A stretch of DNA of 64,000 nucleotides from Chryseolinea serpens (GTDB taxonomy: Bacteria > Bacteroidota > Bacteroidia > Cytophagales > Cyclobacteriaceae). The stretch spans positions 310,001 through 374,000 of the forward strand of contig NZ_FQWQ01000002.1 of the NCBI RefSeq assembly GCF_900129725.1, written 5' to 3'. Shown one piece after another: positions 1 through 64,000 of the stretch. Under the pieces are notes generated by a model. That model was given only the letters and a program-made list of their open reading frames with translations, did not search any database and was not told the origin of the DNA. Positions within the stretch are counted from its first letter, which is position 1. Every line of letters begins with the position of its first letter. Made by a program: the position numbers and the translations under genes.

Positions 1-120
1 ATAAAAGTCTTTACGACTATAGTTGTGGCCCGCGGCCTTGCTGTCGACTTCATAGGCCTTAAATCCCTTTAGCTTTAACTCAGCATTGAAATCTGAAACC
101 GCAGAAGCATTGTTTTTCAT
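1..120 (-). CDS. 5' end of a probable AraC-type transcriptional regulator (partial)
   Basis: An open frame begins with ATG at 120 and runs off the left edge of the window, so only the first 40 residues are visible. It starts MKNNASAVSDFNAEL and ends in SRKDFY. A motif of the type HxxxRxDFY near the N-terminus is common in the cupin-like sensor half of Bacteroidota AraC regulators, which often sit divergently next to an SDR oxidoreductase, as here. No DNA-binding domain is inside the window, so the family call is an inference; the reading frame itself is convincing. Confidence 0.5.
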   Translation of the reverse strand, partial: MKNNASAVSDFNAELKLKGFKAYEVDSKAAGHNYSRKDFY

Positions 121-357
121 ACCATAAAATTAATAAAATCAAAGGGGCATCCAACCATGTCTTATAGGGGTAGTCACGGCATGGCCAGAACTTCCAATAT
201 GAACGTTTGGCCGTCCAGCCCGGTTGGCATAACAGCGGTCAATCTTTGAAATTCTTACTTTTTACTTTGATAATCATTATTCCTCCGCCGCCTTCGGGAA
301 TACCTTTGTAGCATCAATCGCACGAACTGAATCAGTTTATGCACAACACAAAAAGTC

Positions 358-1221
358 ATGAAACATAATAAGGAGGGAAAGGTTTGGTTTATCACCGGCG
401 CTGGCCGTGGAATGGGTCTGAACATTGCCAAGGCTGCGTTGGCTGCGGGACATAAAGTAGTTGCGACCGGACGCAACCCTGAGCAGACAACCAAGGCCAT
501 TGGAAAGACTGAAAACCTGCTCGTGGTTAAGCTCGATGTTACAAATCCTGCCGATGCCGCACTGGCCGTGAAGTCGGCCATTGATCGCTTTGGTGCCATA
601 GATGTGCTGGTGAACAACGCCGGTAATTTCTATGCCGGGTTCTTTGAGGAGTTGTCCATGGAGCAGATCCAATCTCAACTCAATACAAACCTTTTCGGAC
701 AGATGATCGTTGCGCGCGCCGTGCTTCCTCAAATGCGCCAGCAACAATCCGGTCACATCATCGCAATTTCCTCTACGGCTGGCCTCGTGGGATACGAATA
801 CTGCACGGCCTATGCCGCTTCAAAATTTGCTGTGGAGGGATGGATGGATTCCCTACGCATCGAGCTGGCACCCTTCGGCATAAAAACTACGATCGTCAAT
901 CCAGGATTTTTTCGCACAGGGCTCCTTGAACCTGGCTCCACCCTCTGGCCGGAAGGCGCTATTGATGACTATCGCGAGCGCAATGCCACACTTCGTCCGT
1001 TCTGGGAAAGCATGAATGGAAAACAAGGCGGTGATCCTGAAAAGCTTGCGAAGGCACTCGTCACCGTTGCCGATCAGCAAGAGCCACCCTTGCGCTGGTT
1101 CGCGGGAGCTGATGCTCTTGCAGAAGGCGAGCGGAAGGCGAACGAATTGCTGGACCAAACAAAATCCAATCGTGAACTTTCAAGTTCACTTGCCGTCGAG
1201 GATGCGCCCGTATCGGCATAA
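358..1221 (+). CDS. SDR-family NAD(P)-dependent oxidoreductase
   Basis: A 287-residue classical short-chain dehydrogenase/reductase. The nucleotide-binding motif TGAGRGMG is at residues 13-20, NNAG at 86-89, and the catalytic set is S139, Y152 and K156 (YAASK). R39 in the VATGR segment after the second strand would favour NADP(H), but this is an inference. The C-terminal 60 residues extend past the usual 250-residue core. Predicted cytosolic and soluble; substrate unknown. ATG at 358 follows directly on the AAAAAGTC stretch and leaves the complete Rossmann strand. It is divergent from the partial AraC-type gene at the window start, which may regulate it, and is followed by a hairpin terminator. 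Confidence 0.9.
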   Translation: MKHNKEGKVWFITGAGRGMGLNIAKAALAAGHKVVATGRNPEQTTKAIGKTENLLVVKLDVTNPADAALAVKSAIDRFGAIDVLVNNAGNFYAGFFEELSMEQIQSQLNTNLFGQMIVARAVLPQMRQQQSGHIIAISSTAGLVGYEYCTAYAASKFAVEGWMDSLRIELAPFGIKTTIVNPGFFRTGLLEPGSTLWPEGAIDDYRERNATLRPFWESMNGKQGGDPEKLAKALVTVADQQEPPLRWFAGADALAEGERKANELLDQTKSNRELSSSLAVEDAPVSA

Positions 1222-1262
1222 GGTGCAAAATGAAATTATTTCCTGGCGGAATCAACATAAAA

Positions 1263-1295
1263 AAAAGCCATCAGATCATATATTTGATGGCTTTT
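1263..1295. terminator. Intrinsic terminator between two SDR genes
   Basis: Perfect 11-bp inverted repeat AAAAGCCATCA (1263-1273) and TGATGGCTTTT (1285-1295) with an 11-nt loop. The T-run on the right arm and the A-run on the left make it usable from either strand. It lies 41 bp past the stop codon of the first SDR gene. Confidence 0.8.
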
Positions 1296-1386
1296 GGCAT
1301 GTTATGGCACAACGAATTGCCTATCTAATAAATTGAATTGCCAACGAGAGAAAAATGACAAGACAACTCCAAGTAAATTAATTCAG

Positions 1387-2115
1387 ATGGCAAGAATATT
1401 CATCACCGGTTCAGCCGATGGGCTTGGTCAAATGGCGGCAGCGTTACTCATCAGTCAAGGACACCAGGTAGTCCTGCATGCACGCAATGCCGGGCGCGGG
1501 CGGCAAGCGCTGCTTGACGTGCCGGGTGCGGAAAATGTTTTGACGGCCGACTTATCCAATATTGAAGAAACAAAACAATTAGCGGCCGATGTAAATGCCC
1601 TGGGCTCTTTTGATGCCATTATCCACAACGCCGGTGTCTATCAGGTGTCGGGCAAACTGATCTTTTCAGTGAACACACTCGCCCCGTACATACTGACCGC
1701 CCTCATTCAAACGCCAAAGCGCTTGATCTACCTCACCTCCGGGATGCATTTGTCGGGCCACCCAAATCTGAATTTCAACTCGGGCGGCATAAGCTATTCC
1801 GATTCCAAACTCTATGTGCTAATGTTGTCCATGGCCGTGGCGCGTAAATGGCCGGAGATCTATTCCAACGCGGTTGACCCAGGCTGGGTGCCTACAAAGA
1901 TGGGTGGCGCAGGCGCCCCGGACAATCTTGAGAAAGGCTTCGAGACACAGGCATGGCTCGCGGTGAGCAATGATGAGAAAGCAAAAGTAACTGGCCGGTA
2001 TTTTCACCACAAGCGGGAAGCGCGTCATCATCCTCAGGCCGGCGACATTAGTTTGCAAGATCGGTTTCTTGCCCTGTGTGAACAGGCTACCGGCGTTCCC
2101 TTTCCAACATCATGA
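1387..2115 (+). CDS. SDR-family oxidoreductase (second, divergent SDR)
   Basis: A 242-residue Rossmann protein starting MARIFITGSADGLG, so the TGxxxGxG motif lies at the extreme N-terminus; this is why ATG 1387 is chosen over the in-frame upstream start at 1294, which would run through the terminator hairpin. It has an HNAG motif where most SDRs have NNAG, and a YSDSK catalytic Y-x3-K. The segment before the tyrosine reads YLTSG, supplying a Ser. It is not a close paralogue of the preceding SDR and is probably transcribed separately, given the terminator between them. Its last six bases overlap the end of the convergent universal stress gene. Substrate unknown. Confidence 0.85.
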   Translation: MARIFITGSADGLGQMAAALLISQGHQVVLHARNAGRGRQALLDVPGAENVLTADLSNIEETKQLAADVNALGSFDAIIHNAGVYQVSGKLIFSVNTLAPYILTALIQTPKRLIYLTSGMHLSGHPNLNFNSGGISYSDSKLYVLMLSMAVARKWPEIYSNAVDPGWVPTKMGGAGAPDNLEKGFETQAWLAVSNDEKAKVTGRYFHHKREARHHPQAGDISLQDRFLALCEQATGVPFPTS

Positions 2116-2922
2116 CAAGATCTTAGCATCGTGCATCACCAATAGCGGCAAGTGCGTATGCGAAGCCATCTCCCGGGTAAAGTGCTTTTGGATAAGTCCA
2201 CCCGAATCGCGTGCAATCATCGCGACCAGTCCGGTGTCGTCGTGTTCGTTGAGATAAAAATTGATCCCCCGGATAACGTTGCCGCTGAAGACCGTGACGC
2301 GTTCCGTTTCAATCTCAGGTTTGAATGCCGAAAGAAGGGCGTCGCGTTCAAGCTTTTTGAGGAAGTCGAGGTTGGTATTTTTCGGCCTGACACTTAGTAC
2401 CCGTATTTTCGGTTCAAGGATCAACAAGGCGATTTCCTTCAGAATGTCGAGGGGATCCTCATTTTCCAAGGCGTCAAGGTCGGTGGCCAAAATCACCCTC
2501 GTTTTTCCCTTTCGGTTGAAGTCTTCAAACCGCGCCACTTCGGGGATGACCAACACGGGGAGCTTCGTATTCGCGATCACGTTCACGGTATTGCTGCCGA
2601 TCAAGATCCTTTTCAAACCACTTGCTCCTTTTGTGCCCATAACGATCAGGTTGGGCCGCTGAGCTTCCGTTATTTCCGTTAGCGCGGCGATCAAACTCCC
2701 CTGCGTTACCAACGACTCACAATTCAAACCGGGGCCGAACGCATTTTTCAAATCCGACATCACTGATTTCAGTTTGCTGTTTGTCCCCGCTTCATCTTCA
2801 TGGTCCGCCTGCACATTCACGATGATGAGACGCGCAGAGGCTCTCTTGGACAATTCCGCGGCAAATGACAATGCGTTTGTCGATGCGTCAGAGAAATCAA
2901 CGGGGGCAATAATTGTTTTCAT
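2110..2922 (-). CDS. Universal stress protein with two USP domains
   Basis: A 270-residue cytosolic protein. Residues 1-145 form a full UspA domain: it opens with the strand MKTIIAPVDFSD, and ends with the ATP-binding signature G-x2-G-x9-G-[ST] seen in VMGTKGASGLKRILIGSNT. The second half (about 150-270) is a degenerate USP repeat: it ends in HLPLLVMHD like a USP domain but lacks the glycine-rich ATP motif. The tandem arrangement of one intact and one degenerate domain is usual in Bacteroidota. Such proteins bind ATP and accompany stress or anaerobic adaptation. It converges on the SDR gene, sharing six terminal bases. Confidence 0.88.
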   Translation of the reverse strand: MKTIIAPVDFSDASTNALSFAAELSKRASARLIIVNVQADHEDEAGTNSKLKSVMSDLKNAFGPGLNCESLVTQGSLIAALTEITEAQRPNLIVMGTKGASGLKRILIGSNTVNVIANTKLPVLVIPEVARFEDFNRKGKTRVILATDLDALENEDPLDILKEIALLILEPKIRVLSVRPKNTNLDFLKKLERDALLSAFKPEIETERVTVFSGNVIRGINFYLNEHDDTGLVAMIARDSGGLIQKHFTREMASHTHLPLLVMHDAKILS

Positions 2923-3075
2923 AAGATTCTGAATGCGTTAACATGAATACGTCCGGCATGGCAGAGATCTTTTTACGGGTGTAAAAAGGGTCTTTCAAAT
3001 CATCTCCTCGAGATCACTATAAGTTAGGCTAAAAAACTTGCTATTCCAGCGCCCGTCGCGGATTCTTTCGTAGTC

Positions 3076-5391
3076 TCACGCAACGGCAGCTGCTTTTTTG
3101 ATTTTTATGATCACTTGCTTTGACGTGGGCGTGTTGCTTTTGTCGGCCACGCTGTTCAGGGGCACCAGCACATTCGTCTCGGGGAAATAGGTGGCCGCGC
3201 AGCCTTCGGGGATCGGGTATTTCACCACAACAAATTTATGGGCCACACGCTCCACACCCTCAAAGCGATTCACCAGGTCCACCAGGTCACCATCCTGCAG
3301 GTCGCGTTGGCGCATGTCATACTCATTCATCAAAACCACCCGGCGCTCGTTGTAAATGCCGCGGTAGCGATCGTTCAAACCGTAGACGGTGGTGTTGAAC
3401 TGGTCGTGACTGCGGATGGTCATCATCATCAGGTCGTCATCCTCCATCGCGATCGAGGAAAGCGGGGCCACGTTAAAGTGCGCTTTAGCCGAGGCAGTTT
3501 GAAAGACTCCCTCGCGGTTGCCATTCGGCAAGTAAAATCCTCCCGGTTTTCGCACGCGTTCGTTATAATTTGCAAATCCCGGAATGGTTCGTTCGATGTC
3601 TTCGCGGATGGCATCGTAGTGTTGTTCGTAGCGGTCCCAGTTAATTTTGCTGCGCGCGCCAAGGGTGGCTTTGGCCAGCCGGGACACCATGACCGGTTCG
3701 CTCAGCAGGTGATCGGAGATGGGTTTTAAAACACCTTTGGACGACTGGACCACGCCCATCGAGTTCTCGCACGACACAAACTGTTCCTCACCATTCACCA
3801 CGTCCTCATCGCTTCGCCCCAGGCAGGGCAGGATGATGGCCTCTTCACCGTGCACGAGATGACTGCGGTTGAGCTTGGTGGACACCTGCACCGTTAAGCT
3901 ACATTTACGAAGCGCTTCGGCCGTCAATGTGGTATCGGGCGTGGCGGAAAGAAAATTCCCACCCATGGCAAAAAAGACTTTGCCCTTGCCCGCATGCATC
4001 GCTTTGATGCTCTCCACCACGTCATAGCCATGTTTGGCGGGCGGTGTGAAATGAAAGTTCTCTTGCAACTTTTGCAAGAACGACGGTGATGGCGTTTCAA
4101 TAATTCCCATCGTGCGATCGCCCTGCACATTGCTGTGTCCCCTCACCGGGCAAGTGCCCGCCCCGGGTTTCCCGATGCTGCCTTTCAACAAAAGTAAGTT
4201 GACCACTTCCTTAATGGTGTCGACTGCATTTTTATGCTGCGTGAGACCCATGGCCCAGCAGACAATAATTTTTGTTTTATGTTTTAAGAGCGTTGCCACT
4301 TCCCGGATCTGTGTCAGCGTGAGGCCCGACGCCTTGCACAACGTGTCCAGGTTCTGTTCTTTTAAATGGTTCGAAAACGCGTTAAAGCCCGTGGTGCTTT
4401 TTGCGATAAAGTCGTGGTCGATCACCTTGCCAGGCGCTTGTTCTTCTTCGTCGAGCAACAGTCGTTGCACCGCCTTTAAGAAAGCCATGTCGCCGTTGAT
4501 CTTTATGGGAAGAAAAAGATCAGACAGCGCCGTGTCGATGCCCAGAATGCCTTTCATCGTTTGTGGGTTGCTAAACCCCATGAGACCGGTTTCGGGTAAC
4601 GGATTAACGGCAATGATCTTCGCTCCCTTTGCTTTGCCTTTTTGCAGGGCAGTGAGCATGCGGGGATGGTTGGTCCCGGGGTTCTGTCCCAGGATCATGA
4701 TCACCTCGGTGTCATAAAAATCTTCGAGGGTGACAGAGCCTTTTCCTATTCCCAGCGACTCTGTCAACGCCACGCCACTGCTCTCGTGACACATGTTGCT
4801 GCAATCGGGCAGGTTGTTGGTGCCGTATTCGCGTACAAATAGTTGGTACAAAAAAGCTGCTTCATTGCTGGTGCGGCCCGAAGTATAGAAAATGGCTTCA
4901 TCGGGTGATGCGAGTTGATTTAACGAAGCCGCGATTTTCTGAAAAGCGCTTTCCCAGGTGATGGGTTGATAGTGCGTGGCGCCCCTTGGTAAAAACATCG
5001 GCTCGGCAAGGCGTCCTTTGCTGCCGATCTCATGATCGGATAATGCAGCTAAATCAGAAACCGAATTTTCCGCAAAGAACGAAGCCGTAAGTTTTTTTGC
5101 GGTGGCTTCTTCGGCCATGGCACGCGCACCATTTTCACAGTACTCAGCGATGCCCGAGCGTTCGTCGTCCGGGTCGGGCCAGGCACAGCTGGGGCAATCG
5201 AAACCTCCTTTTTTATTGAGCTGCCAGAGTCCTTTCATCCCGCGAGCAAAGCCGGCTTCTTCAATCACTTTTTCCATGCTCGATACCACGGCAGGGATGC
5301 CGGCGGCAACCGTTTTGATCTTACCACGCTTCAATCCCGTGAGTTGCTCCGGGTTTTCCGCTTGGGGAATGGGTGTTGCTTCATCGCTCAT
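3076..5391 (-). CDS. FdhF/YdeP-family molybdopterin oxidoreductase (formate dehydrogenase-like)
   Basis: About 771 residues from ATG 5391, chosen because it follows the stop of the upstream gene by one base; a longer in-frame start at 5472 would lie inside that gene. C66, C69 and C85 (CPSC...YCENG) are the FdhF/YdeP N-terminal iron-sulfur ligands. C201 in SNMCHESSG is the expected molybdenum ligand, a cysteine and not selenocysteine. The C-terminal MopB-type domain follows (about 650-771). There is no signal peptide, so it is cytoplasmic. The upstream fdhD agrees with a bis-MGD enzyme. YdeP-type proteins are often annotated as formate dehydrogenases, but the substrate of this branch is uncertain; no electron-acceptor subunit is adjacent. 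Confidence 0.88.
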   Translation of the reverse strand: MSDEATPIPQAENPEQLTGLKRGKIKTVAAGIPAVVSSMEKVIEEAGFARGMKGLWQLNKKGGFDCPSCAWPDPDDERSGIAEYCENGARAMAEEATAKKLTASFFAENSVSDLAALSDHEIGSKGRLAEPMFLPRGATHYQPITWESAFQKIAASLNQLASPDEAIFYTSGRTSNEAAFLYQLFVREYGTNNLPDCSNMCHESSGVALTESLGIGKGSVTLEDFYDTEVIMILGQNPGTNHPRMLTALQKGKAKGAKIIAVNPLPETGLMGFSNPQTMKGILGIDTALSDLFLPIKINGDMAFLKAVQRLLLDEEEQAPGKVIDHDFIAKSTTGFNAFSNHLKEQNLDTLCKASGLTLTQIREVATLLKHKTKIIVCWAMGLTQHKNAVDTIKEVVNLLLLKGSIGKPGAGTCPVRGHSNVQGDRTMGIIETPSPSFLQKLQENFHFTPPAKHGYDVVESIKAMHAGKGKVFFAMGGNFLSATPDTTLTAEALRKCSLTVQVSTKLNRSHLVHGEEAIILPCLGRSDEDVVNGEEQFVSCENSMGVVQSSKGVLKPISDHLLSEPVMVSRLAKATLGARSKINWDRYEQHYDAIREDIERTIPGFANYNERVRKPGGFYLPNGNREGVFQTASAKAHFNVAPLSSIAMEDDDLMMMTIRSHDQFNTTVYGLNDRYRGIYNERRVVLMNEYDMRQRDLQDGDLVDLVNRFEGVERVAHKFVVVKYPIPEGCAATYFPETNVLVPLNSVADKSNTPTSKQVIIKIKKAAAVA

Positions 5392-5392
5392 G

Positions 5393-5761
5393 CTAACAGA
5401 CCTTTTTAGGGTTTTCGAAATTGTCCGATTGATCTTCCAACGTGTTGTCCAGGCATTTAAAATCTTTCTCAAGCAAGAGGTACAAGGTTTCGGTTTCGCT
5501 CACGGCCTGGTGTGCATCAAATCCCACTACGGTATTTTCCGGCCAACCGGTTACGAGCGTTTCGGGAACAGATAACGTAATTTTATTCTCACGGTAATTT
5601 GCCGAAAGCGCTTTTATTCCAGCCTTTCTTTCCACCGCATAACTGAAGTAGGTTGTACCAAACGAAGTTTTGTCCTCCAAAAGTCCTTTCGTACTCAACT
5701 TCTCCACTTCCGATTTCGACAATCGCACACGAATGGAATTTGCACTGATTCTTATTTTCAT
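5393..5761 (-). CDS. DUF7009-family small protein of the Fdh operon
   Basis: A 122-residue soluble protein starting MKIRISANSIRVRLSKSEV. The fold looks like a compact beta-rich domain, and the C-terminus carries a Cys and acidic patch (KDFKCLDNTLEDQSDNFENP). I recognise it as the DUF7009 type commonly found next to FdhF-like oxidoreductases in Bacteroidota; its biochemical role is not established. It sits between fdhD and the oxidoreductase with 15-bp and 1-bp spacing, so co-translation is likely and a role in maturation or activity of the molybdoenzyme is a reasonable inference. Confidence 0.7.
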   Translation of the reverse strand: MKIRISANSIRVRLSKSEVEKLSTKGLLEDKTSFGTTYFSYAVERKAGIKALSANYRENKITLSVPETLVTGWPENTVVGFDAHQAVSETETLYLLLEKDFKCLDNTLEDQSDNFENPKKVC

Positions 5762-5776
5762 CTTATTCGTTTTATG

Positions 5777-6610
5777 CTATACAAAAACAACCCGGTGGCT
5801 GGCGGAATAAATATTGAATTTTTCATTTCCCAAAAAGCCGATGAGGGTGATCCCAAATTCTTCCGCCTGTTGCAGGGCCAGGCTGGAAGGCGCCCCGATC
5901 GCGGCGATTACTTTTATCCCTGCCATGCTGGCCTTTTGGATCAATTCAAAACTTGCCCTGCCGCTCAGCAGCAGGATCGTGTGGTCTAAGGGCAATTGGT
6001 CATTTAAAAAGGAAGCTCCAATCACTTTGTCCAACGCATTGTGCCGGCCCACGTCTTCCCGCAGCATGATCAGGTTCCCCTCCGCGTCAAACAACGACGA
6101 GGCATGCAGCCCTCCCGTGCTGGCAAATAACTCCTGTTGCTTTTTTAAGGCGATGGGCAGACGATGAAAAACCGCAGCGCTCACCTGCAGGGAGTCGTCT
6201 TGCTGTGCATACATGGAAACGGTTTTAATCGCATCGATGCCAGCCTTGCCACATACCCCACAGCTTGAGGTGGTGTAGAAATTCCGGTCGGCGGTTTGAA
6301 GATGGGGCACCGCTGTGTCGGCAAGTTCCACGACCATTTTGTTTTCATCTTCGCCATCGGCCCGGATGTGGGTGATCTCTTTTCTGTTGTTGATGATCCC
6401 CTCGGTAAACAAAAAACCCGCGGCGAGTTCGTCATCATTTCCGGGCGTGCGCATGGTGACTGAAATAACTTTGGTGGTCCTGTTGCCGGCAGCACCATAC
6501 ACCAACTGTATTTCCAACGGTTCTTCCACGGCCAGTTGGTCGTCGATCTCCAGCGTGCCTTTTTGCGTTACCCTGGTTATTTTGATATGTCTCACCGCGC
6601 TCGCTTGCAT
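5777..6610 (-). CDS. fdhD: Formate dehydrogenase accessory sulfurtransferase FdhD
   Basis: 277 residues with the FdhD hallmarks: the sulfur-relay motif C117-x2-C120 in SSCGVCGKAG and the downstream DVGRHNALDKVIG segment. FdhD moves sulfur from a cysteine desulfurase to the molybdenum cofactor so that formate dehydrogenase becomes active. It is the first gene of the minus-strand operon fdhD-DUF7009-oxidoreductase, which places its client enzyme immediately downstream. ATG at 6610 is the only sensible start. Cytoplasmic. Confidence 0.95.
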   Translation of the reverse strand: MQASAVRHIKITRVTQKGTLEIDDQLAVEEPLEIQLVYGAAGNRTTKVISVTMRTPGNDDELAAGFLFTEGIINNRKEITHIRADGEDENKMVVELADTAVPHLQTADRNFYTTSSCGVCGKAGIDAIKTVSMYAQQDDSLQVSAAVFHRLPIALKKQQELFASTGGLHASSLFDAEGNLIMLREDVGRHNALDKVIGASFLNDQLPLDHTILLLSGRASFELIQKASMAGIKVIAAIGAPSSLALQQAEEFGITLIGFLGNEKFNIYSASHRVVFV

Positions 6611-6884
6611 GTATCTTCTAAGGTTGGGTTAAAGTTAAAAAAAATTGCACGCTCGCAGGACGTCCCTTTTGTCTTTGGTCGCTTTATTTCAATGGTTGTG
6701 CCTTTGTCAGAGGAGCATCAACCATGAGATTCCGGTCGGGCATCAACCAACCTGAATGCCGTTTCTGCCCCGAAAGGTTCTGGCGTCAGGGTACCGGGCT
6801 AAAGTGTCCGCCTGTAGAGTAGCTGAGTACCCGGAGGCTAGTCTATGCACACATCTTTCAAAGAGAAAGAGCATAAATGAATAA

Positions 6885-7058
6885 CCCCGGACTTTAGTCC
6901 GGGGTACCTAAGCCATGTCCACTCACGGTCCGCCAGCTGGCGGACTGACGACGCCGCTGATTGGGTAGACGGCGATACACACAGAGGGAAAAGTCAGTCC
7001 GCCAGTTGGCGGACCTCAATAAATAAGTGTCCGTACCCCCGGACTGAAGTCCGGGGGT
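6885..7058. repeat. Cluster of four short palindromes (REP-like)
   Basis: Four inverted repeats in 174 bp, of two alternating families: CCCCGGACTTTAGTCCGGGG (6885-6904), GTCCGCCAGCTGGCGGAC (6928-6945), GTCCGCCAGTTGGCGGAC (6997-7014), and a longer form of the first family with arms ACCCCCGGACT and AGTCCGGGGGT around GA (7035-7058). Order is A-B-B-A. This is the layout of REP/BIME-type elements. The cluster lies between divergently oriented genes, so it is not a simple terminator. Confidence 0.75.
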
Positions 7059-7164
7059 ATTCAAGATATTATATCGCACATGTGTTCCGAACAATAGGCT
7101 TAAAGCCAGGATCACTCAAAGATGTCTGCATCGACCAGACCCGAGGGGGTTAGAAAATATTCCC

Positions 7165-7172
7165 TAAATTTG
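7165..7172 (+). promoter_or_regulatory. Possible -7 box of the TPR gene
   Basis: TAAATTTG matches the Bacteroidota -7 consensus TAnnTTTG and lies 33 bp before the ATG at 7205. No clear TTTG -33 element is seen at the usual distance, so this is a weak call. Confidence 0.35.
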
Positions 7173-7204
7173 ATTATCATCGCTTGGTTTCTTCTCCGCC
7201 CTCT

Positions 7205-8692
7205 ATGAAACGACTTTTACCCTTAGTTCTGACGCTCCTGATTCTCAGGCTCGACGCACAAGTGCTTATCGACTCCCTCCAACAACGACTTCCTTTAGCA
7301 AAATCCGTTGTGGAACGGGTTGATATCTTAGACAACTTGTCGCATGCCTACACACAATATTCGCTCAGCCGGTCCGAAGAGTTGGCCCGCCAGGCGCTTG
7401 CGTTAGCGCAGGAGAATGGCTATCAAAAAGGAATTGCCGCAAGCTTCAACAACCTCGGCATCAGCGCGTCCATCCAAGGCCGGCACACCGAGGGGATGGA
7501 GTACTTTATTAAGGCCGTCAAGATCCGGGAGGAGTTGAACGACACCAAGGGCGTGGCGCATGTGTACAACAATATGTCGAGGGTGCTGATCTACCAGGAA
7601 GATTATGATCGCGCCATTGAATATTCAAAAAAATCGCTGGCGCTCTTGCAGCAAATTGACGATCCCAAGGCGGTTGCGAATACCTACGCAGCGATTGGCG
7701 AGATCTACATGAACAAACAGGACTATGACCAGGCCTTGCTGATGTTTACCAAGGCCCGCGATACCAGCATCGGGGCTGCCTTGGGCGATTACAAATTCTG
7801 GATGGAAGCCAAACGGATCACCGCCTTGAATGCCCAGGGAAAATACGATCAAGCCCTGGAGACCGGTCTGGCCATCGAACGGTCGTTGCCAAAATACCGC
7901 GACTTCTTTTCTTCCATCGAACTTCTTCAAACGATCGGGGTCATCTATTCGAACCTCGGTGACCTGGAGCACGCTACCCTCTATCTGCACAAAGCCAAAC
8001 ACATGGCCGATTCGCTGAACGATGCAAACTCCGGCATCAACGCCCGGAAAAAATTGAGCGACACCTTCCGCAAGTTTCATGAATATGACTCGGCCTGGTA
8101 TTACAACGACCAATACAGCACACTTCGGGGTGAAGTTTTCAATGCCGAGAAATCCAAGCAGATCGCCGCCCTCGAGCATTTGTACGAATCGGAAAAAAAG
8201 GATCAGCTGCTGGCGATGCGCGAGGAAAAGATCCGGGCATTGACCATGGCTGTCACGATCGGCGGTGTGCTGCTTGTTGCGATCACGGTATTGGTGATCA
8301 TCGTATTCAGACTATACCGGGATAAAAAGAAATCCCTTGTCGAGCTGAAACGGCTGAACAACGAGATCTTCGAAAAGCACGAAGAGATCCTGGCACAGAC
8401 CGAAGAATTAACGCAAGCCAACGCCGAGGTTAACCGGATGAACGAGTCGCTTGAAATGGAGGTCACGGCGCGCGTGGCGGAAATAAAATTACAGAACGAA
8501 AAACTCATCGAGTACGCTTATTTCAATGCGCACAACGTCCGCGGCCCGCTGGCCCGGATACTGGGACTTTGCGCACTCATGTCCCGGGAAACATCGCTGG
8601 CGGAGATCCAAGCCTACAATGCCCACGTGCTGGATTGCGCCCATGAGTTGGATGGCGTGGTCCGGGAAATTAACCGTAAACTTCACGATTAG
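7205..8692 (+). CDS. TPR sensor protein with isolated kinase DHp-like domain
   Basis: 495 residues from ATG 7205, preferred to an earlier in-frame start because it begins the signal peptide MKRLLPLVLTLLILRLDAQ. Residues 30-320 are tetratricopeptide repeats predicted to be periplasmic. A single membrane helix spans about 347-370, followed by a long coiled coil (375-435). The C-terminus holds H443 in FNAHNVRGPLARILGL, the H-x2-R-x-P pattern of a histidine kinase dimerisation/phosphoacceptor helix pair, and the protein stops at residue 495. There is no HATPase domain and no downstream gene that could supply one. It could be phosphorylated in trans by another kinase, or act as a dimerising signalling scaffold. 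Confidence 0.82.
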   Translation: MKRLLPLVLTLLILRLDAQVLIDSLQQRLPLAKSVVERVDILDNLSHAYTQYSLSRSEELARQALALAQENGYQKGIAASFNNLGISASIQGRHTEGMEYFIKAVKIREELNDTKGVAHVYNNMSRVLIYQEDYDRAIEYSKKSLALLQQIDDPKAVANTYAAIGEIYMNKQDYDQALLMFTKARDTSIGAALGDYKFWMEAKRITALNAQGKYDQALETGLAIERSLPKYRDFFSSIELLQTIGVIYSNLGDLEHATLYLHKAKHMADSLNDANSGINARKKLSDTFRKFHEYDSAWYYNDQYSTLRGEVFNAEKSKQIAALEHLYESEKKDQLLAMREEKIRALTMAVTIGGVLLVAITVLVIIVFRLYRDKKKSLVELKRLNNEIFEKHEEILAQTEELTQANAEVNRMNESLEMEVTARVAEIKLQNEKLIEYAYFNAHNVRGPLARILGLCALMSRETSLAEIQAYNAHVLDCAHELDGVVREINRKLHD

Positions 8693-8751
8693 TTTCTACA
8701 GCAGATCATCGCCGTGCGTTCAGGAATTTTTCCCGGAGGCAGCCGGCATTT

Positions 8752-10710
8752 TTATTCCAGCAACTTCCACAAATTCCCACCCGCCGATTGCGATTGTCCA
8801 TTGATCACAGACGAGATGCTGCCTGCCGAAATACCTTCTTCCCGCGCCGCCGCGTGTATGCTGGGATACTCACAAATGAACTTACCGCCAATGGTATATT
8901 TGGCGACGGCCTTGCTGATCTGCCTCACGTGTTCCCGGGTTGAAGCATAGTGGGCTTCGACATCCAGTGTTTTTGGTCCTTTGCCATATTGCCAGATAAA
9001 GCCCCCGGTTGATTTTAGTTTTCCCAGCGCCACTTGCGAAATCGTGGTGGCGTAAACTCCGGTCGCTGCCTCGGCTTGTTTTGTACTCGGATATATGGCC
9101 ACCCGGCGCCCTTTGAGATCGTATTGACTCACTGTCTTGGCTTTATTGGCGGGAGGATTTTTGATGAGCAGCCCGCGATAAGGATTGCCCTTCGTGCGCC
9201 AGACAAATCCGCCGGATGACCGATGGTCACTATCGAGCGCCACAGCTATTCCGCTTCCGCTTAGACCGATGGCACGCGATGCTTCCGTGATGCTGCTATA
9301 GACGGCCAGCTTTTTGCCTTCGATAGAATATTGGATCACCTCCTTCTCGCCATGCGAACTTTTGGTGTATGTCCCGGGCTTGTAGGCCGGAAGCTTCCGG
9401 ACTTCACTGTCTTTTGCATAGCGCCAGATAAATCCGCCCGCGGTCCGGTTTGCGCCGGTCACGTTCTTCTGGATGTTGTCGCTGGTCAATCCCGATGCTT
9501 TGGCCGCGGCCTCGATCGTGTGATACGTCTTCAGTACTTTTCCCTCCAGCGACATTTGCGTTACGGGCCGGCCCGCGCGATAGTCCTTGAATTCTCCCCG
9601 GTAAGTGTCGCCGGCAAAACGCCACACAAAGCCATGCGATACCTTAGAGCGTTTATAGGCGCAGTCCAAAAGCGTCGCCGTGCTAAAGCCCGTTTCCTTT
9701 GCCGCCTCATTCACGCTCGAAAACCGGCCGACCACTTTACCCTCCAGGCTGTATTGCTGAATGGTCTTGGCCGAATTCCGGATCTGACCATCAAATTCTC
9801 CCTTGTAGGGATTGTCGCCATAGCGCCAGACATACCCACCGGCAATCCGCGCTTTTCCCAGCGCACATTTACTGATCGTGTTGCTGTCGATCCCCGACAC
9901 CACACCGGCCTGTTTCACACTGGGAAAAACGTTCAACCGTTTTCCATTCAAGGCATACTGTGTGACGGGCTTCTCATACGAAAAATCTGCATGCTCGCCG
10001 CGATAGTGATCTCCCTGGAAGCGATACACGAAACCATGCGACTGGATCAGCTTGCCACTGGCCACTGCGCGTATGTTCCCGCGATGCGTTTGATTGTCGG
10101 CAGCTGCTTCCGCCACGCTGGTGTAGGTCTTGAGTTTCTTACCCTCCAAAGAATACTTGATGATCGGCCGCGGAGAATTCTCGGGCGACCATGTCGTCCG
10201 CTTGCCTTTGGTGCTCCTTCGGCCAGACCGTGGTATGCGCTGCAGGTCCAGGATGTGTTTATACAATTGGGTGCCGGTCATCAGCACCAGGTTATCATAG
10301 TGGTTATTGCAATTGTCGCCGTCGCGATGAATCACGGGCAATCGCTCGTTACTAGTGTCAAGCGGCTTCACAAAGAAATGATAGACCAGGCGATTTACTT
10401 TGAAGCCATAATTTTTTCCTTCATACCGCAGGTGAACGGAAAGCTGGTCGGTGTAGTCCTTTACATAGCTGTTGTAGTAGCGCGTCAGGTTTTGCTTTCG
10501 CATGCGCTCGCGGGTGAAATAAAGTTGGCCACTCGTCGAGAAGATGGGTCTTGGCGCCGCCCAGATCCGGCCATAATTTGAAATGGCGTAGTGCCCATCG
10601 AACTCGGGCATATCCATCCACTCCTCGCCTTCCATGCTTGTCAGAGACAGATTCATGAAAGCGTGCCGGCGGTATTTCTCTAAGATCGCGCGTTGACTCT
10701 TCGAACTCAT
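8752..10710 (-). CDS. NUMOD4-HNH protein with seven NUMOD1-like repeats
   Basis: 652 residues, no signal peptide. Residues 30-55 (EWMDMPEFDGHYAISNYGRI) are a NUMOD4 motif, the DNA-binding module of homing endonucleases. Residues 126-145 (VIHRDGDNCNNHYDNLVLMT) match the HNH_3-type nuclease core, with H128, N136 and H137 as the likely catalytic/metal set. From about residue 183 to the end come seven repeats of 55-75 residues, each opening like QYSLEGKxxxxYxSxxEAA and ending like GGFVWR; each is a NUMOD1-like helix-turn-helix unit. Most family members have one or two such modules. The gene stands alone, not inside an intron or another gene. DNA binding is likely; cleavage is inferred. Confidence 0.8.
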   Translation of the reverse strand: MSSKSQRAILEKYRRHAFMNLSLTSMEGEEWMDMPEFDGHYAISNYGRIWAAPRPIFSTSGQLYFTRERMRKQNLTRYYNSYVKDYTDQLSVHLRYEGKNYGFKVNRLVYHFFVKPLDTSNERLPVIHRDGDNCNNHYDNLVLMTGTQLYKHILDLQRIPRSGRRSTKGKRTTWSPENSPRPIIKYSLEGKKLKTYTSVAEAAADNQTHRGNIRAVASGKLIQSHGFVYRFQGDHYRGEHADFSYEKPVTQYALNGKRLNVFPSVKQAGVVSGIDSNTISKCALGKARIAGGYVWRYGDNPYKGEFDGQIRNSAKTIQQYSLEGKVVGRFSSVNEAAKETGFSTATLLDCAYKRSKVSHGFVWRFAGDTYRGEFKDYRAGRPVTQMSLEGKVLKTYHTIEAAAKASGLTSDNIQKNVTGANRTAGGFIWRYAKDSEVRKLPAYKPGTYTKSSHGEKEVIQYSIEGKKLAVYSSITEASRAIGLSGSGIAVALDSDHRSSGGFVWRTKGNPYRGLLIKNPPANKAKTVSQYDLKGRRVAIYPSTKQAEAATGVYATTISQVALGKLKSTGGFIWQYGKGPKTLDVEAHYASTREHVRQISKAVAKYTIGGKFICEYPSIHAAAREEGISAGSISSVINGQSQSAGGNLWKLLE

Positions 10711-10904
10711 CGTTAGGTTAAAGAAAGGCTGTACACAACATCATCAAATCTCCAATACGGCTTAAACATAGAAAAACTTTCTCAAACAACAATGGATGAG
10801 GGACTGACCATGGGACACTTTGCCACGTTTTCGGTCCGAATCATCAGCGTATATCCCATACGTGATATTTGACAATACCAAATAACCCCAAAAAGTCGGG
10901 GGGG

Positions 10905-10919
10905 GTCAAACTATTTGAC
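10905..10919. promoter_or_regulatory. Short inverted repeat GTCAAA-N3-TTTGAC
   Basis: A perfect 6-bp inverted repeat with a 3-bp centre, just downstream of the small membrane gene on the minus strand. It could be a protein-binding site or part of a terminator; nothing decides between these. Confidence 0.3.
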
Positions 10920-10924
10920 TATGT

Positions 10925-11200
10925 CTACTTCTTCAGCATTTTTACAGAGACCTCATACGCTAAGATCATAAGAAAAACGGGCAACAACGGAAACAAGAGG
11001 ACATTCGGAACCCCTTGATATTCCACATAGGAAATAACATCGAGTCGCGCGTTAAAATGCGCGCACAAAAAAAGGGCATCGGCCAATAGTATCGAAATTA
11101 AACTCCCCGCAATTTCTTCCGCTGCCGTAAGACGCCTCCGTCTAACCATCGCTGTGGCAACACCAACAAACAAGCTCAGCATCGTGAAAAAAATAATCAT
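10925..11200 (-). CDS. Small membrane protein, unknown function
   Basis: 91 residues from ATG 11200. Three hydrophobic segments (about 2-19, 30-48 and 66-84) separated by a basic loop RRRRLTAAEE suggest a small inner-membrane protein. I do not recognise a family. Neighbouring genes give no hint; it is separated by more than 200 bp from both. The regular alternation of hydrophobic and charged stretches supports a real gene, but short length keeps confidence modest. Confidence 0.5.
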   Translation of the reverse strand: MIIFFTMLSLFVGVATAMVRRRRLTAAEEIAGSLISILLADALFLCAHFNARLDVISYVEYQGVPNVLLFPLLPVFLMILAYEVSVKMLKK

Positions 11201-11349
11201 AAGCAGAGGTTAGCGATCGCTTTCTTCTTCGTAAATTTTATCAGCTGCTTTTCGGCAAACCGGTAACGGTAGAAACTCATCCGGTAAAGCCTTATTTCGA
11301 ATCGCAGTCTTCTAAGGTATCGTTTAAAGTTTTGTCGTCACCGTCTTTT

Positions 11350-11380
11350 AACCGTTACATAACATCATTTAACGGTAAAC
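11350..11380. promoter_or_regulatory. Inverted TAACGG-type motif upstream of the LCIB-like gene
   Basis: ACCGTTA (11351-11357) faces TAACGGT (11370-11376) with 12 bp between, 55-80 bp before the ATG at 11431. The 14-mer TTTAACCGTTACAT found here recurs exactly near 34117-34130, and related sequences occur in other gaps of the window. Probably a regulator-binding site. Confidence 0.4.
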
Positions 11381-11430
11381 CGATTTCCCGAACATCCGGA
11401 CTTCCGGGCAACATCATTAAACCATTTGCC

Positions 11431-12300
11431 ATGAACACCCATCACCTCCTTTTCCTCCTGCCGATCGCACTGGCGCTCTATGCCTGCGGTAAAATCGAGT
11501 CTAAAACCGCCGCCGCCGAGACGCCCTCCTACCTCCCGAATGCACCAGCCGAAACCGAACAAGTTTTGAGAAAGGAATTTCCGGGTGCCATTCCCGGGCA
11601 TGAATTCTCGGATTCTCTCATCCACTATCTTCAAAGAAACTATGGCATCGCACCCGACAAGATCCTGCTGGGTGCCTCCACTTGTGTGGATGACATTATC
11701 TATACAAAAAACTTCCACTTTCATCCCGAAATAAAAGGTCCCTTTCATTTGGGTGGACTCGCCGGTTTGCCCTTCACAGGGGTGTCTGGCCTGGAGGCGT
11801 TCGCCCATCACATTCCCGACAGTGGCACGTTGGTGTTGTTGGTTGAACCACACATCGGCTATTCCCAGAAAAAAGGTTGGGGGTTTGTGCTCAGGCATGA
11901 GCAACCCGAAGCCAGCTCGTGTTGTGGCGCGCTGATGGGAACGCTCGGTAAACTGCAGGCCGGGACGCTCAAAGCCGAAATTTCGGAAGACGACTACCAG
12001 GGTGGCAAAATTGCAGAACTGGCGTTGCGTTATAAAGACCAAATCCTAAACGCCGAGAGTCCGATCATCGAACTAACGCGCATCACATCGCTTTCCGCTG
12101 AGAAGCAAATCAGCGCGCACGTGTTAGATGTCAGCCTGGAGCACGCGAAGTACATCGTCATCATCACCGGCGTTATCATCAACACCGATTTCTCTTTCAC
12201 AGATTATCAGTATATGGATCATGTACAGATCTACGATGTCCGCAAAAAAAGCTTTGTTCAGGACCTAAGAAATCCACAGCGCCACGCAACCGCTTTTTAA
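11431..12300 (+). CDS. Lipoprotein resembling LCIB/C-type beta-carbonic anhydrases
   Basis: 289 residues from ATG 11431, chosen because it begins a lipoprotein signal (FLLPIALALYAC, lipid-modified C19); an upstream in-frame start at 11332 would put the signal internal. The mature domain carries a pattern I associate with the algal limiting-CO2-inducible LCIB/C family: C85 in GASTCVDD, the block LGGLAGLPFTGVSGLEAFAHHIPD (in part; residues 108-130), PHIG at 140-143 and SSCCGAL at 162-168. Candidate zinc ligands are C85, H126 or H127, and C164 or C165. Members of that family are beta-type carbonic anhydrases; some lack activity. Envelope location is unusual. It may hydrate CO2 in the periplasm, or bind zinc without activity. 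Confidence 0.7.
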   Translation: MNTHHLLFLLPIALALYACGKIESKTAAAETPSYLPNAPAETEQVLRKEFPGAIPGHEFSDSLIHYLQRNYGIAPDKILLGASTCVDDIIYTKNFHFHPEIKGPFHLGGLAGLPFTGVSGLEAFAHHIPDSGTLVLLVEPHIGYSQKKGWGFVLRHEQPEASSCCGALMGTLGKLQAGTLKAEISEDDYQGGKIAELALRYKDQILNAESPIIELTRITSLSAEKQISAHVLDVSLEHAKYIVIITGVIINTDFSFTDYQYMDHVQIYDVRKKSFVQDLRNPQRHATAF

Positions 12301-12342
12301 ATCCGGACACGGTTGACAAACCATTACCGGAAGGTGCGATCG

Positions 12343-12358
12343 TAGACGTCGACGTCTA
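12343..12358. promoter_or_regulatory. 16-bp perfect palindrome upstream of sulfatase
   Basis: TAGACGTCGACGTCTA, a perfect palindrome, ends 21 bp before a -7 like box TAGATTTG (12380-12387) and 92 bp before the ATG at 12450. It therefore overlaps where the -33 element would lie, which suits an operator for the sulfatase gene. It could alternatively act on the end of the preceding transcript. Confidence 0.5.
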
Positions 12359-12379
12359 TAGGCGTGTAGGGCGATGCAT

Positions 12380-12387
12380 TAGATTTG
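12380..12387 (+). promoter_or_regulatory. Possible -7 box of the 12450 sulfatase gene
   Basis: TAGATTTG fits the Bacteroidota -7 consensus TAnnTTTG and would give a leader of about 55 nt before ATG 12450. Confidence 0.4.
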
Positions 12388-12449
12388 ACTATTGACAAAA
12401 CGTTGTCCATAGGCCTTCGCACTACAGTTTCCTAATTCAATATAAACCC

Positions 12450-13994
12450 ATGAAAAAAAATAACTTTCTACTCACGGTACTGCTCCTGGCCGTTTCATGC
12501 TTTGCGCAGGCGCAGCAAAAGAAACCCAACATCCTGATCATTTGGGGAGACGACATTGGGCTTTGGAATGTCAGCGCCTATAACCAAGGCATGATGGGCT
12601 ACAAGACGCCCAACATCGATCGCATCGCCAAGGAAGGTGCGCTCTTCACCGACTGGTATGGTCAACAAAGTTGCACCGCCGGACGGGCCTGTTTCATCAC
12701 GGGACAAGTAGGTTTTAGAACAGGCTTGCTCAAGGTGGGACTTCCGGGTGCCAAGGAAGGGCTAAAGGCCAGAGATGTGACGATCGCCGATTTGTTGAAA
12801 GCCCAGGGATATAAGACCGGCCAGTTTGGCAAAAACCATTTGGGCGATCTCGATGAGCACTTGCCAACGGCCCATGGATTTGATGAATTCTTTGGATCGC
12901 TCTATCACCTCAACGCAGAAGAAGAACCCGAGAATCCCGACTATTATAAAGACCCGGCCATGATCAAGGAATTTGGTACACGCGGTGTCATTCACACGTG
13001 GGCCAATGCTGATGGCACCCAAAAGATCGAAAAGACCGGTCCGCTCACCAAAAAGAGAATGGAAACCATCGACGACGAGGTAACAAAAGAAGCCCTGCGG
13101 TTTATGGATGAATCGAAGAAGGCCGACAAGCCTTTTTTTCTCTGGTTCAACTCCACCCGTATGCACGTGTTCACCCACCTCAAAAAAGAAAGTGACGGCA
13201 AGACTGGGTTGGGCACTTACCCGGATGGTATGGTCGAACACGATGGTCATGTGGGAGAATTGCTGAATATGCTCAAACAACTTGGCCTGGAAGAAAACAC
13301 CATCGTCATGTACTCCACCGACAACGGCGCAGAAGCCTTTACGTGGCCCGACGGCGGCACCACACCTTTCCGCGGTGAAAAGAACACGAACTGGGAAGGT
13401 GGCTATCGCGTGCCCACCGCCATTCGCTGGCCTGGCGTGATCAAACCGGGCACGGTGCTGAACGACATTTTTGCCCATGAAGACATGCTCCCAACATTAT
13501 TGGCCGCGGCCGGTGTGCCCGACGTGAAGGAGCAGTTGCTGAAAGGAATGAAAGTGGGCGACAAAACTTTCAAGGTCCACCTGGATGGCTACAACATTAC
13601 CGACGCCCTGGCCGGTAAGGCGCCAAGTCCCCGCAAAGAATTTTTTTACTTCAACGACGACGGTTCTCTCGTCGCCCTGCGCTACAACAACTGGAAAGTA
13701 GTCTTTGCCGAACAACGTGCGCATGGCATGGACGTCTGGCAAGACCCGTTTGTGCCCCTGCGATTGCCCAAAATATTCAACCTGCGCTCCGACCCTTTTG
13801 AAAGTGCAGACAACCACACGATGGGGTATGACAAATGGAGAGCGGACAGACTTTTTCTTTTGGTGCCCGCACAAAAATATGTGGCCAATTTCCTGACCAC
13901 CTTCAAAGAGTTCCCCCCCAGCCAGAAGGTTGGAAGCTTTAGCCTGGACCAGGTTTTGCAAACCTTGCAAACGGCACCGAAGGCGGGCAACTGA
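12450..13994 (+). CDS. Exported arylsulfatase-type sulfatase
   Basis: 514 residues with a cleavable signal peptide (to about A21, CFAQAQQ). The N-terminal metal-binding block PNILIIWGDDIG (residues 26-37) supplies the paired aspartates. The formylglycine site is C75-T-A-G-R79, fitting C-x-[PA]-x-R but not the common C-x-P-S-R. GKNHLGD (residues about 128-134) and YSTDNGAEAF (about 289-298) complete the alkaline-phosphatase-like active site. It needs a formylglycine-generating enzyme, which is not in the window. Substrate is probably an organic sulfate ester, possibly a polysaccharide, acting in the periplasm. Transcribed alone, with a strong terminator downstream. Confidence 0.9.
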   Translation: MKKNNFLLTVLLLAVSCFAQAQQKKPNILIIWGDDIGLWNVSAYNQGMMGYKTPNIDRIAKEGALFTDWYGQQSCTAGRACFITGQVGFRTGLLKVGLPGAKEGLKARDVTIADLLKAQGYKTGQFGKNHLGDLDEHLPTAHGFDEFFGSLYHLNAEEEPENPDYYKDPAMIKEFGTRGVIHTWANADGTQKIEKTGPLTKKRMETIDDEVTKEALRFMDESKKADKPFFLWFNSTRMHVFTHLKKESDGKTGLGTYPDGMVEHDGHVGELLNMLKQLGLEENTIVMYSTDNGAEAFTWPDGGTTPFRGEKNTNWEGGYRVPTAIRWPGVIKPGTVLNDIFAHEDMLPTLLAAAGVPDVKEQLLKGMKVGDKTFKVHLDGYNITDALAGKAPSPRKEFFYFNDDGSLVALRYNNWKVVFAEQRAHGMDVWQDPFVPLRLPKIFNLRSDPFESADNHTMGYDKWRADRLFLLVPAQKYVANFLTTFKEFPPSQKVGSFSLDQVLQTLQTAPKAGN

Positions 13995-14016
13995 GCCGAT
14001 GCGTTGTAAACAAGGG

Positions 14017-14057
14017 CAGGCAACACGTTTCATTTTCGTGTTGCCTGTCTCGTTTTC
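14017..14057 (+). terminator. Intrinsic terminator after the sulfatase
   Basis: Stem CAGGCAACACG (14017-14027) with CGTGTTGCCTG (14037-14047), 11 bp, 9-nt loop, followed by TCTCGTTTTC. It starts 22 bp after the sulfatase stop codon. Confidence 0.85.
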
Positions 14058-14186
14058 AAACTATCACTTCCCCGCACAAATCCCGTCAAAGGTGGGATAC
14101 CCGTCTGCGTTCGCTAAAAACTTTTTACGCTAACTTTAAGTCTACCGACTGACTCTCTAAAAAACTTGAGATCAAACTGACGTGCT

Positions 14187-14606
14187 ATGTCCCAATCTCC
14201 TCAAATCATTACTCCCATGTTGTCGTACGAAGACGGCGTGGCAGCGATCGAATGGCTTTGTCGCGTGTTTCAATTCACAGAAAGAGCCCGGTGGCTGGAT
14301 GATGCCGGCCGACTTTCGCACGGCGAGATCGCGATGGGCGACAGCCTGATCATGCTGGCATCGCCCACACCCGACTATCAAAGTCCCCATCACCATCGCG
14401 AAGTTTGCCAGCAGGCCGCTAAATGGAATGAGGTGCCCTATGTGATCGACGGCGTGTTGGTGATAGTGGACGATGTGGCGGCGCATTTTCAGCATGCGAA
14501 GATAAATGGAGCAACCCTGCTATCACCTCTCGAAACGGGTGGGCCTGGTACGCGGTACCGGGCTGAAGATCTCGAAGGGCATCGTTGGATGTTTATGTCG
14601 CGCTGA
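14187..14606 (+). CDS. VOC-superfamily (glyoxalase-like) protein
   Basis: 139 residues, cytosolic. It has the paired beta-alpha-beta-beta-beta layout of vicinal oxygen chelate proteins: ITPMLSYEDGVAAIEWLCRVFQF opens the first module (given in part), and YVIDGVLVIVDDVAAHFQHAK the second, ending in the typical YRAEDLEGHRWMF. The final DLEGHRWxF is like the metal-ligand strand of PhnB/YraH-type members. Reaction unknown. A box TAACTTTA at 14131-14138 could be the promoter -7 element. It converges on the membrane-protein gene. Confidence 0.8.
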   Translation: MSQSPQIITPMLSYEDGVAAIEWLCRVFQFTERARWLDDAGRLSHGEIAMGDSLIMLASPTPDYQSPHHHREVCQQAAKWNEVPYVIDGVLVIVDDVAAHFQHAKINGATLLSPLETGGPGTRYRAEDLEGHRWMFMSR

Positions 14607-14617
14607 CAGTCTTTTTT

Positions 14618-15532
14618 TTACGTCTGGGCTATGGGCTCTGCGGGCATGATCTTCCTTTCTGCAACCGATCGGTTTGTCACGTAAACGATCAATAGACCCC
14701 AGATAAAATTTGAAGAGAAGGTTTCAACAAAATGGGTCATGGCAATGTCCGCAGGCATATACGGGTTCGGGATAAAAAGCTGTATCGCCGGCAAGGCCGA
14801 CAGTAATCCCATCAAGAGGTAGGGGAAGAATTTGTTTTGTCCCAGCAGCAACACCACCGGTATGGAAATGGCTACCCAGATCATGCCCCGCAAGACCTGG
14901 AAGAAATAGATCCCCTCGGAAAAAAAGCTTGGCAATTGCGTAAAAAAAGATTTCAGCTCGGTGGAATGCGAGTAGAAAAGACGCAGGTGTTCATTTTGCC
15001 AGGCAACGTAATAGCCAAAGATCTCATACAGGAAGGGATAGACAAGGACGCTCATCACCAGCATCGGAGCGACCATCCCACGCCAGTTGCGCACTTCCGG
15101 TTTAAAACGCATTTGCGTTTGCGTGGGCGCCAGCTTCCGGGTGAGCCACAGCCCGAACGCACCGGTGGCCGCCACCATGACCAATCCTGCCACGAGGATG
15201 CTGATCACCTGGCCCGGGGAAATGCCCAGGCTCGACGCAAAGAAAAACGTTTCCATTTGCATGAGAAAAAATTGCGTCCCGAATAAATACAGGAGTACAG
15301 CGACGCCTTTCGGCAAACCAACGAACGCGCGGGTTGACCAAAAGAAAATACTCCACAACAAAGCGTTGATCAGGCAAACCAACAAAACCGACATCCCGAC
15401 CGAAGCAGGGTCTTCAACGGGTGGCGGTGCCGTTTGTGTGACGGCATTTCCGAGCACTGAACCCACCGACCAGGCAATGACCATGACCACGGTCATCGCG
15501 ATCCATAAAAGAAAGAATTTTACTGTTTTCAT
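14618..15532 (-). CDS. Multi-pass membrane protein co-transcribed with MarR regulator
   Basis: 304 residues from ATG 15532; the in-frame start at 15565 would overlap the upstream gene. Six to eight hydrophobic segments are visible, beginning with FFLLWIAMTVVMVIAWSVG, then LLVCLINALLWSIFF, VISILVAGLVMVAATGAFGLW and others. No channel, transporter or enzyme signature that I recognise. The gene follows the MarR-type regulator by about 13 bp, so it is the likely main target of that regulator. Function unknown; a drug-, stress- or lipid-related membrane role would be a guess. Confidence 0.75.
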   Translation of the reverse strand: MKTVKFFLLWIAMTVVMVIAWSVGSVLGNAVTQTAPPPVEDPASVGMSVLLVCLINALLWSIFFWSTRAFVGLPKGVAVLLYLFGTQFFLMQMETFFFASSLGISPGQVISILVAGLVMVAATGAFGLWLTRKLAPTQTQMRFKPEVRNWRGMVAPMLVMSVLVYPFLYEIFGYYVAWQNEHLRLFYSHSTELKSFFTQLPSFFSEGIYFFQVLRGMIWVAISIPVVLLLGQNKFFPYLLMGLLSALPAIQLFIPNPYMPADIAMTHFVETFSSNFIWGLLIVYVTNRSVAERKIMPAEPIAQT

Positions 15533-15545
15533 AGACCATCCATTT

Positions 15546-15989
15546 TTAGCGTAAGGCGTGAACATTCTTTATCATTTTTTCAAGCAGGGCAATGCCCCGT
15601 GTTAAGTCTTTTTCAGGAAGATCCCCAACAACTTTCTGATACAACTTTCCCGACACCCCGACGGCCTTCTTTTGAATGGCTTCTCCCTTCGCCGTCAGGT
15701 AGATCAGTTTCCCGCGGTTGTCGCGCGGGTCGCTCGTCCGGGAGATCAGTTTGTTCCGCACCATATTGGAAATGATCCGGGTGATCGTTGTCTTATCGCG
15801 ACCGAGCAGTGTTCCGATCTCCTTTTGATTGATCCCGTTCTGATAAAACAAGATCACCAGGATGGAGAATTGTTCGATCGTCACGGGAATCTTGTTTGTT
15901 TTAAAAGCCTTTGTCAAGGCCTGGTGAAACCCATGGACAAAGTCGCCACAGAGAAAAATGATATTCGTTTGAAGAGATTGCGGCGTCAC
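15546..15989 (-). CDS. MarR-family transcriptional regulator
   Basis: The winged-helix domain is clear: TIEQFSILVILFYQNGINQKEIGT (partial core), the recognition helix LLGRDKTTITRIISNMV, and the wing SDPRDNRGKLIYLTAKGE with the conserved D-x-R. There is no in-frame ATG at the start. Candidates are GTG 15989 (147 residues, the usual MarR length) and TTG 16043. I prefer GTG 15989 because the palindrome GTTGTATATGCAAC at 16000-16013 would then lie just upstream as an operator and not inside the gene. MarR dimers usually repress their own operon and release on ligand binding. The downstream membrane-protein gene is likely controlled by it. Confidence 0.85.
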   Translation of the reverse strand: MTPQSLQTNIIFLCGDFVHGFHQALTKAFKTNKIPVTIEQFSILVILFYQNGINQKEIGTLLGRDKTTITRIISNMVRNKLISRTSDPRDNRGKLIYLTAKGEAIQKKAVGVSGKLYQKVVGDLPEKDLTRGIALLEKMIKNVHALR

Positions 15990-16363
15990 TTTCAAATTAG
16001 TTGTATATGCAACCAATATCGAAAACACAAAACAATTTTGCAACGCTTTTCAAGGATATAAGCCTGCCGTCTGCTAACCAAATGACCACGAGCCCCAAAC
16101 CTCCCACCCTTTGCGGGAGAAAATCTGCCCGGACAGAAGGGACGCGTGTGTTTCGACGAGCCTCCATAAACGGGTAATTCGCCAGACAAGCGTAGAATTA
16201 ATTCCACAGTACCCGGACGGTTGTGTTGCCGTCTTGCTCTCTGCCCCCTCCCCCAGCCCCTTCCCCAAAACCTCATTTCCTGGTATGGTTTTAAGGGTTG
16301 GCAAGAATTGTCGGGGTATTCGCGCTTTTATCCATATGTCCACATTGAAAATTTCCAGATGTC
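15990..16363. other. Intergenic region between MarR and PAS kinase genes
   Basis: 374 bp between divergent genes. Apart from the palindrome at 16000-16013 I see nothing convincing: no tRNA, no hairpin terminator and no coding frame with recognisable content. A C-rich stretch (CTGCCCCCTCCCCCAGCCCC, 16246-16265 region) stands out in composition only. Confidence 0.55.
16000..16013. promoter_or_regulatory. Candidate MarR operator
   Basis: GTTGTATATGCAAC is an imperfect palindrome (12 of 14 positions symmetric) of the TTG-n-CAA type bound by many MarR/OhrR proteins. It lies 11 bp upstream of the preferred GTG start of the MarR gene, consistent with autorepression. Confidence 0.5.
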
Positions 16364-18301
16364 ATGCGTTCTGAATTATCTGCCTATACTGAGTTGCACT
16401 CCCGCGAAATCAGTGCGCTGCAAAATCTCATTGACTCCATCCCAGCCCTGGTTGCCCGTGTCGACTGCAACATGACACTGGAGTATCACAACAAGCACTT
16501 TGGCACATGGTTCCCGCGGTCGAATGAACCTTCCTGCACCAGCTTTCATACAGCGATTGGAAAAGAAGCGTTTGATCAAGTACAGAAACACCTGGGCGGG
16601 ATCTTGTCTGGCAGGGATGCTTGTTTTAGCATCTCGTTTTCCCGCGAGGGCGCGTACCGCTACATGGATGTGATCCTGACGCCCGAGTTTGATGCTCAAC
16701 ACCACGTGAGCGGCTTCATTTTTCATGGCACCGATGTCACCGAAAAGATGAGTGTCGAGCACGATCTCCGCGACTATTTTGAAAATGCCAATATCGGCTT
16801 GCATTGGGTGAACGCCGAAGGGGTGATCATCCGCGCCAACCCTGCTGAGCTGAAGATGCTCGGCTACGAAGAACATGAATATGTGGGCCAACCCGTTGCC
16901 AGGTTTCATAAAAACCAGCAGGTTGTCCAGGAGATTTTGACGCGCCTGAAAAACCGGGAAGTGCTTTCGCATCATGAAGCTGAACTGATCTGTAAAGATG
17001 GATCGACGCGGTATGTAGCCATTAACTCGAGCGTGTTATGGGAGGGTGACCGGTTTATTCACTCACGCTGTTTCACCATCGACATCACCGCACAAAAACT
17101 CGCCGCGCAGGCCACGCTCGACAGTGAAGTGCGCTTTAAGACCATGGCCAACCTGGTGCCCCTGATCATCTGGACCACCAACGAAAATGGTTTGTGCACT
17201 TTCCTGAACATCAAATGGAAAGAACTGACCGGCGAGAATGTTGAAGATGGTTTGGGCAATCTTTGGCTTGACGTCATCCATCCCGACGACCGCCAGAATA
17301 TCGAGATCGCGTGGACGAAGTCCGTTTCAGAACGCAAGGTTTTCGAAGCGAAATTTCGCGTGCGCAACGACAAGGGCGGCTATGTGGTGGGTTATGCCAA
17401 TTCGCTTCCCCGGTTCGACTCCAACCATACCTTCATTGGCTATACTGGGATCATTCAGGACGTTACCACCCAAGAACAAATAAAAACCTCCCTGGAAAGA
17501 ATGGTCCTGGACCGCACCGCGGATCTGCGAAAGAAAAATCTTGAACTGGAAGACGCCGAGCAAGCCCTTAAGGCAAAGAATCTTGAACTGGAAAAAACAA
17601 ATGGGGAATTGTCATCCTTCGCCCACGTAGCCAGCCACGATTTGCAGGAGCCCTTGCGCAAAATTCAAACGTTCACCGCCAGAGTCATGCAGTCCGACGG
17701 TGACAAACTTTCTTCGACTGGGCAGGATCTCATGACCCGGGTTCGAACCTCCGCGAGCCGGATGCGCGATCTTATCCAGGATATTCTCTCGTATTCAAAG
17801 GCCGACAAGACCGACGATAAGGTTGAACCAACGGATCTTAATGAGATCCTCACCGATGTCATTCGCGAGTTCGAAGTAAAGATCGAAGAAACCGGGGCGG
17901 TCATTGAGAACACGGGACTTCCTGTGTTGCGCGTTGTTCCCTTCCTGTTTCACCAATTGTTTTTAAATCTCGTCAGCAATGGGTTGAAGTTTTCAAAAAG
18001 AAATTGTGCGCCTTATATTCTCTTTCAATCTCAGCTAACAACGGCCGATTTTGTTCCGGGCATGCAAGGCCCTCAAAATTTCCACCACATTTCCGTGTCC
18101 GACAACGGGATCGGGTTCGAGGCGCAGCAGGCTGAAAAGATCTTCGAAATATTTAACCGCCTTCATGGCCGGCGGGATTTCGAAGGGACGGGAATCGGAC
18201 TGGCCATCTGCAAAAAGGTTGTCGAGCGACACGGCGGAAAAATGACCGCCGAAGGCGAAGTGGACAAAGGCGCAACGTTTCATATTTACTTACCGGCTTA
18301 A
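16364..18301 (+). CDS. Soluble multi-PAS sensor histidine kinase
   Basis: 645 residues without signal peptide or membrane helix, so cytoplasmic. Three PAS domains: about 15-130, 135-250 and 255-370, each ending in the typical PAC-like DVT/DIT segment. A coiled coil (375-415) joins them to the HisKA domain with phosphoacceptor H425 in ASHDLQEPLRKIQTF. The HATPase domain follows: N-box NLVSNGLKFSKR, G1 DNGIGF, and G2 GTGIGLAICKKVVERHGG. No receiver domain and no adjacent response regulator. The next gene, 46 bp downstream, encodes a MEDS protein, suggesting joint sensing. The HDLQEPLRK type is common in phytochrome-like kinases, but no chromophore cysteine is evident. Confidence 0.9.
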   Translation: MRSELSAYTELHSREISALQNLIDSIPALVARVDCNMTLEYHNKHFGTWFPRSNEPSCTSFHTAIGKEAFDQVQKHLGGILSGRDACFSISFSREGAYRYMDVILTPEFDAQHHVSGFIFHGTDVTEKMSVEHDLRDYFENANIGLHWVNAEGVIIRANPAELKMLGYEEHEYVGQPVARFHKNQQVVQEILTRLKNREVLSHHEAELICKDGSTRYVAINSSVLWEGDRFIHSRCFTIDITAQKLAAQATLDSEVRFKTMANLVPLIIWTTNENGLCTFLNIKWKELTGENVEDGLGNLWLDVIHPDDRQNIEIAWTKSVSERKVFEAKFRVRNDKGGYVVGYANSLPRFDSNHTFIGYTGIIQDVTTQEQIKTSLERMVLDRTADLRKKNLELEDAEQALKAKNLELEKTNGELSSFAHVASHDLQEPLRKIQTFTARVMQSDGDKLSSTGQDLMTRVRTSASRMRDLIQDILSYSKADKTDDKVEPTDLNEILTDVIREFEVKIEETGAVIENTGLPVLRVVPFLFHQLFLNLVSNGLKFSKRNCAPYILFQSQLTTADFVPGMQGPQNFHHISVSDNGIGFEAQQAEKIFEIFNRLHGRRDFEGTGIGLAICKKVVERHGGKMTAEGEVDKGATFHIYLPA

Positions 18302-18347
18302 AAATAAATCACATTCATCTACCCTAACTACTAAACCTAATTACCCT

Positions 18348-18989
18348 ATGAAATCCCTCCACACAGACAGCGATTGGACAAAATCATCAGGCACCGTGTT
18401 TTGGGCTGAAATCGCACCCTATGAACATGTCGTTCAAATTTACGATCATGATGACACTTTCTTAAACACGCTCTTTGCCTTTGTCACCGACGGCATACGA
18501 TCCGATGATTGTGTCATCGTCATTGCCACAAAACCGCATTTGGAGTCTTTACATGAACGCCTGTATGAATCGGGTTTCAGCCTCGAGGACTTAGCCGCTA
18601 AGAATTTGTATATGCCGCTAGACGCAGAAGTCGCGCTGTCGAAGTTTATGGTGAATGACTGGCCCGATGCAACGCTGTTCCTGGACCTGGTTTCCGGTTT
18701 GATCTCGAAGGCTAAAAAAGACAATCGCCGGGTTAGAGCGTTCGGCGAAATGGTGGCGATACTTTGGGCCAGGGAACAGGTTGGGGCTACGGTGCGGCTT
18801 GAACAATTGTGGAACAGCTTCTGCGAATCACAGGCCTTCTGTTTGTTCTGTGCTTATCCCCAAAGCGGATTTACCCAGGATGCCGTTGATTCCGTCATGC
18901 ACATTTGCAGTGCCCACTCAAAAATGATCAGGACCGGAAACGATAAGGGCTTGAACGATATTTATTACAAGTCGATGGGGATCGCCTGA
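18348..18989 (+). CDS. MEDS-domain sensory protein
   Basis: 213 residues. EHVVQIYDHDDTFLNTLFAF opens a MEDS domain (the sensory domain first named in methanogen/methylotroph DcmR proteins), which continues through DDCVIVIATKPHLESL, the DAEVALSKFMVNDWPD block and RVRAFGEMVAILWARE. It is a RecA-like fold without a clear Walker motif. In DcmR it precedes a DNA-binding domain; here the protein consists of MEDS alone. Cytoplasmic. It lies 46 bp after the PAS kinase, in the same orientation, so the two probably form one operon and one sensory path. Ligand unknown. Confidence 0.85.
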   Translation: MKSLHTDSDWTKSSGTVFWAEIAPYEHVVQIYDHDDTFLNTLFAFVTDGIRSDDCVIVIATKPHLESLHERLYESGFSLEDLAAKNLYMPLDAEVALSKFMVNDWPDATLFLDLVSGLISKAKKDNRRVRAFGEMVAILWAREQVGATVRLEQLWNSFCESQAFCLFCAYPQSGFTQDAVDSVMHICSAHSKMIRTGNDKGLNDIYYKSMGIA

Positions 18990-19019
18990 AGCGCCGGTAT
19001 GTCTCACTTCGCGCGCTTC
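18988..19019. terminator. Weak inverted repeat between convergent genes
   Basis: GAAGCGC (18988-18994) pairs with GCGCTTC (19013-19019) across an 18-nt loop, lying exactly in the gap between two convergent genes. It lacks a T-run, so a terminator role is only possible. Confidence 0.3.
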
Positions 19020-19868
19020 TCACGGACAGGTGTATGAAAACGTCTGATTAAAAGTATACTCTCCATTTTTATTTTTGTTGGTATTGGTGCGCACCAACGG
19101 GAAGCCCTGGTCATTGTAGGTGTAGGTCATCGTCCGGCTAAAGAAGTTGTCGCCGGTGCCAAAGGAGTAGTCGAGAGGGTTGTTGTTGCTCAATGCGGTC
19201 AGCACAGGTTCGGGGTCGTAGTTATCCCAGGCGAAATTGTTCATTAAAAATTTCCACATGGGCATCGATGCGTATGGGGTTGGCTTGTCATCATAGGCGG
19301 TAGCCGTGATGCTGGCCGTCCCGGTCACTGGACCCTCCACCCATACATATTGCAACTCCGTGACGTTGTTTTTGTCGTTGTAAGAAATCGTCAGCTCCCA
19401 CTCTCCATCGCCCACCCACATGGTTTTCTCGCGTATTTTTGAAATCCGGGATTTAGCGTCATAAGAGAAAAAATACTGCTTGTAGTCAGCCATGACAATT
19501 CCCTCCGGGTCGGTGGCCGAAATGTGCGCCACGTTGGGTAGCGTTTTCAAAGAAAGGTCGGCATCATAGCGCATAACCGATTTGGCAACCCCGGCGCCAT
19601 TAACAACGCTATCGTAGTTCACCTTCAGGGTGGATACTTCCATACCCGTTGATCCATATTTCGTGATCTTCAACGGCATGCCTTTGCTATCGTACTCATA
19701 TTTCCAGGAGGCCGCATTACCGGACAGTGCCGTGGTTTCATTTTGTATAACGCACTGCGTATTCACTCCAACCGGTGACGGCGTGATACTTTTCTCACAT
19801 CCCAATAAGAGTGTGAGACTCAAAGCCGCGAAAAGTAGTGCGCGTCTTTTTTGCCATTCTTTTTTCAT
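19020..19868 (-). CDS. Lipoprotein with YD/RHS-like beta repeats
   Basis: 282 residues with a lipoprotein signal (LSLTLLLGC, lipidated C24). The mature part contains repeated strands of the type YEYDSKGMPLKITKYGS, FFSYDAKSRISKIREK and YTYNDQGFPLVRTNTN, which resemble the YD/RHS or DUF4595-like beta repeats of Bacteroidota surface lipoproteins. Probably outer-membrane anchored. No enzymatic motif. It is followed upstream (minus strand order) by a DUF4136 lipoprotein gene 113 bp away, not clearly co-transcribed. Confidence 0.75.
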   Translation of the reverse strand: MKKEWQKRRALLFAALSLTLLLGCEKSITPSPVGVNTQCVIQNETTALSGNAASWKYEYDSKGMPLKITKYGSTGMEVSTLKVNYDSVVNGAGVAKSVMRYDADLSLKTLPNVAHISATDPEGIVMADYKQYFFSYDAKSRISKIREKTMWVGDGEWELTISYNDKNNVTELQYVWVEGPVTGTASITATAYDDKPTPYASMPMWKFLMNNFAWDNYDPEPVLTALSNNNPLDYSFGTGDNFFSRTMTYTYNDQGFPLVRTNTNKNKNGEYTFNQTFSYTCP

Positions 19869-19981
19869 GGGTCTCTTTGTGTTGATTGTTCAACAAAGGA
19901 GACCACGATCCGGCTGTCAATCAATAACCCATTTGGGTCATACCTTGATCCAGGGACACGGTAGGGCTGGGTTGGTCGCGT

Positions 19982-20518
19982 TTATTTCGCCGCTGCCTTC
20001 GGATACTTTGTGAAAATCGCCGCTACAGCCGACTTGATGTTTGCTTCCTTGCGCTCAGGCGATACGTGCTCGTCCAGCGTTTTTGTGCCTCGACCCTGCC
20101 ATACGATTTTCTCGGTGGTCTTGTCGATCGCGTTAATGAAGAGCGTGCCTTTCGTGAAGGTGTTGTAGTCGATGTAGGTCGTGCCGCCTCCCCAACCGTA
20201 GCCATAGCCCCAACGACCATAGCCGCCGGTGTTGGTGGCCGTGGCGGTCATTTCTTCCTCGGTCTTCACAAAAACATCGACCAGTGCGTCGGGCGTTTCC
20301 GACTTCGTGAAACCGCGCTTGGCCAGTTCGGCCTCTACCGCGGCCAGGATCCGGTCGCGATCGAGTTGTTGGATTTCGGGGAGCTTGGCGGCGTGTTCGG
20401 TGAGCGTGTAGGTTTTGTACTTCGAAAAGTCGGCCGTTTTATCATAGTCAAAACTCGTGGTCACCGACGAACAGGCGACGACCGCCAACAGGAACAGGAG
20501 GCAGTAGAAAGTTTTCAT
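19982..20518 (-). CDS. DUF4136 lipoprotein
   Basis: 178 residues. Lipobox LLAVVAC gives a lipidated C16. The mature domain shows the DUF4136 pattern: SFDYDKTADFSKYKTYTL near the start, LAKRGFTKSETPDALVDVFV in the middle (20-residue excerpt), a Gly/Tyr/Trp-rich insertion GGYGRWGYGYGWGGG, then GTLFINAIDKTTEKIVWQGR. DUF4136 proteins are outer-membrane lipoproteins of unknown function, widespread in Bacteroidota and Proteobacteria. Single gene. Confidence 0.88.
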   Translation of the reverse strand: MKTFYCLLFLLAVVACSSVTTSFDYDKTADFSKYKTYTLTEHAAKLPEIQQLDRDRILAAVEAELAKRGFTKSETPDALVDVFVKTEEEMTATATNTGGYGRWGYGYGWGGGTTYIDYNTFTKGTLFINAIDKTTEKIVWQGRGTKTLDEHVSPERKEANIKSAVAAIFTKYPKAAAK

Positions 20519-20723
20519 AGGGTTTATTTTTTTGTTTCGGTATTTTCTTTGAGGGATAGCATCGGATAACCCTCGCCGTTTCGATGTAAAGCATCAAACC
20601 GCGGTTTCGCCCAAGGCCAACAATTGTGCCAACGCCCATCCAAATCCGAAGTGTGGAATTTTCGCAGAAAACCGATTTGCAGATGATGTCGACGTCCCAC
20701 TGGCACAGCGTAGCACAGGCGTT

Positions 20724-20764
20724 GCTCACGAAATATCGTGAGCGGCGACGAAATATCGTGAGCG
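20724..20764. repeat. Palindrome with a tandem partial copy
   Basis: GCTCACGAAATATCGTGAGC is a 20-bp palindrome (20724-20743) with one central mismatch pair. A 17-bp direct copy ACGAAATATCGTGAGCG starts at 20728 and again at 20748, exactly 20 bp apart. The pair lies between the DUF4136 gene and the end of the porin gene, both on the minus strand. Confidence 0.6.
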
Positions 20765-20809
20765 AAATTGCGGAAAGCCCCCCCTGTCGGTTCATTTCAT
20801 GTGCCTGTC

Positions 20810-22249
20810 TCACCACAGCCACCACTCTGTTTTCACACCGAAATAATGGCCCCATCGCTTGCTGCCGGTTTGCGCGAGGTAAGGCGAGTACAGGTGATCC
20901 GCCGCAAATTTATTGTAGTGCGCCACACTGTAGACCAGCCTGAAATGGGGACGGCTCCAGACATCCCGCTTGCCATTCGGAACAACCGTTGGCGCGATAC
21001 TGAATTTAATCATCTGCGCCGGATCCTGGGTCCCATCTTTTCGGGAAGAGAAATCCAGTTCATGTAACAAATGGAACCAATCTTTAATGTACCATGTGCC
21101 CCGGGCCCCAATCGCGAAATCGATTTTTCGGTTAAACACGGGTCGCCCCTGGTAATCGAGTGTTGTGTTCAGGCTATCGCTGGCGCCCTTGCTCTTTGTG
21201 AAAATGCCATAGGCATTCAGGGAATAGCGGGGGCTCACATTCCACAAAATACTTTCCGTGATCGCCATGGACCATGCTTTTCGAAAGCGTTGTGTTTCCA
21301 GGTTGGGACCGCCATACGTCAGGAAAGTTTTGCTGGCACCACCATCGCCACCATTGGCTATGCCCGTGCCGAAGCGAACACTCATATCGAAAAAAGAACC
21401 CGGCAAACGTGTAGAGAGATTCTGCTTGTACTTGGCACCCAACACGTATCCATAGTCAGCAGGATAATTCAGGCTGGTTGTGGTGTCCGACAGCGTACCG
21501 TTTGCCAGCCGGTGATACTCGGCCAGGAACTTGAGATACCCATTTTTCACAGGGAGAATGTGCTCCAAAATATAAACGGCCCGATTGCGCAATCCGAGCA
21601 CGGGCGTGCCGTTGACGATGTTCAGGTAAAAGTAAGGCGGCAGTGTCGACGCCGTATCCACGGCGGTGGGAAACATCACCGAGAATTGTGTCTGCTTGTA
21701 TTGTATGCCAAACCCTTGCGCGCTATGATCATCAAAATAAAAGTGATCGATGATGTGAATGTCGTCGCCCCGAAAAAAACGCGCGCCAACCCAAACCGTC
21801 CAGGGGCTGCCGCGGATGTTTTTTGCTTCGGCAAAAAGTTCGGGTAATGCCGTGGTAATGCCACCGTATGATTTGCTGGTAACGTTGCCAATGATCTGGC
21901 CTTGCGTGGTATAAAAAGCAAAACGCGCCTGGACGGTGATGTGGGTTGTGTCGGAAGCTGCCCCCACCGGCGCAAAATGAAGTGCCGTGGCCAATTCAAA
22001 GTAGTCCACTTCTTCCATGCGCCCTCCTATGGACCCCATCCCATTGAGGTTGAGCGGCCGGGGGTACTGAATGTTGTCACCCCTGGCGATGCCCACCCTC
22101 CCATAGCTTCCGATGGAAAAGTGTTTATTCGTCACTACCGGTACTTGTGCACGGAGGCAAAAGATCACGCCCGGTAACATGACACCCAGAAGATAAACGC
22201 TCTTTCGAATAACGCTTACGGTTCTGCCGGATGTGCTGACGTTCATCAT
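20810..22249 (-). CDS. LamB-like carbohydrate porin
   Basis: 479 residues with an N-terminal signal region (hydrophobic VYLLGVMLPGVIFCLRAQ). The mature protein follows the maltoporin pattern: FSIGSYGRVGIA at the start, WVGARFFRGDDIHIIDHFYF like the conserved LamB segment, and it ends with a beta strand closing in aromatic residues (GHYFGVKTEWWLW), as outer-membrane barrels do. Alternating strands continue over the full length. Maltoporins form trimeric channels for sugars. Substrate specificity cannot be read here, and there is no sugar-utilisation gene next to it. Starts at the first of two adjacent ATGs. Confidence 0.75.
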   Translation of the reverse strand: MMNVSTSGRTVSVIRKSVYLLGVMLPGVIFCLRAQVPVVTNKHFSIGSYGRVGIARGDNIQYPRPLNLNGMGSIGGRMEEVDYFELATALHFAPVGAASDTTHITVQARFAFYTTQGQIIGNVTSKSYGGITTALPELFAEAKNIRGSPWTVWVGARFFRGDDIHIIDHFYFDDHSAQGFGIQYKQTQFSVMFPTAVDTASTLPPYFYLNIVNGTPVLGLRNRAVYILEHILPVKNGYLKFLAEYHRLANGTLSDTTTSLNYPADYGYVLGAKYKQNLSTRLPGSFFDMSVRFGTGIANGGDGGASKTFLTYGGPNLETQRFRKAWSMAITESILWNVSPRYSLNAYGIFTKSKGASDSLNTTLDYQGRPVFNRKIDFAIGARGTWYIKDWFHLLHELDFSSRKDGTQDPAQMIKFSIAPTVVPNGKRDVWSRPHFRLVYSVAHYNKFAADHLYSPYLAQTGSKRWGHYFGVKTEWWLW

Positions 22250-22968
22250 GATCGCTACATTATAAAGGAGGATTCAGCAAGCCCATTTTTTCAACGTTAC
22301 AGCGTTGCATTTTTTTTGTTTGATTTTCGGATATCCCGACTTCACACCAGGGTTGTAGAAGCCGTTTCAATTCGCGCGTATGATTTGACTGACTGCCGGG
22401 ACAACACGATCAACGAAAACGTTTTCTTTTTTTGGTTCATCTCTCCGCAGACGTCCATCGCGTCTTCCCCAATACCGCTTCATATTATTTTAGCTTCAGA
22501 AACGTGCAGATAATTTCAGTAATGACGAAATGCGACTAGCCGGTAATCGAGCGAACGCCGCGAGCCCTTCGAAACAAATTAAATGTATAGAATTATCAAA
22601 CCCTGATCTTGTTTGCCCCTGATTTAACCGTGAAATGCACACCATGTAACCGTTAAACGGCACTACGGTTGTGACCCGCTTTCGAAAAAATATACATTTA
22701 TTGATCGTTACACAGAGTCACATGGGGGCCATTTTATGCCCTGTCTCGGTCTCGCAAAAATGCCGGCACAAGGCAAAGCGCCCAATCCAAAAAAGTTGTG
22801 TTATAAATAGTTTCCGGGAACTGCTCTTCGAACGATCTCACGCGGAGAGGAATTGTAGGGTAAAATGTTTTGCTCGTCAAAATCATTGCCAGCTGTCGAT
22901 CATTATCTCCAGTCCTTGTCGACAAAACTTGATGTGAACCAAAATTCAGTACTTCAAAAAAGAAACTT
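22250..22968. other. 719-bp gene-free interval
   Basis: Between the divergent porin and YceI genes. No convincing coding frame. It holds a small hairpin CAACG-N7-CGTTG followed by T8 (about 22292-22318) and a TAACGG-type motif AACCGTTAAACGG at 22648-22660 with an inverted ACGGTT copy at 22665-22670. The long leader ahead of the redox operon could carry its regulatory sites; I see no known riboswitch. Confidence 0.6.
22648..22670. promoter_or_regulatory. TAACGG-type inverted motif upstream of redox operon
   Basis: AACCGTTAAACGG (22648-22660) contains CCGT-TAA-ACGG, and AACCGT also pairs with ACGGTT at 22665-22670. Same core as motifs near 11350, 34120, 47544 and 48488. It lies about 300 bp before the YceI gene. 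Confidence 0.35.
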
Positions 22969-23643
22969 ATGAGTTTACTTAGACGGAGACTTCTGACGGC
23001 CATTTTACTAGTGGCCGGCTATTGTGGCTACATTGCCGCCTGTACCCACGAAGATGAGTTGTTAACCAGCCAGGGACCTAATATCGAACGTGGCGACGAA
23101 AAAGTTTCCCTGGAAAGCACCAATACTTCCTTCGACAAAGCACACTCCAACGTCCAATGGGCATCCGCCTATCTCGGGGCCACCTCTTTGTTGACGGGTC
23201 GTTTTGACAATTTTGGTTTTGACACGTTCAACTTTGACGAATCCAATGCCGCGGGAATTAGTTTCTCGGCCTGGGTATGGCTGAATTCCGTAAACACCAG
23301 CGAACCCGGCCGCGACGACGGATGTCTTCTCCAGACCTTTGGAACATCCGGGAATCTCACCACCGAAGATGAAAACCTCGCCATCATCACCAGCAAGAAA
23401 GTGGAGTTGAGCACGACCGATAAAGGGTACAACGTTACGGCGGATCTAACATTCCACGGCGTCACGAAAGAAGTGACCTGCAAAATGAACTACGATGGCA
23501 AGACCGCGTCGGGCGGAAATGACGTCTATGGGTTCAGTCTTCAATTCCAATTTCTTGCTAAAACCGATTTCCTGATCGAGTCCAGCAATGTTGGTGACAA
23601 TGCTGATGTGAAGTGTAATGCCGTATTCCGGGTGGCTAACTGA
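22969..23643 (+). CDS. YceI-like lipoprotein, first gene of redox operon
   Basis: 224 residues. Signal with lipobox (VAGYCGYIAAC; lipidated C25). The mature domain is YceI-like: FDKAHSNVQWASAYLGAT is the typical opening strand pair, and ADLTFHGVTKEVTCKMNY is the conserved core of that lipocalin-like fold. YceI proteins bind polyisoprenoids or similar amphiphiles in the periplasm; relatives are often encoded with cytochromes. It begins a run of eight same-strand genes with gaps mostly under 80 bp, so it is probably part of a respiratory-type operon. Confidence 0.85.
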   Translation: MSLLRRRLLTAILLVAGYCGYIAACTHEDELLTSQGPNIERGDEKVSLESTNTSFDKAHSNVQWASAYLGATSLLTGRFDNFGFDTFNFDESNAAGISFSAWVWLNSVNTSEPGRDDGCLLQTFGTSGNLTTEDENLAIITSKKVELSTTDKGYNVTADLTFHGVTKEVTCKMNYDGKTASGGNDVYGFSLQFQFLAKTDFLIESSNVGDNADVKCNAVFRVAN

Positions 23644-23708
23644 TCCATTCGACAGCATTTTTCATTCGCCAAACTACAATTGTGAACAGTATCTAAAATC
23701 GAAACAAG

Positions 23709-24098
23709 ATGCGTCGAACATTACTCACCAGTCTGTTTATCATCGCCTTCGTTGGGGTGTGTTCAGTAGGATGCTATAAAGATGTCATCAGCCCCGGATC
23801 CGACCCCAACGGCCCTCCGCAATTTGTAAGTTTCAGCGGAGATCTTATCCCGCTCTTTAACGCACATTGCAATAGCACGGGCTGCCACGATGCAGGACCT
23901 GCTCACGCGCCTTCGCTTGTCCCGGAAAAAGCATACAACGCGATCATCTCCGGTGGTTATGTAAATACGGCGGTGCCAAACTCCAGCAAGCTTTACACGG
24001 TCGTGCAGACCGGCTCGATGCCTCCTACGGGAGCGCTACCGGCCAACAATGCGCAGTTGATCCTGGATTGGGTCAGAAATGGAGCACCCAATAACTAA
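23709..24098 (+). CDS. Cytochrome c-like lipoprotein with CX4CH site
   Basis: 129 residues with a lipoprotein signal (FIIAFVGVCSVGC; lipidated C21 or C17). The haem site reads C-N-S-T-G-C-H, i.e. CX4CH and not the usual CX2CH, in HCNSTGCHDAG. GSMPPTG supplies a plausible methionine axial ligand and LILDWVRNGAP is the usual C-terminal helix of small class I cytochromes. CX4CH haem sites occur in some multihaem cytochromes and need suitable maturation. An electron-carrying role in the operon is likely. An alternative is a haem-free relative. Confidence 0.75.
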   Translation: MRRTLLTSLFIIAFVGVCSVGCYKDVISPGSDPNGPPQFVSFSGDLIPLFNAHCNSTGCHDAGPAHAPSLVPEKAYNAIISGGYVNTAVPNSSKLYTVVQTGSMPPTGALPANNAQLILDWVRNGAPNN

Positions 24099-24114
24099 GT
24101 ATTGAACCCGCAAC

Positions 24115-25035
24115 ATGCAACGTATGAAGGCTTCCATCCTAAACCAAAAAATAAAAGTCCCGGGTTTGATCTCGCTCGCGCTGATCCTGTTGTTATGGAA
24201 CCCCGTTTATAGCCAGGAGGATTCTGTCGCCGCCCCGACGGCCAAGGCTTCAAAGCCTGTAAAAAATATGTTTTCGGGCATATGGTTGATCGACAACCAG
24301 AGCGCCATGGTGCCCATCAAGGGAACTTTTGAATTTGACATCCTTCACCGGTTTGGCGTGGTCAACAATGGATATGAAGATTTCTTCGGTCTGTTTGCCT
24401 CTTCGAACATCCGCCTGGGCTTCAACTACAGCCCTATTGATCGTCTTTACGTCGGCTTCGGGCTGACGAAATACAAAATGTTATGGGACGTCAATGCCAA
24501 ATATGCCATTTTTCAACAAACGAGCGACGGACGATGGCCGGTGAGTATTACCTACTACGGGAATGCTGCCATCGACACACGTTCAGAAGAATTTTTTGTT
24601 CATTTTTCAGACCGGCTGAGCTACTTCAATCAAATCATCATTGCCCGCAAGATCACCCCGAAATTTTCCGCGCAGATCGCCCCGAGCCTCTCCCACACCA
24701 ACGTGGTGAACGGCTACTATAGCGAACCGGGCGTCGTGAGTCCGGAAAGAAAGCACGACCACTTTGCCGTGGCGATCTCCGGAAGGTATAAACTGACCGA
24801 GACACTTTCCGTATTGGCAAATTATGATCAGCCGATCACAAAGCATAAGTCGGGAAATCCACATCCCAACCTCTCTTTTGGGTTGGATGTGACCACGAGT
24901 TCGCACTCGTTCCAACTCTTCTTTGGCAACTACTATTTCCTGTCGCCACAACAAAACAACATGTATAACGCCAACGACTATACGAAAGGGCAATACCTTA
25001 TTGGATTCAACATCACAAGACTCTGGAATTTCTGA
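24115..25035 (+). CDS. DUF5777-family outer-membrane beta-barrel
   Basis: 306 residues; signal peptide ending near VYSQ (a second ATG at 24124 is equally possible as start). The body alternates strands and aromatic turns (GTFEFDILHRFGVVNNGYED, 20 residues, then FGLFASSNIRLGFNYSP) and ends in ITRLWNF, a typical barrel terminus. I assign DUF5777, a Bacteroidota barrel family. It sits 16 bp after the CX4CH cytochrome and before a soluble cytochrome c, so it could be the outer-membrane part of the same module, for example a channel for substrate or electron carrier. Function of the family is unknown. Confidence 0.8.
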   Translation: MQRMKASILNQKIKVPGLISLALILLLWNPVYSQEDSVAAPTAKASKPVKNMFSGIWLIDNQSAMVPIKGTFEFDILHRFGVVNNGYEDFFGLFASSNIRLGFNYSPIDRLYVGFGLTKYKMLWDVNAKYAIFQQTSDGRWPVSITYYGNAAIDTRSEEFFVHFSDRLSYFNQIIIARKITPKFSAQIAPSLSHTNVVNGYYSEPGVVSPERKHDHFAVAISGRYKLTETLSVLANYDQPITKHKSGNPHPNLSFGLDVTTSSHSFQLFFGNYYFLSPQQNNMYNANDYTKGQYLIGFNITRLWNF

Positions 25036-25111
25036 CCTCCTGCAGGCTTCCTGCGGACCAAGGAAACGACTGAATTTAGAACACTAACGCATCACATTAA
25101 AACATACCACT

Positions 25112-25516
25112 ATGAAATTAAAACTTTCAACCCTATCCTACCTGGTACCCAGCGTACTTTTAATTTTTGGATTCTCTGCATCCCTTGCTCAACAACCTTG
25201 GGTTGCGCCGGAGAAGGTTGCCAAAATGGCTAACCCGGTAAAATCCGACGCCGAGTCGCTCGACAACGGCAAATCGTTGTGGGTGACACACTGCCAGTCC
25301 TGTCATGGAAAAAAAGGAAAAGGTGATGGAAGTAAAGCGGCGCAATTAAAGACCCCTGTCGGCGATTTTACTTCGGCGGATTTTCAAAAGCAATCCGACG
25401 GTTCGATCTTCTACAAAACCAGTGAGGGCAGAACGGATATGCCGAGTTTCAAAAAGAAGATCCCGGACGCAGACGACATTTGGAGCCTGGTGAACTACAT
25501 CCGCACATTGAAGTAA
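25112..25516 (+). CDS. Monohaem cytochrome c (class I)
   Basis: 134 residues with signal peptide (LIFGFSASLAQ). Haem site C61-Q-S-C64-H65 followed by GKKGKGDG, and a methionine in TDMPSFKKKI as the sixth ligand; the fold ends with IWSLVNYIRTLK. It is a soluble periplasmic electron carrier, likely the exit or entry point for electrons to the NrfD/ferredoxin subunits encoded downstream. Confidence 0.93.
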   Translation: MKLKLSTLSYLVPSVLLIFGFSASLAQQPWVAPEKVAKMANPVKSDAESLDNGKSLWVTHCQSCHGKKGKGDGSKAAQLKTPVGDFTSADFQKQSDGSIFYKTSEGRTDMPSFKKKIPDADDIWSLVNYIRTLK

Positions 25517-25549
25517 TCGTCTTTTGAAGATGAACGAGAAACACCTGCC

Positions 25550-25789
25550 ATGAAAGTCGCAAAGGATAGGATCAAAAACGGCCGAAGAAGATTGTTCTAT
25601 TGGGCAGCCGGAATGCTGTCGACCCTTGTTTTTTGGCGCGTTTACAAAAAGGTGAAAAAGGAAAATGAACCGGTCAGAATGCTAACGGAGGATGGCCAGT
25701 TGGTGGAGGTGGATCCCCGCTATTTCACCAGCAAGGGACGAAAGATAAAAGCAAACGAACTTCACACCTGGATCAAGCGCAAAAAATAA
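25550..25789 (+). CDS. Small membrane-anchored protein of the redox operon
   Basis: 79 residues: a basic N-terminus, one membrane helix (YWAAGMLSTLVFWRVY, about 17-32), then a soluble tail VRMLTEDGQLVEVDPRYF. That tail matches a segment of the next gene product, VKLLSVDGEVIEVDRAFL at residues 45-62, so the two proteins share a short module. The positive-inside rule is ambiguous, as both flanks are basic. Probably a structural or docking subunit of the complex. No known family recognised. Confidence 0.7.
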   Translation: MKVAKDRIKNGRRRLFYWAAGMLSTLVFWRVYKKVKKENEPVRMLTEDGQLVEVDPRYFTSKGRKIKANELHTWIKRKK

Positions 25790-25818
25790 GTGTTTGCAAG
25801 AACAAAAAAACGTGAGCC

Positions 25819-26742
25819 GTGGAAAACAACGTGACCAGTAGAAGAAACTTTCTCGCCACCGGGCTGGCCGCCGCCGCAGGATGTGCCAATTGCTCTTGCG
25901 GAAAGAGTCATACGCATGAAGCGCAGGACATCCAGCCGACCGGGGAGAAAGTGAAATTGCTGTCGGTAGATGGCGAAGTGATCGAAGTGGATCGCGCTTT
26001 TCTGAAACCGGTCCCGGATCTGCCAAAAGTCAGCAACGACATCGAACGCCGCGGGATCGAGGGAAAGAAGTTTGTGATGGTCATCGATCTGTCCCGGTGC
26101 AAGAACGTTGGTGCGTGCAAGGAAGCCTGCAATCATGCACACAGCCTGCATCCGGATCACAACTGGATCAAGATCGACGCGATGCAGGACGCCGAAGAAA
26201 GTGCACCCTACTGGCAACCCACCACGTGCATGCACTGCGACAACCCGCCTTGTGTAAAAGTTTGTCCCGTCGATGCCACGTTCAAACGGCAAGATGGCAT
26301 TGTGTTGATCGATAGCGATCGCTGCATTGGTTGTCGTTTCTGTATGGCCGCCTGTCCCTATTCCACGCGAGTGTTCAATTGGGGAGATCCCCAGGTGCCC
26401 GAACCCCTGGCCAGTGAGCCGTATTCCTGCGAGACGAGCACGCCGCAAAAAATTGGAACGGTTGGCAAATGTGATTTCTGTCCCGACATGGCCAGAAAAG
26501 GCGAGCTGCCGCATTGCGTATCCGCTTGCCCCAATGGCGTCTTTTTCTTTGGCGATATGAATGAAGACAGTGTGACCAACGGCGCGGAAACATTCCGGTT
26601 TAGCGAATTGGTACGCGATAAGGCCGGCTACCGGCTCATGGAAGACCTGGGTACCAAACCCAGTGTCTACTATCTCCCGCCTGTGAATCGCAATTTCCCA
26701 TTTGAACCCAAGAGCGAAAACAAAGAACCCACGGTGACCTGA
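25819..26742 (+). CDS. Tat-exported 4Fe-4S ferredoxin-type subunit
   Basis: 307 residues, GTG start at 25819. N-terminus SRRNFLATGLAAAAGC is a Tat signal with a possible lipobox (C22). The mature part has four cysteine clusters: C94/C100/C104, C137/C140/C145/C149, C170/C173/C176/C180, and C218/C221/C233/C237, as in HybA, NrfC and PsrB electron-transfer subunits. It passes electrons between a periplasmic partner and the membrane quinone pool. It overlaps the NrfD gene by one base (TGATG), a strong sign of a joint complex. No molybdopterin catalytic subunit is next to it. Confidence 0.92.
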   Translation: MENNVTSRRNFLATGLAAAAGCANCSCGKSHTHEAQDIQPTGEKVKLLSVDGEVIEVDRAFLKPVPDLPKVSNDIERRGIEGKKFVMVIDLSRCKNVGACKEACNHAHSLHPDHNWIKIDAMQDAEESAPYWQPTTCMHCDNPPCVKVCPVDATFKRQDGIVLIDSDRCIGCRFCMAACPYSTRVFNWGDPQVPEPLASEPYSCETSTPQKIGTVGKCDFCPDMARKGELPHCVSACPNGVFFFGDMNEDSVTNGAETFRFSELVRDKAGYRLMEDLGTKPSVYYLPPVNRNFPFEPKSENKEPTVT

Positions 26743-28073
26743 TGGACGACACGATGAGTCAAGTATCCACTACCAGCGCTGATAAGATCATTGCTGATCT
26801 CTATCCCAGGAAATTCGGAACTGCCGGCCGGATCTGGACGCTCGTATTGTTGGTCATCTGCGCCATCGGGGCATATGCCTACTACCGGCAGCTTCGCTAT
26901 GGCCTGGAAGTAACCGCCATGAGAGACTATGCCTCCTGGGGTATTTACATTTCAAATTTTGTGTTCTTTGTCGCCATCAGTCTTGTCGGTTCCCTGATCA
27001 CGGCCATCCTGAGACTCTCCAATGCCCGGTGGAGCACACCGCTCACGAGAATTGCAGAAATTATAGCGGTCTCTGCGATTGTGTTTGCTTCCATCATCAT
27101 CATCGTCGATATGGGTAGGCCGGAAAGATTCATGAACATCTTTCTTCACCTGCGCATTCAATCGCCGATCATTTGGGATGTCGTGGTGATCTCGACCTAC
27201 TTTGTGATCAGTCTGCTCTTGTTGTACTTACCGCTCCTTCCCGATCTGCAGATCCTAACCACCGACCCGGAAAAAAATTCAGGCTTTCAGAACAAGCTCT
27301 ATCGATTGCTGGGTTCGTTCTGGAGAGGAACCCAAGAACAACTCCGGATCTGCAACCGCTCGATCTACATTCTGTGCATTACCATCATTCCCGTGGCGTT
27401 CACCATTCACACCGTGACATCCTGGCTGTTCGCCACCACGTTCCGCCCGGGCTGGGACAGCACAAACTTCGGAGCCTACTTCATATCGGGCGCATTCCTG
27501 GTTGGCGGCGGCGCGGTGTTGGTCGCCATGTATCTCTTCCGCAGATCGTATCACCTGGAGAATTATATCACTACCGACCTCTTTGACAAAATGGGAAAGA
27601 TCGTGGTCATGCTGGCTTTGCTTTACCTGTATTTTAATGTCAACGAATATCTCGTACCGGCTTTCAAAATGAAGAAGCCGGAAGAAATCCACCTCCATGA
27701 GTTGTTTGCCGGAAAGTATGCGCTGATCTTCTGGTTCGCCATCCTGGTGGGAATGATCTTTCCATTGATCATGCTGCTCTTCCGGAAAGGCCGGGAGCCG
27801 TTTCCTGCTTTCGTGGCGGGTGTCATGGTCGTTGTCGGTGCGTGGTTCAAGCGTTACCTCATCGTCACCCCAACCCTGCTGCATCCTTTCCTTCCCATTA
27901 CAGATGTTCCCGAGTCGTATCGGCGTTACTTTCCTTCGTGGGAGGAATGGGCCATTACGATGGGATCGCTGGCCGGTGCCTTGCTGATCATCACTTTTTT
28001 TGCCAGGCTGTTCCCGATCATACCCATTTACGAAACGGTAACCGAAAGAAGTGAGACCCATGAAAACCTATAG
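26742..28073 (+). CDS. NrfD/PsrC-family quinone-interacting membrane subunit
   Basis: 443 residues with about ten predicted membrane helices, the first at IWTLVLLVICAIGAYAYY and the second in the typical YASWGIYISNFVFFVAISL stretch (19 residues). VDMGRPERFMNIFLH is the conserved NrfD loop between helices 3 and 4. Ten helices match the ActC/QrcD-like subgroup more than the eight-helix PsrC type. It exchanges electrons and protons with menaquinone at the cytoplasmic membrane and pairs with the ferredoxin-type subunit encoded directly upstream. The start codon overlaps that gene's stop. Confidence 0.92.
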   Translation: MDDTMSQVSTTSADKIIADLYPRKFGTAGRIWTLVLLVICAIGAYAYYRQLRYGLEVTAMRDYASWGIYISNFVFFVAISLVGSLITAILRLSNARWSTPLTRIAEIIAVSAIVFASIIIIVDMGRPERFMNIFLHLRIQSPIIWDVVVISTYFVISLLLLYLPLLPDLQILTTDPEKNSGFQNKLYRLLGSFWRGTQEQLRICNRSIYILCITIIPVAFTIHTVTSWLFATTFRPGWDSTNFGAYFISGAFLVGGGAVLVAMYLFRRSYHLENYITTDLFDKMGKIVVMLALLYLYFNVNEYLVPAFKMKKPEEIHLHELFAGKYALIFWFAILVGMIFPLIMLLFRKGREPFPAFVAGVMVVVGAWFKRYLIVTPTLLHPFLPITDVPESYRRYFPSWEEWAITMGSLAGALLIITFFARLFPIIPIYETVTERSETHENL

Positions 28074-28953
28074 AGCGCTTAGAAACGTGTTACTATTGAT
28101 TTGCTGTCCACTCCTGATCGCGGCCCAGGAGAATACCGCAAAAAAAGAGGAGCGTCAATCGCTGATCTATCTCCGTTATTATGTCATCAACAACCGGGTG
28201 CCCTATCTTCAGGTTCAGACAAAAAATAAACTTGGCCGGGCTTTCCTGCCGCAGGCAAACGTATCTGTGAAAATTTACCTGAATCACGATGCTGACGCCG
28301 AGTCACTCATGGGCCAGGTGGTGACCAATGAAAAAGGCGTCGCCACCCTTGGGCTGCCGGCCTCGTTGGCAGGCAAATGGAAGGAAAAATCCAATCCCAC
28401 ATTTTTCGCGCATACCGATTCTTCAGCCGATTTCAACGCCACACAGGAGGAACTTTCGATGATCAAATCATTTCTGGAGGTTGACACGGCAAATGAAGGG
28501 GGTGCACGGATCTTGAAGGCGCGTCTTTTCAAATACGAAAATAATTCGCGGGTGCCCATGGCTGAGGTAGATGTCCGGCTGGCGGTGAAACGATTGGGGG
28601 GCTATCTCAACATTGGTGAAGAAGAATCCTATACAACCGATTCTACCGGCAGCGCTCAAGGTGAATTTAACCGAACGGATCTCCCGGGCGACACGCTTGG
28701 AAACCTCGACGTCGTAGCCCTGGTGGATGACAACGATGAAGTGGGCACGCTTGAAACGCAGATGAAAGTACCTTGGGGCGCGCCGGGTAAGTTTGAAAGC
28801 AATTTTAACGATCGATCACTCTATGCAACCGGAAACAAAGCCCCGCTCTGGCTAATGGTCATGGCCTATGGCTGTATTGCAGGCGTATGGTCGGTGATTA
28901 TTTATCTCATCACCAGGATCATTAAAATGAAGCGCATGGCAAGAAGCATTTAA
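28060..28953 (+). CDS. Periplasmic protein with C-terminal anchor, end of redox operon
   Basis: 297 residues from ATG 28060, overlapping the NrfD gene by 14 bp. Signal peptide LLLICCPLLIAAQ. The periplasmic part shows beta-rich Ig-like segments (LPQANVSVKIYLN, PMAEVDVRLAVKR, each followed by a KGVATLGLP-type strand), then one membrane helix at about 265-285 (WLMVMAYGCIAGVWSVIIYL) and a basic cytoplasmic tail. No known family recognised. Position and overlap indicate a subunit or assembly factor of the redox module. Confidence 0.72.
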   Translation: MKTYRALRNVLLLICCPLLIAAQENTAKKEERQSLIYLRYYVINNRVPYLQVQTKNKLGRAFLPQANVSVKIYLNHDADAESLMGQVVTNEKGVATLGLPASLAGKWKEKSNPTFFAHTDSSADFNATQEELSMIKSFLEVDTANEGGARILKARLFKYENNSRVPMAEVDVRLAVKRLGGYLNIGEEESYTTDSTGSAQGEFNRTDLPGDTLGNLDVVALVDDNDEVGTLETQMKVPWGAPGKFESNFNDRSLYATGNKAPLWLMVMAYGCIAGVWSVIIYLITRIIKMKRMARSI

Positions 28954-29002
28954 AACTACGTACGATAAACCGACAGAAATTTCATTTTACGACCGCATTT
29001 AT

Positions 29003-30115
29003 ATGAAAAAGATCATCTTATCCTGCTGGGTAGTGGCCCTGAGTTTGCTCACGCTACCCGCCATTGCCCAAACCGAACGCGACTCGACATTATTGGGCTT
29101 GCCGGGCGACAACCTGGATCTTTATGCGGTGCTGGATCTTTTCCAAAAATCAAAGACCATCGAAGATTTTGAAAAGTCATTGAATCTTGAAAAAACGGGA
29201 ATCAATAATCTCGATCTGGATTTGGACAATAAAGTCGATTTCATCAAGGTGGAGACCAAGAAGGACGGCGATAATTTTACGTTTATTCTCCAGGTGGCGG
29301 TCAGTAAAACAGAAACACAGGATGTCGCCGTGATATTGGTAACGAAGGATGAAAAGAAAAAGATCTCGATGCAGATTGTAGGCGATGAAGACCTGTATGG
29401 CAAAAACTATATCGTTGACCTAAAAGAATCCAAAACCCCGGCCGTCACTGCCAACCCTGCCTACACGGGGCCGGACACCGTTGTTGTGAAGAGCGCTCCT
29501 GCAAAGTCTACCGTTGTCGTGGTCGAATCTGCGCCAATCGTACAATATGTTTATTCCCCTGCCTATGTTCCGTATTATCCGCCGTATCACTATGGATACT
29601 ATCCTCCCTATTTTGCGGCCTTTTCCGTGATGGCCATCGGTATTTACATCGGCAGTCATTCTTACTACCACGGAGGTTATGGGTATCATGGCAATACCAC
29701 CGTCATTCACAACACCAACAATTTTAACAATTACAATAATAATTCCAGGAACCGGTCGAATACCGTGAACCACAACAAGGCAAACGGCGATTATAACCGG
29801 CGTGACAATGCATCGAACCGTACAGCGAACCGGGCGTCGACACGTCCGTCCGGCGGAGCATCAACACGTCCATCCACCCGTCCATCCACGGGAGCGTCGA
29901 CGCGTCAGTCGCCTGCCGTCCGGCAATCCGCGGGAGTGTCTGATCGTCAGTCCTCCAACTTTTCTTCTCCGTCCAGGTCGAGTTCAAGCGGGGCATCCCG
30001 TTATAATAGCGGCTCCCGGAGCAGTGGTGGTTTTAGCGGAGGTGGAGGTGGAGGTTTTGGTGGAGGGGGTTCCAGGGGGGGTGGTGGCTCCAGGGGTGGT
30101 GGCAGAAGACGTTAG
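29003..30115 (+). CDS. Secreted protein with Gly/Ser/Arg-rich low-complexity tail
   Basis: 370 residues with a signal peptide (to about IAQ). Residues 25-150 form an ordered domain with acidic repeats (NNLDLDLDNKVDFIKVETKK). Then come Tyr/Pro-rich YVPYYPPYHYGYYPPYF, an Asn-rich stretch, a Thr/Ser/Arg-rich region repeating R-x-S-x-x-R-P-S, and a Gly-rich end (GGGGGGFGGGGSRGGGGSRG, 20 residues). Such tails occur in surface or aggregating proteins. It starts 50 bp after the redox operon and could be its last gene, but has no redox motif. Confidence 0.75.
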   Translation: MKKIILSCWVVALSLLTLPAIAQTERDSTLLGLPGDNLDLYAVLDLFQKSKTIEDFEKSLNLEKTGINNLDLDLDNKVDFIKVETKKDGDNFTFILQVAVSKTETQDVAVILVTKDEKKKISMQIVGDEDLYGKNYIVDLKESKTPAVTANPAYTGPDTVVVKSAPAKSTVVVVESAPIVQYVYSPAYVPYYPPYHYGYYPPYFAAFSVMAIGIYIGSHSYYHGGYGYHGNTTVIHNTNNFNNYNNNSRNRSNTVNHNKANGDYNRRDNASNRTANRASTRPSGGASTRPSTRPSTGASTRQSPAVRQSAGVSDRQSSNFSSPSRSSSSGASRYNSGSRSSGGFSGGGGGGFGGGGSRGGGGSRGGGRRR

Positions 30116-30178
30116 CCGATCGCTGCCGTTTGAAACTTCGTGCGATGGATCTGAGCGGATGGTTACATCGCGAAGGTC

Positions 30179-30673
30179 TTATTCCAGCGGCATATCCGAA
30201 GCACTCATATCGCGCACAACTACATATTCGCCGTTTCTTCTTTCAAACAGAACCATATAATTCCCCGTGTTAATCGCGACACTCGTGGAGTCCGACAATT
30301 TGTAATAGCCGATCTCAACCACCTGGTTGCCATCCGATGACACAAAAACCTCGTTGGTGACAAATGAAATCTTATTGCCCTTGGAAGAAGCGTCAAGGCC
30401 GGCTTTCAAAAATTCTACGATGGCCAGCTTGCCTACCAGGGGTGGTTTGTTCTGAGAAAAGGACGTTGCATCGTCGGCATAGTAGCCGATGTTACGCAGT
30501 TCTCCGGCATTGTACAATTCTGCAAATTGGTTTTCCTTGGCTTGGATCTCTTTTTTTATTTGCTCCTTGTCAACGGCAGGTGCAGCCGCGGGTTCTTCCT
30601 TCTTCGGCCCGCAGGCGATCATTAAAAATATCGAACTCGATAAAAGCGCAGACTCGATTATTTTTTGTTTCAT
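30179..30673 (-). CDS. NTF2/DUF4440-like lipoprotein
   Basis: 164 residues. Lipobox FLMIAC gives lipidated C21. The mature domain (about 40-160) follows the SnoaL/DUF4440 pattern: helix KEIQAKENQFAELYNAGE, then YYADDATSFSQNKPPLVGK, and the final strands ending VVVRDMSAS. NTF2-like domains may bind small ligands or be enzymes; no catalytic residues can be assigned. Convergent with the secreted Gly-rich protein gene. Confidence 0.8.
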   Translation of the reverse strand: MKQKIIESALLSSSIFLMIACGPKKEEPAAAPAVDKEQIKKEIQAKENQFAELYNAGELRNIGYYADDATSFSQNKPPLVGKLAIVEFLKAGLDASSKGNKISFVTNEVFVSSDGNQVVEIGYYKLSDSTSVAINTGNYMVLFERRNGEYVVVRDMSASDMPLE

Positions 30674-30802
30674 AACTATTGCTGTTAATGATTCATCGGC
30701 ATGGAATACGTATAGAAGTTATGCATTAAAATCGAATACTCATGGGTTTGGCGTTTCTTTTTTTGTGCACGATGAGTAAGGTTTTGGCTATTGAAAATCA
30801 TG

Positions 30803-32977
30803 TTAAGCAGACCTATGTCCTTTCGGTCCATCGGGTCTACCCATCCCGTTTACCGGCAGGTAAATAACGAACTCCGCACCCTTTCCCTCCTTGCTAAATA
30901 CCTGCAACGATCCCCCATGATTGTTGATGATCCCCAAGCTGATCGACAAACCGAGACCCGTGCCCTTACCCACTTCCTTCGTGGTGAAGAATGGGTCCAT
31001 GATATTCCCCAGGACCTTGTCGGGGATCCCGATGCCGTTGTCGGAAAAACTTATTTTTAGTTTACCCTCCTGCAACGTGGTCGTTATCCTCAACTTCCGT
31101 TGCCCCTCGGATTTTCGCAACGCATAAACAGCGTTGTCGATGATGTTGAGAAAAACCTGGCTGAGTTGAACGGGGCTCGCAGAAACCAGGGGCACGTGGC
31201 CATAAGCTTTTGTGACTTGGATTTGCGCATCTTTGATCTTGCTGTTCATGATCGTCAAAGCCGCCTCCAGGGTATCGTGAATATCAACTTCTTCCCTGCT
31301 GTCGTGCTGCGGAGCCGAGAAATACAGGAGGCTGTCGATAATTCGATTGATCCGATGAACACCATTCTTCACCGTGTCCAAAAGATCTCCAATATTTTTT
31401 TCAGACGCTTCCAAATCCGTTTCCCGTCCGGACGGATTTTTCGCCAACACTTTTAAATCCTGGATCTCATCGCCAACCGCCTCTACGCCACCCAAAATAA
31501 AATTCAATGGGTTATTGATCTCATGCGCAATGCCGGCCGTGAGCTGACCAAGCGAAGCCATTTTCTCCGACTGCACCAGCTGCGCCTGGGCAACCTTCAG
31601 GTTCTCCAATGAGCCCACCAGTTCTTTTTCATGTTTTTCAATGACCTCATTCTTCGCCATGAGCTGCGCATTTGACAACTGCTTATTCCGGTACGCTGTA
31701 TAGATGATCGTCACCAGGACAACAAAGGCAAGGACGGAGGCGATCAACACTTGGCTGAGCAAACTGCTGCGGCCGGCCTCCAATGCCAAAATTTCATTCC
31801 TGGCCTGGAGCAATTCTATCTCCGTGTCCCGTTTTTCAATTTCCTGTTTTGCAGCATCCCGCTTGACGTTGGCAATTTCGTTTTGATGATCCACCGAATC
31901 CTTCTCCCGTGCCAATGTCCTCAAGACCACAAACGCATCCTCGAACTTTCCCTGTGCCCTTGAAAGCTCTGCCCTCACTTCATAGTAGGTGAATCTGAAC
32001 CTGTTTTCCTTGCTATGCGGCAACAAGCTTTTTGCAGAATCCAGGTACAGCTCCGCCTCGCGGTATCGCTTCATCAACGTCAGGATCTTTCCCATTGAAA
32101 CGGCTGAGTTGCAAGCATCCGACCACTCCTTCGATTCTTTCGAGATCGAAAGCTCATGGCGGGTTTCTTCGAGCGCTTTTTCCAAATAACCGAGTTTCAA
32201 ATACAGTTTCCCGCGGCTTCCACTCGCAATTCCTTCCCACACTTTCATGTTTAAGATCCGCGAGAGGTCCACCACTTTTTTATACCACTCCAACGCTTCA
32301 TCATAGTCCCCCCTGGAAAAGTAGCAAAGCCCCACGGTGTTGTGGGCGCTGATGAACTCTGTTGTGTCCTGGTGATCGGGCTGGCTGACATTTTTGAAAA
32401 GATCGATCGCTTCCTTTGATACCTGCATCGCTGAATCAAATTTGTTCTCCCGATAATAGATCATGGAAAGAAAATAGGTGGTCGAGAACAGCAACTTGTC
32501 CTTGTTCAATTGCTTGAGCAAGGCTATCGATTCAATTGTTTTCTTCTCCGCCTCGGGCAATAAATCGATGTTGAAATAAAAATGCGCTATGTGCAAAACA
32601 ACCCAGGCCTTCGTAGCCGCATTTTCTGATTGCGAAAGAACATATGAGATCTTAAAATTCCCAAAAGCTTCCGCCAGTTTTCCATGATCAAGGCAAAGTT
32701 GCCCCACGTTGCTGTAGGCTTTTGCAACGGCTTCGTTGCTGTCTGTTTTCTTTGCTATTTCCACGACGTGTCTGGCCTGCAGAATACCATCGTCAGGGGG
32801 CAAACCAAATTCATGCAAATACAATTTTCGCAGCAATGCATCGAGGCTGTCGTTTTTCAACGTCCTGAGTCTCTGTTCCAGTTGGGCATCACTCATTTGC
32901 TGTCCACAGACGGTTGATGGGCCGGCGATCGCTATCCAGAATAAAAAAAAGCATATGGACTGCCGGGGTGAGATCAT
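30803..32977 (-). CDS. TPR-containing membrane sensor histidine kinase
   Basis: 724 residues from ATG 32977, which starts the signal peptide (SICFFLFWIAIAGPSTVCG); longer in-frame starts have no signal. Periplasmic TPR array about 60-350, coiled coil 365-400, membrane helix about 406-428, a second coiled coil, HisKA with H485 in AGIAHEINNPLNFI, and HATPase with SDNGIGIPD and GTGLGLSISLGIINNHGG. This NtrB-like HEINNPL type usually phosphorylates a separate receiver, none of which is adjacent. It differs from the TPR protein at 7205 in having the full catalytic domain. Gap of 97 bp to the PPK2 gene upstream. Confidence 0.9.
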   Translation of the reverse strand: MISPRQSICFFLFWIAIAGPSTVCGQQMSDAQLEQRLRTLKNDSLDALLRKLYLHEFGLPPDDGILQARHVVEIAKKTDSNEAVAKAYSNVGQLCLDHGKLAEAFGNFKISYVLSQSENAATKAWVVLHIAHFYFNIDLLPEAEKKTIESIALLKQLNKDKLLFSTTYFLSMIYYRENKFDSAMQVSKEAIDLFKNVSQPDHQDTTEFISAHNTVGLCYFSRGDYDEALEWYKKVVDLSRILNMKVWEGIASGSRGKLYLKLGYLEKALEETRHELSISKESKEWSDACNSAVSMGKILTLMKRYREAELYLDSAKSLLPHSKENRFRFTYYEVRAELSRAQGKFEDAFVVLRTLAREKDSVDHQNEIANVKRDAAKQEIEKRDTEIELLQARNEILALEAGRSSLLSQVLIASVLAFVVLVTIIYTAYRNKQLSNAQLMAKNEVIEKHEKELVGSLENLKVAQAQLVQSEKMASLGQLTAGIAHEINNPLNFILGGVEAVGDEIQDLKVLAKNPSGRETDLEASEKNIGDLLDTVKNGVHRINRIIDSLLYFSAPQHDSREEVDIHDTLEAALTIMNSKIKDAQIQVTKAYGHVPLVSASPVQLSQVFLNIIDNAVYALRKSEGQRKLRITTTLQEGKLKISFSDNGIGIPDKVLGNIMDPFFTTKEVGKGTGLGLSISLGIINNHGGSLQVFSKEGKGAEFVIYLPVNGMGRPDGPKGHRSA

Positions 32978-33074
32978 GGGGGACTGCTTCGCATGCAGTT
33001 CATCTAAATTACGAATTTCCCCGGTGCCGCCCATGCACCATAACAACCCGGACTCCACCGTGCCGGTGGCCGAT

Positions 33075-34019
33075 CTATTCCGCAAGCAATGCTTTTTTTA
33101 TCCCGTTTAGTTCCTCTATTTTTTCTTTGCTCACCTTCGGATATTCCAGCTTCATTTTGTCCAAGGCATGAATGATGGCCGAGGCAACGGCAATGCGCGC
33201 ATAGGCTTTGTTGTCGGCGGGCACAACATACCAGGGCGAATCTTCCGTGGAGGTGTGTTGGATCATCTCCTCATAAGCATGCATGTAGTCATCCCAATAG
33301 CTGCGCTCGCGTGCATCGCTGGCGCTGAATTTCCAATTCTTGTCCGGATCGTCCACCCGTTCGATGAACCTTTTTTTCTGTTCGTCTTTTGAAACGTTGA
33401 GAAAGATCTTGATGATGATGGTTCCGTTCCGGGTCAGGTATTTTTCAAAATTACGAATGTCTTTAAAGCGGCTTTTCCAAATGTCGTCCGTCACCAGCTT
33501 CGGGGGAAGTTTTTGTGATTTTAAGATTTGTTCATGAACCCTCACCACCAAAACTTCTTCATAATAGGAGCGATTGAAAATGCCGATGCGTCCCCGCTCC
33601 GGCAAATGTTTTTGGCAACGCCAGAGAAAATCGTGATCGAGGTCTTCGGCGCTGGGTGCCTTAAACGAAGACACCTGGCAACCCTGCGGGTTCACGCCCG
33701 ACATCACATGTTTGATCGCGCCGTCTTTCCCGGCAGCATCCATAGCTTGAAAGATCACCAGCAACGACCATTTGTCCTGCGCGTACAATGTCTCTTGCAA
33801 AGCGGCGAGGGCATCCACGCCCAATTGCAGGGCTTGCTTGGTCAGGGGTTTGTCGCTGGCATCAAGATCAATGCTCGGTTTTGTGCTGTATTCCTTCAGC
33901 TTGAATTTTTCTCCGTCACCAACACGATATTGTTTGGAAAAGGTTTTGGCGCTCCTGATCAAATCTTTTTTGTTCAAGGTGTTCAGGTTCTCCAGTTTGG
34001 CAGTTGTTTCTTCTTTCAT
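33075..34019 (-). CDS. ppk2: Polyphosphate kinase 2 family protein
   Basis: 314 residues, cytosolic. Walker A-like segment MDAAGKDGAI (93-102), the substrate-binding block GVNPQGCQVSSFKAP, and the Walker B/lid region RIGIFNRSYYEEVLVVRVH are those of PPK2. PPK2 enzymes use polyphosphate to phosphorylate nucleotides, making NTP or NDP. Class I, II or III cannot be decided by eye. A single domain of about 300 residues indicates the one-domain type. ATG 34019. It may share a transcript with the TPR kinase downstream. Confidence 0.92.
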   Translation of the reverse strand: MKEETTAKLENLNTLNKKDLIRSAKTFSKQYRVGDGEKFKLKEYSTKPSIDLDASDKPLTKQALQLGVDALAALQETLYAQDKWSLLVIFQAMDAAGKDGAIKHVMSGVNPQGCQVSSFKAPSAEDLDHDFLWRCQKHLPERGRIGIFNRSYYEEVLVVRVHEQILKSQKLPPKLVTDDIWKSRFKDIRNFEKYLTRNGTIIIKIFLNVSKDEQKKRFIERVDDPDKNWKFSASDARERSYWDDYMHAYEEMIQHTSTEDSPWYVVPADNKAYARIAVASAIIHALDKMKLEYPKVSKEKIEELNGIKKALLAE

Positions 34020-34116
34020 AGGTGTTAGGCATTAAGACACGCGCCGGCATTCGTCGATCGACGATGGCCCGGTGACATACTAAAATACCGAATTTAAGCC
34101 GCCAGCCTCCATGAGT

Positions 34117-34151
34117 TTAACCGTTACATGGGCGTTTTTTTTACCGTTAAA
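34117..34151. promoter_or_regulatory. Two direct ACCGTTA motifs upstream of the 34219 gene
   Basis: TTTAACCGTTACAT (34117-34130) repeats exactly a 14-mer found at 11347-11360, and ACCGTTAAAT follows at 34143. The pair precedes the gene by 70-100 bp and may be a binding site of a shared regulator. Confidence 0.4.
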
Positions 34152-34218
34152 TCCCTGGCAAAGGAAAATCCGCGCCCGAGAATTTGATACATTTAGTTCT
34201 ACCGTCACGGCCATTCAT

Positions 34219-34791
34219 ATGCAGCCCTTTCAGGAAACCCTAAAAAAATACCTCGATACATTTTCACGCCAGGAAATGTATTTCCTGAGCGACAACCGAA
34301 ATCTCGAGTTGTTTCAAAACATCCCATCGAACACAAAGGCCGAGGACATCCTGACGAAAATCAGCGCCATCAATGACCCTGACGTCAGTAACCATGGGAT
34401 CATAAACGATATGGTGGCGCACATTCTCAAGCTTGCTATTGACGAGCGTTTGAAAAAAGGTGATCTATCTTTGGTAGAAGCCATAGCCACTGCTAACTTT
34501 CAGGGCAAACCCTATCACTTGCTCCATTTCGCTTCGGTGTATTGCAATTTTCACCGGCCGGATGTGTTCCCCATTTATAGCGAGCAACACCTCGAGTTTT
34601 ACAAACAATACATCAAGACAAATCAGCTTCCGCTCGATCCTGAAAAATTAGATACGTACGATGTGTTCTCAAAAGTGCTCAACGATCTGATCAAACGGCT
34701 TGGACTGACCGGAAAAATGAACTACCTGCATATCCGGAAGTTCGGATGGCTTTATGCTGAAAATGTTTTGAAGGAATCGAGCGACCGGTAA
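34219..34791 (+). CDS. Conserved-looking protein of unknown function
   Basis: 190 residues from ATG 34219 (MQPFQETLKKYLDTF); earlier in-frame ATGs exist but cover the TAACGG motifs. Mostly helical, no signal peptide or membrane helix. The stretch HFASVYCNFHRPDVFPIYSE resembles a phrase seen in HhH/OGG-like and other small Bacteroidota proteins (pattern FxSxYCxxHxPxxFPIYDxx), but the usual Asp after IY is replaced by Ser here. I cannot assign a function. Single gene followed by REP-like repeats. Confidence 0.65.
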   Translation: MQPFQETLKKYLDTFSRQEMYFLSDNRNLELFQNIPSNTKAEDILTKISAINDPDVSNHGIINDMVAHILKLAIDERLKKGDLSLVEAIATANFQGKPYHLLHFASVYCNFHRPDVFPIYSEQHLEFYKQYIKTNQLPLDPEKLDTYDVFSKVLNDLIKRLGLTGKMNYLHIRKFGWLYAENVLKESSDR

Positions 34792-34886
34792 AAAAAACCA
34801 TCTCGCATCGTGCGGTTCATGATGTGATAAAAAATACAGGGCGAACATCGTTAACTGTACAACACCCACCGCTATGACCGACAGCC

Positions 34887-35033
34887 GTTGTTGGCGTTCC
34901 GCCAACAACATTTTTCAGCAAAGACCAATCATTGAAAAAAAGGGAGCACATCACCGTTATGCGCGTTCCCTGCTGTGAGCTCTCATTCATAAAGTCTTTT
35001 GCGGCGAATCGTTGTTGGTGTCCTGCCAACAAC
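34887..35033. repeat. Pair of REP-like hairpins
   Basis: Two near-identical 23-bp inverted repeats: arms GTTGTTGGCG and CGCCAACAAC-type (34887-34909, centre TTC), and GTTGTTGG...CCAACAAC with centre TGTCCTG (35011-35033). They are 101 bp apart, between the unknown gene and the tamL 3' end. Their orientation is the same. The second may help terminate tamL (minus strand). Confidence 0.65.
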
Positions 35034-35070
35034 AGGGTGTTTGGGGTTAGTTATGCGGTGGGGAATTTTC

Positions 35071-37299
35071 TTAGAACGGGTATCCGATGGCAATGTTGAT
35101 GGTGGGGTCCCAGAAATGAAAGTCGGTTGCCCAGCGTTCTCCTTCGGGGCGGTAGGGTGTGCGGAGGGTGTAGCCGAAGTCGACGCGTGCTACGATGAAG
35201 TCGAAATCCCATCGCAGTCCCCATCCTGAGCTAACGGCCACCTCTTTGAGGAATTTGTTGAATTTAAATGTTCCGTTGGGGCGCGAGGGGTCGTCGTGAA
35301 AGAGCCAGACATTTCCGGCGTCGACGAACAGGGCGCCCTTCAGCCGTCCCGATAGATCGAATCGGTATTCGAGGTTGCCTTCCAGCCGGATGTCTCCCGT
35401 TAGGTCGGTGTATCCGGTGGGCGGGGTCTCGCTACCCGGGCCTACCGAGCGCGCCACGAAGGAGCGCAGGCTGTTGGTTCCACCCACATAAAATTGTTTG
35501 ATGTAGGGAAGGATACTCGAATTGCCAAAGGGAACACCCAACCCCACCACAAAGCGCGTGACCAATTTCGATCGTCGGTTGAAGTTAAAACTGTAGCGAA
35601 CGTCGGCGCGCACGCGAACGTATTGAGAAACGGGAACACCAAACAACGTGTATCTGCCCAGGGAATCGGTCGACGCTTTCACGGCGCCATAGAGGGCCGT
35701 CAGCAAATTGCCCGCGCCATCGATACCTCCGCGGATGAAAAAGTTGTTCCGCGAGGCGGTCGGTGAATAGGTAAATTCATATCCGGAGCCGACCATAAAT
35801 TGTTCGTCGAAGCTGCGTTGCACGCCGGGGTTCTCCTCGAGGTAACGAATAAACTCTTCCGACTTGGACGATTCCGGAACGGTCGTCAGGATGACTTCCA
35901 CGGGATTTAATGCATGCGTTACACGATCTCTCAAGCTCCAGTGGTAGCCAAAGTTGATGAAGACCGAGTTCATGCGATACAGATCGAGGCGGTTAAAGAG
36001 ATTATACCCCGTGGAAAGGGTTGTCTTGGGCAAACGTTTTTCTCCCAGGTTGAATAGGAAACCGGGATAGAACCGGGGCACGGTATAGGTGCCCTCGAGC
36101 CCCAACTCGTAGGCGGGATTGACGCTTCCCTGAGAGATCTGCACCTCGACTCTTCCGCGCAAATTTATTTTCAACATTTCGGCGCCGCGCTTCACGTTAC
36201 GGTCCGTATAGCTAAAGATTATTCCCGGACCAAAGTAGTTGGTGGACCGGAACACTGTATTGAACTCCGCACTGTAGGCCAGCCGTTTTCGTTGCGACAG
36301 GTAGAATACGGCGTCGAGCGCACCTTTGTCGCCGCGGGGCAGAAATTTTACGGTTGCGTTTTGAACAATGGGGAGTTCGTTCAGGTAGCGAACGGAGTGC
36401 AGGTAGTTGGAGGTGGCATATAGTTCTCCGGGCTTCAGGAAAATTCCATTTTGAATGGCCTTCAACGTGAGGTCTTTATTCTGTTCGATCAAATAATAAT
36501 TGCCGGATGCCACCGTGTCCGTCGATGCATTCTCACGCACGTGATCGGCGTGGATGTATACATTTCGGATCACGTAGGGGATCCTCGACTCGGGCGGGGT
36601 TTCGGGTTTCACCGTCACTTCCGCTTTTAACTGGTGGTCGCCGGTGACTGAATCGGCTCTCAGGGCAATGAATTCAGGATTGAAATAAAGATATCCCTTT
36701 TCTTTTAACTGCAGGTCGATCCGGGCGCGCTCAGCTTTCACCGCCTCAAGCCGGTAGATGTCGCCGGGTTTCAAGAGTGACTCCGGTTGTGTTGCCTTGA
36801 TCTTTTTTGAAAGGTCGTTGAGCGGTTCGGGAAACAAAACAGAATCATAGCGGTAGGGCTCGCGAAGGGTGATGGTGTAGCGAAACTCCGCTTTCCGTTT
36901 TCCGATCCGGATCGTGTCGTAGCGCACGGTGTTGTTGAAATATCCGTTGTGAAATATCCGGTTGTGAATCGCGGCGGCCACCTGGGCTGGTTTGGTGTGA
37001 GATATCAACACGGGTCCCGTAATTTTATTCTTCCAGAACTTCTTGCCCCGGGCCGAGTCGGACAACATCATGTAGCGCGCCAACGCCGGCCGCATCCACA
37101 AGAATTGATTATTCGGTTGGGGCTTCAGCACGTCCTGGATGAAGGGCATCAGATTTTTTGCTTCACGGGCCGGTGGCACAAATTCAATTTTGTGTCCAAC
37201 GTAGAGCGGATCGCCAGACGAAATGTGTTTCATCCCGGTGCACCCTGTCAACACCAGCACAAGAAATGAAAGGAGCCCGTGTGTCGCCGACCGTCTCAT
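35071..37299 (-). CDS. tamL: TamL: lipidated BamA/TamA-family outer-membrane protein
   Basis: 742 residues with a lipoprotein signal (LLSFLVLVLTGC; lipidated C20), the mark of Bacteroidota TamL as opposed to TamA. POTRA-type domains span about 35-330; the Omp85 beta-barrel fills the rest and ends in IAIGYPF with a C-terminal aromatic. It carries the conserved barrel segment FYVGGTNSLRSFVARSVGPG (20 residues), where VxGxxSxRGF-like motif is typical of Omp85 lid loops. It pairs with TamB to move proteins or lipids to the outer membrane. ATGA overlap with tamB. Confidence 0.9.
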   Translation of the reverse strand: MRRSATHGLLSFLVLVLTGCTGMKHISSGDPLYVGHKIEFVPPAREAKNLMPFIQDVLKPQPNNQFLWMRPALARYMMLSDSARGKKFWKNKITGPVLISHTKPAQVAAAIHNRIFHNGYFNNTVRYDTIRIGKRKAEFRYTITLREPYRYDSVLFPEPLNDLSKKIKATQPESLLKPGDIYRLEAVKAERARIDLQLKEKGYLYFNPEFIALRADSVTGDHQLKAEVTVKPETPPESRIPYVIRNVYIHADHVRENASTDTVASGNYYLIEQNKDLTLKAIQNGIFLKPGELYATSNYLHSVRYLNELPIVQNATVKFLPRGDKGALDAVFYLSQRKRLAYSAEFNTVFRSTNYFGPGIIFSYTDRNVKRGAEMLKINLRGRVEVQISQGSVNPAYELGLEGTYTVPRFYPGFLFNLGEKRLPKTTLSTGYNLFNRLDLYRMNSVFINFGYHWSLRDRVTHALNPVEVILTTVPESSKSEEFIRYLEENPGVQRSFDEQFMVGSGYEFTYSPTASRNNFFIRGGIDGAGNLLTALYGAVKASTDSLGRYTLFGVPVSQYVRVRADVRYSFNFNRRSKLVTRFVVGLGVPFGNSSILPYIKQFYVGGTNSLRSFVARSVGPGSETPPTGYTDLTGDIRLEGNLEYRFDLSGRLKGALFVDAGNVWLFHDDPSRPNGTFKFNKFLKEVAVSSGWGLRWDFDFIVARVDFGYTLRTPYRPEGERWATDFHFWDPTINIAIGYPF

Positions 37300-40200
37300 T
37301 TATCTTTCTTTTTTTTGTCGAACTCCCGGATGAAGATCAGGGAGATCCCCGTGTTGCGCACTTCCTGGTAAACGATGTCGTACGTTTCGTTATTGAATAA
37401 CTTCAGCTTCTTGTTCCCGTTGCCCGTGAGGTCATAGATGATGGCCACATCGCCCCTGAAGTTTTTGTCGCCCGTGCTCGCGCCGCTTTGATCCTGGTTG
37501 AGATTGAAATCGCCGCCAATTTCAAACGAGAGGCGGTCGTCCATCACCCGTTTGGTCATGCGAAAGTCCATCGCCGTTTGCGTCTTGCCGCCGGGGGCTG
37601 AGTAGTCGCTATACGATTGGATGTCGACATCGATATCCACGCCTTTGATATACCGGTTGGCAAAACGGTTGAGCTGGCCCGAGAGCAGACTGTTTACGCT
37701 ATTGGACAGCGCCGTAGTGGCCACCTGACCTTCGTTGATATCCAGCCCTGTCGACTCAGGCATGAAACCGCCCAGCACCAGGATGCCGAAAACTTGTTTA
37801 TTCAACTCCGATTGAAACTCCGGTTGCCGCAGCCGGTCCAGCTTGTTGGCCAACACGGGATAGTTGACCCTGTCTTCCCGGGGAAGATCGAGCGAAAAGG
37901 ACACCATCGGTTTTTCTATCGTACCCTTTATCGTGATGCCCACTTCATAGGGCAGCGAGCGTTTGTAGATGGATTTTTCGCTCTCGCCGATTTCATTCCC
38001 GATCAGACCGATCGACGACGAGCGAACGATGTAGATCGCCCGGATGTTAAGCTCGCCGCTTTCCGGCCGTCCACTCCAACTGATCGACGATCCGGGCACC
38101 AGCGTGAAGTTCTTTTTTGCCAGCTCATAAAACGATACCCGGTAGGTACCCTTCTTAATGGTATAGGTCCCCGAAATACCAACATTCCCTGTGCGGTCAT
38201 ACTCCAACTCGAGGTTCCCACCACCGGAAGCTCTAATGAAATCACCGGACTGTGCATCGATCGCAATCCGCATCGTGGCGCCTTCTTCGATCTTCACCGT
38301 TGAATTCAAATTGAATTCGGGAAGACTGCTGATCAGGGAATCATAAAAATAGCCGGATTGTCCGCCAGTCGTAACACCCCGCAGTACGGTGGGGTCGATA
38401 AAGTCGACGATGCCCGTGCTGGTCAAAAGTTTAATTTCATTGTCCGACGATTCGAATACCAGCGACGTGCTGTCCTTGACAGTGATGTCGGCCTTCACAC
38501 TGGCATTCTTTGTGGTTCCCGTCAAGGCTACATCGCCGGCGATCACCAGTTCTCCTTTCAGCTGCCGGTTCAACGAGTCCGCCTTGGTCAGCAGGGAATA
38601 ACGATCCGTGTGGAGTTTCAGATCGTAGGCAAGCGACTGGTAGTCGGGGGAGATCAGCGATCCGTTTACGATAAGGCGATGATGTTCCTGGTCATAGATC
38701 TTGAAATTTTGAAAGGCCATCAGGGAATCTTTCAACGTCACCACGTCGTCGCGCACGCCAAACGTGAGCCTGGGGTTCGCCGTGGTGAAATTTGCATCCA
38801 GAAATCGCAGCTGGCCGTTGATCTTCGGTTTTTGTACCGGGCCTTGGATGGTCACATCTCCTTTTACACTCCCATCCATTTTGTCCATGATCCCCGAAAC
38901 CAAAAAACTAAACATCTCCAGCGTACGGACGTCCACCCGCATAGACGCATCCACGCTGTTGTTTTTCAGGAAGTACTGCCCTTTGACGTCCACCTTGTTT
39001 GCTTCATTGGTGACCTGCACCTCAAACGGCACCCGCGCGGTATCGCCCACAGCCCTGATGACGATCCTCAACGGGTTGGACTGGTACAGGCGAAGACTGT
39101 CGATCGTCGCCGACAGATCGAGTTGCTGACCCGCCGTATACGAAACTTTCGCATTCATCTGCCCACCGTTTATTAGCGTCGAGTCGGATGCACGAAGCGC
39201 ATTGAGATGAGCAAAGTCCACATGACTTAGGGTGAGGTCGAACGCATGGAGGTCGCCGTTCATGCCGATACGCATGGCATCGCGGGCGACCTGAAAGTTG
39301 TTCAACACGACATTTCCACTTTTTATGTACACCGGGTTGCCGCGATCGAGCGTGTAGTCGCTCTCCAGCACGCGTAGCTTGTCCGGATAAATGTACGTGC
39401 CGCTATCCGACCGCAAGATGCGCGTGCGCAACACCAGCAGTGACGTGGAGTCGTTTGACAGGAGGAGATTCGTCATGGCCGTGTCCTGCTTGTTATGCAC
39501 GGCAAAATCGAGATTGCCCAGTGCGATGGATTGAACGTACAAGTTCTTTATCTGCAAGTCCGCCTTCAGGCTGTCGCTCCGTATGGTATAGTGCGTGTGC
39601 AGCGTATCCAGTGTCAAACCATATCCCTTAAACTTTCCAGCGGTCGCCCGCATCACGGCTTCCTGTTTTTGTTCATCCACCTCACCCGAAACACGTAGCG
39701 ACGAAAAATCCTCGACGTTGGCACCCAGCAATAAAAAGGGGCTGATGTTCCGAAGCTGAAAGTCGAACGTGACCGTTTTGTTTTGTGCTGGCTGGTGCGA
39801 GCTACGGACCGGGCGTAGCACGCGGGCTGGCCAGGTCTGGATCCACGGGGCCAGGGATGGCAGGTCAATGTTTGCAGTGAGATGACCGCTACCGTCATCC
39901 GAAAAAAAGTCGAAGCGACTGGCGGTCGGCGTGGTCATCACAGCGATGTCAAGCGTGTCTTGATAATATTTCGTCGATTGATTTTGAAACAGGATGTGGT
40001 TCCCCGCCAGGTGCGCGTCAACAAATTTCTTGTCGGATCTTACGATGGAGGTAAAATTCCCTGAAACCGCCAGCGTGCTGTCGCCGGGTAAGAAGTTGCC
40101 CATCCTAAACCGGTCAGTCTCAATTTCTGTGGTGATGGCGAGCGGTCCGGAAAATGAAAGCTTCGACGTCGCCTGCGCGCGATAGCTGGTGTCTGCAATG

Positions 40201-41924
40201 GATAGTACGATTTGTGCACTCGAATTCTTGATCTCGCTTCGAAACGTTATGTTCTGCACCGGCTCATTCACCATTTCAATCCTGCCGATCACCCCTTTTA
40301 CGTCGAGATCCTGATCATGGCCAACGATTCCTTTTACATCCACAGACAAACTTGCCGGCCCCAGCCAGTCGACCCCGGAAAATTTTCCACCCTCAATGTT
40401 TTTGCCGACGAGATTAAAATCGAGACCGACGTTATTTTTTTTGAAGGATGCTGAGCCTGTGGTACCCAGATTTCCCCAGGGTGTATTCACATCGCCGGTC
40501 ACCCCTGCCCTCTTCGGATTCCCAGCACTCGCCACATGCAGTTGAGCGATGGGCGGCATTTGCAGGGTTGGGAAAAAGGAATGCAGTGTTCGCGTGACAT
40601 CCGCTCCAATCGAGCTGTTCACCACAACATCCTTCCAACGCAAGCTTTCAAAGTCCGATACATGCCACACCCTTCCCCGTGCCAGGAAGTCGCTGGCTTT
40701 CGTCTTCAGGTGCAACATATCCAGTTCACCGACTCCTTTGATGTAGCTGCCCTTCAGCGTCCATGCCATCGTCTCCCAGTGTGCAAAACGATTCAACAGC
40801 GAGTCTTGAAAAAAGTAACCAAGATCGTGGACATCGACATGACCGCTGGCTTTCCCCTGCAGGTTAAACCAATCCGGATCTTGCCTTGATCCGGAATCGG
40901 ACCAGCCCATAAGTTCAGCCTCGAGTTTGCTCGCGTTCGAAGCGAGATGTAGACCGGAAAGCGTTAGCCGATCTTTATTCGCCCGCAAGCTCGTGGCGGC
41001 ATTTACTATGGTAAGTCCCGGCAGTTCCGTGGAAAGAGAATTCAATATTGCGCGAAGCGTATCCTCCCGGATCACGATGTCCGACAGACTTGTTTGAATA
41101 TGCTGTAGTTCCAGGTGATCAGGGTCCATTTTGGGTGTATGCACGACCTGGTCCACATGAAAAGAGAATGCATCGTCCATCAGTTCAAGTTTTCCGACCG
41201 CTATCCTGATGCCCATCCCAAAGTCCGGACGGATCCATGACGACGGTTTTGAGACCTGGATTGTATCGGTTGTCCCGGTGCGTTCGCCTGACAAAATGTT
41301 TACGACCGTATTTCGTAACGAGACGTCATCTGCCCCGATGGAATTTTCATGACTGGAGAAAATGAAGTTTTTACTAGCGAACCGACCGAGACTACTGGAA
41401 ACGGATATTTCTTTAACGGTGGAAGCATATTCGAAAAATACGTTCTCTAAAAGGATCGTGTTGGCCTGAAGGGTAACCGGTGCAGAGGGTGATGTATTTT
41501 TTTTTCCCGGCCCGCGGAAAGCGTCCAGTATAGGCTGAATGTTCCAGCCATCCTTGTTCTCGATCAGATGACAATCGATGTCTGCCAGGTGCAGGGTATC
41601 CACGACATATTTTCCCGAGATAATATCCCTGATATTGGATACGACTTCGATTTTGTGTGCCGAAAGAACTTTTTGGTTTTTCGCATCCCAGACCACCAGT
41701 TCGCCCACGCGCAGACGACCAAGCCAGGAGAAATAGACGCTGCCGATCTCCACACGGGTTCCGAATTTTGACGACAGGTAGTTGGAAAGCCAAGGGGCGA
41801 TCTGTCGTTGGATAGCGGGCAAATGCAAGAGGGCAATTACGATCACGAGTACAAGCACCAAACCGAGGATGGCTTTCCCTAAGAATTTAGAAATTCGCAA
41901 AGCGCTGTTCCAGGCTCGTTTCAA
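37296..41924 (-). CDS. tamB: TamB-like translocation and assembly module protein
   Basis: 1542 residues. N-terminal inner-membrane anchor (AILGLVLVLVIVIALLHLP, about 18-36), then a very long beta-helical taco-like AsmA/DUF490 region, and the conserved C-terminal TamB domain (about 1150-1540), containing GTYRVSFYELAKKNFTLVPG (20 residues). TamB proteins span the periplasm and carry phospholipids or assist barrel insertion. Its stop overlaps the tamL start by 4 bp. No ATG exists in frame near the start; TTG 41924 with an AGAAG stretch just upstream is the best choice. Confidence 0.9.
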   Translation of the reverse strand: MKRAWNSALRISKFLGKAILGLVLVLVIVIALLHLPAIQRQIAPWLSNYLSSKFGTRVEIGSVYFSWLGRLRVGELVVWDAKNQKVLSAHKIEVVSNIRDIISGKYVVDTLHLADIDCHLIENKDGWNIQPILDAFRGPGKKNTSPSAPVTLQANTILLENVFFEYASTVKEISVSSSLGRFASKNFIFSSHENSIGADDVSLRNTVVNILSGERTGTTDTIQVSKPSSWIRPDFGMGIRIAVGKLELMDDAFSFHVDQVVHTPKMDPDHLELQHIQTSLSDIVIREDTLRAILNSLSTELPGLTIVNAATSLRANKDRLTLSGLHLASNASKLEAELMGWSDSGSRQDPDWFNLQGKASGHVDVHDLGYFFQDSLLNRFAHWETMAWTLKGSYIKGVGELDMLHLKTKASDFLARGRVWHVSDFESLRWKDVVVNSSIGADVTRTLHSFFPTLQMPPIAQLHVASAGNPKRAGVTGDVNTPWGNLGTTGSASFKKNNVGLDFNLVGKNIEGGKFSGVDWLGPASLSVDVKGIVGHDQDLDVKGVIGRIEMVNEPVQNITFRSEIKNSSAQIVLSIADTSYRAQATSKLSFSGPLAITTEIETDRFRMGNFLPGDSTLAVSGNFTSIVRSDKKFVDAHLAGNHILFQNQSTKYYQDTLDIAVMTTPTASRFDFFSDDGSGHLTANIDLPSLAPWIQTWPARVLRPVRSSHQPAQNKTVTFDFQLRNISPFLLLGANVEDFSSLRVSGEVDEQKQEAVMRATAGKFKGYGLTLDTLHTHYTIRSDSLKADLQIKNLYVQSIALGNLDFAVHNKQDTAMTNLLLSNDSTSLLVLRTRILRSDSGTYIYPDKLRVLESDYTLDRGNPVYIKSGNVVLNNFQVARDAMRIGMNGDLHAFDLTLSHVDFAHLNALRASDSTLINGGQMNAKVSYTAGQQLDLSATIDSLRLYQSNPLRIVIRAVGDTARVPFEVQVTNEANKVDVKGQYFLKNNSVDASMRVDVRTLEMFSFLVSGIMDKMDGSVKGDVTIQGPVQKPKINGQLRFLDANFTTANPRLTFGVRDDVVTLKDSLMAFQNFKIYDQEHHRLIVNGSLISPDYQSLAYDLKLHTDRYSLLTKADSLNRQLKGELVIAGDVALTGTTKNASVKADITVKDSTSLVFESSDNEIKLLTSTGIVDFIDPTVLRGVTTGGQSGYFYDSLISSLPEFNLNSTVKIEEGATMRIAIDAQSGDFIRASGGGNLELEYDRTGNVGISGTYTIKKGTYRVSFYELAKKNFTLVPGSSISWSGRPESGELNIRAIYIVRSSSIGLIGNEIGESEKSIYKRSLPYEVGITIKGTIEKPMVSFSLDLPREDRVNYPVLANKLDRLRQPEFQSELNKQVFGILVLGGFMPESTGLDINEGQVATTALSNSVNSLLSGQLNRFANRYIKGVDIDVDIQSYSDYSAPGGKTQTAMDFRMTKRVMDDRLSFEIGGDFNLNQDQSGASTGDKNFRGDVAIIYDLTGNGNKKLKLFNNETYDIVYQEVRNTGISLIFIREFDKKKKDK

Positions 41925-41982
41925 ATCTTCTTTCGGTTGCAGGTCTCATTGATATCTTGCGCAAACTTGGGACGCTGGTCTC

Positions 41983-43248
41983 CTACACCGCGTTAAGCTC
42001 TTCCTCAAACTCGATCGCCCGCTCCAGGTAAACTTTCTCGAGCTTGATAAACGACACGAACGCCGAGTACGCCATCACGGCCGCGAGCCGGCGAAGGTCC
42101 GATGCCCAACCGGGCAGGTAGGTAGGAGGTTTGAGCCATCCACTTTCAAAATGGGGTGCCAGTCGCAGAGCGTCGGCCAGGGTGAGCCTTCCGGCGAAAA
42201 GATTCCGGATCAGGTCGGGGCGGTTGTCGCGAATGGCAACGCGCATAAAGGTGTGGACCTCGATGAGCCCCTGCAAATAGACGGCATCCTTGGTGAACAC
42301 AATACCCCCTTTCACATGCCCTCCACGGAAGATCCGCTGGGCCGATCGCACAGATTCTTCTTCGGATTGGCCTGCATCGAGGAAGAATTTAAACACCTCG
42401 ATGAAGTCCGCTCCATCCAAGGCCTGCTTGACGGCCAGCACGCGAAGGGCCACACGGCGCAGACGGTTGATGTCCATGGCGTTGGTGATGAGTTCGGCCA
42501 TCACGGCAAGTCCTTCCTGCGTCCGCGTCGTGCGGGGTGCTCCGAGGCTGAGCGACTTGAGGTTGCTTTGCTTTCGCCCGTTGAGCATGGTGGCGGTGTG
42601 AACATAGGCTTCGTGAAAAAGAAGCTGGTCTTTGTCCAACTGCGAGAACAGGGCACTGCCACGAACGCGGATGCGCGTGGCGCCAGCGAGTGCTTTCGAC
42701 GACAGACTCTTGTCGATGACGACCTCGACGGTATCGTGACAAAAAAACTCATCGACTTCAGCTTTTAGCCACCCCGCAAAATCCTGGGCCGAGATGTCGG
42801 CGGGTGTGGGAGGAAGATGAACGTTCCCCAACAAGGAATCCGTTACCTCGAGAAAAAATTTTGCCCCATCCACGGCGCTCATGCCCTGAAGTTTGTACAA
42901 CGTGTCGGGTCGGCCATAAATTTTGGTGGAGTAGGTCGTAAAGTCGGGCGTGCCCACGGCCTGGAGCATGCGCCCTGAATAGGCATAGCTTTGCGCAGTT
43001 TCGGATAGAAATTTTTCCACGACATCGTCGTGATCACAGCGGGCCGAAATTTCTTCGAGTGCCGCGATGCTGTCACTGTAGTCGCGGCGCTCCAGGTTTG
43101 CCTCCGGCAACTGCGGATTGCCCTTGCGCCAACCTTCCAGAAATTTCTCTTCAGCGCCCAAAGGCCATTGCAAGGCTTGCAGTACCTTAATTTTTTTTGA
43201 CGCCTGCATCAACGCCATGTCCAGGGTCTCGATTTTTTTTATATCCAT
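41983..43248 (-). CDS. QEGLA-motif DUF1704 putative metallopeptidase
   Basis: 421 residues, soluble. H212-E-A-Y-V-H217 (HExxxH) and T243-Q244-E245-G246-L247-A248 are the signatures of the DUF1704 family, often annotated as flavohemoglobin expression-modulating QEGLA protein. The eukaryotic members (MATCAP/KIAA0895) are zinc carboxypeptidases that remove tubulin tyrosine, with the same HExxxH plus a downstream Glu. E245 is the candidate third ligand. Bacterial substrates are unknown. A motif CTAAACGGAAGCGTC lies 89 bp upstream. Gene order is DUF2490, this gene, tamB-tamL on one strand, but gaps are large enough for separate transcription. Confidence 0.88.
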   Translation of the reverse strand: MDIKKIETLDMALMQASKKIKVLQALQWPLGAEEKFLEGWRKGNPQLPEANLERRDYSDSIAALEEISARCDHDDVVEKFLSETAQSYAYSGRMLQAVGTPDFTTYSTKIYGRPDTLYKLQGMSAVDGAKFFLEVTDSLLGNVHLPPTPADISAQDFAGWLKAEVDEFFCHDTVEVVIDKSLSSKALAGATRIRVRGSALFSQLDKDQLLFHEAYVHTATMLNGRKQSNLKSLSLGAPRTTRTQEGLAVMAELITNAMDINRLRRVALRVLAVKQALDGADFIEVFKFFLDAGQSEEESVRSAQRIFRGGHVKGGIVFTKDAVYLQGLIEVHTFMRVAIRDNRPDLIRNLFAGRLTLADALRLAPHFESGWLKPPTYLPGWASDLRRLAAVMAYSAFVSFIKLEKVYLERAIEFEEELNAV

Positions 43249-43336
43249 AACACGTGGTTGTTTTTTGACTGTCTCTTATTGACCCGTTTCGCCAAGGGAT
43301 GGGTATATAAATATAAAGCCGCCCGGTGCATTGTTT

Positions 43337-43351
43337 CTAAACGGAAGCGTC
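43337..43351. promoter_or_regulatory. CTAAACG-N4-CGTC motif upstream of QEGLA gene
   Basis: CTAAACGGAAGCGTC, continuing CATGAA. The identical flanks with N4 changed (CTAAACGgtttCGTCCATGAA) occur at 44361 before a TetR gene. Lies 89 bp upstream of the QEGLA gene. Confidence 0.45.
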
Positions 43352-43436
43352 CATGAAATCAGGTGACAATGCCCCTACTTTATCCCTGCATAAATTGTAT
43401 CGTGGACAAAACCGGCAATTCCATCACCCTCTCGCT

Positions 43437-44234
43437 TCAGTTGCCCGTGCCGGAGGATTGGGTAGGTTTCTTCTTGCGGAGATAATGTTTGTACCGGAAG
43501 CGGAAGATATTATCACTGGTTTGATAATCTTCATTGATCCCGCTCCTGGATTGTTGGATCATGTAGAGAAATTCAAACCGCGACGTATAGCTCAGCCGGT
43601 AGCCCGCCCCAAACCGGGCGCGAAAGCGGTTGGCAAATCGCTCCTCCACGTCGTCGGTGGTAAAAAGCAATTCTACGTCTGCAATGCCGTACCAGAGCTT
43701 GTCGTCGTGAATGTCTTTGTGGTTGATCGGAAACAGGAATTCAGCGCGCGCACGAGGCCGCATCACCCGTTCCCACGCATCGGTGTCGAGGTTTAGAAAG
43801 TTGCGTTGCTCCAGCCGCAGATAGACCCGGGCTTGCAGACGCTGGTTTGGGGTGAAGTTTACACGGGTCCCCAGCACCGGCCGTATTTCGAACGTATTGT
43901 AATCTTCCGTCTGCGCAGTATAAGAGAGCGTGCATCCCAACGTCAGGTCGATGTGTTGTGTGAGTGAATATTCCAGCGTCGGAGTATACTCGATGGCGCG
44001 CCAACGCGGCGTGTTGGCCAGCGTGCTGTATACAAAGGCGTTCTCCAGGTTAAAGGAATTGGCAAAGGGATAGTTCAACATATACTCACCCCAAAACTGG
44101 GTGTTGGGAGATTGCGCCGCCACGGGCAGTGACATGGGCAGCCACAGAAACACGAAGACTTTAAGAAACCAGCGTCTCACCACTGCGCTGCGTTCCGTCA
44201 GCGCCACGCGTAGGAAAGTGAGGGTAGATCTCAT
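43437..44234 (-). CDS. DUF2490 outer-membrane beta-barrel
   Basis: 265 residues; signal peptide ends near PVAAQ. DUF2490 features: QFWGEYMLNYPF near the start of the mature part, alternating strands with Arg-rich turns (LRLEQRNFLNLDTDAWERVM, 20 residues), and RFRARFGAGYRLSYTSRFEF toward the end. Predicted outer-membrane barrel of unknown function. The mature protein ends in a basic tail RKKKPTQSSGTGN, past the last strand YKHYL. Divergent from the TetR gene at 44416, with a shared upstream region containing the CTAAACG motif at 44361. Confidence 0.82.
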   Translation of the reverse strand: MRSTLTFLRVALTERSAVVRRWFLKVFVFLWLPMSLPVAAQSPNTQFWGEYMLNYPFANSFNLENAFVYSTLANTPRWRAIEYTPTLEYSLTQHIDLTLGCTLSYTAQTEDYNTFEIRPVLGTRVNFTPNQRLQARVYLRLEQRNFLNLDTDAWERVMRPRARAEFLFPINHKDIHDDKLWYGIADVELLFTTDDVEERFANRFRARFGAGYRLSYTSRFEFLYMIQQSRSGINEDYQTSDNIFRFRYKHYLRKKKPTQSSGTGN

Positions 44235-44360
44235 AGTGCATCGTTTTGGTCAACCAAAAATGCCTGCCAGCACATGACCATTTGTTGAGATACGCCAGAT
44301 CACGCCGGCCCCTGGCCCGGATACAGGCTCGCGAATATAAGCGGCACGTGCGCCAATTTG

Positions 44361-44375
44361 CTAAACGGTTTCGTC
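44361..44375. promoter_or_regulatory. CTAAACG-N4-CGTC motif in TetR/DUF2490 gap
   Basis: CTAAACGGTTTCGTC, 41 bp before the TetR start and 127 bp before the divergent DUF2490 gene. One of three copies within 1.8 kb. Confidence 0.45.
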
Positions 44376-44415
44376 CATGAACTTTAATTCTTATTGCCTT
44401 TCTTTGATCACCCCT

Positions 44416-44985
44416 ATGAGCGAATTAAAAATCGAAACATGGACCAAAGCTGGCTACGAACTGCTGGCCACGGACGGATTGAGTGGCATCAAGATCGAGC
44501 GACTGGCCCGGATCCTCAGCCTCAACAAATCGGGCTTCTACTATTATTTCGGAACGATGGAAGGGTTCCTGAAAAATGTGCTCCAGTATCACGTCCGAAT
44601 GGCCGATGGGGTAGCCGCGGAGATCGCGCGTTGTGAGACCATCGATCCCGACCTGTTGCTCCTCATCATACGGCACCGGACATTTTTCCTGGTCGAGTCG
44701 CAGCTCCTCGTAAAAAGCAATCATGCCCATGCCGCTCACGACATGGATGAAGCCGGCAAGATCATAGCCAAGGAACTCATCGCTTTGTGGAGACGGATCG
44801 GTGACATCCCGGAAGAAGAGACCGTAGTCCATGCCTATTTAAATATTATCCGGCATTTCTTTTACGCACGCATCGACCCCGACAACATCAACTACAAATT
44901 TCTCCACAGCCTCGCCGCCGAAATGAATGAGGTCTTAAAGCAAATACCAACCAACCGGCATGTTTCGTCGCGCGATGCCCACTGA
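44416..44985 (+). CDS. TetR-family regulator, copy 1
   Basis: 189 residues from ATG 44416, chosen by alignment with the two paralogues at 48547 and 49175, which start at the same point (x-x-x-W-T-x-x-G/A-Y). The N-terminal helix-turn-helix reads IKIERLARILSLNKSGFYYYFG, here in two parts: helix ERLARIL and recognition helix KSGFYYYFG. The C-terminal ligand domain lacks known signatures. TetR proteins bind as dimers and release on ligand. Likely targets are its own gene and those carrying CTAAACG-N4-CGTC nearby (DUF2490 gap, QEGLA, sulfatase). Ligand unknown. Confidence 0.88.
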   Translation: MSELKIETWTKAGYELLATDGLSGIKIERLARILSLNKSGFYYYFGTMEGFLKNVLQYHVRMADGVAAEIARCETIDPDLLLLIIRHRTFFLVESQLLVKSNHAHAAHDMDEAGKIIAKELIALWRRIGDIPEEETVVHAYLNIIRHFFYARIDPDNINYKFLHSLAAEMNEVLKQIPTNRHVSSRDAH

Positions 44986-45062
44986 TCACACCGACTCGCC
45001 GTCAGCTGGTCCACTCATGATCGATCGGCCGTCGCATCACGTTGTACACTGAGATCCTCTTA

Positions 45063-45085
45063 CTAAACGTTACCGTCTAAATTTG
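45063..45085 (+). promoter_or_regulatory. CTAAACG-N4-CGTC motif abutting a -7 box
   Basis: CTAAACGTTACCGTC (45063-45077) runs directly into TAAATTTG (45078-45085), a good Bacteroidota -7 box, 50 bp before the sulfatase ATG. A protein bound at the motif would cover the -33 region, as expected for a repressor. Confidence 0.5.
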
Positions 45086-45134
45086 TTTTCGCGGGGAGAC
45101 TAGATTGAGTTCACATTAATCCCTCACCCCGCCC

Positions 45135-47498
45135 ATGAAAAAAATCTATCCCCTCGTTGCGGTTGCCTGTCTTGCATTGGGTTGCGAACAAAAGCAGCAA
45201 AAGACAGTACCAGAAACAGCGCCCGTGGCATTGGGTGAACCCGACCGCACCACGCTTCCCATCAAAGAACCCGCGCGGGCACTCTACAAAGAACTGGATG
45301 CGCGCCAGGTCAAGGCACCGGCCCGCTTCGATGTGAAAGCTCCGAACGGCGCGCCCAACGTGGTGGTGATCCTGATCGACGACATGGGATTTGGAGCATC
45401 CGGCAGTTTTGGTGGGCCGATCGAGATGCCCACACTCGCCAAGCTGGCCTCCAACGGCGTGAGCTATAATCGCTTTCACACCACCTCGCTTTGCTCACCC
45501 ACGCGTGTCGCGTTGCTCACCGGCTACAACCACCACAGCAACAACGCCGGCTCCATTATGGAAACGGCCACGGCCTTTCCCGGCAACAACGGCGTGAGGC
45601 CGCAAAGCATAACGCCCATGGCCGAAGTGCTTCGTCAGAATGGTTTCAGCACGGCAGCGTTTGGCAAATATCACGAAACACCACCGTGGGAAATTTCTGT
45701 GTCGGGTTCGCTCGACCGTTGGCCCACGCATTCGGGCTTCGACAAGTTCTATGGCTTTATCGGGGGCGAGACCAACCAATGGGCGCCGCTGGTCTATGAC
45801 GGCACAGCGCAGGTGGAACTTCCGCACGATCCAAACTATCACTTCACCACCGACATGACCAACAACGCCATCAGTTGGGTACGTTTTCAACAAGCCCTTA
45901 CACCCGAGAAACCATTCTTTGTTTATTTCGCTACCGGCGCCACACACGCGCCCCATCACGTACCAAAAGAATGGATCGACAAATACAAAGGAAAGTTTGA
46001 CCAGGGATGGGATAAAATGAGAGAAGAAACGCTGGAACGCCAGAAGAAACTCGGCATCGTGCCGTCCGGCACCAAGCTTGCCCCCAAGCCCAAAGACATC
46101 AAGGATTGGGCATCGCTTTCGGCCGATGAAAAGAAGATCTTCTCCCGGCAAATGGAAACCTACGCCGGCTTTGGTGCGCACACCGACTACGAGATCGGCC
46201 GCCTGGTCTCGGCCATTGAAGACCTCGGCGAACTCGACAACACACTGATCTTTTATATCGTCGGCGACAACGGTGCGAGTGCCGAAGGTTCGATGAATGG
46301 TTTGTTCAACGAGATGACCTATTTCAACCAAGTGCCCGAAACGGTACAAGACATGCTCAAGCACTACGACGAATGGGGAAGCGCAAACACGTATCCTCAC
46401 TATGCCGCCGGTTGGGCCGTGGCCATGAATGCGCCGTTCACTTGGACCAAGCAAGTGGCTTCCGACTTCGGCGGCACGCGCAACGGCATGGTGGCACACT
46501 GGCCCGCGGGTATAAAATCCAAAGGCGAGATCCGCACGCAGTTCGCGCACGTGATCGACATTGCGCCCACCGTATTTGAGGCGTGTCACATTCCCGCACC
46601 AAAAAGTGTGAACGGCATTCAACAAGACCCGGTTGAAGGAACAAGCCTGCTGTGCACGTTCGACGACGCAGCCGCAAGAGAAAGACACACCGTACAATAC
46701 TTCGAAATGTTTGGCAACCGCGCCGTCTATGCCGATGGCTGGGTAGCCCGCACCATTCACCGCCCCGCATGGCAGTTCAAGCCCGATCACACCCTGACGG
46801 AAGACGTGTGGGAATTGTACAACACCAGCGAAGACTTCAGCCTGGCCGACAACGTGGCCGGTCAAAATGCCGAGAAGCTCAAATCGATGCAAGACCTGTT
46901 TATGAAAGAGGCCGAACACTACCATGTGCTGCCCATTGACGACAGACTTGTAGAACGCACCGATGCCAAGCTGGTGGACCGACCGACCGTGATGGACGGA
47001 CGAACAACGCTTACCCTGGGCGAAGGAATGAAAGGCATGGGTGTGGATGTTTTTATTAACACGCGCAACACTTCCTATACCATCACGGCCGATGTTGAAG
47101 TGGGCGCCAATGGCAATGGTGTGATCGTTTGCCAGGGTGGCCGGTTTGGTGGCTTCTCGTTCTATATCAAGAAAGGTAAGCCCGCGTTCACCTATAATTA
47201 CCTGGGATTAGAATCATACACCGTCGGTGCTCCGCAGGTGTTGAAACCCGGCAAGCACACACTGATCTATGAATTTAAACGCGCTGAAAATAAACCCGGC
47301 GCCGGTGGCACGGGAATGCTCTCTGTAGACGGCACCAAGGCCGGTGAAAACAATATTGCTAAAACACAGCCCGGAATATTTTCGGTCGACGACCTCGCCG
47401 ATGTTGGCACCGACGATGGCACACCGGTGACAGACTATGCAGGCGCTTCGAAGTTCAACGGCAAGGTCGCGAAGGTGACCATCGAAACGAAAGAGTAG
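45135..47498 (+). CDS. Lipidated arylsulfatase-type sulfatase with C-terminal domain
   Basis: 787 residues. Lipobox CLALGC gives lipidated C17. NVVVILIDDMGFGASGSFGG holds the metal-binding aspartates (residues 75-94), and C120-S-P-T-R124 is the formylglycine site (CxPxR). The catalytic domain runs to about 630; the last 150 residues (from TLTLGEGMKGMGVDVF) form a beta-sandwich-like domain. The size and motif match the arylsulfatases of the PAS/AtsA type, which hydrolyse aryl or alkyl sulfates. Because it is lipidated, it probably acts at the outer membrane or in the periplasm. Next to a TetR gene on the same strand. Confidence 0.92.
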   Translation: MKKIYPLVAVACLALGCEQKQQKTVPETAPVALGEPDRTTLPIKEPARALYKELDARQVKAPARFDVKAPNGAPNVVVILIDDMGFGASGSFGGPIEMPTLAKLASNGVSYNRFHTTSLCSPTRVALLTGYNHHSNNAGSIMETATAFPGNNGVRPQSITPMAEVLRQNGFSTAAFGKYHETPPWEISVSGSLDRWPTHSGFDKFYGFIGGETNQWAPLVYDGTAQVELPHDPNYHFTTDMTNNAISWVRFQQALTPEKPFFVYFATGATHAPHHVPKEWIDKYKGKFDQGWDKMREETLERQKKLGIVPSGTKLAPKPKDIKDWASLSADEKKIFSRQMETYAGFGAHTDYEIGRLVSAIEDLGELDNTLIFYIVGDNGASAEGSMNGLFNEMTYFNQVPETVQDMLKHYDEWGSANTYPHYAAGWAVAMNAPFTWTKQVASDFGGTRNGMVAHWPAGIKSKGEIRTQFAHVIDIAPTVFEACHIPAPKSVNGIQQDPVEGTSLLCTFDDAAARERHTVQYFEMFGNRAVYADGWVARTIHRPAWQFKPDHTLTEDVWELYNTSEDFSLADNVAGQNAEKLKSMQDLFMKEAEHYHVLPIDDRLVERTDAKLVDRPTVMDGRTTLTLGEGMKGMGVDVFINTRNTSYTITADVEVGANGNGVIVCQGGRFGGFSFYIKKGKPAFTYNYLGLESYTVGAPQVLKPGKHTLIYEFKRAENKPGAGGTGMLSVDGTKAGENNIAKTQPGIFSVDDLADVGTDDGTPVTDYAGASKFNGKVAKVTIETKE

Positions 47499-47543
47499 GG
47501 TCGTACCCGAAAGGGAAAAATTGACAAATCCTGACCGTAAAAT

Positions 47544-47575
47544 ACCGTTAAATCACGGTTGTTTAACGGTTAAAC
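47544..47575. promoter_or_regulatory. Overlapping TAACGG inverted repeats
   Basis: ACCGTTAAA (47544-47552) faces TTTAACGGT (47562-47570), and GTTTAACGGTTAAAC (47561-47575) is itself a perfect 15-bp palindrome around a central G. Located 55-90 bp before the 47631 gene. Confidence 0.5.
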
Positions 47576-47630
47576 CGGTAGGCCCGGATGAGTCGATGCG
47601 AACACTTCCAGACGCCTATAAAATATCGTC

Positions 47631-48347
47631 ATGAGAAAACTTTTTACACTTCTGATACTCTCACTGATCTGTGCCACGTCCAGCGGGCAGGTCATCATCT
47701 CCTTGCTGCTGGGCGATAAACTCAACACCGGCAAGGTTGAGTTTGGGCTGGACGGCGGTCTCACGCTGAGCAACCTCCACGGCCTGAACCCATCGTCGCA
47801 CAAATCCAGCTTGAATCTTGGTTTTTATTTCGACATCAAGACAAAAAACCCTTCCTGGCTGTTTCATACCGGCGTGCTCGTCAAATCGACCATGGGCGCA
47901 GAAGACATTCCCGTCTATTCCCTGAACAACCCAGACCTCGACAACGCGTTTGCGGGCGGAAGCGTGATCCGGAAGGTGGGGTACTTCCAGGTGCCGTTTA
48001 TGATGAAATACAAATGGAAAAACAATCTTTTTGTCGAGGCCGGGCCCATGTTCAGTTTGATGAGCAAGGCTACGGACGAATTTGTAGCTTCCGTCAAAAA
48101 GAAAGACGACCTCACCTACAAAGTGAATATCAAAGATAACTATCACCCCCTCGATGCCGGTGTGATGGCCGGCATTGGCTACCGGATGATGCGCGGCAAC
48201 GGCATGAACCTTAGCCTCCTTTACTATTATGGCATCGTGGACATCGTTGTAGACGACACCTCCCCTAATCAGTACAACCGCGCCGTGTATTTTAACCTCG
48301 GCATACCCATTGGCGTAGGAAAGAAAAAGGCCGAAGTAAAAGAATGA
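47631..48347 (+). CDS. PorT-like small outer-membrane beta-barrel
   Basis: 238 residues; signal peptide ends near SSGQ. Strand pattern with VEFGLDGGLTLSNLHGL, then YFQVPFMMKYKWKNNLFVEAG (in part), and a final strand VYFNLGIPIGVGKK is that of the PorT/outer-membrane beta-barrel family (type 2 of Bacteroidota). Probable role is structural or transport in the outer membrane; true PorT takes part in type IX secretion, but this family is broad. Upstream gap has the TAACGG palindromes. Confidence 0.8.
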   Translation: MRKLFTLLILSLICATSSGQVIISLLLGDKLNTGKVEFGLDGGLTLSNLHGLNPSSHKSSLNLGFYFDIKTKNPSWLFHTGVLVKSTMGAEDIPVYSLNNPDLDNAFAGGSVIRKVGYFQVPFMMKYKWKNNLFVEAGPMFSLMSKATDEFVASVKKKDDLTYKVNIKDNYHPLDAGVMAGIGYRMMRGNGMNLSLLYYYGIVDIVVDDTSPNQYNRAVYFNLGIPIGVGKKKAEVKE

Positions 48348-48451
48348 CCTGGGCTTCATCCAATACCCCTTCATACATCAAATGTCGAAACGTCATTCCC
48401 CCTTGGTATGGGGTGGCGACCTTCCCATGACTTCGATTCGTCCCGTTTAAC

Positions 48452-48502
48452 GTTGCGTAACATCATGCAACATCGTAAAGACGTCCTGAACGGTACCGTT
48501 CA
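48452..48502. promoter_or_regulatory. Operators upstream of TetR copy 2
   Basis: Two inverted repeats: GTTGC (48452-48456) with GCAAC (48467-48471), and the perfect 16-bp palindrome TGAACGGTACCGTTCA (48487-48502). The latter sits 20 bp before TATATTTC (48522-48529), one base off the -7 consensus, so it would overlap the -33 position. TetR autorepression is the natural explanation. Confidence 0.6.
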
Positions 48503-48546
48503 ACGCTGTCGGGAAAAATCCTATATTTCATAAAACCCTCTGAAAA

Positions 48547-49113
48547 ATGGATAGGTCCAAAAACGCGTCGGCATGGACGGAAGAAGCCTACACCCTCTTT
48601 GCGAAAGAGGGCGCTGATGGCATTCAAATCGAACGACTCGCACGCATACTTCAACTTAACAAGTCAGGGTTCTATCACTACTTTGGCGATCTCGAAGGGT
48701 TCTTCACGGCGCTTCTCCATCTGCATGAACAGAAAGCAGACGTTTTCCTGGAAGACCTCCGTCACGTGAAAACCATCGACCCGGAATATCTGCATGCCGT
48801 GGTCCGTCATAAAGTGCCCATTTTGTTCCAGGTTCAGTTGATCCAAACAAAGACTCCAGCCTTTGTGAACCTCGCTTCAAAGATCGACGCGCAGGAAGAC
48901 CTGATCGTGCGCGAGGTATGGACCGACTATCTCGGTTTTCATGACAACGAAGATCTGGCCATGCAGTATTTCAACCTTGTGCGCGACATGTTTTACACGC
49001 GCATGAGTTTTCAAAATCTTTGTTATCCCTTCTTGCACGGTCTCATGACCGAAGCAAAAGTGTTGATGCAACAATTTGTGAACAGCAATCTCGCTTGTGA
49101 AGCTGACGGATAG
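48547..49113 (+). CDS. TetR-family regulator, copy 2
   Basis: 188 residues. Same N-terminal domain as copies 1 and 3: WTEEAYTLFAKEGADGIQ, then ERLARILQLNKSGFYHYFGD with the recognition helix. Ligand-binding domain about 50-185, with shared blocks (TKTPAFVNLASKID, VRDMFYTRMSFQNLCYPFLH). It is more like copy 3 than copy 1: both have YHYFGDLEG and RDMFYTR[MV]SFQN. The 16-bp palindrome 45 bp upstream probably is its operator. The adjacent copy suggests a recent tandem duplication. Confidence 0.9.
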   Translation: MDRSKNASAWTEEAYTLFAKEGADGIQIERLARILQLNKSGFYHYFGDLEGFFTALLHLHEQKADVFLEDLRHVKTIDPEYLHAVVRHKVPILFQVQLIQTKTPAFVNLASKIDAQEDLIVREVWTDYLGFHDNEDLAMQYFNLVRDMFYTRMSFQNLCYPFLHGLMTEAKVLMQQFVNSNLACEADG

Positions 49114-49119
49114 GCCGTG

Positions 49120-49141
49120 GAACGTCAGGGCAACATCGTTC
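49120..49141. promoter_or_regulatory. Weak inverted repeat GAACG-N12-CGTTC upstream of TetR copy 3
   Basis: GAACG (49120-49124) and CGTTC (49137-49141) carry the same half-site as the palindrome before TetR copy 2, but with a wider gap. Ends 33 bp before ATG 49175. Confidence 0.35.
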
Positions 49142-49174
49142 AAAAACAGATTATCATTTTTTTAGCACCGCATT

Positions 49175-49750
49175 ATGGAAAAACTAAGGAATTTATCGTT
49201 GTGGACCGAAGAAGGTTATCACCTTTTTGCGCGCGAGGGTTTGGAGGGTCTCCAGATCGAGCGGCTCGCGCGGATACTCCAACTGAATAAATCAGGTTTT
49301 TATCATTATTTCGGTGATCTCGAAGGCTATTGTATGGAACTCACCAAACTGCACCACCAAAAAGTGAAGATCTTCCTGGAGGATGCCCGGCAGCTCAAAA
49401 CACTGGACCCCGACTATCTCCTTTTGCTCATCGAGCACACCACCACGGTGATGTTCCAGGTGCAACTGACGCGAACGAAAGACCGCTATTCATTTTATAA
49501 CACCAGCGAGCTGGTCGACCTGAAAGTCAATGCCGCCGTGCAACAACTTTGGAACGATTTTTTAGGGCACCGCCACAACGCCGACCTCGCCATCCGCTAC
49601 TATTATATTGTGCGCGACATGTTCTACACCCGCGTCAGTTTTCAAAACTTCACCTATGCCTTTCTGCACGACCTGGTCACTGATGCCAAGGTGTTGATCG
49701 ACCAGATCACGGAACGCCGCCTGCAGTCCACCGACAAATTTTCGCTCTGA
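49175..49750 (+). CDS. TetR-family regulator, copy 3
   Basis: 191 residues, tandem paralogue of copy 2 with 61 bp between them. WTEEGYHLFAREGLEGLQ then ERLARILQLNKSGFYHYFGD. The ligand domain shares VRDMFYTRVSFQNFTYAFLH with copy 2 (20-residue excerpt). Whether it has its own promoter or is read through from copy 2 is open; the half-sites at 49120-49141 favour its own control. No ligand or target can be read from sequence. Confidence 0.9.
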   Translation: MEKLRNLSLWTEEGYHLFAREGLEGLQIERLARILQLNKSGFYHYFGDLEGYCMELTKLHHQKVKIFLEDARQLKTLDPDYLLLLIEHTTTVMFQVQLTRTKDRYSFYNTSELVDLKVNAAVQQLWNDFLGHRHNADLAIRYYYIVRDMFYTRVSFQNFTYAFLHDLVTDAKVLIDQITERRLQSTDKFSL

Positions 49751-49883
49751 AATGGTAGACGATGCCGTTTAAAATTTCTTGCTGTGAGCCCTTAGTTTTA
49801 GGCATGCAGCGATGACCGGGCGTTGCGGCAAAGTTGAATTCGCACCCGACCGTCGAACGATTATACTAAACCACAAAAAGATC

Positions 49884-50378
49884 ATGAGAACACTTCCCGC
49901 GCTTTCTGCCATAGTCATTTTTATGGCGGCGTGCTCCGGCAGCGAGCACAAAACCAATACGGAAAACATCGCCGTGATTGAAAAGTACATCAAGGCAGTA
50001 GAAGAGAAAGACACAAAAACCATGAGCGACCTCCTGGCCGACAACTACATTGGGTATGGCCCTTCCTTTACAGATTCCACCAACAAGGAGGAAGCCATCG
50101 CCAACTGGAAAAATGTGGCCGAGAATCTTTATGACAAGATCGACTACCGAAGAACCGTAAACATCACGGCCAAGGTCACTGACGGTCCTCACCCGGGCGA
50201 TTATGTATCCGATTGGGCGAGCCTCAAGATCACCTACAAGGACGGACGCGGCCCCGTATACCTCAACATGAACGCGGTGTACCGTATCGAAAATGGAAAG
50301 ATCACGCTCAGCCGCACGTTCTACAACGAAGCGGATGTGCTGCGACAGCTCGGCTACGAGTTCATGGCAGCGGAATAG
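49884..50378 (+). CDS. SnoaL/NTF2-like lipoprotein
   Basis: 164 residues from ATG 49884, chosen because it starts a lipoprotein signal (LSAIVIFMAAC; lipidated C17). The mature domain (about 28-160) is SnoaL-like: IEKYIKAVEEKDTKTMSDLL helix, then YIGYGPSFTDSTNKEEAIANW (in part) and the final strands LNMNAVYRIENGKITLSRTF. Such domains bind hydrophobic ligands or form small enzymes; none can be named. It precedes the glycine-zipper gene by 38 bp and may be co-transcribed. Confidence 0.82.
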   Translation: MRTLPALSAIVIFMAACSGSEHKTNTENIAVIEKYIKAVEEKDTKTMSDLLADNYIGYGPSFTDSTNKEEAIANWKNVAENLYDKIDYRRTVNITAKVTDGPHPGDYVSDWASLKITYKDGRGPVYLNMNAVYRIENGKITLSRTFYNEADVLRQLGYEFMAAE

Positions 50379-50416
50379 CGCCCTTCAACAATTATGTCAA
50401 CAAAAATGCAAACCCC

Positions 50417-50923
50417 ATGAAAAAAATATTGATCACCTACGTGCTCGTCGCCGCATCCGCCAGCCTTGCACAAACACCTGACGCTGCGACACATACTTCC
50501 TTTGCCAAGAGTCTTGGCATCTACATCTTCCCCGCCAAGAAGCAGAGCCAGGCCACGCAAGACAAAGACGACACCGACTGTTACAAGTGGGCGGTAGAAC
50601 AATCGGGCGTCGATCCGCTCAATCCTCCCAAAGTGGAAGCTGCAAAAGTAGACACCTCACCCGATGGAACGGCCGTTAAGGGTGCCGCCAGAGGTGCTGC
50701 CGCAGGGGTAGCCATTGGCGCCATCGCCGGCGATGCGGGAAAGGGTGCAGCCATCGGTGCCGTTGCCGGCGGTCTTGCCGGACGACGCGCAAAAAAAGTG
50801 GGTGACGCCCAGCAACAACAGGCCAACAACCAAGCCGCGGCACAACAACAAACGGCCATGACCGACAGTTTCAAGAAGGCCTACACCGCTTGTATGGAAG
50901 GTAAAGGATATACGGTGAAGTAG
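50417..50923 (+). CDS. Glycine-zipper (YMGG-like) exported protein
   Basis: 168 residues from ATG 50417; upstream in-frame starts lie inside the previous gene. Signal peptide ends near SLAQ. The middle has a glycine zipper: GAARGAAAGVAIGAIAGDAG and the following GAAIGAVAGGLAG repeat the G-x3-G pattern (about 88-125), able to form a membrane hairpin. C-terminal DAQQQQANNQAAAQQQ is a Gln/Ala-rich linker before a short helix. Two Cys flank the domain (C54 and C161 approx.). Envelope stress or structural role is a guess. Confidence 0.8.
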   Translation: MKKILITYVLVAASASLAQTPDAATHTSFAKSLGIYIFPAKKQSQATQDKDDTDCYKWAVEQSGVDPLNPPKVEAAKVDTSPDGTAVKGAARGAAAGVAIGAIAGDAGKGAAIGAVAGGLAGRRAKKVGDAQQQQANNQAAAQQQTAMTDSFKKAYTACMEGKGYTVK

Positions 50924-51080
50924 CCGTACGATACGTAGTTGAATATCAATAACAAAAGCGCAAGAACCAGCCGCATCGGAGAAGGCCCTAACGCAAAAAC
51001 CTGATCGCCCATTCTCTCAACCTGTACGTCATATTTCTTATAGTGAGCTATACATCCCGTGATAATCACTATATTTTCAT

Positions 51081-52322
51081 ATGAGTACATCGAACTACAA
51101 TCGAAGACAATTCCTGGGTGCCGCGTCCGTAGGGGCAGCGAGTGGGTTGCTGGTTAATCCCCTCGCCCCCGCCCACGCAGCAACAAATCCGCTGACATCC
51201 ATCACAGCATCAAACCTTGAATACGCCCTCGAGCCGGGAGTGGTCTATTTGAATACAGGAACGCTGGGGCCTTGTCGCCGCGACACGATGGAAGCAGCAA
51301 AGAAACGTTGGGAAGAATTGGAATCCCTGCCATTAAAGTTTTATGGAAAATGGGGCGCCGAATCATTGGCGGAAAAAACAAGGACAACGGCGGCGGCATT
51401 TCTCGGCTGCGATGTGCACGAAATGATGATCACCGCCAGCACAACCGCGGGTATGAACGCGATCGCCCAAGGCTTGCGGCTAAAAGCGGGTGATCGTATT
51501 ATTACCACCGACCAGGAACATGGCGGTGGGATACTTTGCTGGAACTATTATCAAAAGTATTACGGCATAGTGATCGACATGATCAGCATTCCACCCGGCG
51601 AAAATGATGTGGAGCTAGTCTTGAACAAGATCAGCGATTCTATCACAAAGGATACGCGGCTGATCAGCATAAGTCACGTCACATCATCGACCGGCCTTCG
51701 TTTGCCGGTTGAAAGAATTTCAGCATTGGCCCGATCCAAAAATATTTTATGTGTCGTCGATGGCGCTCAGGCTGCCGGTGCCATAAGCGTCAATCTTAAA
51801 GAACTGGGATGTCACGCCTACGCCACGAGCGGTCATAAATGGCTGATGGGACCGAAAGGCACCGGTCTCCTCTATCTGTCAGAAGAAGCAAGGGATCTGA
51901 TTCGACCGATGCAGTTCGAGGAATCTCACAACACCTATAACGATTCCAATGGGGTGGTCAATCAGGCCGCAATATTCGGGTTGGGAAGCGCGATCGAGTA
52001 TATCCAATCCGTTGGCATCTCGCGGATCGAAGCGCACAACCTGGCGCTCAGAAGCCGATTGTATAAACACCTTTCGGAGATCAAGCGCTTAACCATCCTG
52101 AGTCCGGTTGCAGGACCACTTGCGGCTCCCATGCTGGCCTGTCAATTGCCCGACAACCTGGACAGAACTTCCTTCTCGCACATGCTCCTGGAGAAATATA
52201 AACTCAGCGTCCGACCAACTCATAAGCAATGGTTCAACGGCATACGGTTCTCGCTGCACATCTTCAACACGGAAAAGGAAGTGGACTTTGCTGCGGAAAC
52301 GCTCAGGGCGCTGTTGTCGTGA
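51081..52322 (+). CDS. Tat-exported class V aminotransferase-like protein
   Basis: 413 residues. NRRQFLGAASVGAASGLLV is a Tat signal. PLP-fold type I: TASTTAGMNAIAQGL in the phosphate-binding region, VVDGAQAAGAI with the ring-binding Asp (D227) and Gln (Q230), and K253 in SGHKWLMGPKG, the Schiff-base lysine. It belongs with cysteine desulfurase-like / isopenicillin N epimerase-like enzymes. A Tat signal means it folds with PLP in the cytoplasm and acts in the periplasm. Substrate is unknown; neighbours give no hint. Convergent with the DoxX gene. Confidence 0.88.
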   Translation: MSTSNYNRRQFLGAASVGAASGLLVNPLAPAHAATNPLTSITASNLEYALEPGVVYLNTGTLGPCRRDTMEAAKKRWEELESLPLKFYGKWGAESLAEKTRTTAAAFLGCDVHEMMITASTTAGMNAIAQGLRLKAGDRIITTDQEHGGGILCWNYYQKYYGIVIDMISIPPGENDVELVLNKISDSITKDTRLISISHVTSSTGLRLPVERISALARSKNILCVVDGAQAAGAISVNLKELGCHAYATSGHKWLMGPKGTGLLYLSEEARDLIRPMQFEESHNTYNDSNGVVNQAAIFGLGSAIEYIQSVGISRIEAHNLALRSRLYKHLSEIKRLTILSPVAGPLAAPMLACQLPDNLDRTSFSHMLLEKYKLSVRPTHKQWFNGIRFSLHIFNTEKEVDFAAETLRALLS

Positions 52323-52417
52323 TCCAACGGATCTTTCTTTCAAAAGCACGTCATGTGTCGCAGATTTTTCCTTCTCCTTTGCCGTGATATCATGAAAGAA
52401 AACAAGGCGCGAAAGGG

Positions 52418-53704
52418 TCACCTGTTAAAAGGCTCCTCGCTGATCCACTGAAACTTGCGACTTAACAAAAGAAAAGGATTTTCGGATACTCGTTTGGAAA
52501 CGATACGGATCGAATCCTGATTCAAAATTCCCTGGAAGGATAATTGATCATCCTGTTTTTCAAAGCTGAAGTCGCCGGACGTGGTGAGGTCTTTCGAAAA
52601 AACCTTGATTTTCTTCGCGCCATTTTGAATCGAGCAGTGCCACGGGATCATCATGCCATCCATGTACGTAATCGCCATTACACCGCCGCCCAACCGCACA
52701 CTCCTCCACCGCCGTGTTTCTGTATTCACGCCCGATAGCGTGTCGCCGTTGACAATGAAGTGTAAAACTTCAAACTCTCCTGCCGTGGTCCGGTTGGCAA
52801 CCTCCCGTTCAATGTTGTTGTTTTCTTGTTTCTGCTCCCAGGCGTAGACCATGGTGTTGAAAAATATAAAATAGATCAGTCCGACCTTCAGCCCAATTCT
52901 AAGCCATCGAAGCCTCCTGTCGTTGATGGTCAGGCCAGGTGTTTCCGGATCAACAGGTTTGTTCAAAAGAAACAAGTTGGCCAGCCGCTTCGCATCGGGT
53001 GCCATCAGGAAGAGTGACATCAGCAAGAAATGGAGCGAGCCAAGTTTTACGGGGACATCATAAAATATGTTAAGCGCGAAGACGTGCGACATAATAAAGG
53101 CCGCCACGATGGCGCCCAACAACCGCGTCCGTCTGAAAAGCAACAACGTCCCGGCCAACACTTCTCCCGCCCCTGTAAACATCACGTAGCCGGGCGACGC
53201 TCCCATGAACGTCCAAAGCAAACCCATCGGAGACGCCTCTCCGATCGTTTCACTTAATCGCCCCGGAAACGGGGTCGGGAACTGAAGGGGGAAGACCTTA
53301 CTGAACCCATAATTCAGCAGCACATACCCCAGGTAGTAGCGCACAAGAATATTCAATCCGGCTGCCAGTTTTCCATAGGCCAATCGCTTCCTGTCCAGGA
53401 ACGACCACACCAATGTGACGACGGTCGCCAGCAGCAATAAAATGAATATCATGGTGTAGGTAAACGACGTGTCGCCCGCGCCTGTGTTGTGGAAGGGCGT
53501 GTAGTATTTGCCGATCAACAACGGACCCGTCGCCTCCACCAGTTGCGCGAACAGTTGATGAAGCGGACCCAATACATACCACGAAAACGGAATGTAATAC
53601 AACGGGAAGGGTAAGATGTAAAGCACCAGGTAAGCAAACAGGAATCGGAAGACAATTCTTTGTGGAAGATTCCAATACGGGAGAGAATTTTGTTCTATAT
53701 CCAT
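52418..53704 (-). CDS. DoxX-like membrane protein with soluble C-terminal part
   Basis: 428 residues. The N-terminal half has about seven membrane helices, including the DoxX-like run ILVRYYLGYVLLNYGFSKVF and GAGEVLAGTLLLFRRTRLLG. The C-terminal 130 residues (from NNNIEREVANRTTAGEFEVL) are soluble and beta-rich, probably periplasmic. DoxX domains occur in quinone-linked and stress-related membrane proteins. The fused soluble part is not something I recognise. Minus strand, next to the NrtR-like gene with 100 bp between. Confidence 0.8.
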   Translation of the reverse strand: MDIEQNSLPYWNLPQRIVFRFLFAYLVLYILPFPLYYIPFSWYVLGPLHQLFAQLVEATGPLLIGKYYTPFHNTGAGDTSFTYTMIFILLLLATVVTLVWSFLDRKRLAYGKLAAGLNILVRYYLGYVLLNYGFSKVFPLQFPTPFPGRLSETIGEASPMGLLWTFMGASPGYVMFTGAGEVLAGTLLLFRRTRLLGAIVAAFIMSHVFALNIFYDVPVKLGSLHFLLMSLFLMAPDAKRLANLFLLNKPVDPETPGLTINDRRLRWLRIGLKVGLIYFIFFNTMVYAWEQKQENNNIEREVANRTTAGEFEVLHFIVNGDTLSGVNTETRRWRSVRLGGGVMAITYMDGMMIPWHCSIQNGAKKIKVFSKDLTTSGDFSFEKQDDQLSFQGILNQDSIRIVSKRVSENPFLLLSRKFQWISEEPFNR

Positions 53705-53804
53705 ATCTAACGGGTTTGAACAAAATGTACAAAAAATCCTGCAAACTAAACGTCGGCGCGATGAAGATGTCCGCTAACACCCAAGATCGTACAGGAGGAT
53801 AAAA

Positions 53805-54554
53805 CTAAATAGATATTCCCTCCCGCAGCGCCTTTTCGTATTTCTTGAAATCGAACCGGTAGAGGTAAGGTGATTTGTTCTTTACACCCGTCTTTTTTTC
53901 GTTCAGCTTGACGAGGAAATCATAGCCCGTGATCAGCTTGTGAAAATTTCTTCGATCGAGTTCGGCGTTGAGGATGGTTTGGAACAACTTGTGGATCTCG
54001 TTCAGCGTGAACTTGTCGGGAAGAAGCTTTCCGATGGGTTGATGCCTGATCTCGTTGCGGATCGTCCGCGTGGCGACGTCGATCATTTCATTGTGATCGA
54101 ACAAGAGCTTGGGAACCTTATCGATATCCCACCATGAACACGCATCCGAAATGGCATCCGGTCTCGGCACAACCTTATCGATGTTCACCAGCGCATAATA
54201 TCCGATCGAAACGGTGCGCGGCGATATATCCAAGCCTTCAAACGTTTCACCCAGAGACTCCTCCACCAAGGCAAGGGTTTCCTCCTTGGAATAGTGAACA
54301 AACCGGTTGGTCTTGCCAAACGTATTGAACTGTTGCAAGAAAACTCCCTCCAATCCTGTCCGGTCAAGAAGAATGCGGTCGGCTGCCTCCTCCACACCTT
54401 CATCTTTATATACGCGCCCACCCGGCAGACTCCATTTGTCAATGGACTTCCAGCGGACCAGCAACACTTTCAACGTGCCTTGGGTGAACCCGAAGATGAC
54501 GCAATCGATGGAAACTTCCCGCAAAATATTGGAAAAATACTCTTTTAAATCCAT
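53805..54554 (-). CDS. NrtR-family (Nudix-like) transcriptional repressor
   Basis: 249 residues. N-terminal Nudix domain with a degenerate box: G46-x5-E52-x7-R60 is kept, but the catalytic glutamates of the RExxEExG core are replaced (I61, D64, R65), so hydrolase activity is unlikely. The C-terminal winged helix (about 165-240) contains FTLNEIHKLFQTILNAELDR and NFHKLI, typical of NrtR/AraR-type regulators that control sugar catabolism in Bacteroidota. Two operators of the same architecture lie between this gene and the divergent sugar-dehydrogenase gene. The ligand is probably a sugar derivative. Confidence 0.9.
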   Translation of the reverse strand: MDLKEYFSNILREVSIDCVIFGFTQGTLKVLLVRWKSIDKWSLPGGRVYKDEGVEEAADRILLDRTGLEGVFLQQFNTFGKTNRFVHYSKEETLALVEESLGETFEGLDISPRTVSIGYYALVNIDKVVPRPDAISDACSWWDIDKVPKLLFDHNEMIDVATRTIRNEIRHQPIGKLLPDKFTLNEIHKLFQTILNAELDRRNFHKLITGYDFLVKLNEKKTGVKNKSPYLYRFDFKKYEKALREGISI

Positions 54555-54572
54555 GTAAATCAGTTCATTACA

Positions 54573-54591
54573 GTGCGTATTTCTTACGCAC
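54573..54591. promoter_or_regulatory. NrtR operator 1
   Basis: GTGCGTATTTCTTACGCAC: 7-bp arms GTGCGTA and TACGCAC around 5 bp. Half-sites TGCGTA/TACGCA with the 5-bp centre are identical to operator 2, centres 34 bp apart, 19 bp before the NrtR start. Confidence 0.8.
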
Positions 54592-54601
54592 TTAAATTTA
54601 A
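54592..54601. promoter_or_regulatory. Shared divergent promoter box between operators
   Basis: TTAAATTTAA, a palindrome giving TAAATTTA on either strand (one base from the -7 consensus TAnnTTTG), lies exactly between the two operators. A repressor on both sites would block both divergent transcripts. Confidence 0.5.
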
Positions 54602-54606
54602 TTACA

Positions 54607-54625
54607 TTGCGTATACCTTACGCAC
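54607..54625. promoter_or_regulatory. NrtR operator 2
   Basis: TTGCGTATACCTTACGCAC: TGCGTA (54608-54613), 5-bp centre, TACGCA (54619-54624). Ends 44 bp before the ATG of the sugar dehydrogenase. Confidence 0.8.
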
Positions 54626-54669
54626 AGTAAAAATAGACAGTAAAAGTGAAATTCAAACCACCTCAGACT

Positions 54670-57396
54670 ATGCATAAAATATTAAGCGCTTTGGTGCTCC
54701 TGGTGGCCACCACGGCAGGGGCTCAGACGCCCGACGAAAACAGGTTCGAAAAAGTGGTGTTGACACAGGGTCTGAACGAACCGCTCGAGATGGCCATCCT
54801 CCCCGACGAACGGGTGCTGCTGATCGAAAGACATGGGTTGATCAAGTTGTATGAACCCACACTAAAAAAGATCTCGGTGATCGCGACCATCCCCGTGAGC
54901 ACGAAGTATAACCCCGACGCAAAGGGCGTTCAGGCGGAAGCCGAAGATGGACTCTTGGGATTGACCCTGGATCCTGCCTTTGCTACCAACGGTTGGATTT
55001 ACCTGTACTACTCTCCCACTGGAAAGACCCCGGTGAACGTGGTGGCGCGATATAAAATGACGGGGAATAAAATTGATCTGGCATCGAAGAAGGTGATCCT
55101 GGAAGTTCCCGTGCAACGCGATGAGTGCTGTCACACCGGCGGTTCAATGGACTGGGATGCTCAAGGCAATCTTTATTTATCTACGGGCGACAACACCAGC
55201 CCGCGGGCATCCGACGGTTATGCCCCGATCGATGAACGTGCCGGCAGAACGCCATTCGATGCACAACGATCGTCGGCCAACACAAACGACTTGCGCGGAA
55301 AAGTGCTGCGGATCCACCCCGAACCCGCGGGCACCTACACCATCCCGGAGGGAAACCTTTTTGCGAAGGGAACGGAACTGACAAAACCCGAGATCTATAC
55401 AATGGGTCACCGGAATCCATACCGCATCGCGGTTGATAAGCACTCGGGTTATTTGTTCTGGGGCGATGTTGGCCCCGATGCTGGGAAAGATTCCACTGGC
55501 CTTGGGCCCACGGCAGAAGACGAATTCAACATCGCGAAAGCTCCCGGCAATTTTGGCTGGCCCTATTTTGTTGGCGACAACAAAGCGTACTGGGATTTTG
55601 ACTTCGAGACAAAAAAGTCGGGTGAGCAGTTTGTTGCAGACAAGCCCGTCAATAATTCTCCGAACAACACCGGTTTGAAAGAATTGCCTCCCGCGCAAAA
55701 AGCCACGATCTGGTACACTCCCGGTTCATCGAACCGGTTCCCATTGCTGGGCAGTGGGGGCCGCAGCGCCATGGCGGGTCCCATGTATCATGCCGGCGAT
55801 TTTAAAAATGCCAGGCGCGCCTTCCCGGCCTACTACGATAACAAATGGTTTATCTATGAGTGGATGCGCGACTGGATCATCGTGGTCACGCTGAATGACA
55901 AAGGCAACTACTCCCGCATGGAACGGTTTCTCCCGAACCTGAAACTCGACCACCCCATCGACATGGCGTTTGGTCCGAATGGCGATCTGTATTTGCTGGA
56001 GTATGGACAAGGTTGGTTCATGGGAAACCCGGAGTCGAAACTGGTACGCATCGAATACAATGGTGGCAATCGCAAACCGGTTGTGGTGGCCTCGGCCAGC
56101 ACGTCGGCAGGAGCCATACCGTTGCAGGTAACGTTCTCCTCTGAAGGCACGAAGGACTATGACAACGATACGCTTCGTTACGAATGGAAAATAACAAACG
56201 CCCAGGGTGCCCCGGTGGCAACACTCACCGAGGCCAACGCTTCCTTTGCCTTTAAAGTCCCGGGTAACTATAAAGTAAAACTCAAAGTCACCGACACAAA
56301 AGGTTTGTCGGCGGCAAAGGAGTTCGCCATCTCTGCGGGCAATGAACCGCCCGTGGTGTCGTTGTCGCTGGCCGGCAGCAATCAATCCTTCTTCTTTCCC
56401 AATCAGAAGATCGCCTACGAAGTAAAAGTTTCGGATAAAGAAGACGGAAGTCTTGACGATAAACGAATAGCGGCCTCGAGTGTGCGCATCACCGCGAACT
56501 ACCAGGACGGCGAGGGCAGCCCACAACCTGCCGGGCACCAGGAAGCACCCGTTACGTTCATGGCTGGTAAAAGTCTTATGGCCCGGAGCGATTGCAAAGC
56601 CTGTCACTTTGAGAACAAGAAATCGATTGGCCCTGCTTTTTTCGACGTCGCCACGAAATACAAACCGACCGCCGACAATATTAACTTGCTTTCCAGCAAG
56701 GTTATCAAGGGCGGGTCCGGCGTTTGGGGCGACGTGGCGATGGCACCGCATCCCGACATCGGCTTGCCTGAAGCCAAACAGATCGTTCAATACATCCTCA
56801 GTCTTTCGAGCGTGAAGAAGCCGGAGCCTACCCTTCCCGTGAAGGGCGAAGTCACGGTGAAAATTCCCGAAGGCGTTGACCCGACCAAAGGTGTGTATAG
56901 GATGTCGGCATCGTATAAAGACAAAGGCTTTAACGGGGTGAAGGCCATTGCCTCGGAGCAAACGATCACCCTCCGGAGTCCCACGATCTTGTTCGGAAAT
57001 GCCGACGAAGCATCGCCCAACATCATGCGCTTCAAAATGGGCGACAGCAACCTCCTCATCGTGACAGCGCCCAATACCTATGCAAGTTTCAAAAAGATCG
57101 ACATGACCGGTGTGAAGAACCTGTACTTCGCCGTGACCGCTCCCGTCGAGCAACTGAATTCGATGGGCGGCATCATCGAGGTCCACACCGGATCGGCCGA
57201 CGGTCCTTTGATCGGGCAGACGGAGTTTATTCAACCCTCGAACGAGCCGATCGCAATGATGAGTAAAAGCATGCCGGTTCCCCATCGCGTAGCGGTGAAC
57301 AGCAGCGGCATGAACGACCTCTTTTTTGTTTTCAAGAACGACAAGGCCACGGGTGCCTTGTATATTCCGCTTTCCGTCACCTTTTCAGCAGAGTAA
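54670..57396 (+). CDS. Exported sugar dehydrogenase-PKD-cytochrome c-CBM6-like fusion
   Basis: 908 residues from ATG 54670 (MHKILSALVLLVATTAGAQ, signal peptide); GTG 54646 is less likely. Domain order: sorbosone/glucose dehydrogenase beta-propeller (about 25-465; CCHTGGSMDWDAQGNLYLST is the conserved 20-residue stretch), PKD-like Ig domain (470-560), cytochrome c with C642-K-A-C645-H646, then a C-terminal CBM6-like sandwich (770-908). It would oxidise an aldose with PQQ or a similar cofactor and pass electrons through its own haem; the carbohydrate-binding domain would hold it near polysaccharide. Divergent from its probable repressor NrtR. Confidence 0.9.
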   Translation: MHKILSALVLLVATTAGAQTPDENRFEKVVLTQGLNEPLEMAILPDERVLLIERHGLIKLYEPTLKKISVIATIPVSTKYNPDAKGVQAEAEDGLLGLTLDPAFATNGWIYLYYSPTGKTPVNVVARYKMTGNKIDLASKKVILEVPVQRDECCHTGGSMDWDAQGNLYLSTGDNTSPRASDGYAPIDERAGRTPFDAQRSSANTNDLRGKVLRIHPEPAGTYTIPEGNLFAKGTELTKPEIYTMGHRNPYRIAVDKHSGYLFWGDVGPDAGKDSTGLGPTAEDEFNIAKAPGNFGWPYFVGDNKAYWDFDFETKKSGEQFVADKPVNNSPNNTGLKELPPAQKATIWYTPGSSNRFPLLGSGGRSAMAGPMYHAGDFKNARRAFPAYYDNKWFIYEWMRDWIIVVTLNDKGNYSRMERFLPNLKLDHPIDMAFGPNGDLYLLEYGQGWFMGNPESKLVRIEYNGGNRKPVVVASASTSAGAIPLQVTFSSEGTKDYDNDTLRYEWKITNAQGAPVATLTEANASFAFKVPGNYKVKLKVTDTKGLSAAKEFAISAGNEPPVVSLSLAGSNQSFFFPNQKIAYEVKVSDKEDGSLDDKRIAASSVRITANYQDGEGSPQPAGHQEAPVTFMAGKSLMARSDCKACHFENKKSIGPAFFDVATKYKPTADNINLLSSKVIKGGSGVWGDVAMAPHPDIGLPEAKQIVQYILSLSSVKKPEPTLPVKGEVTVKIPEGVDPTKGVYRMSASYKDKGFNGVKAIASEQTITLRSPTILFGNADEASPNIMRFKMGDSNLLIVTAPNTYASFKKIDMTGVKNLYFAVTAPVEQLNSMGGIIEVHTGSADGPLIGQTEFIQPSNEPIAMMSKSMPVPHRVAVNSSGMNDLFFVFKNDKATGALYIPLSVTFSAE

Positions 57397-57440
57397 TAAC
57401 AGCTCCTAACAGTACCACCAGCAATAAAAAAAACAACACC

Positions 57441-58478
57441 ATGAACTACACACGCAGAGACTTTCTTTCGACCCTCGGCCTGGCATCGGCCGGCCTCGGT
57501 ATGGCAACCTTGATCCCGTCGACGCTCCAGGCAAAAACCACCGCTTCCGCGGCGCCGTTCACCTTCGAGATCTCGCTGGCCGAGTTCTCTTACGCTTCGG
57601 AGTTGTACACCAACAAGATGACCAACTTCGATTTTCCCCAACGGGCCGTCAACGATCATGGGATCAGCGTGCTGGAATGGGTTTCCGGTTTCTTCAATAA
57701 CAAACACACGGACACGGCCTACATGAAGGAACTCAAAAGCATGTGCGATGACCTTGGTGCCAAGAGTCACCTGATCATGGTCGATGGCGAGAATCTTGCC
57801 GCGGTGGATGCCGCCAAACGACAGCATGCTGTTGAAAGTCACTATCCCTGGGTGGATGCAGCAAAGTTTCTGGGATGCACGAGCATCCGGGTCAACCTCG
57901 GCGACGCCATGAGTGCGATGACCGGCAAAGGTGAGGAAGCCAGTGCACCCGATGCGGCGAAGGCAGCCGTGGATGGTTATGGGAAGCTGCTCGAATATGC
58001 CGGCAAAGCGGGATTGAACGTGATCGTGGAAAACCACTTCGGACATTCTTCCAATCCCGAATGGCTGGTGGGGATCATGAAACAACTCGGTGCCAAAAAT
58101 AAAGGCTTGTTACCCGACTTTGGCAATTTCTGCATGGAGCGAACAAAGGCCGAGTCGATGGACTTTAAGGCGCTGATGGCTACCAAATGCTTGAAAGAGT
58201 ACGACAAGTATAAAGGCGTTGAGATGATGATGCCCTATTCCAAAGGCGTCAGTGCGAAGACGCATAAATTCGCGGCCGGCGGTGAGGATCCCGAAACCGA
58301 CTTCCACAAGATCTTCGGCATCATCAAAGCATCGGGTTGGACCGGTGGCTATGTGGGCATTGAATATGAAGGCGGCCTCCTCCGCGACTTCGGTGGCGAC
58401 ACGTCCTATTTGTCGAACGATGATGGGATAAAAGCTACGAAGGTGTTGCTTGAAAAGGTCAGGGAGGAGTTGAAGTAG
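57441..58478 (+). CDS. Tat-exported sugar phosphate isomerase/epimerase-like protein
   Basis: 345 residues. TRRDFLSTLGLASAGLGM is a Tat signal. The mature domain is a TIM barrel of the AP-endonuclease-2/xylose isomerase-like superfamily: VIVENHFGHSSNPEWL holds the E and H metal ligands (E about 197, H about 199), LLPDFGNFC has the next Asp, and GYVGIEYEG the final Glu. Such exported members often act on sugars during gluconate or 3-keto-sugar catabolism. It follows the dehydrogenase fusion by 44 bp and is likely under NrtR control. The stop codon overlaps the start of a composite repeat. Confidence 0.9.
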   Translation: MNYTRRDFLSTLGLASAGLGMATLIPSTLQAKTTASAAPFTFEISLAEFSYASELYTNKMTNFDFPQRAVNDHGISVLEWVSGFFNNKHTDTAYMKELKSMCDDLGAKSHLIMVDGENLAAVDAAKRQHAVESHYPWVDAAKFLGCTSIRVNLGDAMSAMTGKGEEASAPDAAKAAVDGYGKLLEYAGKAGLNVIVENHFGHSSNPEWLVGIMKQLGAKNKGLLPDFGNFCMERTKAESMDFKALMATKCLKEYDKYKGVEMMMPYSKGVSAKTHKFAAGGEDPETDFHKIFGIIKASGWTGGYVGIEYEGGLLRDFGGDTSYLSNDDGIKATKVLLEKVREELK

Positions 58479-58632
58479 CAAAGTCCCCCAGGCGGGAGAC
58501 TTTGCTACGACGGTGGGCGGCGGCCGTCAGACATAATCGAAGGAGCACCCCGTCCCAATCAGAGTCTCCCGTCTCGGGGACTCTGATCGCTCAAAATTCC
58601 CCATCGTTAAAAAAAAATTGGACCATTCAAAC
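58478..58632. repeat. Composite palindromic element, copy A
   Basis: Two hairpins of one sequence family in opposite orientation: 58478-58505 (stem GCAAAGTC/GACTTTGC) and 58558-58587 (stem ATCAGAGTC/GACTCTGAT), joined by 52 bp, then an A-rich tail ending in CATTCAAACG. Copy B at 62537 shares the whole layout; by my alignment 8 mismatches fall in the first 110 positions and the second hairpin is identical. The first hairpin begins at the last base of the isomerase stop codon and may also terminate that transcript. Confidence 0.8.
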
Positions 58633-58796
58633 GGCTGTCTGCCGAAAGCCTCGTAAATTTTTAGGCGCAAAGTCCGGAGGACAAGCGAAGCGCCTCAGGG
58701 AAATCAGGTATCTATGGTGCAACGCCTGGTATATTTCAAACGCGCCCGATTTCGCCAGGGTCCGGTAGGTTAACTTTAGCTAACGAACTACAGGTT
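58479..58796. other. 318-bp gene-free interval before the hybrid kinase
   Basis: Holds composite element copy A at its left end. The rest (about 58633-58796) shows an inverted pair AGGCGC (58663-58668) / GCGCCT (58690-58695) and a possible -7 box TAACTTTA at 58771-58778, 19 bp before the ATG at 58797. No gene seen. Confidence 0.55.
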
Positions 58797-61559
58797 ATGA
58801 AAAAAGTGCTCCTCATCATGCTGTTCATGCCCCTCGGGGTATGTGGGCAGTCAGCTGCCGATAGCCTGGGGGCGCTACTTTCCTCGGGAACACTCGAGGG
58901 CACGCATCGAATTGACGCCCTCAACAGGCTTGCCTACCAGATCAGGGTGTCCTTCCCCGATTCGGCGACGGCCTATGCACAAGAGGCGCTTCGCCTGTCA
59001 AAAGATCGTGCCTACGAGATCGGCAAATGCGACGCCTACGTCGCCCTGGGTCTGCTCGCCTGGCTGGAGCCTGCCGCTGAAAAGGGAATTGAGTACGGCC
59101 TGCTGGCCTTGAAGACCGGCGATGCCGTGGGTTATAAAAAGGGCATGATGGAAGCCAACATGCTGCTGGGATTGCTCTACACGGAACTGGACAATAGAAA
59201 GGCCGAGGATTTTACCAGCCGCGGCCTCACCCTGGCCCTGGAAATACAAAATGTTGAAGGCATCGCCCGGGCGTGCAACGCATTGGGAAATCACTGCCGG
59301 CGACGGAACGATGGAAAAGAGGCCCTCTGCTATTATGAAACGGGCCTTCGCCACCTCGCCAACCGGAAGGATATCTCGATCAAAAATCTCTTGCTCTCCA
59401 ACGTCGCGTTGTACTATATCAACCGCGATGAAGAAAGAGAAAAGACAAAGCTGTACCTGGAGGAAGCTTTGCAGATCGCGCTGGCCTTCAAAAATAAAAG
59501 TGCAGAGCTGCTGACCCGCACGCGCATGGGCATGTACTACGCGAATCTAAACGACCTTTCCCAGGCGGACGAACAATACACACGCTGCGAGCAACTCAGC
59601 CTTGAACTCGGCACCAAGAGTGCCCTGTTGGAAACCTACGCCGGGCTCGTCGCGATCAAAACAAAAACCGGTCGCATCGCAGAGGCACAGGCCTACCAAC
59701 AAAAATATTTCAATCTGAAGGACAGTCTCTATGGTTTGGAAAGCAGCCGGCAAATTGCAGCGCTGGAAACACAATACGAAACCGAAAAAAAAGACCAGAC
59801 CATCCAATTGCTGGAACAGGAAAAACGGATCCACCAGATCTGGAGGAACGCGCTCATCGGCGGCGTGGTGCTGGCCCTGGCGATCGCATTTTTGATATAT
59901 CGCCTGCAACGGTCGCGCACACAAAAAACAAAACAACTGCTCGACATCCAGCAATTGCTCAACGACAAGCTGAAGGAGGTCGACAAATTCAAGACCGATT
60001 TCTTTGCCAACATATCACACGAGTTCCGCACGCCGCTCACGTTGATCCTCGCCCCGTTGGAAAATGAGTTGAAAAAGAAATTGCCTGCGGGCGGAAAAAA
60101 GAACCTGGTCTTGATCCGGCGAAACGCCAACCGGCTGCTGGAACTGGTCAACCAACTCCTCGACCTCTCCAAGCTCGAGTCGGGAAAGATGGACCTGCAC
60201 ATCCGTCAGGGCGAACTCAAACTATTCCTGATGGCCATTACCGAATCGTTTGAATCGTTGGCGCAGTATAAACAAATTGAGTTCATCCGGAACATCAACC
60301 TCGACGACAAATCCTATTGGTTCGACCAGGACAAAACCGAAAAGATTGTCACCAACCTCGTGTCGAATGCCTTTAAATACACCGCCGCCGGTGGGACGGT
60401 GAGCATTTCGGCCGACCTCGTCGACAACCGGGATCTTTCTCTTGTGGTGACCGACACCGGCACGGGGATTCCGAAGGAAGAACAGGAGCACGTGTTTTCG
60501 GCTTTCTATCAAACCAAGCAGGCCGCGTCGCAGCAACAAGGCACGGGGCTTGGTCTTCCGCTCGTCAAAGAATTGATCAAGCTATACCACGGCACCATCT
60601 CCCTACAAAGCGAGCCGGGCCAGGGCACAACCCTGACGGCGAGGATCCCGGTGCACAAAGAGGCCTTCGATGCCAGCGTGGTGGTGGACGACAGCGATGC
60701 GCTCTCTCCTTTTTACATCGGTCACCAAACGGTTGACCTCGCCGGCAATCACACTACTTCGCCATCCTTGCTCCACAACAAAGACTCCGTATTGGTGATC
60801 GAAGACAACACCGATCTCAGGGAATTTATGGCGGCCACATTGCAAAATAATAACTACGCCGTGTTGTCGGCCAGCGATGGAGAAGAAGCCCTGCAACTCG
60901 CCTTAAAGTATGTTCCCAGCCTGGTGCTCAGCGATCTGATGATGCCCAGGATGGATGGCATCGCGTTCACCAAAAAAATCAAAGACGATGAACGCACCAG
61001 TCACATTCCCGTCATTTTGCTCACCGCTAAAAATGAACCGCAGGCGCGCATCGATGGCCTGAGAACCGGGGCCGACGATTATCTCACCAAACCCTTTTCG
61101 CCCGACGAACTCCTGGTGCGCATCGACAACCTGATCAGTCAAAGAAAAAAACTGGCCCAGAAGTTTCGCGAAAGGATCCTGGTCTCCCCCACGCCCGCGC
61201 CCGAAGCCTCGCTCGACGACAAGTTTCTCGACAAGGCCCGTTCCATCGTCGACGCCTACCTGGGCGACTACACCTTCACCGTCGAGCAGATGGCCGAAGA
61301 AATGAACCTGAGCCGCACACAATTGTTCCGGAAAATCAAAGCCCTCACCGGCCTCTCACCCAACGATTTTATCAAGGACATCCGGTTGAAACGCGCCGCC
61401 GAAATGATCCGGCAGAAAGTGGACATCATCACGCAGATCGGCTATGCCGTGGGGTTCAATGACCAGTCGTATTTCACCAAGTGCTTCAAGAAACAATTTG
61501 GCGTCACCCCCACGGAATACTCCATGATGACATCCACTCCAAAAATAATCTCCCAATAA
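58797..61559 (+). CDS. Hybrid sensor kinase/response regulator with AraC output domain
   Basis: 920 residues combining a whole two-component system. Signal peptide; periplasmic TPR region about 40-320; membrane helix about 351-369; HisKA with H408 in FANISHEFRTPLTL; HATPase with DTGTGIPK and GTGLGLPLVKELI; receiver with D713 in VLSDLMMPRMDG and K765 in YLTKPFSPDE; and an AraC-type helix-turn-helix (about 815-915, LSRTQLFRKIKALTGLSPND). This is the hybrid two-component system type of Bacteroidota, although the sensor here is TPR and not the usual beta-propeller. It may control the neighbouring sugar genes; the sequence does not show this. Confidence 0.93.
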   Translation: MKKVLLIMLFMPLGVCGQSAADSLGALLSSGTLEGTHRIDALNRLAYQIRVSFPDSATAYAQEALRLSKDRAYEIGKCDAYVALGLLAWLEPAAEKGIEYGLLALKTGDAVGYKKGMMEANMLLGLLYTELDNRKAEDFTSRGLTLALEIQNVEGIARACNALGNHCRRRNDGKEALCYYETGLRHLANRKDISIKNLLLSNVALYYINRDEEREKTKLYLEEALQIALAFKNKSAELLTRTRMGMYYANLNDLSQADEQYTRCEQLSLELGTKSALLETYAGLVAIKTKTGRIAEAQAYQQKYFNLKDSLYGLESSRQIAALETQYETEKKDQTIQLLEQEKRIHQIWRNALIGGVVLALAIAFLIYRLQRSRTQKTKQLLDIQQLLNDKLKEVDKFKTDFFANISHEFRTPLTLILAPLENELKKKLPAGGKKNLVLIRRNANRLLELVNQLLDLSKLESGKMDLHIRQGELKLFLMAITESFESLAQYKQIEFIRNINLDDKSYWFDQDKTEKIVTNLVSNAFKYTAAGGTVSISADLVDNRDLSLVVTDTGTGIPKEEQEHVFSAFYQTKQAASQQQGTGLGLPLVKELIKLYHGTISLQSEPGQGTTLTARIPVHKEAFDASVVVDDSDALSPFYIGHQTVDLAGNHTTSPSLLHNKDSVLVIEDNTDLREFMAATLQNNNYAVLSASDGEEALQLALKYVPSLVLSDLMMPRMDGIAFTKKIKDDERTSHIPVILLTAKNEPQARIDGLRTGADDYLTKPFSPDELLVRIDNLISQRKKLAQKFRERILVSPTPAPEASLDDKFLDKARSIVDAYLGDYTFTVEQMAEEMNLSRTQLFRKIKALTGLSPNDFIKDIRLKRAAEMIRQKVDIITQIGYAVGFNDQSYFTKCFKKQFGVTPTEYSMMTSTPKIISQ

Positions 61560-61561
61560 TG

Positions 61562-61589
61562 TTTCACGACCTGCCCGTTGGTCGTGAAA
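61562..61589. terminator. Hairpin terminator between hybrid kinase and MddA-like gene
   Basis: TTTCACGAC (61562-61570) and GTCGTGAAA (61581-61589), 9 bp with a 10-nt loop, two bases after the hybrid kinase stop and before the convergent gene end. Short T/A tracts at both edges suit either strand. Confidence 0.55.
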
Positions 61590-61623
61590 ATTACCAGGAG
61601 ATGATGATCCTTACCTGAAAATT

Positions 61624-62397
61624 TTAAACCGTCACTTCCGACGTTTCCCGGTCTGCCTTTTTAGCTTTTGAAGCTTTGGTGAACGGGATCAGCATCGGGG
61701 CAGAACGTTTGTAGTCTTTGTACCTCACGCCGAAGTGTGTGACCAGGTCGCGTTCCTCGAATTGGATGGCCGTCAGCATATAGAGTGTGGTCATGATGGC
61801 AAAGAACAAATGGGCGGCCGTCATGACCGGGGTTGCCCAGAAGGCGATCATAAATCCCAGGTATAAGGGATGACGCACATACTTATAAAAGAAGGGCGTC
61901 CGGAAAGGAAGATCCGTATATTTTTCGCCTCTGAAATTCAACCACACCTGGCGCAACCCGAACAAGTCGAAGTGATTGATCAGAAATGTGCTCACCAGAA
62001 CAATGCCAAAGCCCAGCATGGAAAGCGATTTCAGAAAGGTGGCCGCTCCTTCCGATTCAACGGTCCAAATAACACCGCCCATCGGCTGCCATTGCCAGAA
62101 CAAGAGGATAAGGCACAAACTGGCCAACAAAACATAGGTGCTCCGCTCAATGGGCGTCGGAACAAATTGTGTCCACCAACGCTTGAAGGCAGGCCGCGCC
62201 ATAACACTATGCTGGATGGCAAACAGGGAAAGAAGCCCCGCATTGACCAACAGCGCAAAGCCCAACGACGACTGCGGCGGGCTGTCGATATGCTTCGGCA
62301 CGAACCACGAACTAACGAAGCCGACGGCATAAAGGAATGTCCCAAAGAAAATTGCATAGGCAATGATCCCGTAGAGAAGCATGAGAGTCTTTTTCAT
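61624..62397 (-). CDS. mddA: Methanethiol S-methyltransferase-like (MddA) membrane protein
   Basis: 257 residues from ATG 62397; an upstream in-frame start would add an unrelated 66-residue piece lying over repeat B. Six hydrophobic segments with the NnrU/isoprenylcysteine methyltransferase pattern, YGIIAYAIFFGTFLYAVGFV at the start and the C-terminal KYVRHPLYLGFMIAFWATP, the SAM-binding motif of these integral methyltransferases. Length and N-terminus match MddA, which makes dimethyl sulfide from methanethiol with S-adenosylmethionine. NnrU-like function is an alternative. No sulfur-metabolism genes adjoin it. Confidence 0.82.
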   Translation of the reverse strand: MKKTLMLLYGIIAYAIFFGTFLYAVGFVSSWFVPKHIDSPPQSSLGFALLVNAGLLSLFAIQHSVMARPAFKRWWTQFVPTPIERSTYVLLASLCLILLFWQWQPMGGVIWTVESEGAATFLKSLSMLGFGIVLVSTFLINHFDLFGLRQVWLNFRGEKYTDLPFRTPFFYKYVRHPLYLGFMIAFWATPVMTAAHLFFAIMTTLYMLTAIQFEERDLVTHFGVRYKDYKRSAPMLIPFTKASKAKKADRETSEVTV

Positions 62398-62536
62398 AAC
62401 TGAGTTGTTTATTAGTTTTTTCTGCAAAGGAACCTCTGGCAGACCTCCCAGGCTTGTAACTAGGATGCAAAGGCAGGTAATTTTGGGGAGTTGGGGGATG
62501 GGCCCCCTGAGGAGAGTGATGGGTTGTTTTAAAAAC

Positions 62537-62692
62537 GCAAAGTCCCCGAGGCGGGAGACTTTGCTACCACAATGGGCGGTGGCCGTCAGGCACAATCGAA
62601 GGAGCGCCCCGTCCCAATCAGAGTCTCCCGTCTCGGGGACTCTGATTGCTCGAAATCCCCCACCGCTTAAAAAAATGGATCATTCAAAACGC
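62537..62692. repeat. Composite palindromic element, copy B
   Basis: Hairpin 62537-62564 (GCAAAGTC/GACTTTGC), 52-bp spacer, inverted hairpin 62617-62646 (ATCAGAGTC/GACTCTGAT), then an A-rich tail ending in CATTCAAAACG. Same layout as copy A at 58478. Confidence 0.8.
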
Positions 62693-62718
62693 AAAGTCCC
62701 CAAGCCGGGACACTTTGC
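62691..62718. repeat. Third hairpin of the same family
   Basis: GCAAAGTCCCC...CACTTTGC with centre AAGCCGGGA follows copy B at once and is again followed by TACCAC, like the first hairpin of copy B. It looks like the start of another, truncated element. Confidence 0.65.
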
Positions 62719-62767
62719 TACCACGCCGGACTTTACCTAACTTTCACGATTAAAATATCCCGCTACT

Positions 62768-63019
62768 ATGTTCGATGGGCCCGATTTCCCAAAATCACTG
62801 GATGAAGAAGTTTTTAATGCCTGGCTGGAAAATGGCCGGCTCAGCAAGATTGGCTACAATTATTTGTTGGTCATTTGGGACGAATACGACTCCAAATATC
62901 TACCGGTTTATGTGGAGCGCCGCGACGAAATAGGCGGGTATGAAACATATAAATCATCGACCGGCAGGGAATCACTGGTCGCTTCATACGATCTCTATTC
63001 CGAGTCAAGAATTGTTTAA
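62768..63019 (+). CDS. Small protein of unknown function
   Basis: 83 residues with no signal peptide, no membrane helix, many acidic and aromatic residues (VIWDEYDSKYLPVYVERRDE). I recognise no family. Tyr/Glu/Asp-rich composition and a normal amino-acid mix suggest a real gene. It stands between two repeat copies, which often mark small, variable genes. Confidence 0.5.
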   Translation: MFDGPDFPKSLDEEVFNAWLENGRLSKIGYNYLLVIWDEYDSKYLPVYVERRDEIGGYETYKSSTGRESLVASYDLYSESRIV

Positions 63020-63097
63020 AACACGCGCACGCACCACCCGCTAAAAAAGGGAGGACAGCGTCCGCGGGATAACACCCAAACCGGTCCGCCGTCCAAG

Positions 63098-63125
63098 TCA
63101 AAGTCTCCCGTCCCGGGGACTCTGA
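63098..63125. repeat. Partial copy of the composite element (hairpin C)
   Basis: TCAAAGTCTCCCGTCCCGGGGACTCTGA is the second (inverted) hairpin of the composite element with two changes; the base pair A101-C122 is a mismatch. The 5' half is missing. Located just downstream of the FISUMP gene on the minus strand, where it may terminate transcription. Confidence 0.7.
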
Positions 63126-63136
63126 TTTTCCCAACC

Positions 63137-64000
63137 TTAATTCTTCACACACCGAATCGAAAGCCCATAGTATTTATCATTATGACTCCGAAGAACCCCC
63201 GACTGATACGTACTGATCTGATGCCAAAAGGCGGAAACAGCGCCCGGAACTTCTTCAGATGAAGTCCACCACGAGCCCTCAAGGCCCGCATACGGGAACC
63301 AAAGACCCTGCGAGACAAAAAAACCAAATGAGCCATAGAAATCTTTAAAGCCACCTGCCCGCGCGTTGAACCCGGTAGCATTTCTGTTGCTTGGAAAGTC
63401 GGTGTTGCCGGGGGAACCCAAATCGCCAGAAGACTCCCAGGTGGTAATATCGGACAAGGCTTTCGCGATTTTATTATTGGTTTTCCAGTCGCCATTGGTA
63501 GTACCATCATAATTAAAGCCATGGGCAATGAGATAGTTTTGCAAGGTGATCCATTCATCCTCCGACGGCACATGCCAATCGGTGGGACATAGTTTCCCTG
63601 TGTTCACGGCATACCAATTGTACAGCGCGCCGTAAGTCCCCGAGTAGTGAATGCTGTCATTGCGATACCAGGTGTAGGCGCCCTGATTATCGGCCAGCCA
63701 CCCCAGGCTATCGGTGATGAAGGCGATGGGTGTTCCATCACTATAGGTTGTGGTCTTCAGGTTTTCCGTCATCCAGATTTGCGAGCCGATCGTCACGCTT
63801 TTATAAGCGTTACCATCGGCATCAACCACGTCTCCTGGAACTCCGCTACTGCCCAGGGTAGTAAAATAGGTTTCTTCCCCGTATCCCGTACCGATGTTAT
63901 TCGTCGCGTAGGCGCGCACATAATACTTGGTGTTGAGCATGAGTCCGCTGAGGGTGCTGGTAAAACTTCCCGTACCGGGTCCATCGGTCGTTTTAGCGTC
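63137..64000 (-). CDS. FISUMP-domain protein (N-terminus beyond window)
   Basis: The frame is open to the right edge, so 5' end is missing. 288 visible residues begin TTDGPGTGSFTSTLSGLMLN and TKYYVRAYATN, a fibronectin-III-like end, followed by the FISUMP domain (from YKSVTIGSQIWMTENLKTT). Key marks are QIWMTENL, GALYNWYAV, WHVPSEDEW, the NATGFNARAGGF segment and a final SIRCVK. FISUMP domains sit on secreted or surface proteins of Bacteroidota and Fibrobacterota; their role is unknown, possibly adhesion. Confidence 0.88.
   Translation of the reverse strand, partial: DAKTTDGPGTGSFTSTLSGLMLNTKYYVRAYATNNIGTGYGEETYFTTLGSSGVPGDVVDADGNAYKSVTIGSQIWMTENLKTTTYSDGTPIAFITDSLGWLADNQGAYTWYRNDSIHYSGTYGALYNWYAVNTGKLCPTDWHVPSEDEWITLQNYLIAHGFNYDGTTNGDWKTNNKIAKALSDITTWESSGDLGSPGNTDFPSNRNATGFNARAGGFKDFYGSFGFFVSQGLWFPYAGLEGSWWTSSEEVPGAVSAFWHQISTYQSGVLRSHNDKYYGLSIRCVKN

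Follow-up and report, generated by a model that had tools for sequence, protein, structure and literature searches.

The window analysed here is a stretch of 64,000 nucleotides from Chryseolinea serpens (contig NZ_FQWQ01000002.1, positions 310,001 to 374,000), and at 22969-28953 it carries eight genes in one direction on the plus strand, as given by the list of open reading frames and by reading of the sequence. This bears out the first-pass annotation, which had described eight co-directional genes with overlaps at the operon end (1 bp between F and N, 14 bp between N and A). The genes are as follows:

Y, 22969..23643, plus strand: YceI-family lipoprotein in the first slot (Pfam YceI 9.8e-15; PDB YceI-type 7bwl 7.2e-07)
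C1, 23709..24098, plus strand: probable monohaem c-type cytochrome lipoprotein, CX4CH (conserved C54-C59-H60, lipobox C22)
D, 24115..25035, plus strand: DUF5777 outer-membrane beta-barrel of about 12 strands (Pfam 2.1e-81; model pLDDT 87.9)
C2, 25112..25516, plus strand: periplasmic monohaem cytochrome c, CX2CH (Pfam Cytochrome_CBB3 3.4e-11)
S, 25550..25789, plus strand: small homologue of the F N-terminus, probably Tat-type (profile-profile comparison, motif)
F, 25819..26742, plus strand: Tat-exported four-cluster ferredoxin subunit of the NrfC/PsrB/DsrO type (Pfam Fer4_11 6.1e-19; PDB PsrB-type 2vpw 3.7e-30)
N, 26742..28073, plus strand: NrfD-type ten-helix quinone-binding subunit (Pfam NrfD 7.7e-33)
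A, 28060..28953, plus strand: dedicated subunit with signal peptide, two predicted beta-sandwich domains and a C-terminal helix (A-N linkage, N-A fusions, model)

It may be noted that S falls under the 80-aa limit of the list, its coordinates being read from the sequence, and that A is taken to start at the ATG at 28060, with an alternative GTG at 28051. F and N together carry the features of an NrfC/NrfD (PsrB/PsrC) dimer, namely an NrfD with 8-10 helices (ten hydrophobic segments in N), a four-cluster ferredoxin partner (the conserved Cys sets are present in F), a pocket Ser and an acidic residue; the available part of PMC8076601 names a conserved Ser at the quinone pocket and an acidic or His residue in TMH 2 as marks of the NrfD type. 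The putative P-side quinone-site residues D123, S141 and Y153 of N are kept in at least 95% of 68 sequences and are spaced like D120, S138 and Y150 of QrcD. D123 and S141 align with DsrP and ActC, and the quinone-site position is Asp in N and His in ActC. F has a TAT_signal match in Pfam that lies below the cut-off of that family, and a lipobox-like motif is found in 50 of its 65 relatives. S had been described as a small anchored protein; a small protein is indeed there, but it appears to be a miniature relative of the F N-terminus, as judged from one profile-profile comparison (E 3.3e-13, Prob 97.9). It gave no Pfam match above cut-off, its LT.DG.LV motif is kept in at least 95% of 43 sequences, and it starts with R(R/K)xF in 31 of 42 relatives.

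NrfD-type electron-transfer systems usually include a large catalytic enzyme. The Pfam matches of this operon contain no catalytic molybdoenzyme, in agreement with the first-pass annotation, and no ORF with 3 or more CXXCH motifs lies in it. Nor is a catalytic gene of the molybdopterin or multihaem kind constant among the relatives: 5 of the 56 named loci have multihaem ORFs (as do several paralogous clusters), and a weak BLAST test gave no molybdoenzyme genes beside the relatives. A hidden partner was also sought among the 3 PF00384 matches of the whole genome, which by eye are NasC-like (assimilatory nitrate reductase), YdeP/FdhF-like (in the window at 3076-5472, minus strand, with FdhD) and NuoG, and was rejected for this family, as none of the three looks exported by eye.

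The last gene, A, belongs to no known family and has no Pfam match above cut-off. Its earlier description as an anchored periplasmic protein can be refined, since the model predicts two beta-sandwich (Ig/macroglobulin-like) domains and one C-terminal helix; a fold search of this model brought up nothing more specific than proteins of the macroglobulin/transglutaminase type (TM 0.2-0.3 by query length). Of 196 family genomes, 27 have the A family, and the same 27 have the N type (E under 1e-60). Among the 108 separate A proteins in the loci fetched, some of which overlap, 105 adjoin N, the other 3 being at the end of the fetched stretch, and in 4 ORFs from 3 genomes N and A form one protein. 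From the shared genomes, the adjacency and the fusions, A is evidently a true subunit of the NrfD module. No match to A was found on plasmids, nor beside the four ActC genes examined.

Relatives of the operon were found in these 27 family genomes and at 56 named loci, with Flavihumibacter, Mucilaginibacter, Emticicia and many Chitinophagaceae MAGs among the carriers. The gene order recurs in many of the 56 loci, which makes the cluster more than a chance arrangement. F adjoins N in 48 of 49 assessable named loci and A adjoins N in 49 of 51. Here L067 was scored as lacking both, since the N copy taken as best there lies on the minus strand (the actual order is A-, N-, F-), and L077 as lacking A, owing to its N-A fusion. 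When the remaining genes were looked for in the 7 kb preceding N (for C2 in the 2 kb following it as well, for EB_dh anywhere in the fetched stretch), C2 was found in 35 of 39 loci, D in 30, C1 in 28 and YceI or EB_dh in 33, so that D is absent before N in 9 cases and C1 in 11. The core is F-N-A, and the eight genes do not make an indivisible unit: in some relatives Y, C1 and D are absent or lie apart. We found nothing on this operon in the open-licence literature, as far as titles and abstract openings show, and no paper on DUF5777, on NrfD with YceI in Bacteroidetes or on NrfD with ethylbenzene dehydrogenase.

The genes before S would make up a shuttle and an outer-membrane end. Lipobox Cys25 of Y is kept in at least 95% of 25 sequences, C54, C59, H60 and lipobox C22 of C1 in at least 95% of 40, and C61, C64, H65 and M110 of C2 in at least 95% of 60. 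C1 gave no family match in the Pfam search, and haem binding by its CX4CH is probable from the motif, as it is for the CX3CH of an EB_dh lipoprotein that often fills the YceI slot in relatives. On dividing the 39 loci having 5 kb before N by this slot, 12 had YceI only, 16 EB_dh only, 5 both and 6 neither; EB_dh has no match in this C. serpens genome. The Foldseek matches of the D model are NanC/FapF/OmpG-like barrels, with no telling match; D is a generic barrel, and electron conduction by it cannot be assumed. An amphiphilic substrate, suggested earlier from YceI and DUF5777, is not supported, given the exchange of YceI with EB_dh and this lack of a specific match for the barrel. Porin-cytochrome conduits consist of a multihaem cytochrome threaded through an outer-membrane barrel; here a barrel is predicted for D, only monohaem motifs occur in the window's operon, and multihaem ORFs occur in the 5 of 56 named loci mentioned above. 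Location of C1, D and Y at the outer membrane is likewise a prediction. YceI-DUF5777 pairs without F-N-A are also present in this genome.

Upstream of many relatives we found tandem TGA-N6-TCA boxes 22 bp apart. Single boxes occur in 22 of 33 regions, where mononucleotide shuffling gave a mean of 2.4; another comparison found them in 21 of 30 regions and in 64 of 251 controls. Tandem pairs not more than 300 bp from the first gene occur in 9 of 30 regions and in 6 of 251 controls; all these counts take near-identical loci (e.g. L046/L049) separately. Within 350 bp before Y or EB_dh, a distance set after the box positions were seen, tandem pairs occur in 16 of 33. FNR (TTGAT-N4-ATCAA) and CRP (TGTGA-N6-TCACA) sites were found in 0 of 33 regions, and the tandem box is absent from the window's promoter region and from that of its nearest relative, L094. 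A PAS kinase and a Crp-type response regulator lie nearby in 8 of 56 named loci. The boxes and this regulator suggest that the relatives perhaps belong to a low-oxygen regulon. In L064, cbb3-assembly-like genes, identified by eye, adjoin the operon.

Bacteroidota generally use menaquinone, the presumed quinone of this module. The sequence itself shows the gene content and its conservation, the linkage and fusion of A with N, the quinone-site residues and the want of a catalytic subunit in the operon. The cluster looks like an undescribed route for electrons between the pool of menaquinone and small cytochromes on the way to the outer membrane. Our leading reading, which we believe about as much as we doubt it, is a membrane quinone:cytochrome c oxidoreductase joined to a relay that takes electrons to the outer membrane. 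N would bind menaquinol at its periplasmic face and pass electrons to the [4Fe-4S] clusters of the Tat-exported F; A would be a fixed third subunit whose beta-sandwich domains hold or dock a partner in the periplasm; C2 would ferry electrons across the periplasm to an outer-membrane end made of C1, the DUF5777 barrel and the YceI lipoprotein (elsewhere EB_dh). Flow out of the quinol pool is the most likely direction, and the module may then be an extra low-oxygen electron outlet beside the ordinary alternative complex III (ACIII), to which menaquinol oxidation in Bacteroidota is usually credited. The nosZ enrichment given below and the PAS kinase with the Crp-type regulator speak for this reading. 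Against it stand the generic nature of the D barrel, the missing tandem box here and in L094, the want of an EB_dh match in this genome, the loci without D or C1, the carriers without a nosZ match, and I113 of N, which by spacing takes the place of QrcD Y110. Geobacter Cbc-type complexes, the NrfD-based quinol:cytochrome complexes of metal reducers, likewise join FeS, NrfD and a cytochrome c directed towards the outer membrane, but with multihaem cytochromes in place of monohaem ones. If the leading reading holds, Bacteroidota would have a second, accessory module between quinone and cytochrome, with a subunit of its own and an outer-membrane end. This would be a respiratory branch that current annotation misses, and it could help explain their life at low oxygen; the tandem box, the A family and the proteins in which N and A are fused serve as markers for locating it and make the reading testable. 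More tentatively, and on balance doubtfully, we propose a widespread but unnamed NrfD-based menaquinol:cytochrome c oxidoreductase of a third kind, defined by its beta-sandwich subunit A and without a molybdo or multihaem catalytic part. Through the monohaem CX4CH lipoprotein, the DUF5777 barrel and either YceI or a CX3CH EB_dh lipoprotein in exchangeable places, it would give Bacteroidota an oxygen-limited outlet at the outer membrane, and in many lineages a Crp-type regulator would turn it on from tandem boxes spaced exactly 22 bp apart.

The most serious rival, itself unlikely, reverses the flow: a reduced compound would give up its electrons at the outer membrane or beyond it, and these would pass from C1 through C2, F and N to menaquinone, as in QrcABCD. 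The available part of PMC13059093 reports that Qrc, a cytochrome c3:menaquinone oxidoreductase whose quinone-site residues match those of N, reduces menaquinone. Both systems have an FeS/NrfD dimer, a P-side menaquinone site with D/S/Y at the same spacing and exchange with a periplasmic cytochrome. Yet Y110 of QrcD, an essential proton-path residue there, falls by spacing on I113 in N, and neither QrcA, which is multihaem, nor QrcB, which is molybdo-like, has a counterpart in this operon. A role of the EB_dh and YceI slots in handling a substrate or ligand would fit this rival, but the window's operon holds no candidate dehydrogenase, and the regulatory neighbourhood of some relatives seems closer to low-oxygen electron disposal.

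Slightly less credible is that C2 simply carries electrons from quinol to an acceptor in the periplasm whose gene lies elsewhere (nitrous oxide reductase or cbb3 oxidase), the outer-membrane genes doing something separate. Like the leading reading, it is favoured by the enrichment of nosZ (23 of 27 carriers against 86 of 169 others, p 7e-4 by a Fisher test that ignores relatedness), and it agrees with the cbb3-assembly-like genes in L064 and with the YceI-DUF5777 pairs lacking F-N-A. However, the carriers G163, which has the closest operon, G004, G145 and G181 (some of them drafts) gave no nosZ match, and F-N-A is accompanied by D in 30 of the 39 loci and by C1 in 28. The gene ccoN is present in 173 of 196 genomes, which suits a cbb3 acceptor in general but does not discriminate, and cbb3 was rejected as a specific partner.

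We consider it improbable that the operon is centred on YceI and protects the envelope, with YceI-bound quinone re-reduced by F-N-A to quench lipid peroxyl radicals, as has been proposed for the BcnA lipocalin and the cytochrome b561 LcoA. According to the available part of PMC9113575, most YceI structures contain an isoprenoid and some ubiquinone-8, and Burkholderia bcnA and lcoA mutants show more lipid peroxidation, the re-reduction by LcoA being presumed by its authors. YceI is the first gene of our operon, and in both cases it is genetically linked to an inner-membrane redox protein. But the operon has no b561 among its Pfam matches, the c-type cytochromes would be superfluous and an outer-membrane barrel is added, EB_dh stands without YceI in 16 of 39 assessable loci, and the neighbours of some relatives suggest low oxygen.

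That the operon is a reduced or divergent form of ACIII or DsrMKJOP is scarcely tenable and as membership largely refuted, even though the best solved relative of N is ActC (6f0k_C, 154 bits; 27-29% identity to four ActC proteins), the best NCBIfam matches of F and N are DsrO and DsrP, and N shares the DMGRP quinone-site motif with DsrP. Both curated cut-offs were missed (F 187.8 bits against 200, N 133.6 against 350), and dsrM, dsrK and dsrJ are not in the operon. ACIII also feeds a periplasmic cytochrome c from an NrfD quinone subunit and a Tat-exported [4Fe-4S] protein, but multihaem ActA, the MopB-fused ActB and the second NrfD (ActF) are not found here, F being 307 aa without a MopB part, and A is extra. 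A tree of 39 rows places N outside both the ActC and the DsrP clade, each supported at 100/100, with a warning from the program that the long branches of these two meet; the N family holds together as one clade with support of only 51/38. This genome has a separate ACIII-type cluster elsewhere (L091). Both results uphold the first-pass view of an independent quinone-cytochrome module that is akin to ACIII without being one and lacks ActA and a fused ActB. The 39 rows leave out ActF, the antisense ORFs at L124 and L143 and nine N-family rows; in a tree of 46 rows ActF forms a very long branch.

This conserved cluster encodes a quinone:cytochrome module of the NrfD type that has a subunit of its own, and it most likely serves as an electron outlet at low oxygen; our literature search of open-licence papers found no description of such an NrfD-type module. 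Gene calling and sequence reading agreed with the first-pass annotation of eight genes, all on the + strand (window 22969-28953), with overlaps of 1 bp between F and N and 14 bp between N and A, and each named family was backed by Pfam and NCBIfam scans.

Genes of the operon in order, with strand and basis of assignment
Y, +, YceI lipoprotein (Pfam/NCBIfam scans)
C1, +, CX4CH lipoprotein (motif; Pfam match absent)
D, +, DUF5777 barrel (Pfam/NCBIfam scans)
C2, +, CX2CH cytochrome c (Pfam/NCBIfam scans)
S, +, 79-aa protein (without Pfam match above cut-off)
F, +, Tat-exported ferredoxin (Pfam/NCBIfam scans)
N, +, NrfD (Pfam/NCBIfam scans)
A, +, anchored protein (without Pfam match above cut-off)

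It may be noted that a low-complexity secreted protein directly 3′ of the operon (29003-30115), probably outside it, is 83-87% alike in L003/L094, the nearest relative, and was not labelled at other loci. A LamB-type porin gene (20810-22249, - strand) is divergent from the operon and kept beside it in L094 (87%); it bears no label in the 87 annotated loci.

When named bacterial genomes were scanned once with N as query, 56 loci emerged; the titles of 55 name a Bacteroidota group, that of the other (L048) only an 'uncultured bacterium'. Neighbours were counted by simple ORF calling and BLAST, using only loci whose stretch reached far enough. On this basis F adjoins N in 48 of 49 and A adjoins N in 49 of 51 assessable loci, and among 39 assessable loci C2 was present in 35, D in 30 and C1 in 28. 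Of these 39 loci, 12 had YceI without EB_dh, 16 had EB_dh without YceI, 5 had the two together and 6 lacked both, with EB_dh scored anywhere in the fetched stretch and its type identified from one representative (PF09459, 2.6e-20). The fetched loci contain 23 proteins of that type, each with a CX3CH motif, and a second EB_dh variant in L096 carries CX2CH; the CX3CH of EB_dh and the CX4CH of C1 presumably bind haem. Elsewhere in the C. serpens genome a CX4CH protein reaches 26.8 bits against the Cytochrome_CBB3 cut-off of 27. Since F-N-A copies without C1/D and tandem double or triple F-N-A sets occur (L084, L100, L102, L103), we take F-N-A to be the core. Some of the tandem sets (L100, L102, L103, L084) adjoin a hexahaem NapC/NirT-type protein. 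The operon is a patchy accessory trait: 10 of 395 phylum-sample genomes had an N match with E of 1e-130 or lower, and 27 of 196 family-sample genomes had one with E below 1e-60.

The profile of A matched the identical 27 family genomes that carry this N type. The fetched loci, some of which overlap, contain 108 separate A proteins; 105 of these adjoin N in the same orientation, and 3 sit where a fetched stretch ends. Seven N-like proteins were without A: five rows, representing four genes, are ActC of alternative complex III (ACIII), and the remaining two lie at a stretch end. N and A form a single ORF in L077, L012/L099 (one genome, G061) and L008 (G069, cut by the contig end), and in G056 (C37) matches to both also lie within one 761-aa frame. 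A is thus evidently a true subunit, and it was modelled as two beta-sandwich domains plus one C-terminal helix (pLDDT 88.9, 54 sequences). S, read earlier as a small anchored protein, seems to be more than an anchor: its homology to the N-terminal part of F (E 3.3e-13, Prob 97.9 in one profile-profile comparison), the common motif L(T/S)xDGx(L/I)(V/I)EVD and the similar starts (RR-x-F/L type in 54 of 65 F relatives, R(R/K)xF in 31 of 42 S relatives) make it look like a detached copy of the N-terminal segment of F.

At the quinone site, at least 95% of 68 sequences retain D123, S141 and Y153 of N, which have the same spacing as D120, S138 and Y150 of QrcD, a subunit of Qrc; S138 and Y150 are reported essential and D120 is among the residues changed (PMC13059093). 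QrcD Y110 is unmatched, as the spacing puts I113 of N there. PMC8076601 names this Ser and the acidic/His position for the NrfD family as a whole, and in our alignment D123 corresponds to His in ActC and Asp in DsrP. F Y181, following a CPY motif, may be equivalent to QrcC Y113. A divergent paralogue clade (third copy of L084; L108) has lost the Asp and kept the Ser.

By sequence, the nearest solved relatives are ActC chains for N (6f0k_C, 154 bits) and PsrB-type 2vpw for F (108 bits). F and N score below the NCBIfam thresholds for DsrO and DsrP, whereas 48 of 395 phylum-sample genomes have proteins that pass the DsrP threshold. In a 39-protein tree ActC (n=4) and DsrP (n=6) are each a 100/100 clade excluding N, and the 29 N-family members come out as one weakly supported group (51/38), the program having warned of long branches. 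An ACIII-type cluster, in which ActA, B, C, E and F were recognised by eye and after which oxidase-like genes come, lies in the same C. serpens genome (L091).

No catalytic partner was seen in a PF00384 genome search or in a weak BLAST test over the ORFs of 105 fetched loci. The 3 PF00384 matches were by eye assimilatory nitrate reductase, NuoG and a YdeP/FdhF-like protein within the window, ~17 kb from the operon. With assimilatory nitrate reductase, the YdeP/FdhF-like protein and ActB as BLAST queries, the only ORFs >450 aa matched beside relatives were ActB and orthologues. By eye, genes for a universal stress protein, the YdeP/FdhF-like molybdoprotein and FdhD cluster at 2110-6610 (- strand), 16-20 kb from the operon. 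ORFs with at least 3 CXXCH were found in 5 of the 56 named loci, and several paralogous clusters encode a hexahaem NapC/NirT-type protein (PF03264) and pentahaem lipoproteins that contain a collagen-like stretch (Collagen match below cut-off). Such lipoproteins near F-N-A paralogues (L104:9163-10341, L108:3856-5016) are perhaps surface cytochromes.

The D model is a barrel of ~12 strands (pLDDT 87.9) resembling NanC, FapF, OmpG, COG4313 and FadL-type barrels (TM 0.3-0.5 by query; highest by target 0.67, NanC), a likeness that points to no specific function. Two further DUF5777 genes of C. serpens each lie beside a YceI-like gene (L092:7453-10753, L093:7855-9271), so YceI-DUF5777 is a unit existing without F-N-A; one pair is accompanied by a Lipoprotein_15 protein and by an SprB-repeat protein that has a CX4CH domain at its end. 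According to PMC9113575, YceI structures often hold isoprenoids, in some cases ubiquinone-8, and lipid peroxidation in Burkholderia is counteracted by a YceI lipocalin and cytochrome b561; these data form the base of one rival explanation.

As for regulation, 21 of 30 loci have TGA-N6-TCA in the 300 bp ahead of the first gene, versus 64 of 251 control regions. Across 887 kb of named loci there are 38 pairs exactly 22 bp apart (examples at L034:4766, L064:5237, L056:5431, L053:6289 and L035:8719), and no other spacing between 12 and 60 is seen more than 3 times. Under the same 300-bp rule 9 of 30 loci have the tandem pair before the operon, versus 6 of 251 for other genes, some of these 6 sharing their region with the operon; counted within 350 bp of Y or EB_dh, by a criterion chosen afterwards, the figure is 16 of 33. 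The tandem box was not found at the window operon or its nearest relative (best score near the window promoter -0.4, the training set scoring 19.8-41.7). It is present in two other genus members with scores of 26.5 and 21.2, in the former case overlapping Y at its most upstream possible start. These sequences likely mark a Crp/FNR-type regulon of Chitinophagaceae and relatives, with a Crp-type regulator presumably binding the box. Of the 56 loci, 8 encode a PAS histidine kinase together with a response regulator that has a Crp output domain, 4 a ScdA/hemerythrin protein and 3 one universal stress protein type (Pfam for L034 only, BLAST for other loci). The 22-bp tandem boxes also precede universal stress protein genes in two loci. 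In the family sample carriers more often had nosZ (23/27 vs 86/169, p 7e-4) and EB_dh (9/27 vs 6/169, p 1.4e-5), by a test that ignores kinship, and EB_dh shares a contig with N in 6 of 9 carriers; ccoN, present in 173 of 196 genomes, did not discriminate carriers. Genes for Thioredoxin_7, ApbE, DUF4266 and DUF3570 stand in series 3′ of the operon in L034 (13246-16078), and ApbE with DUF3570 is seen again in L044.
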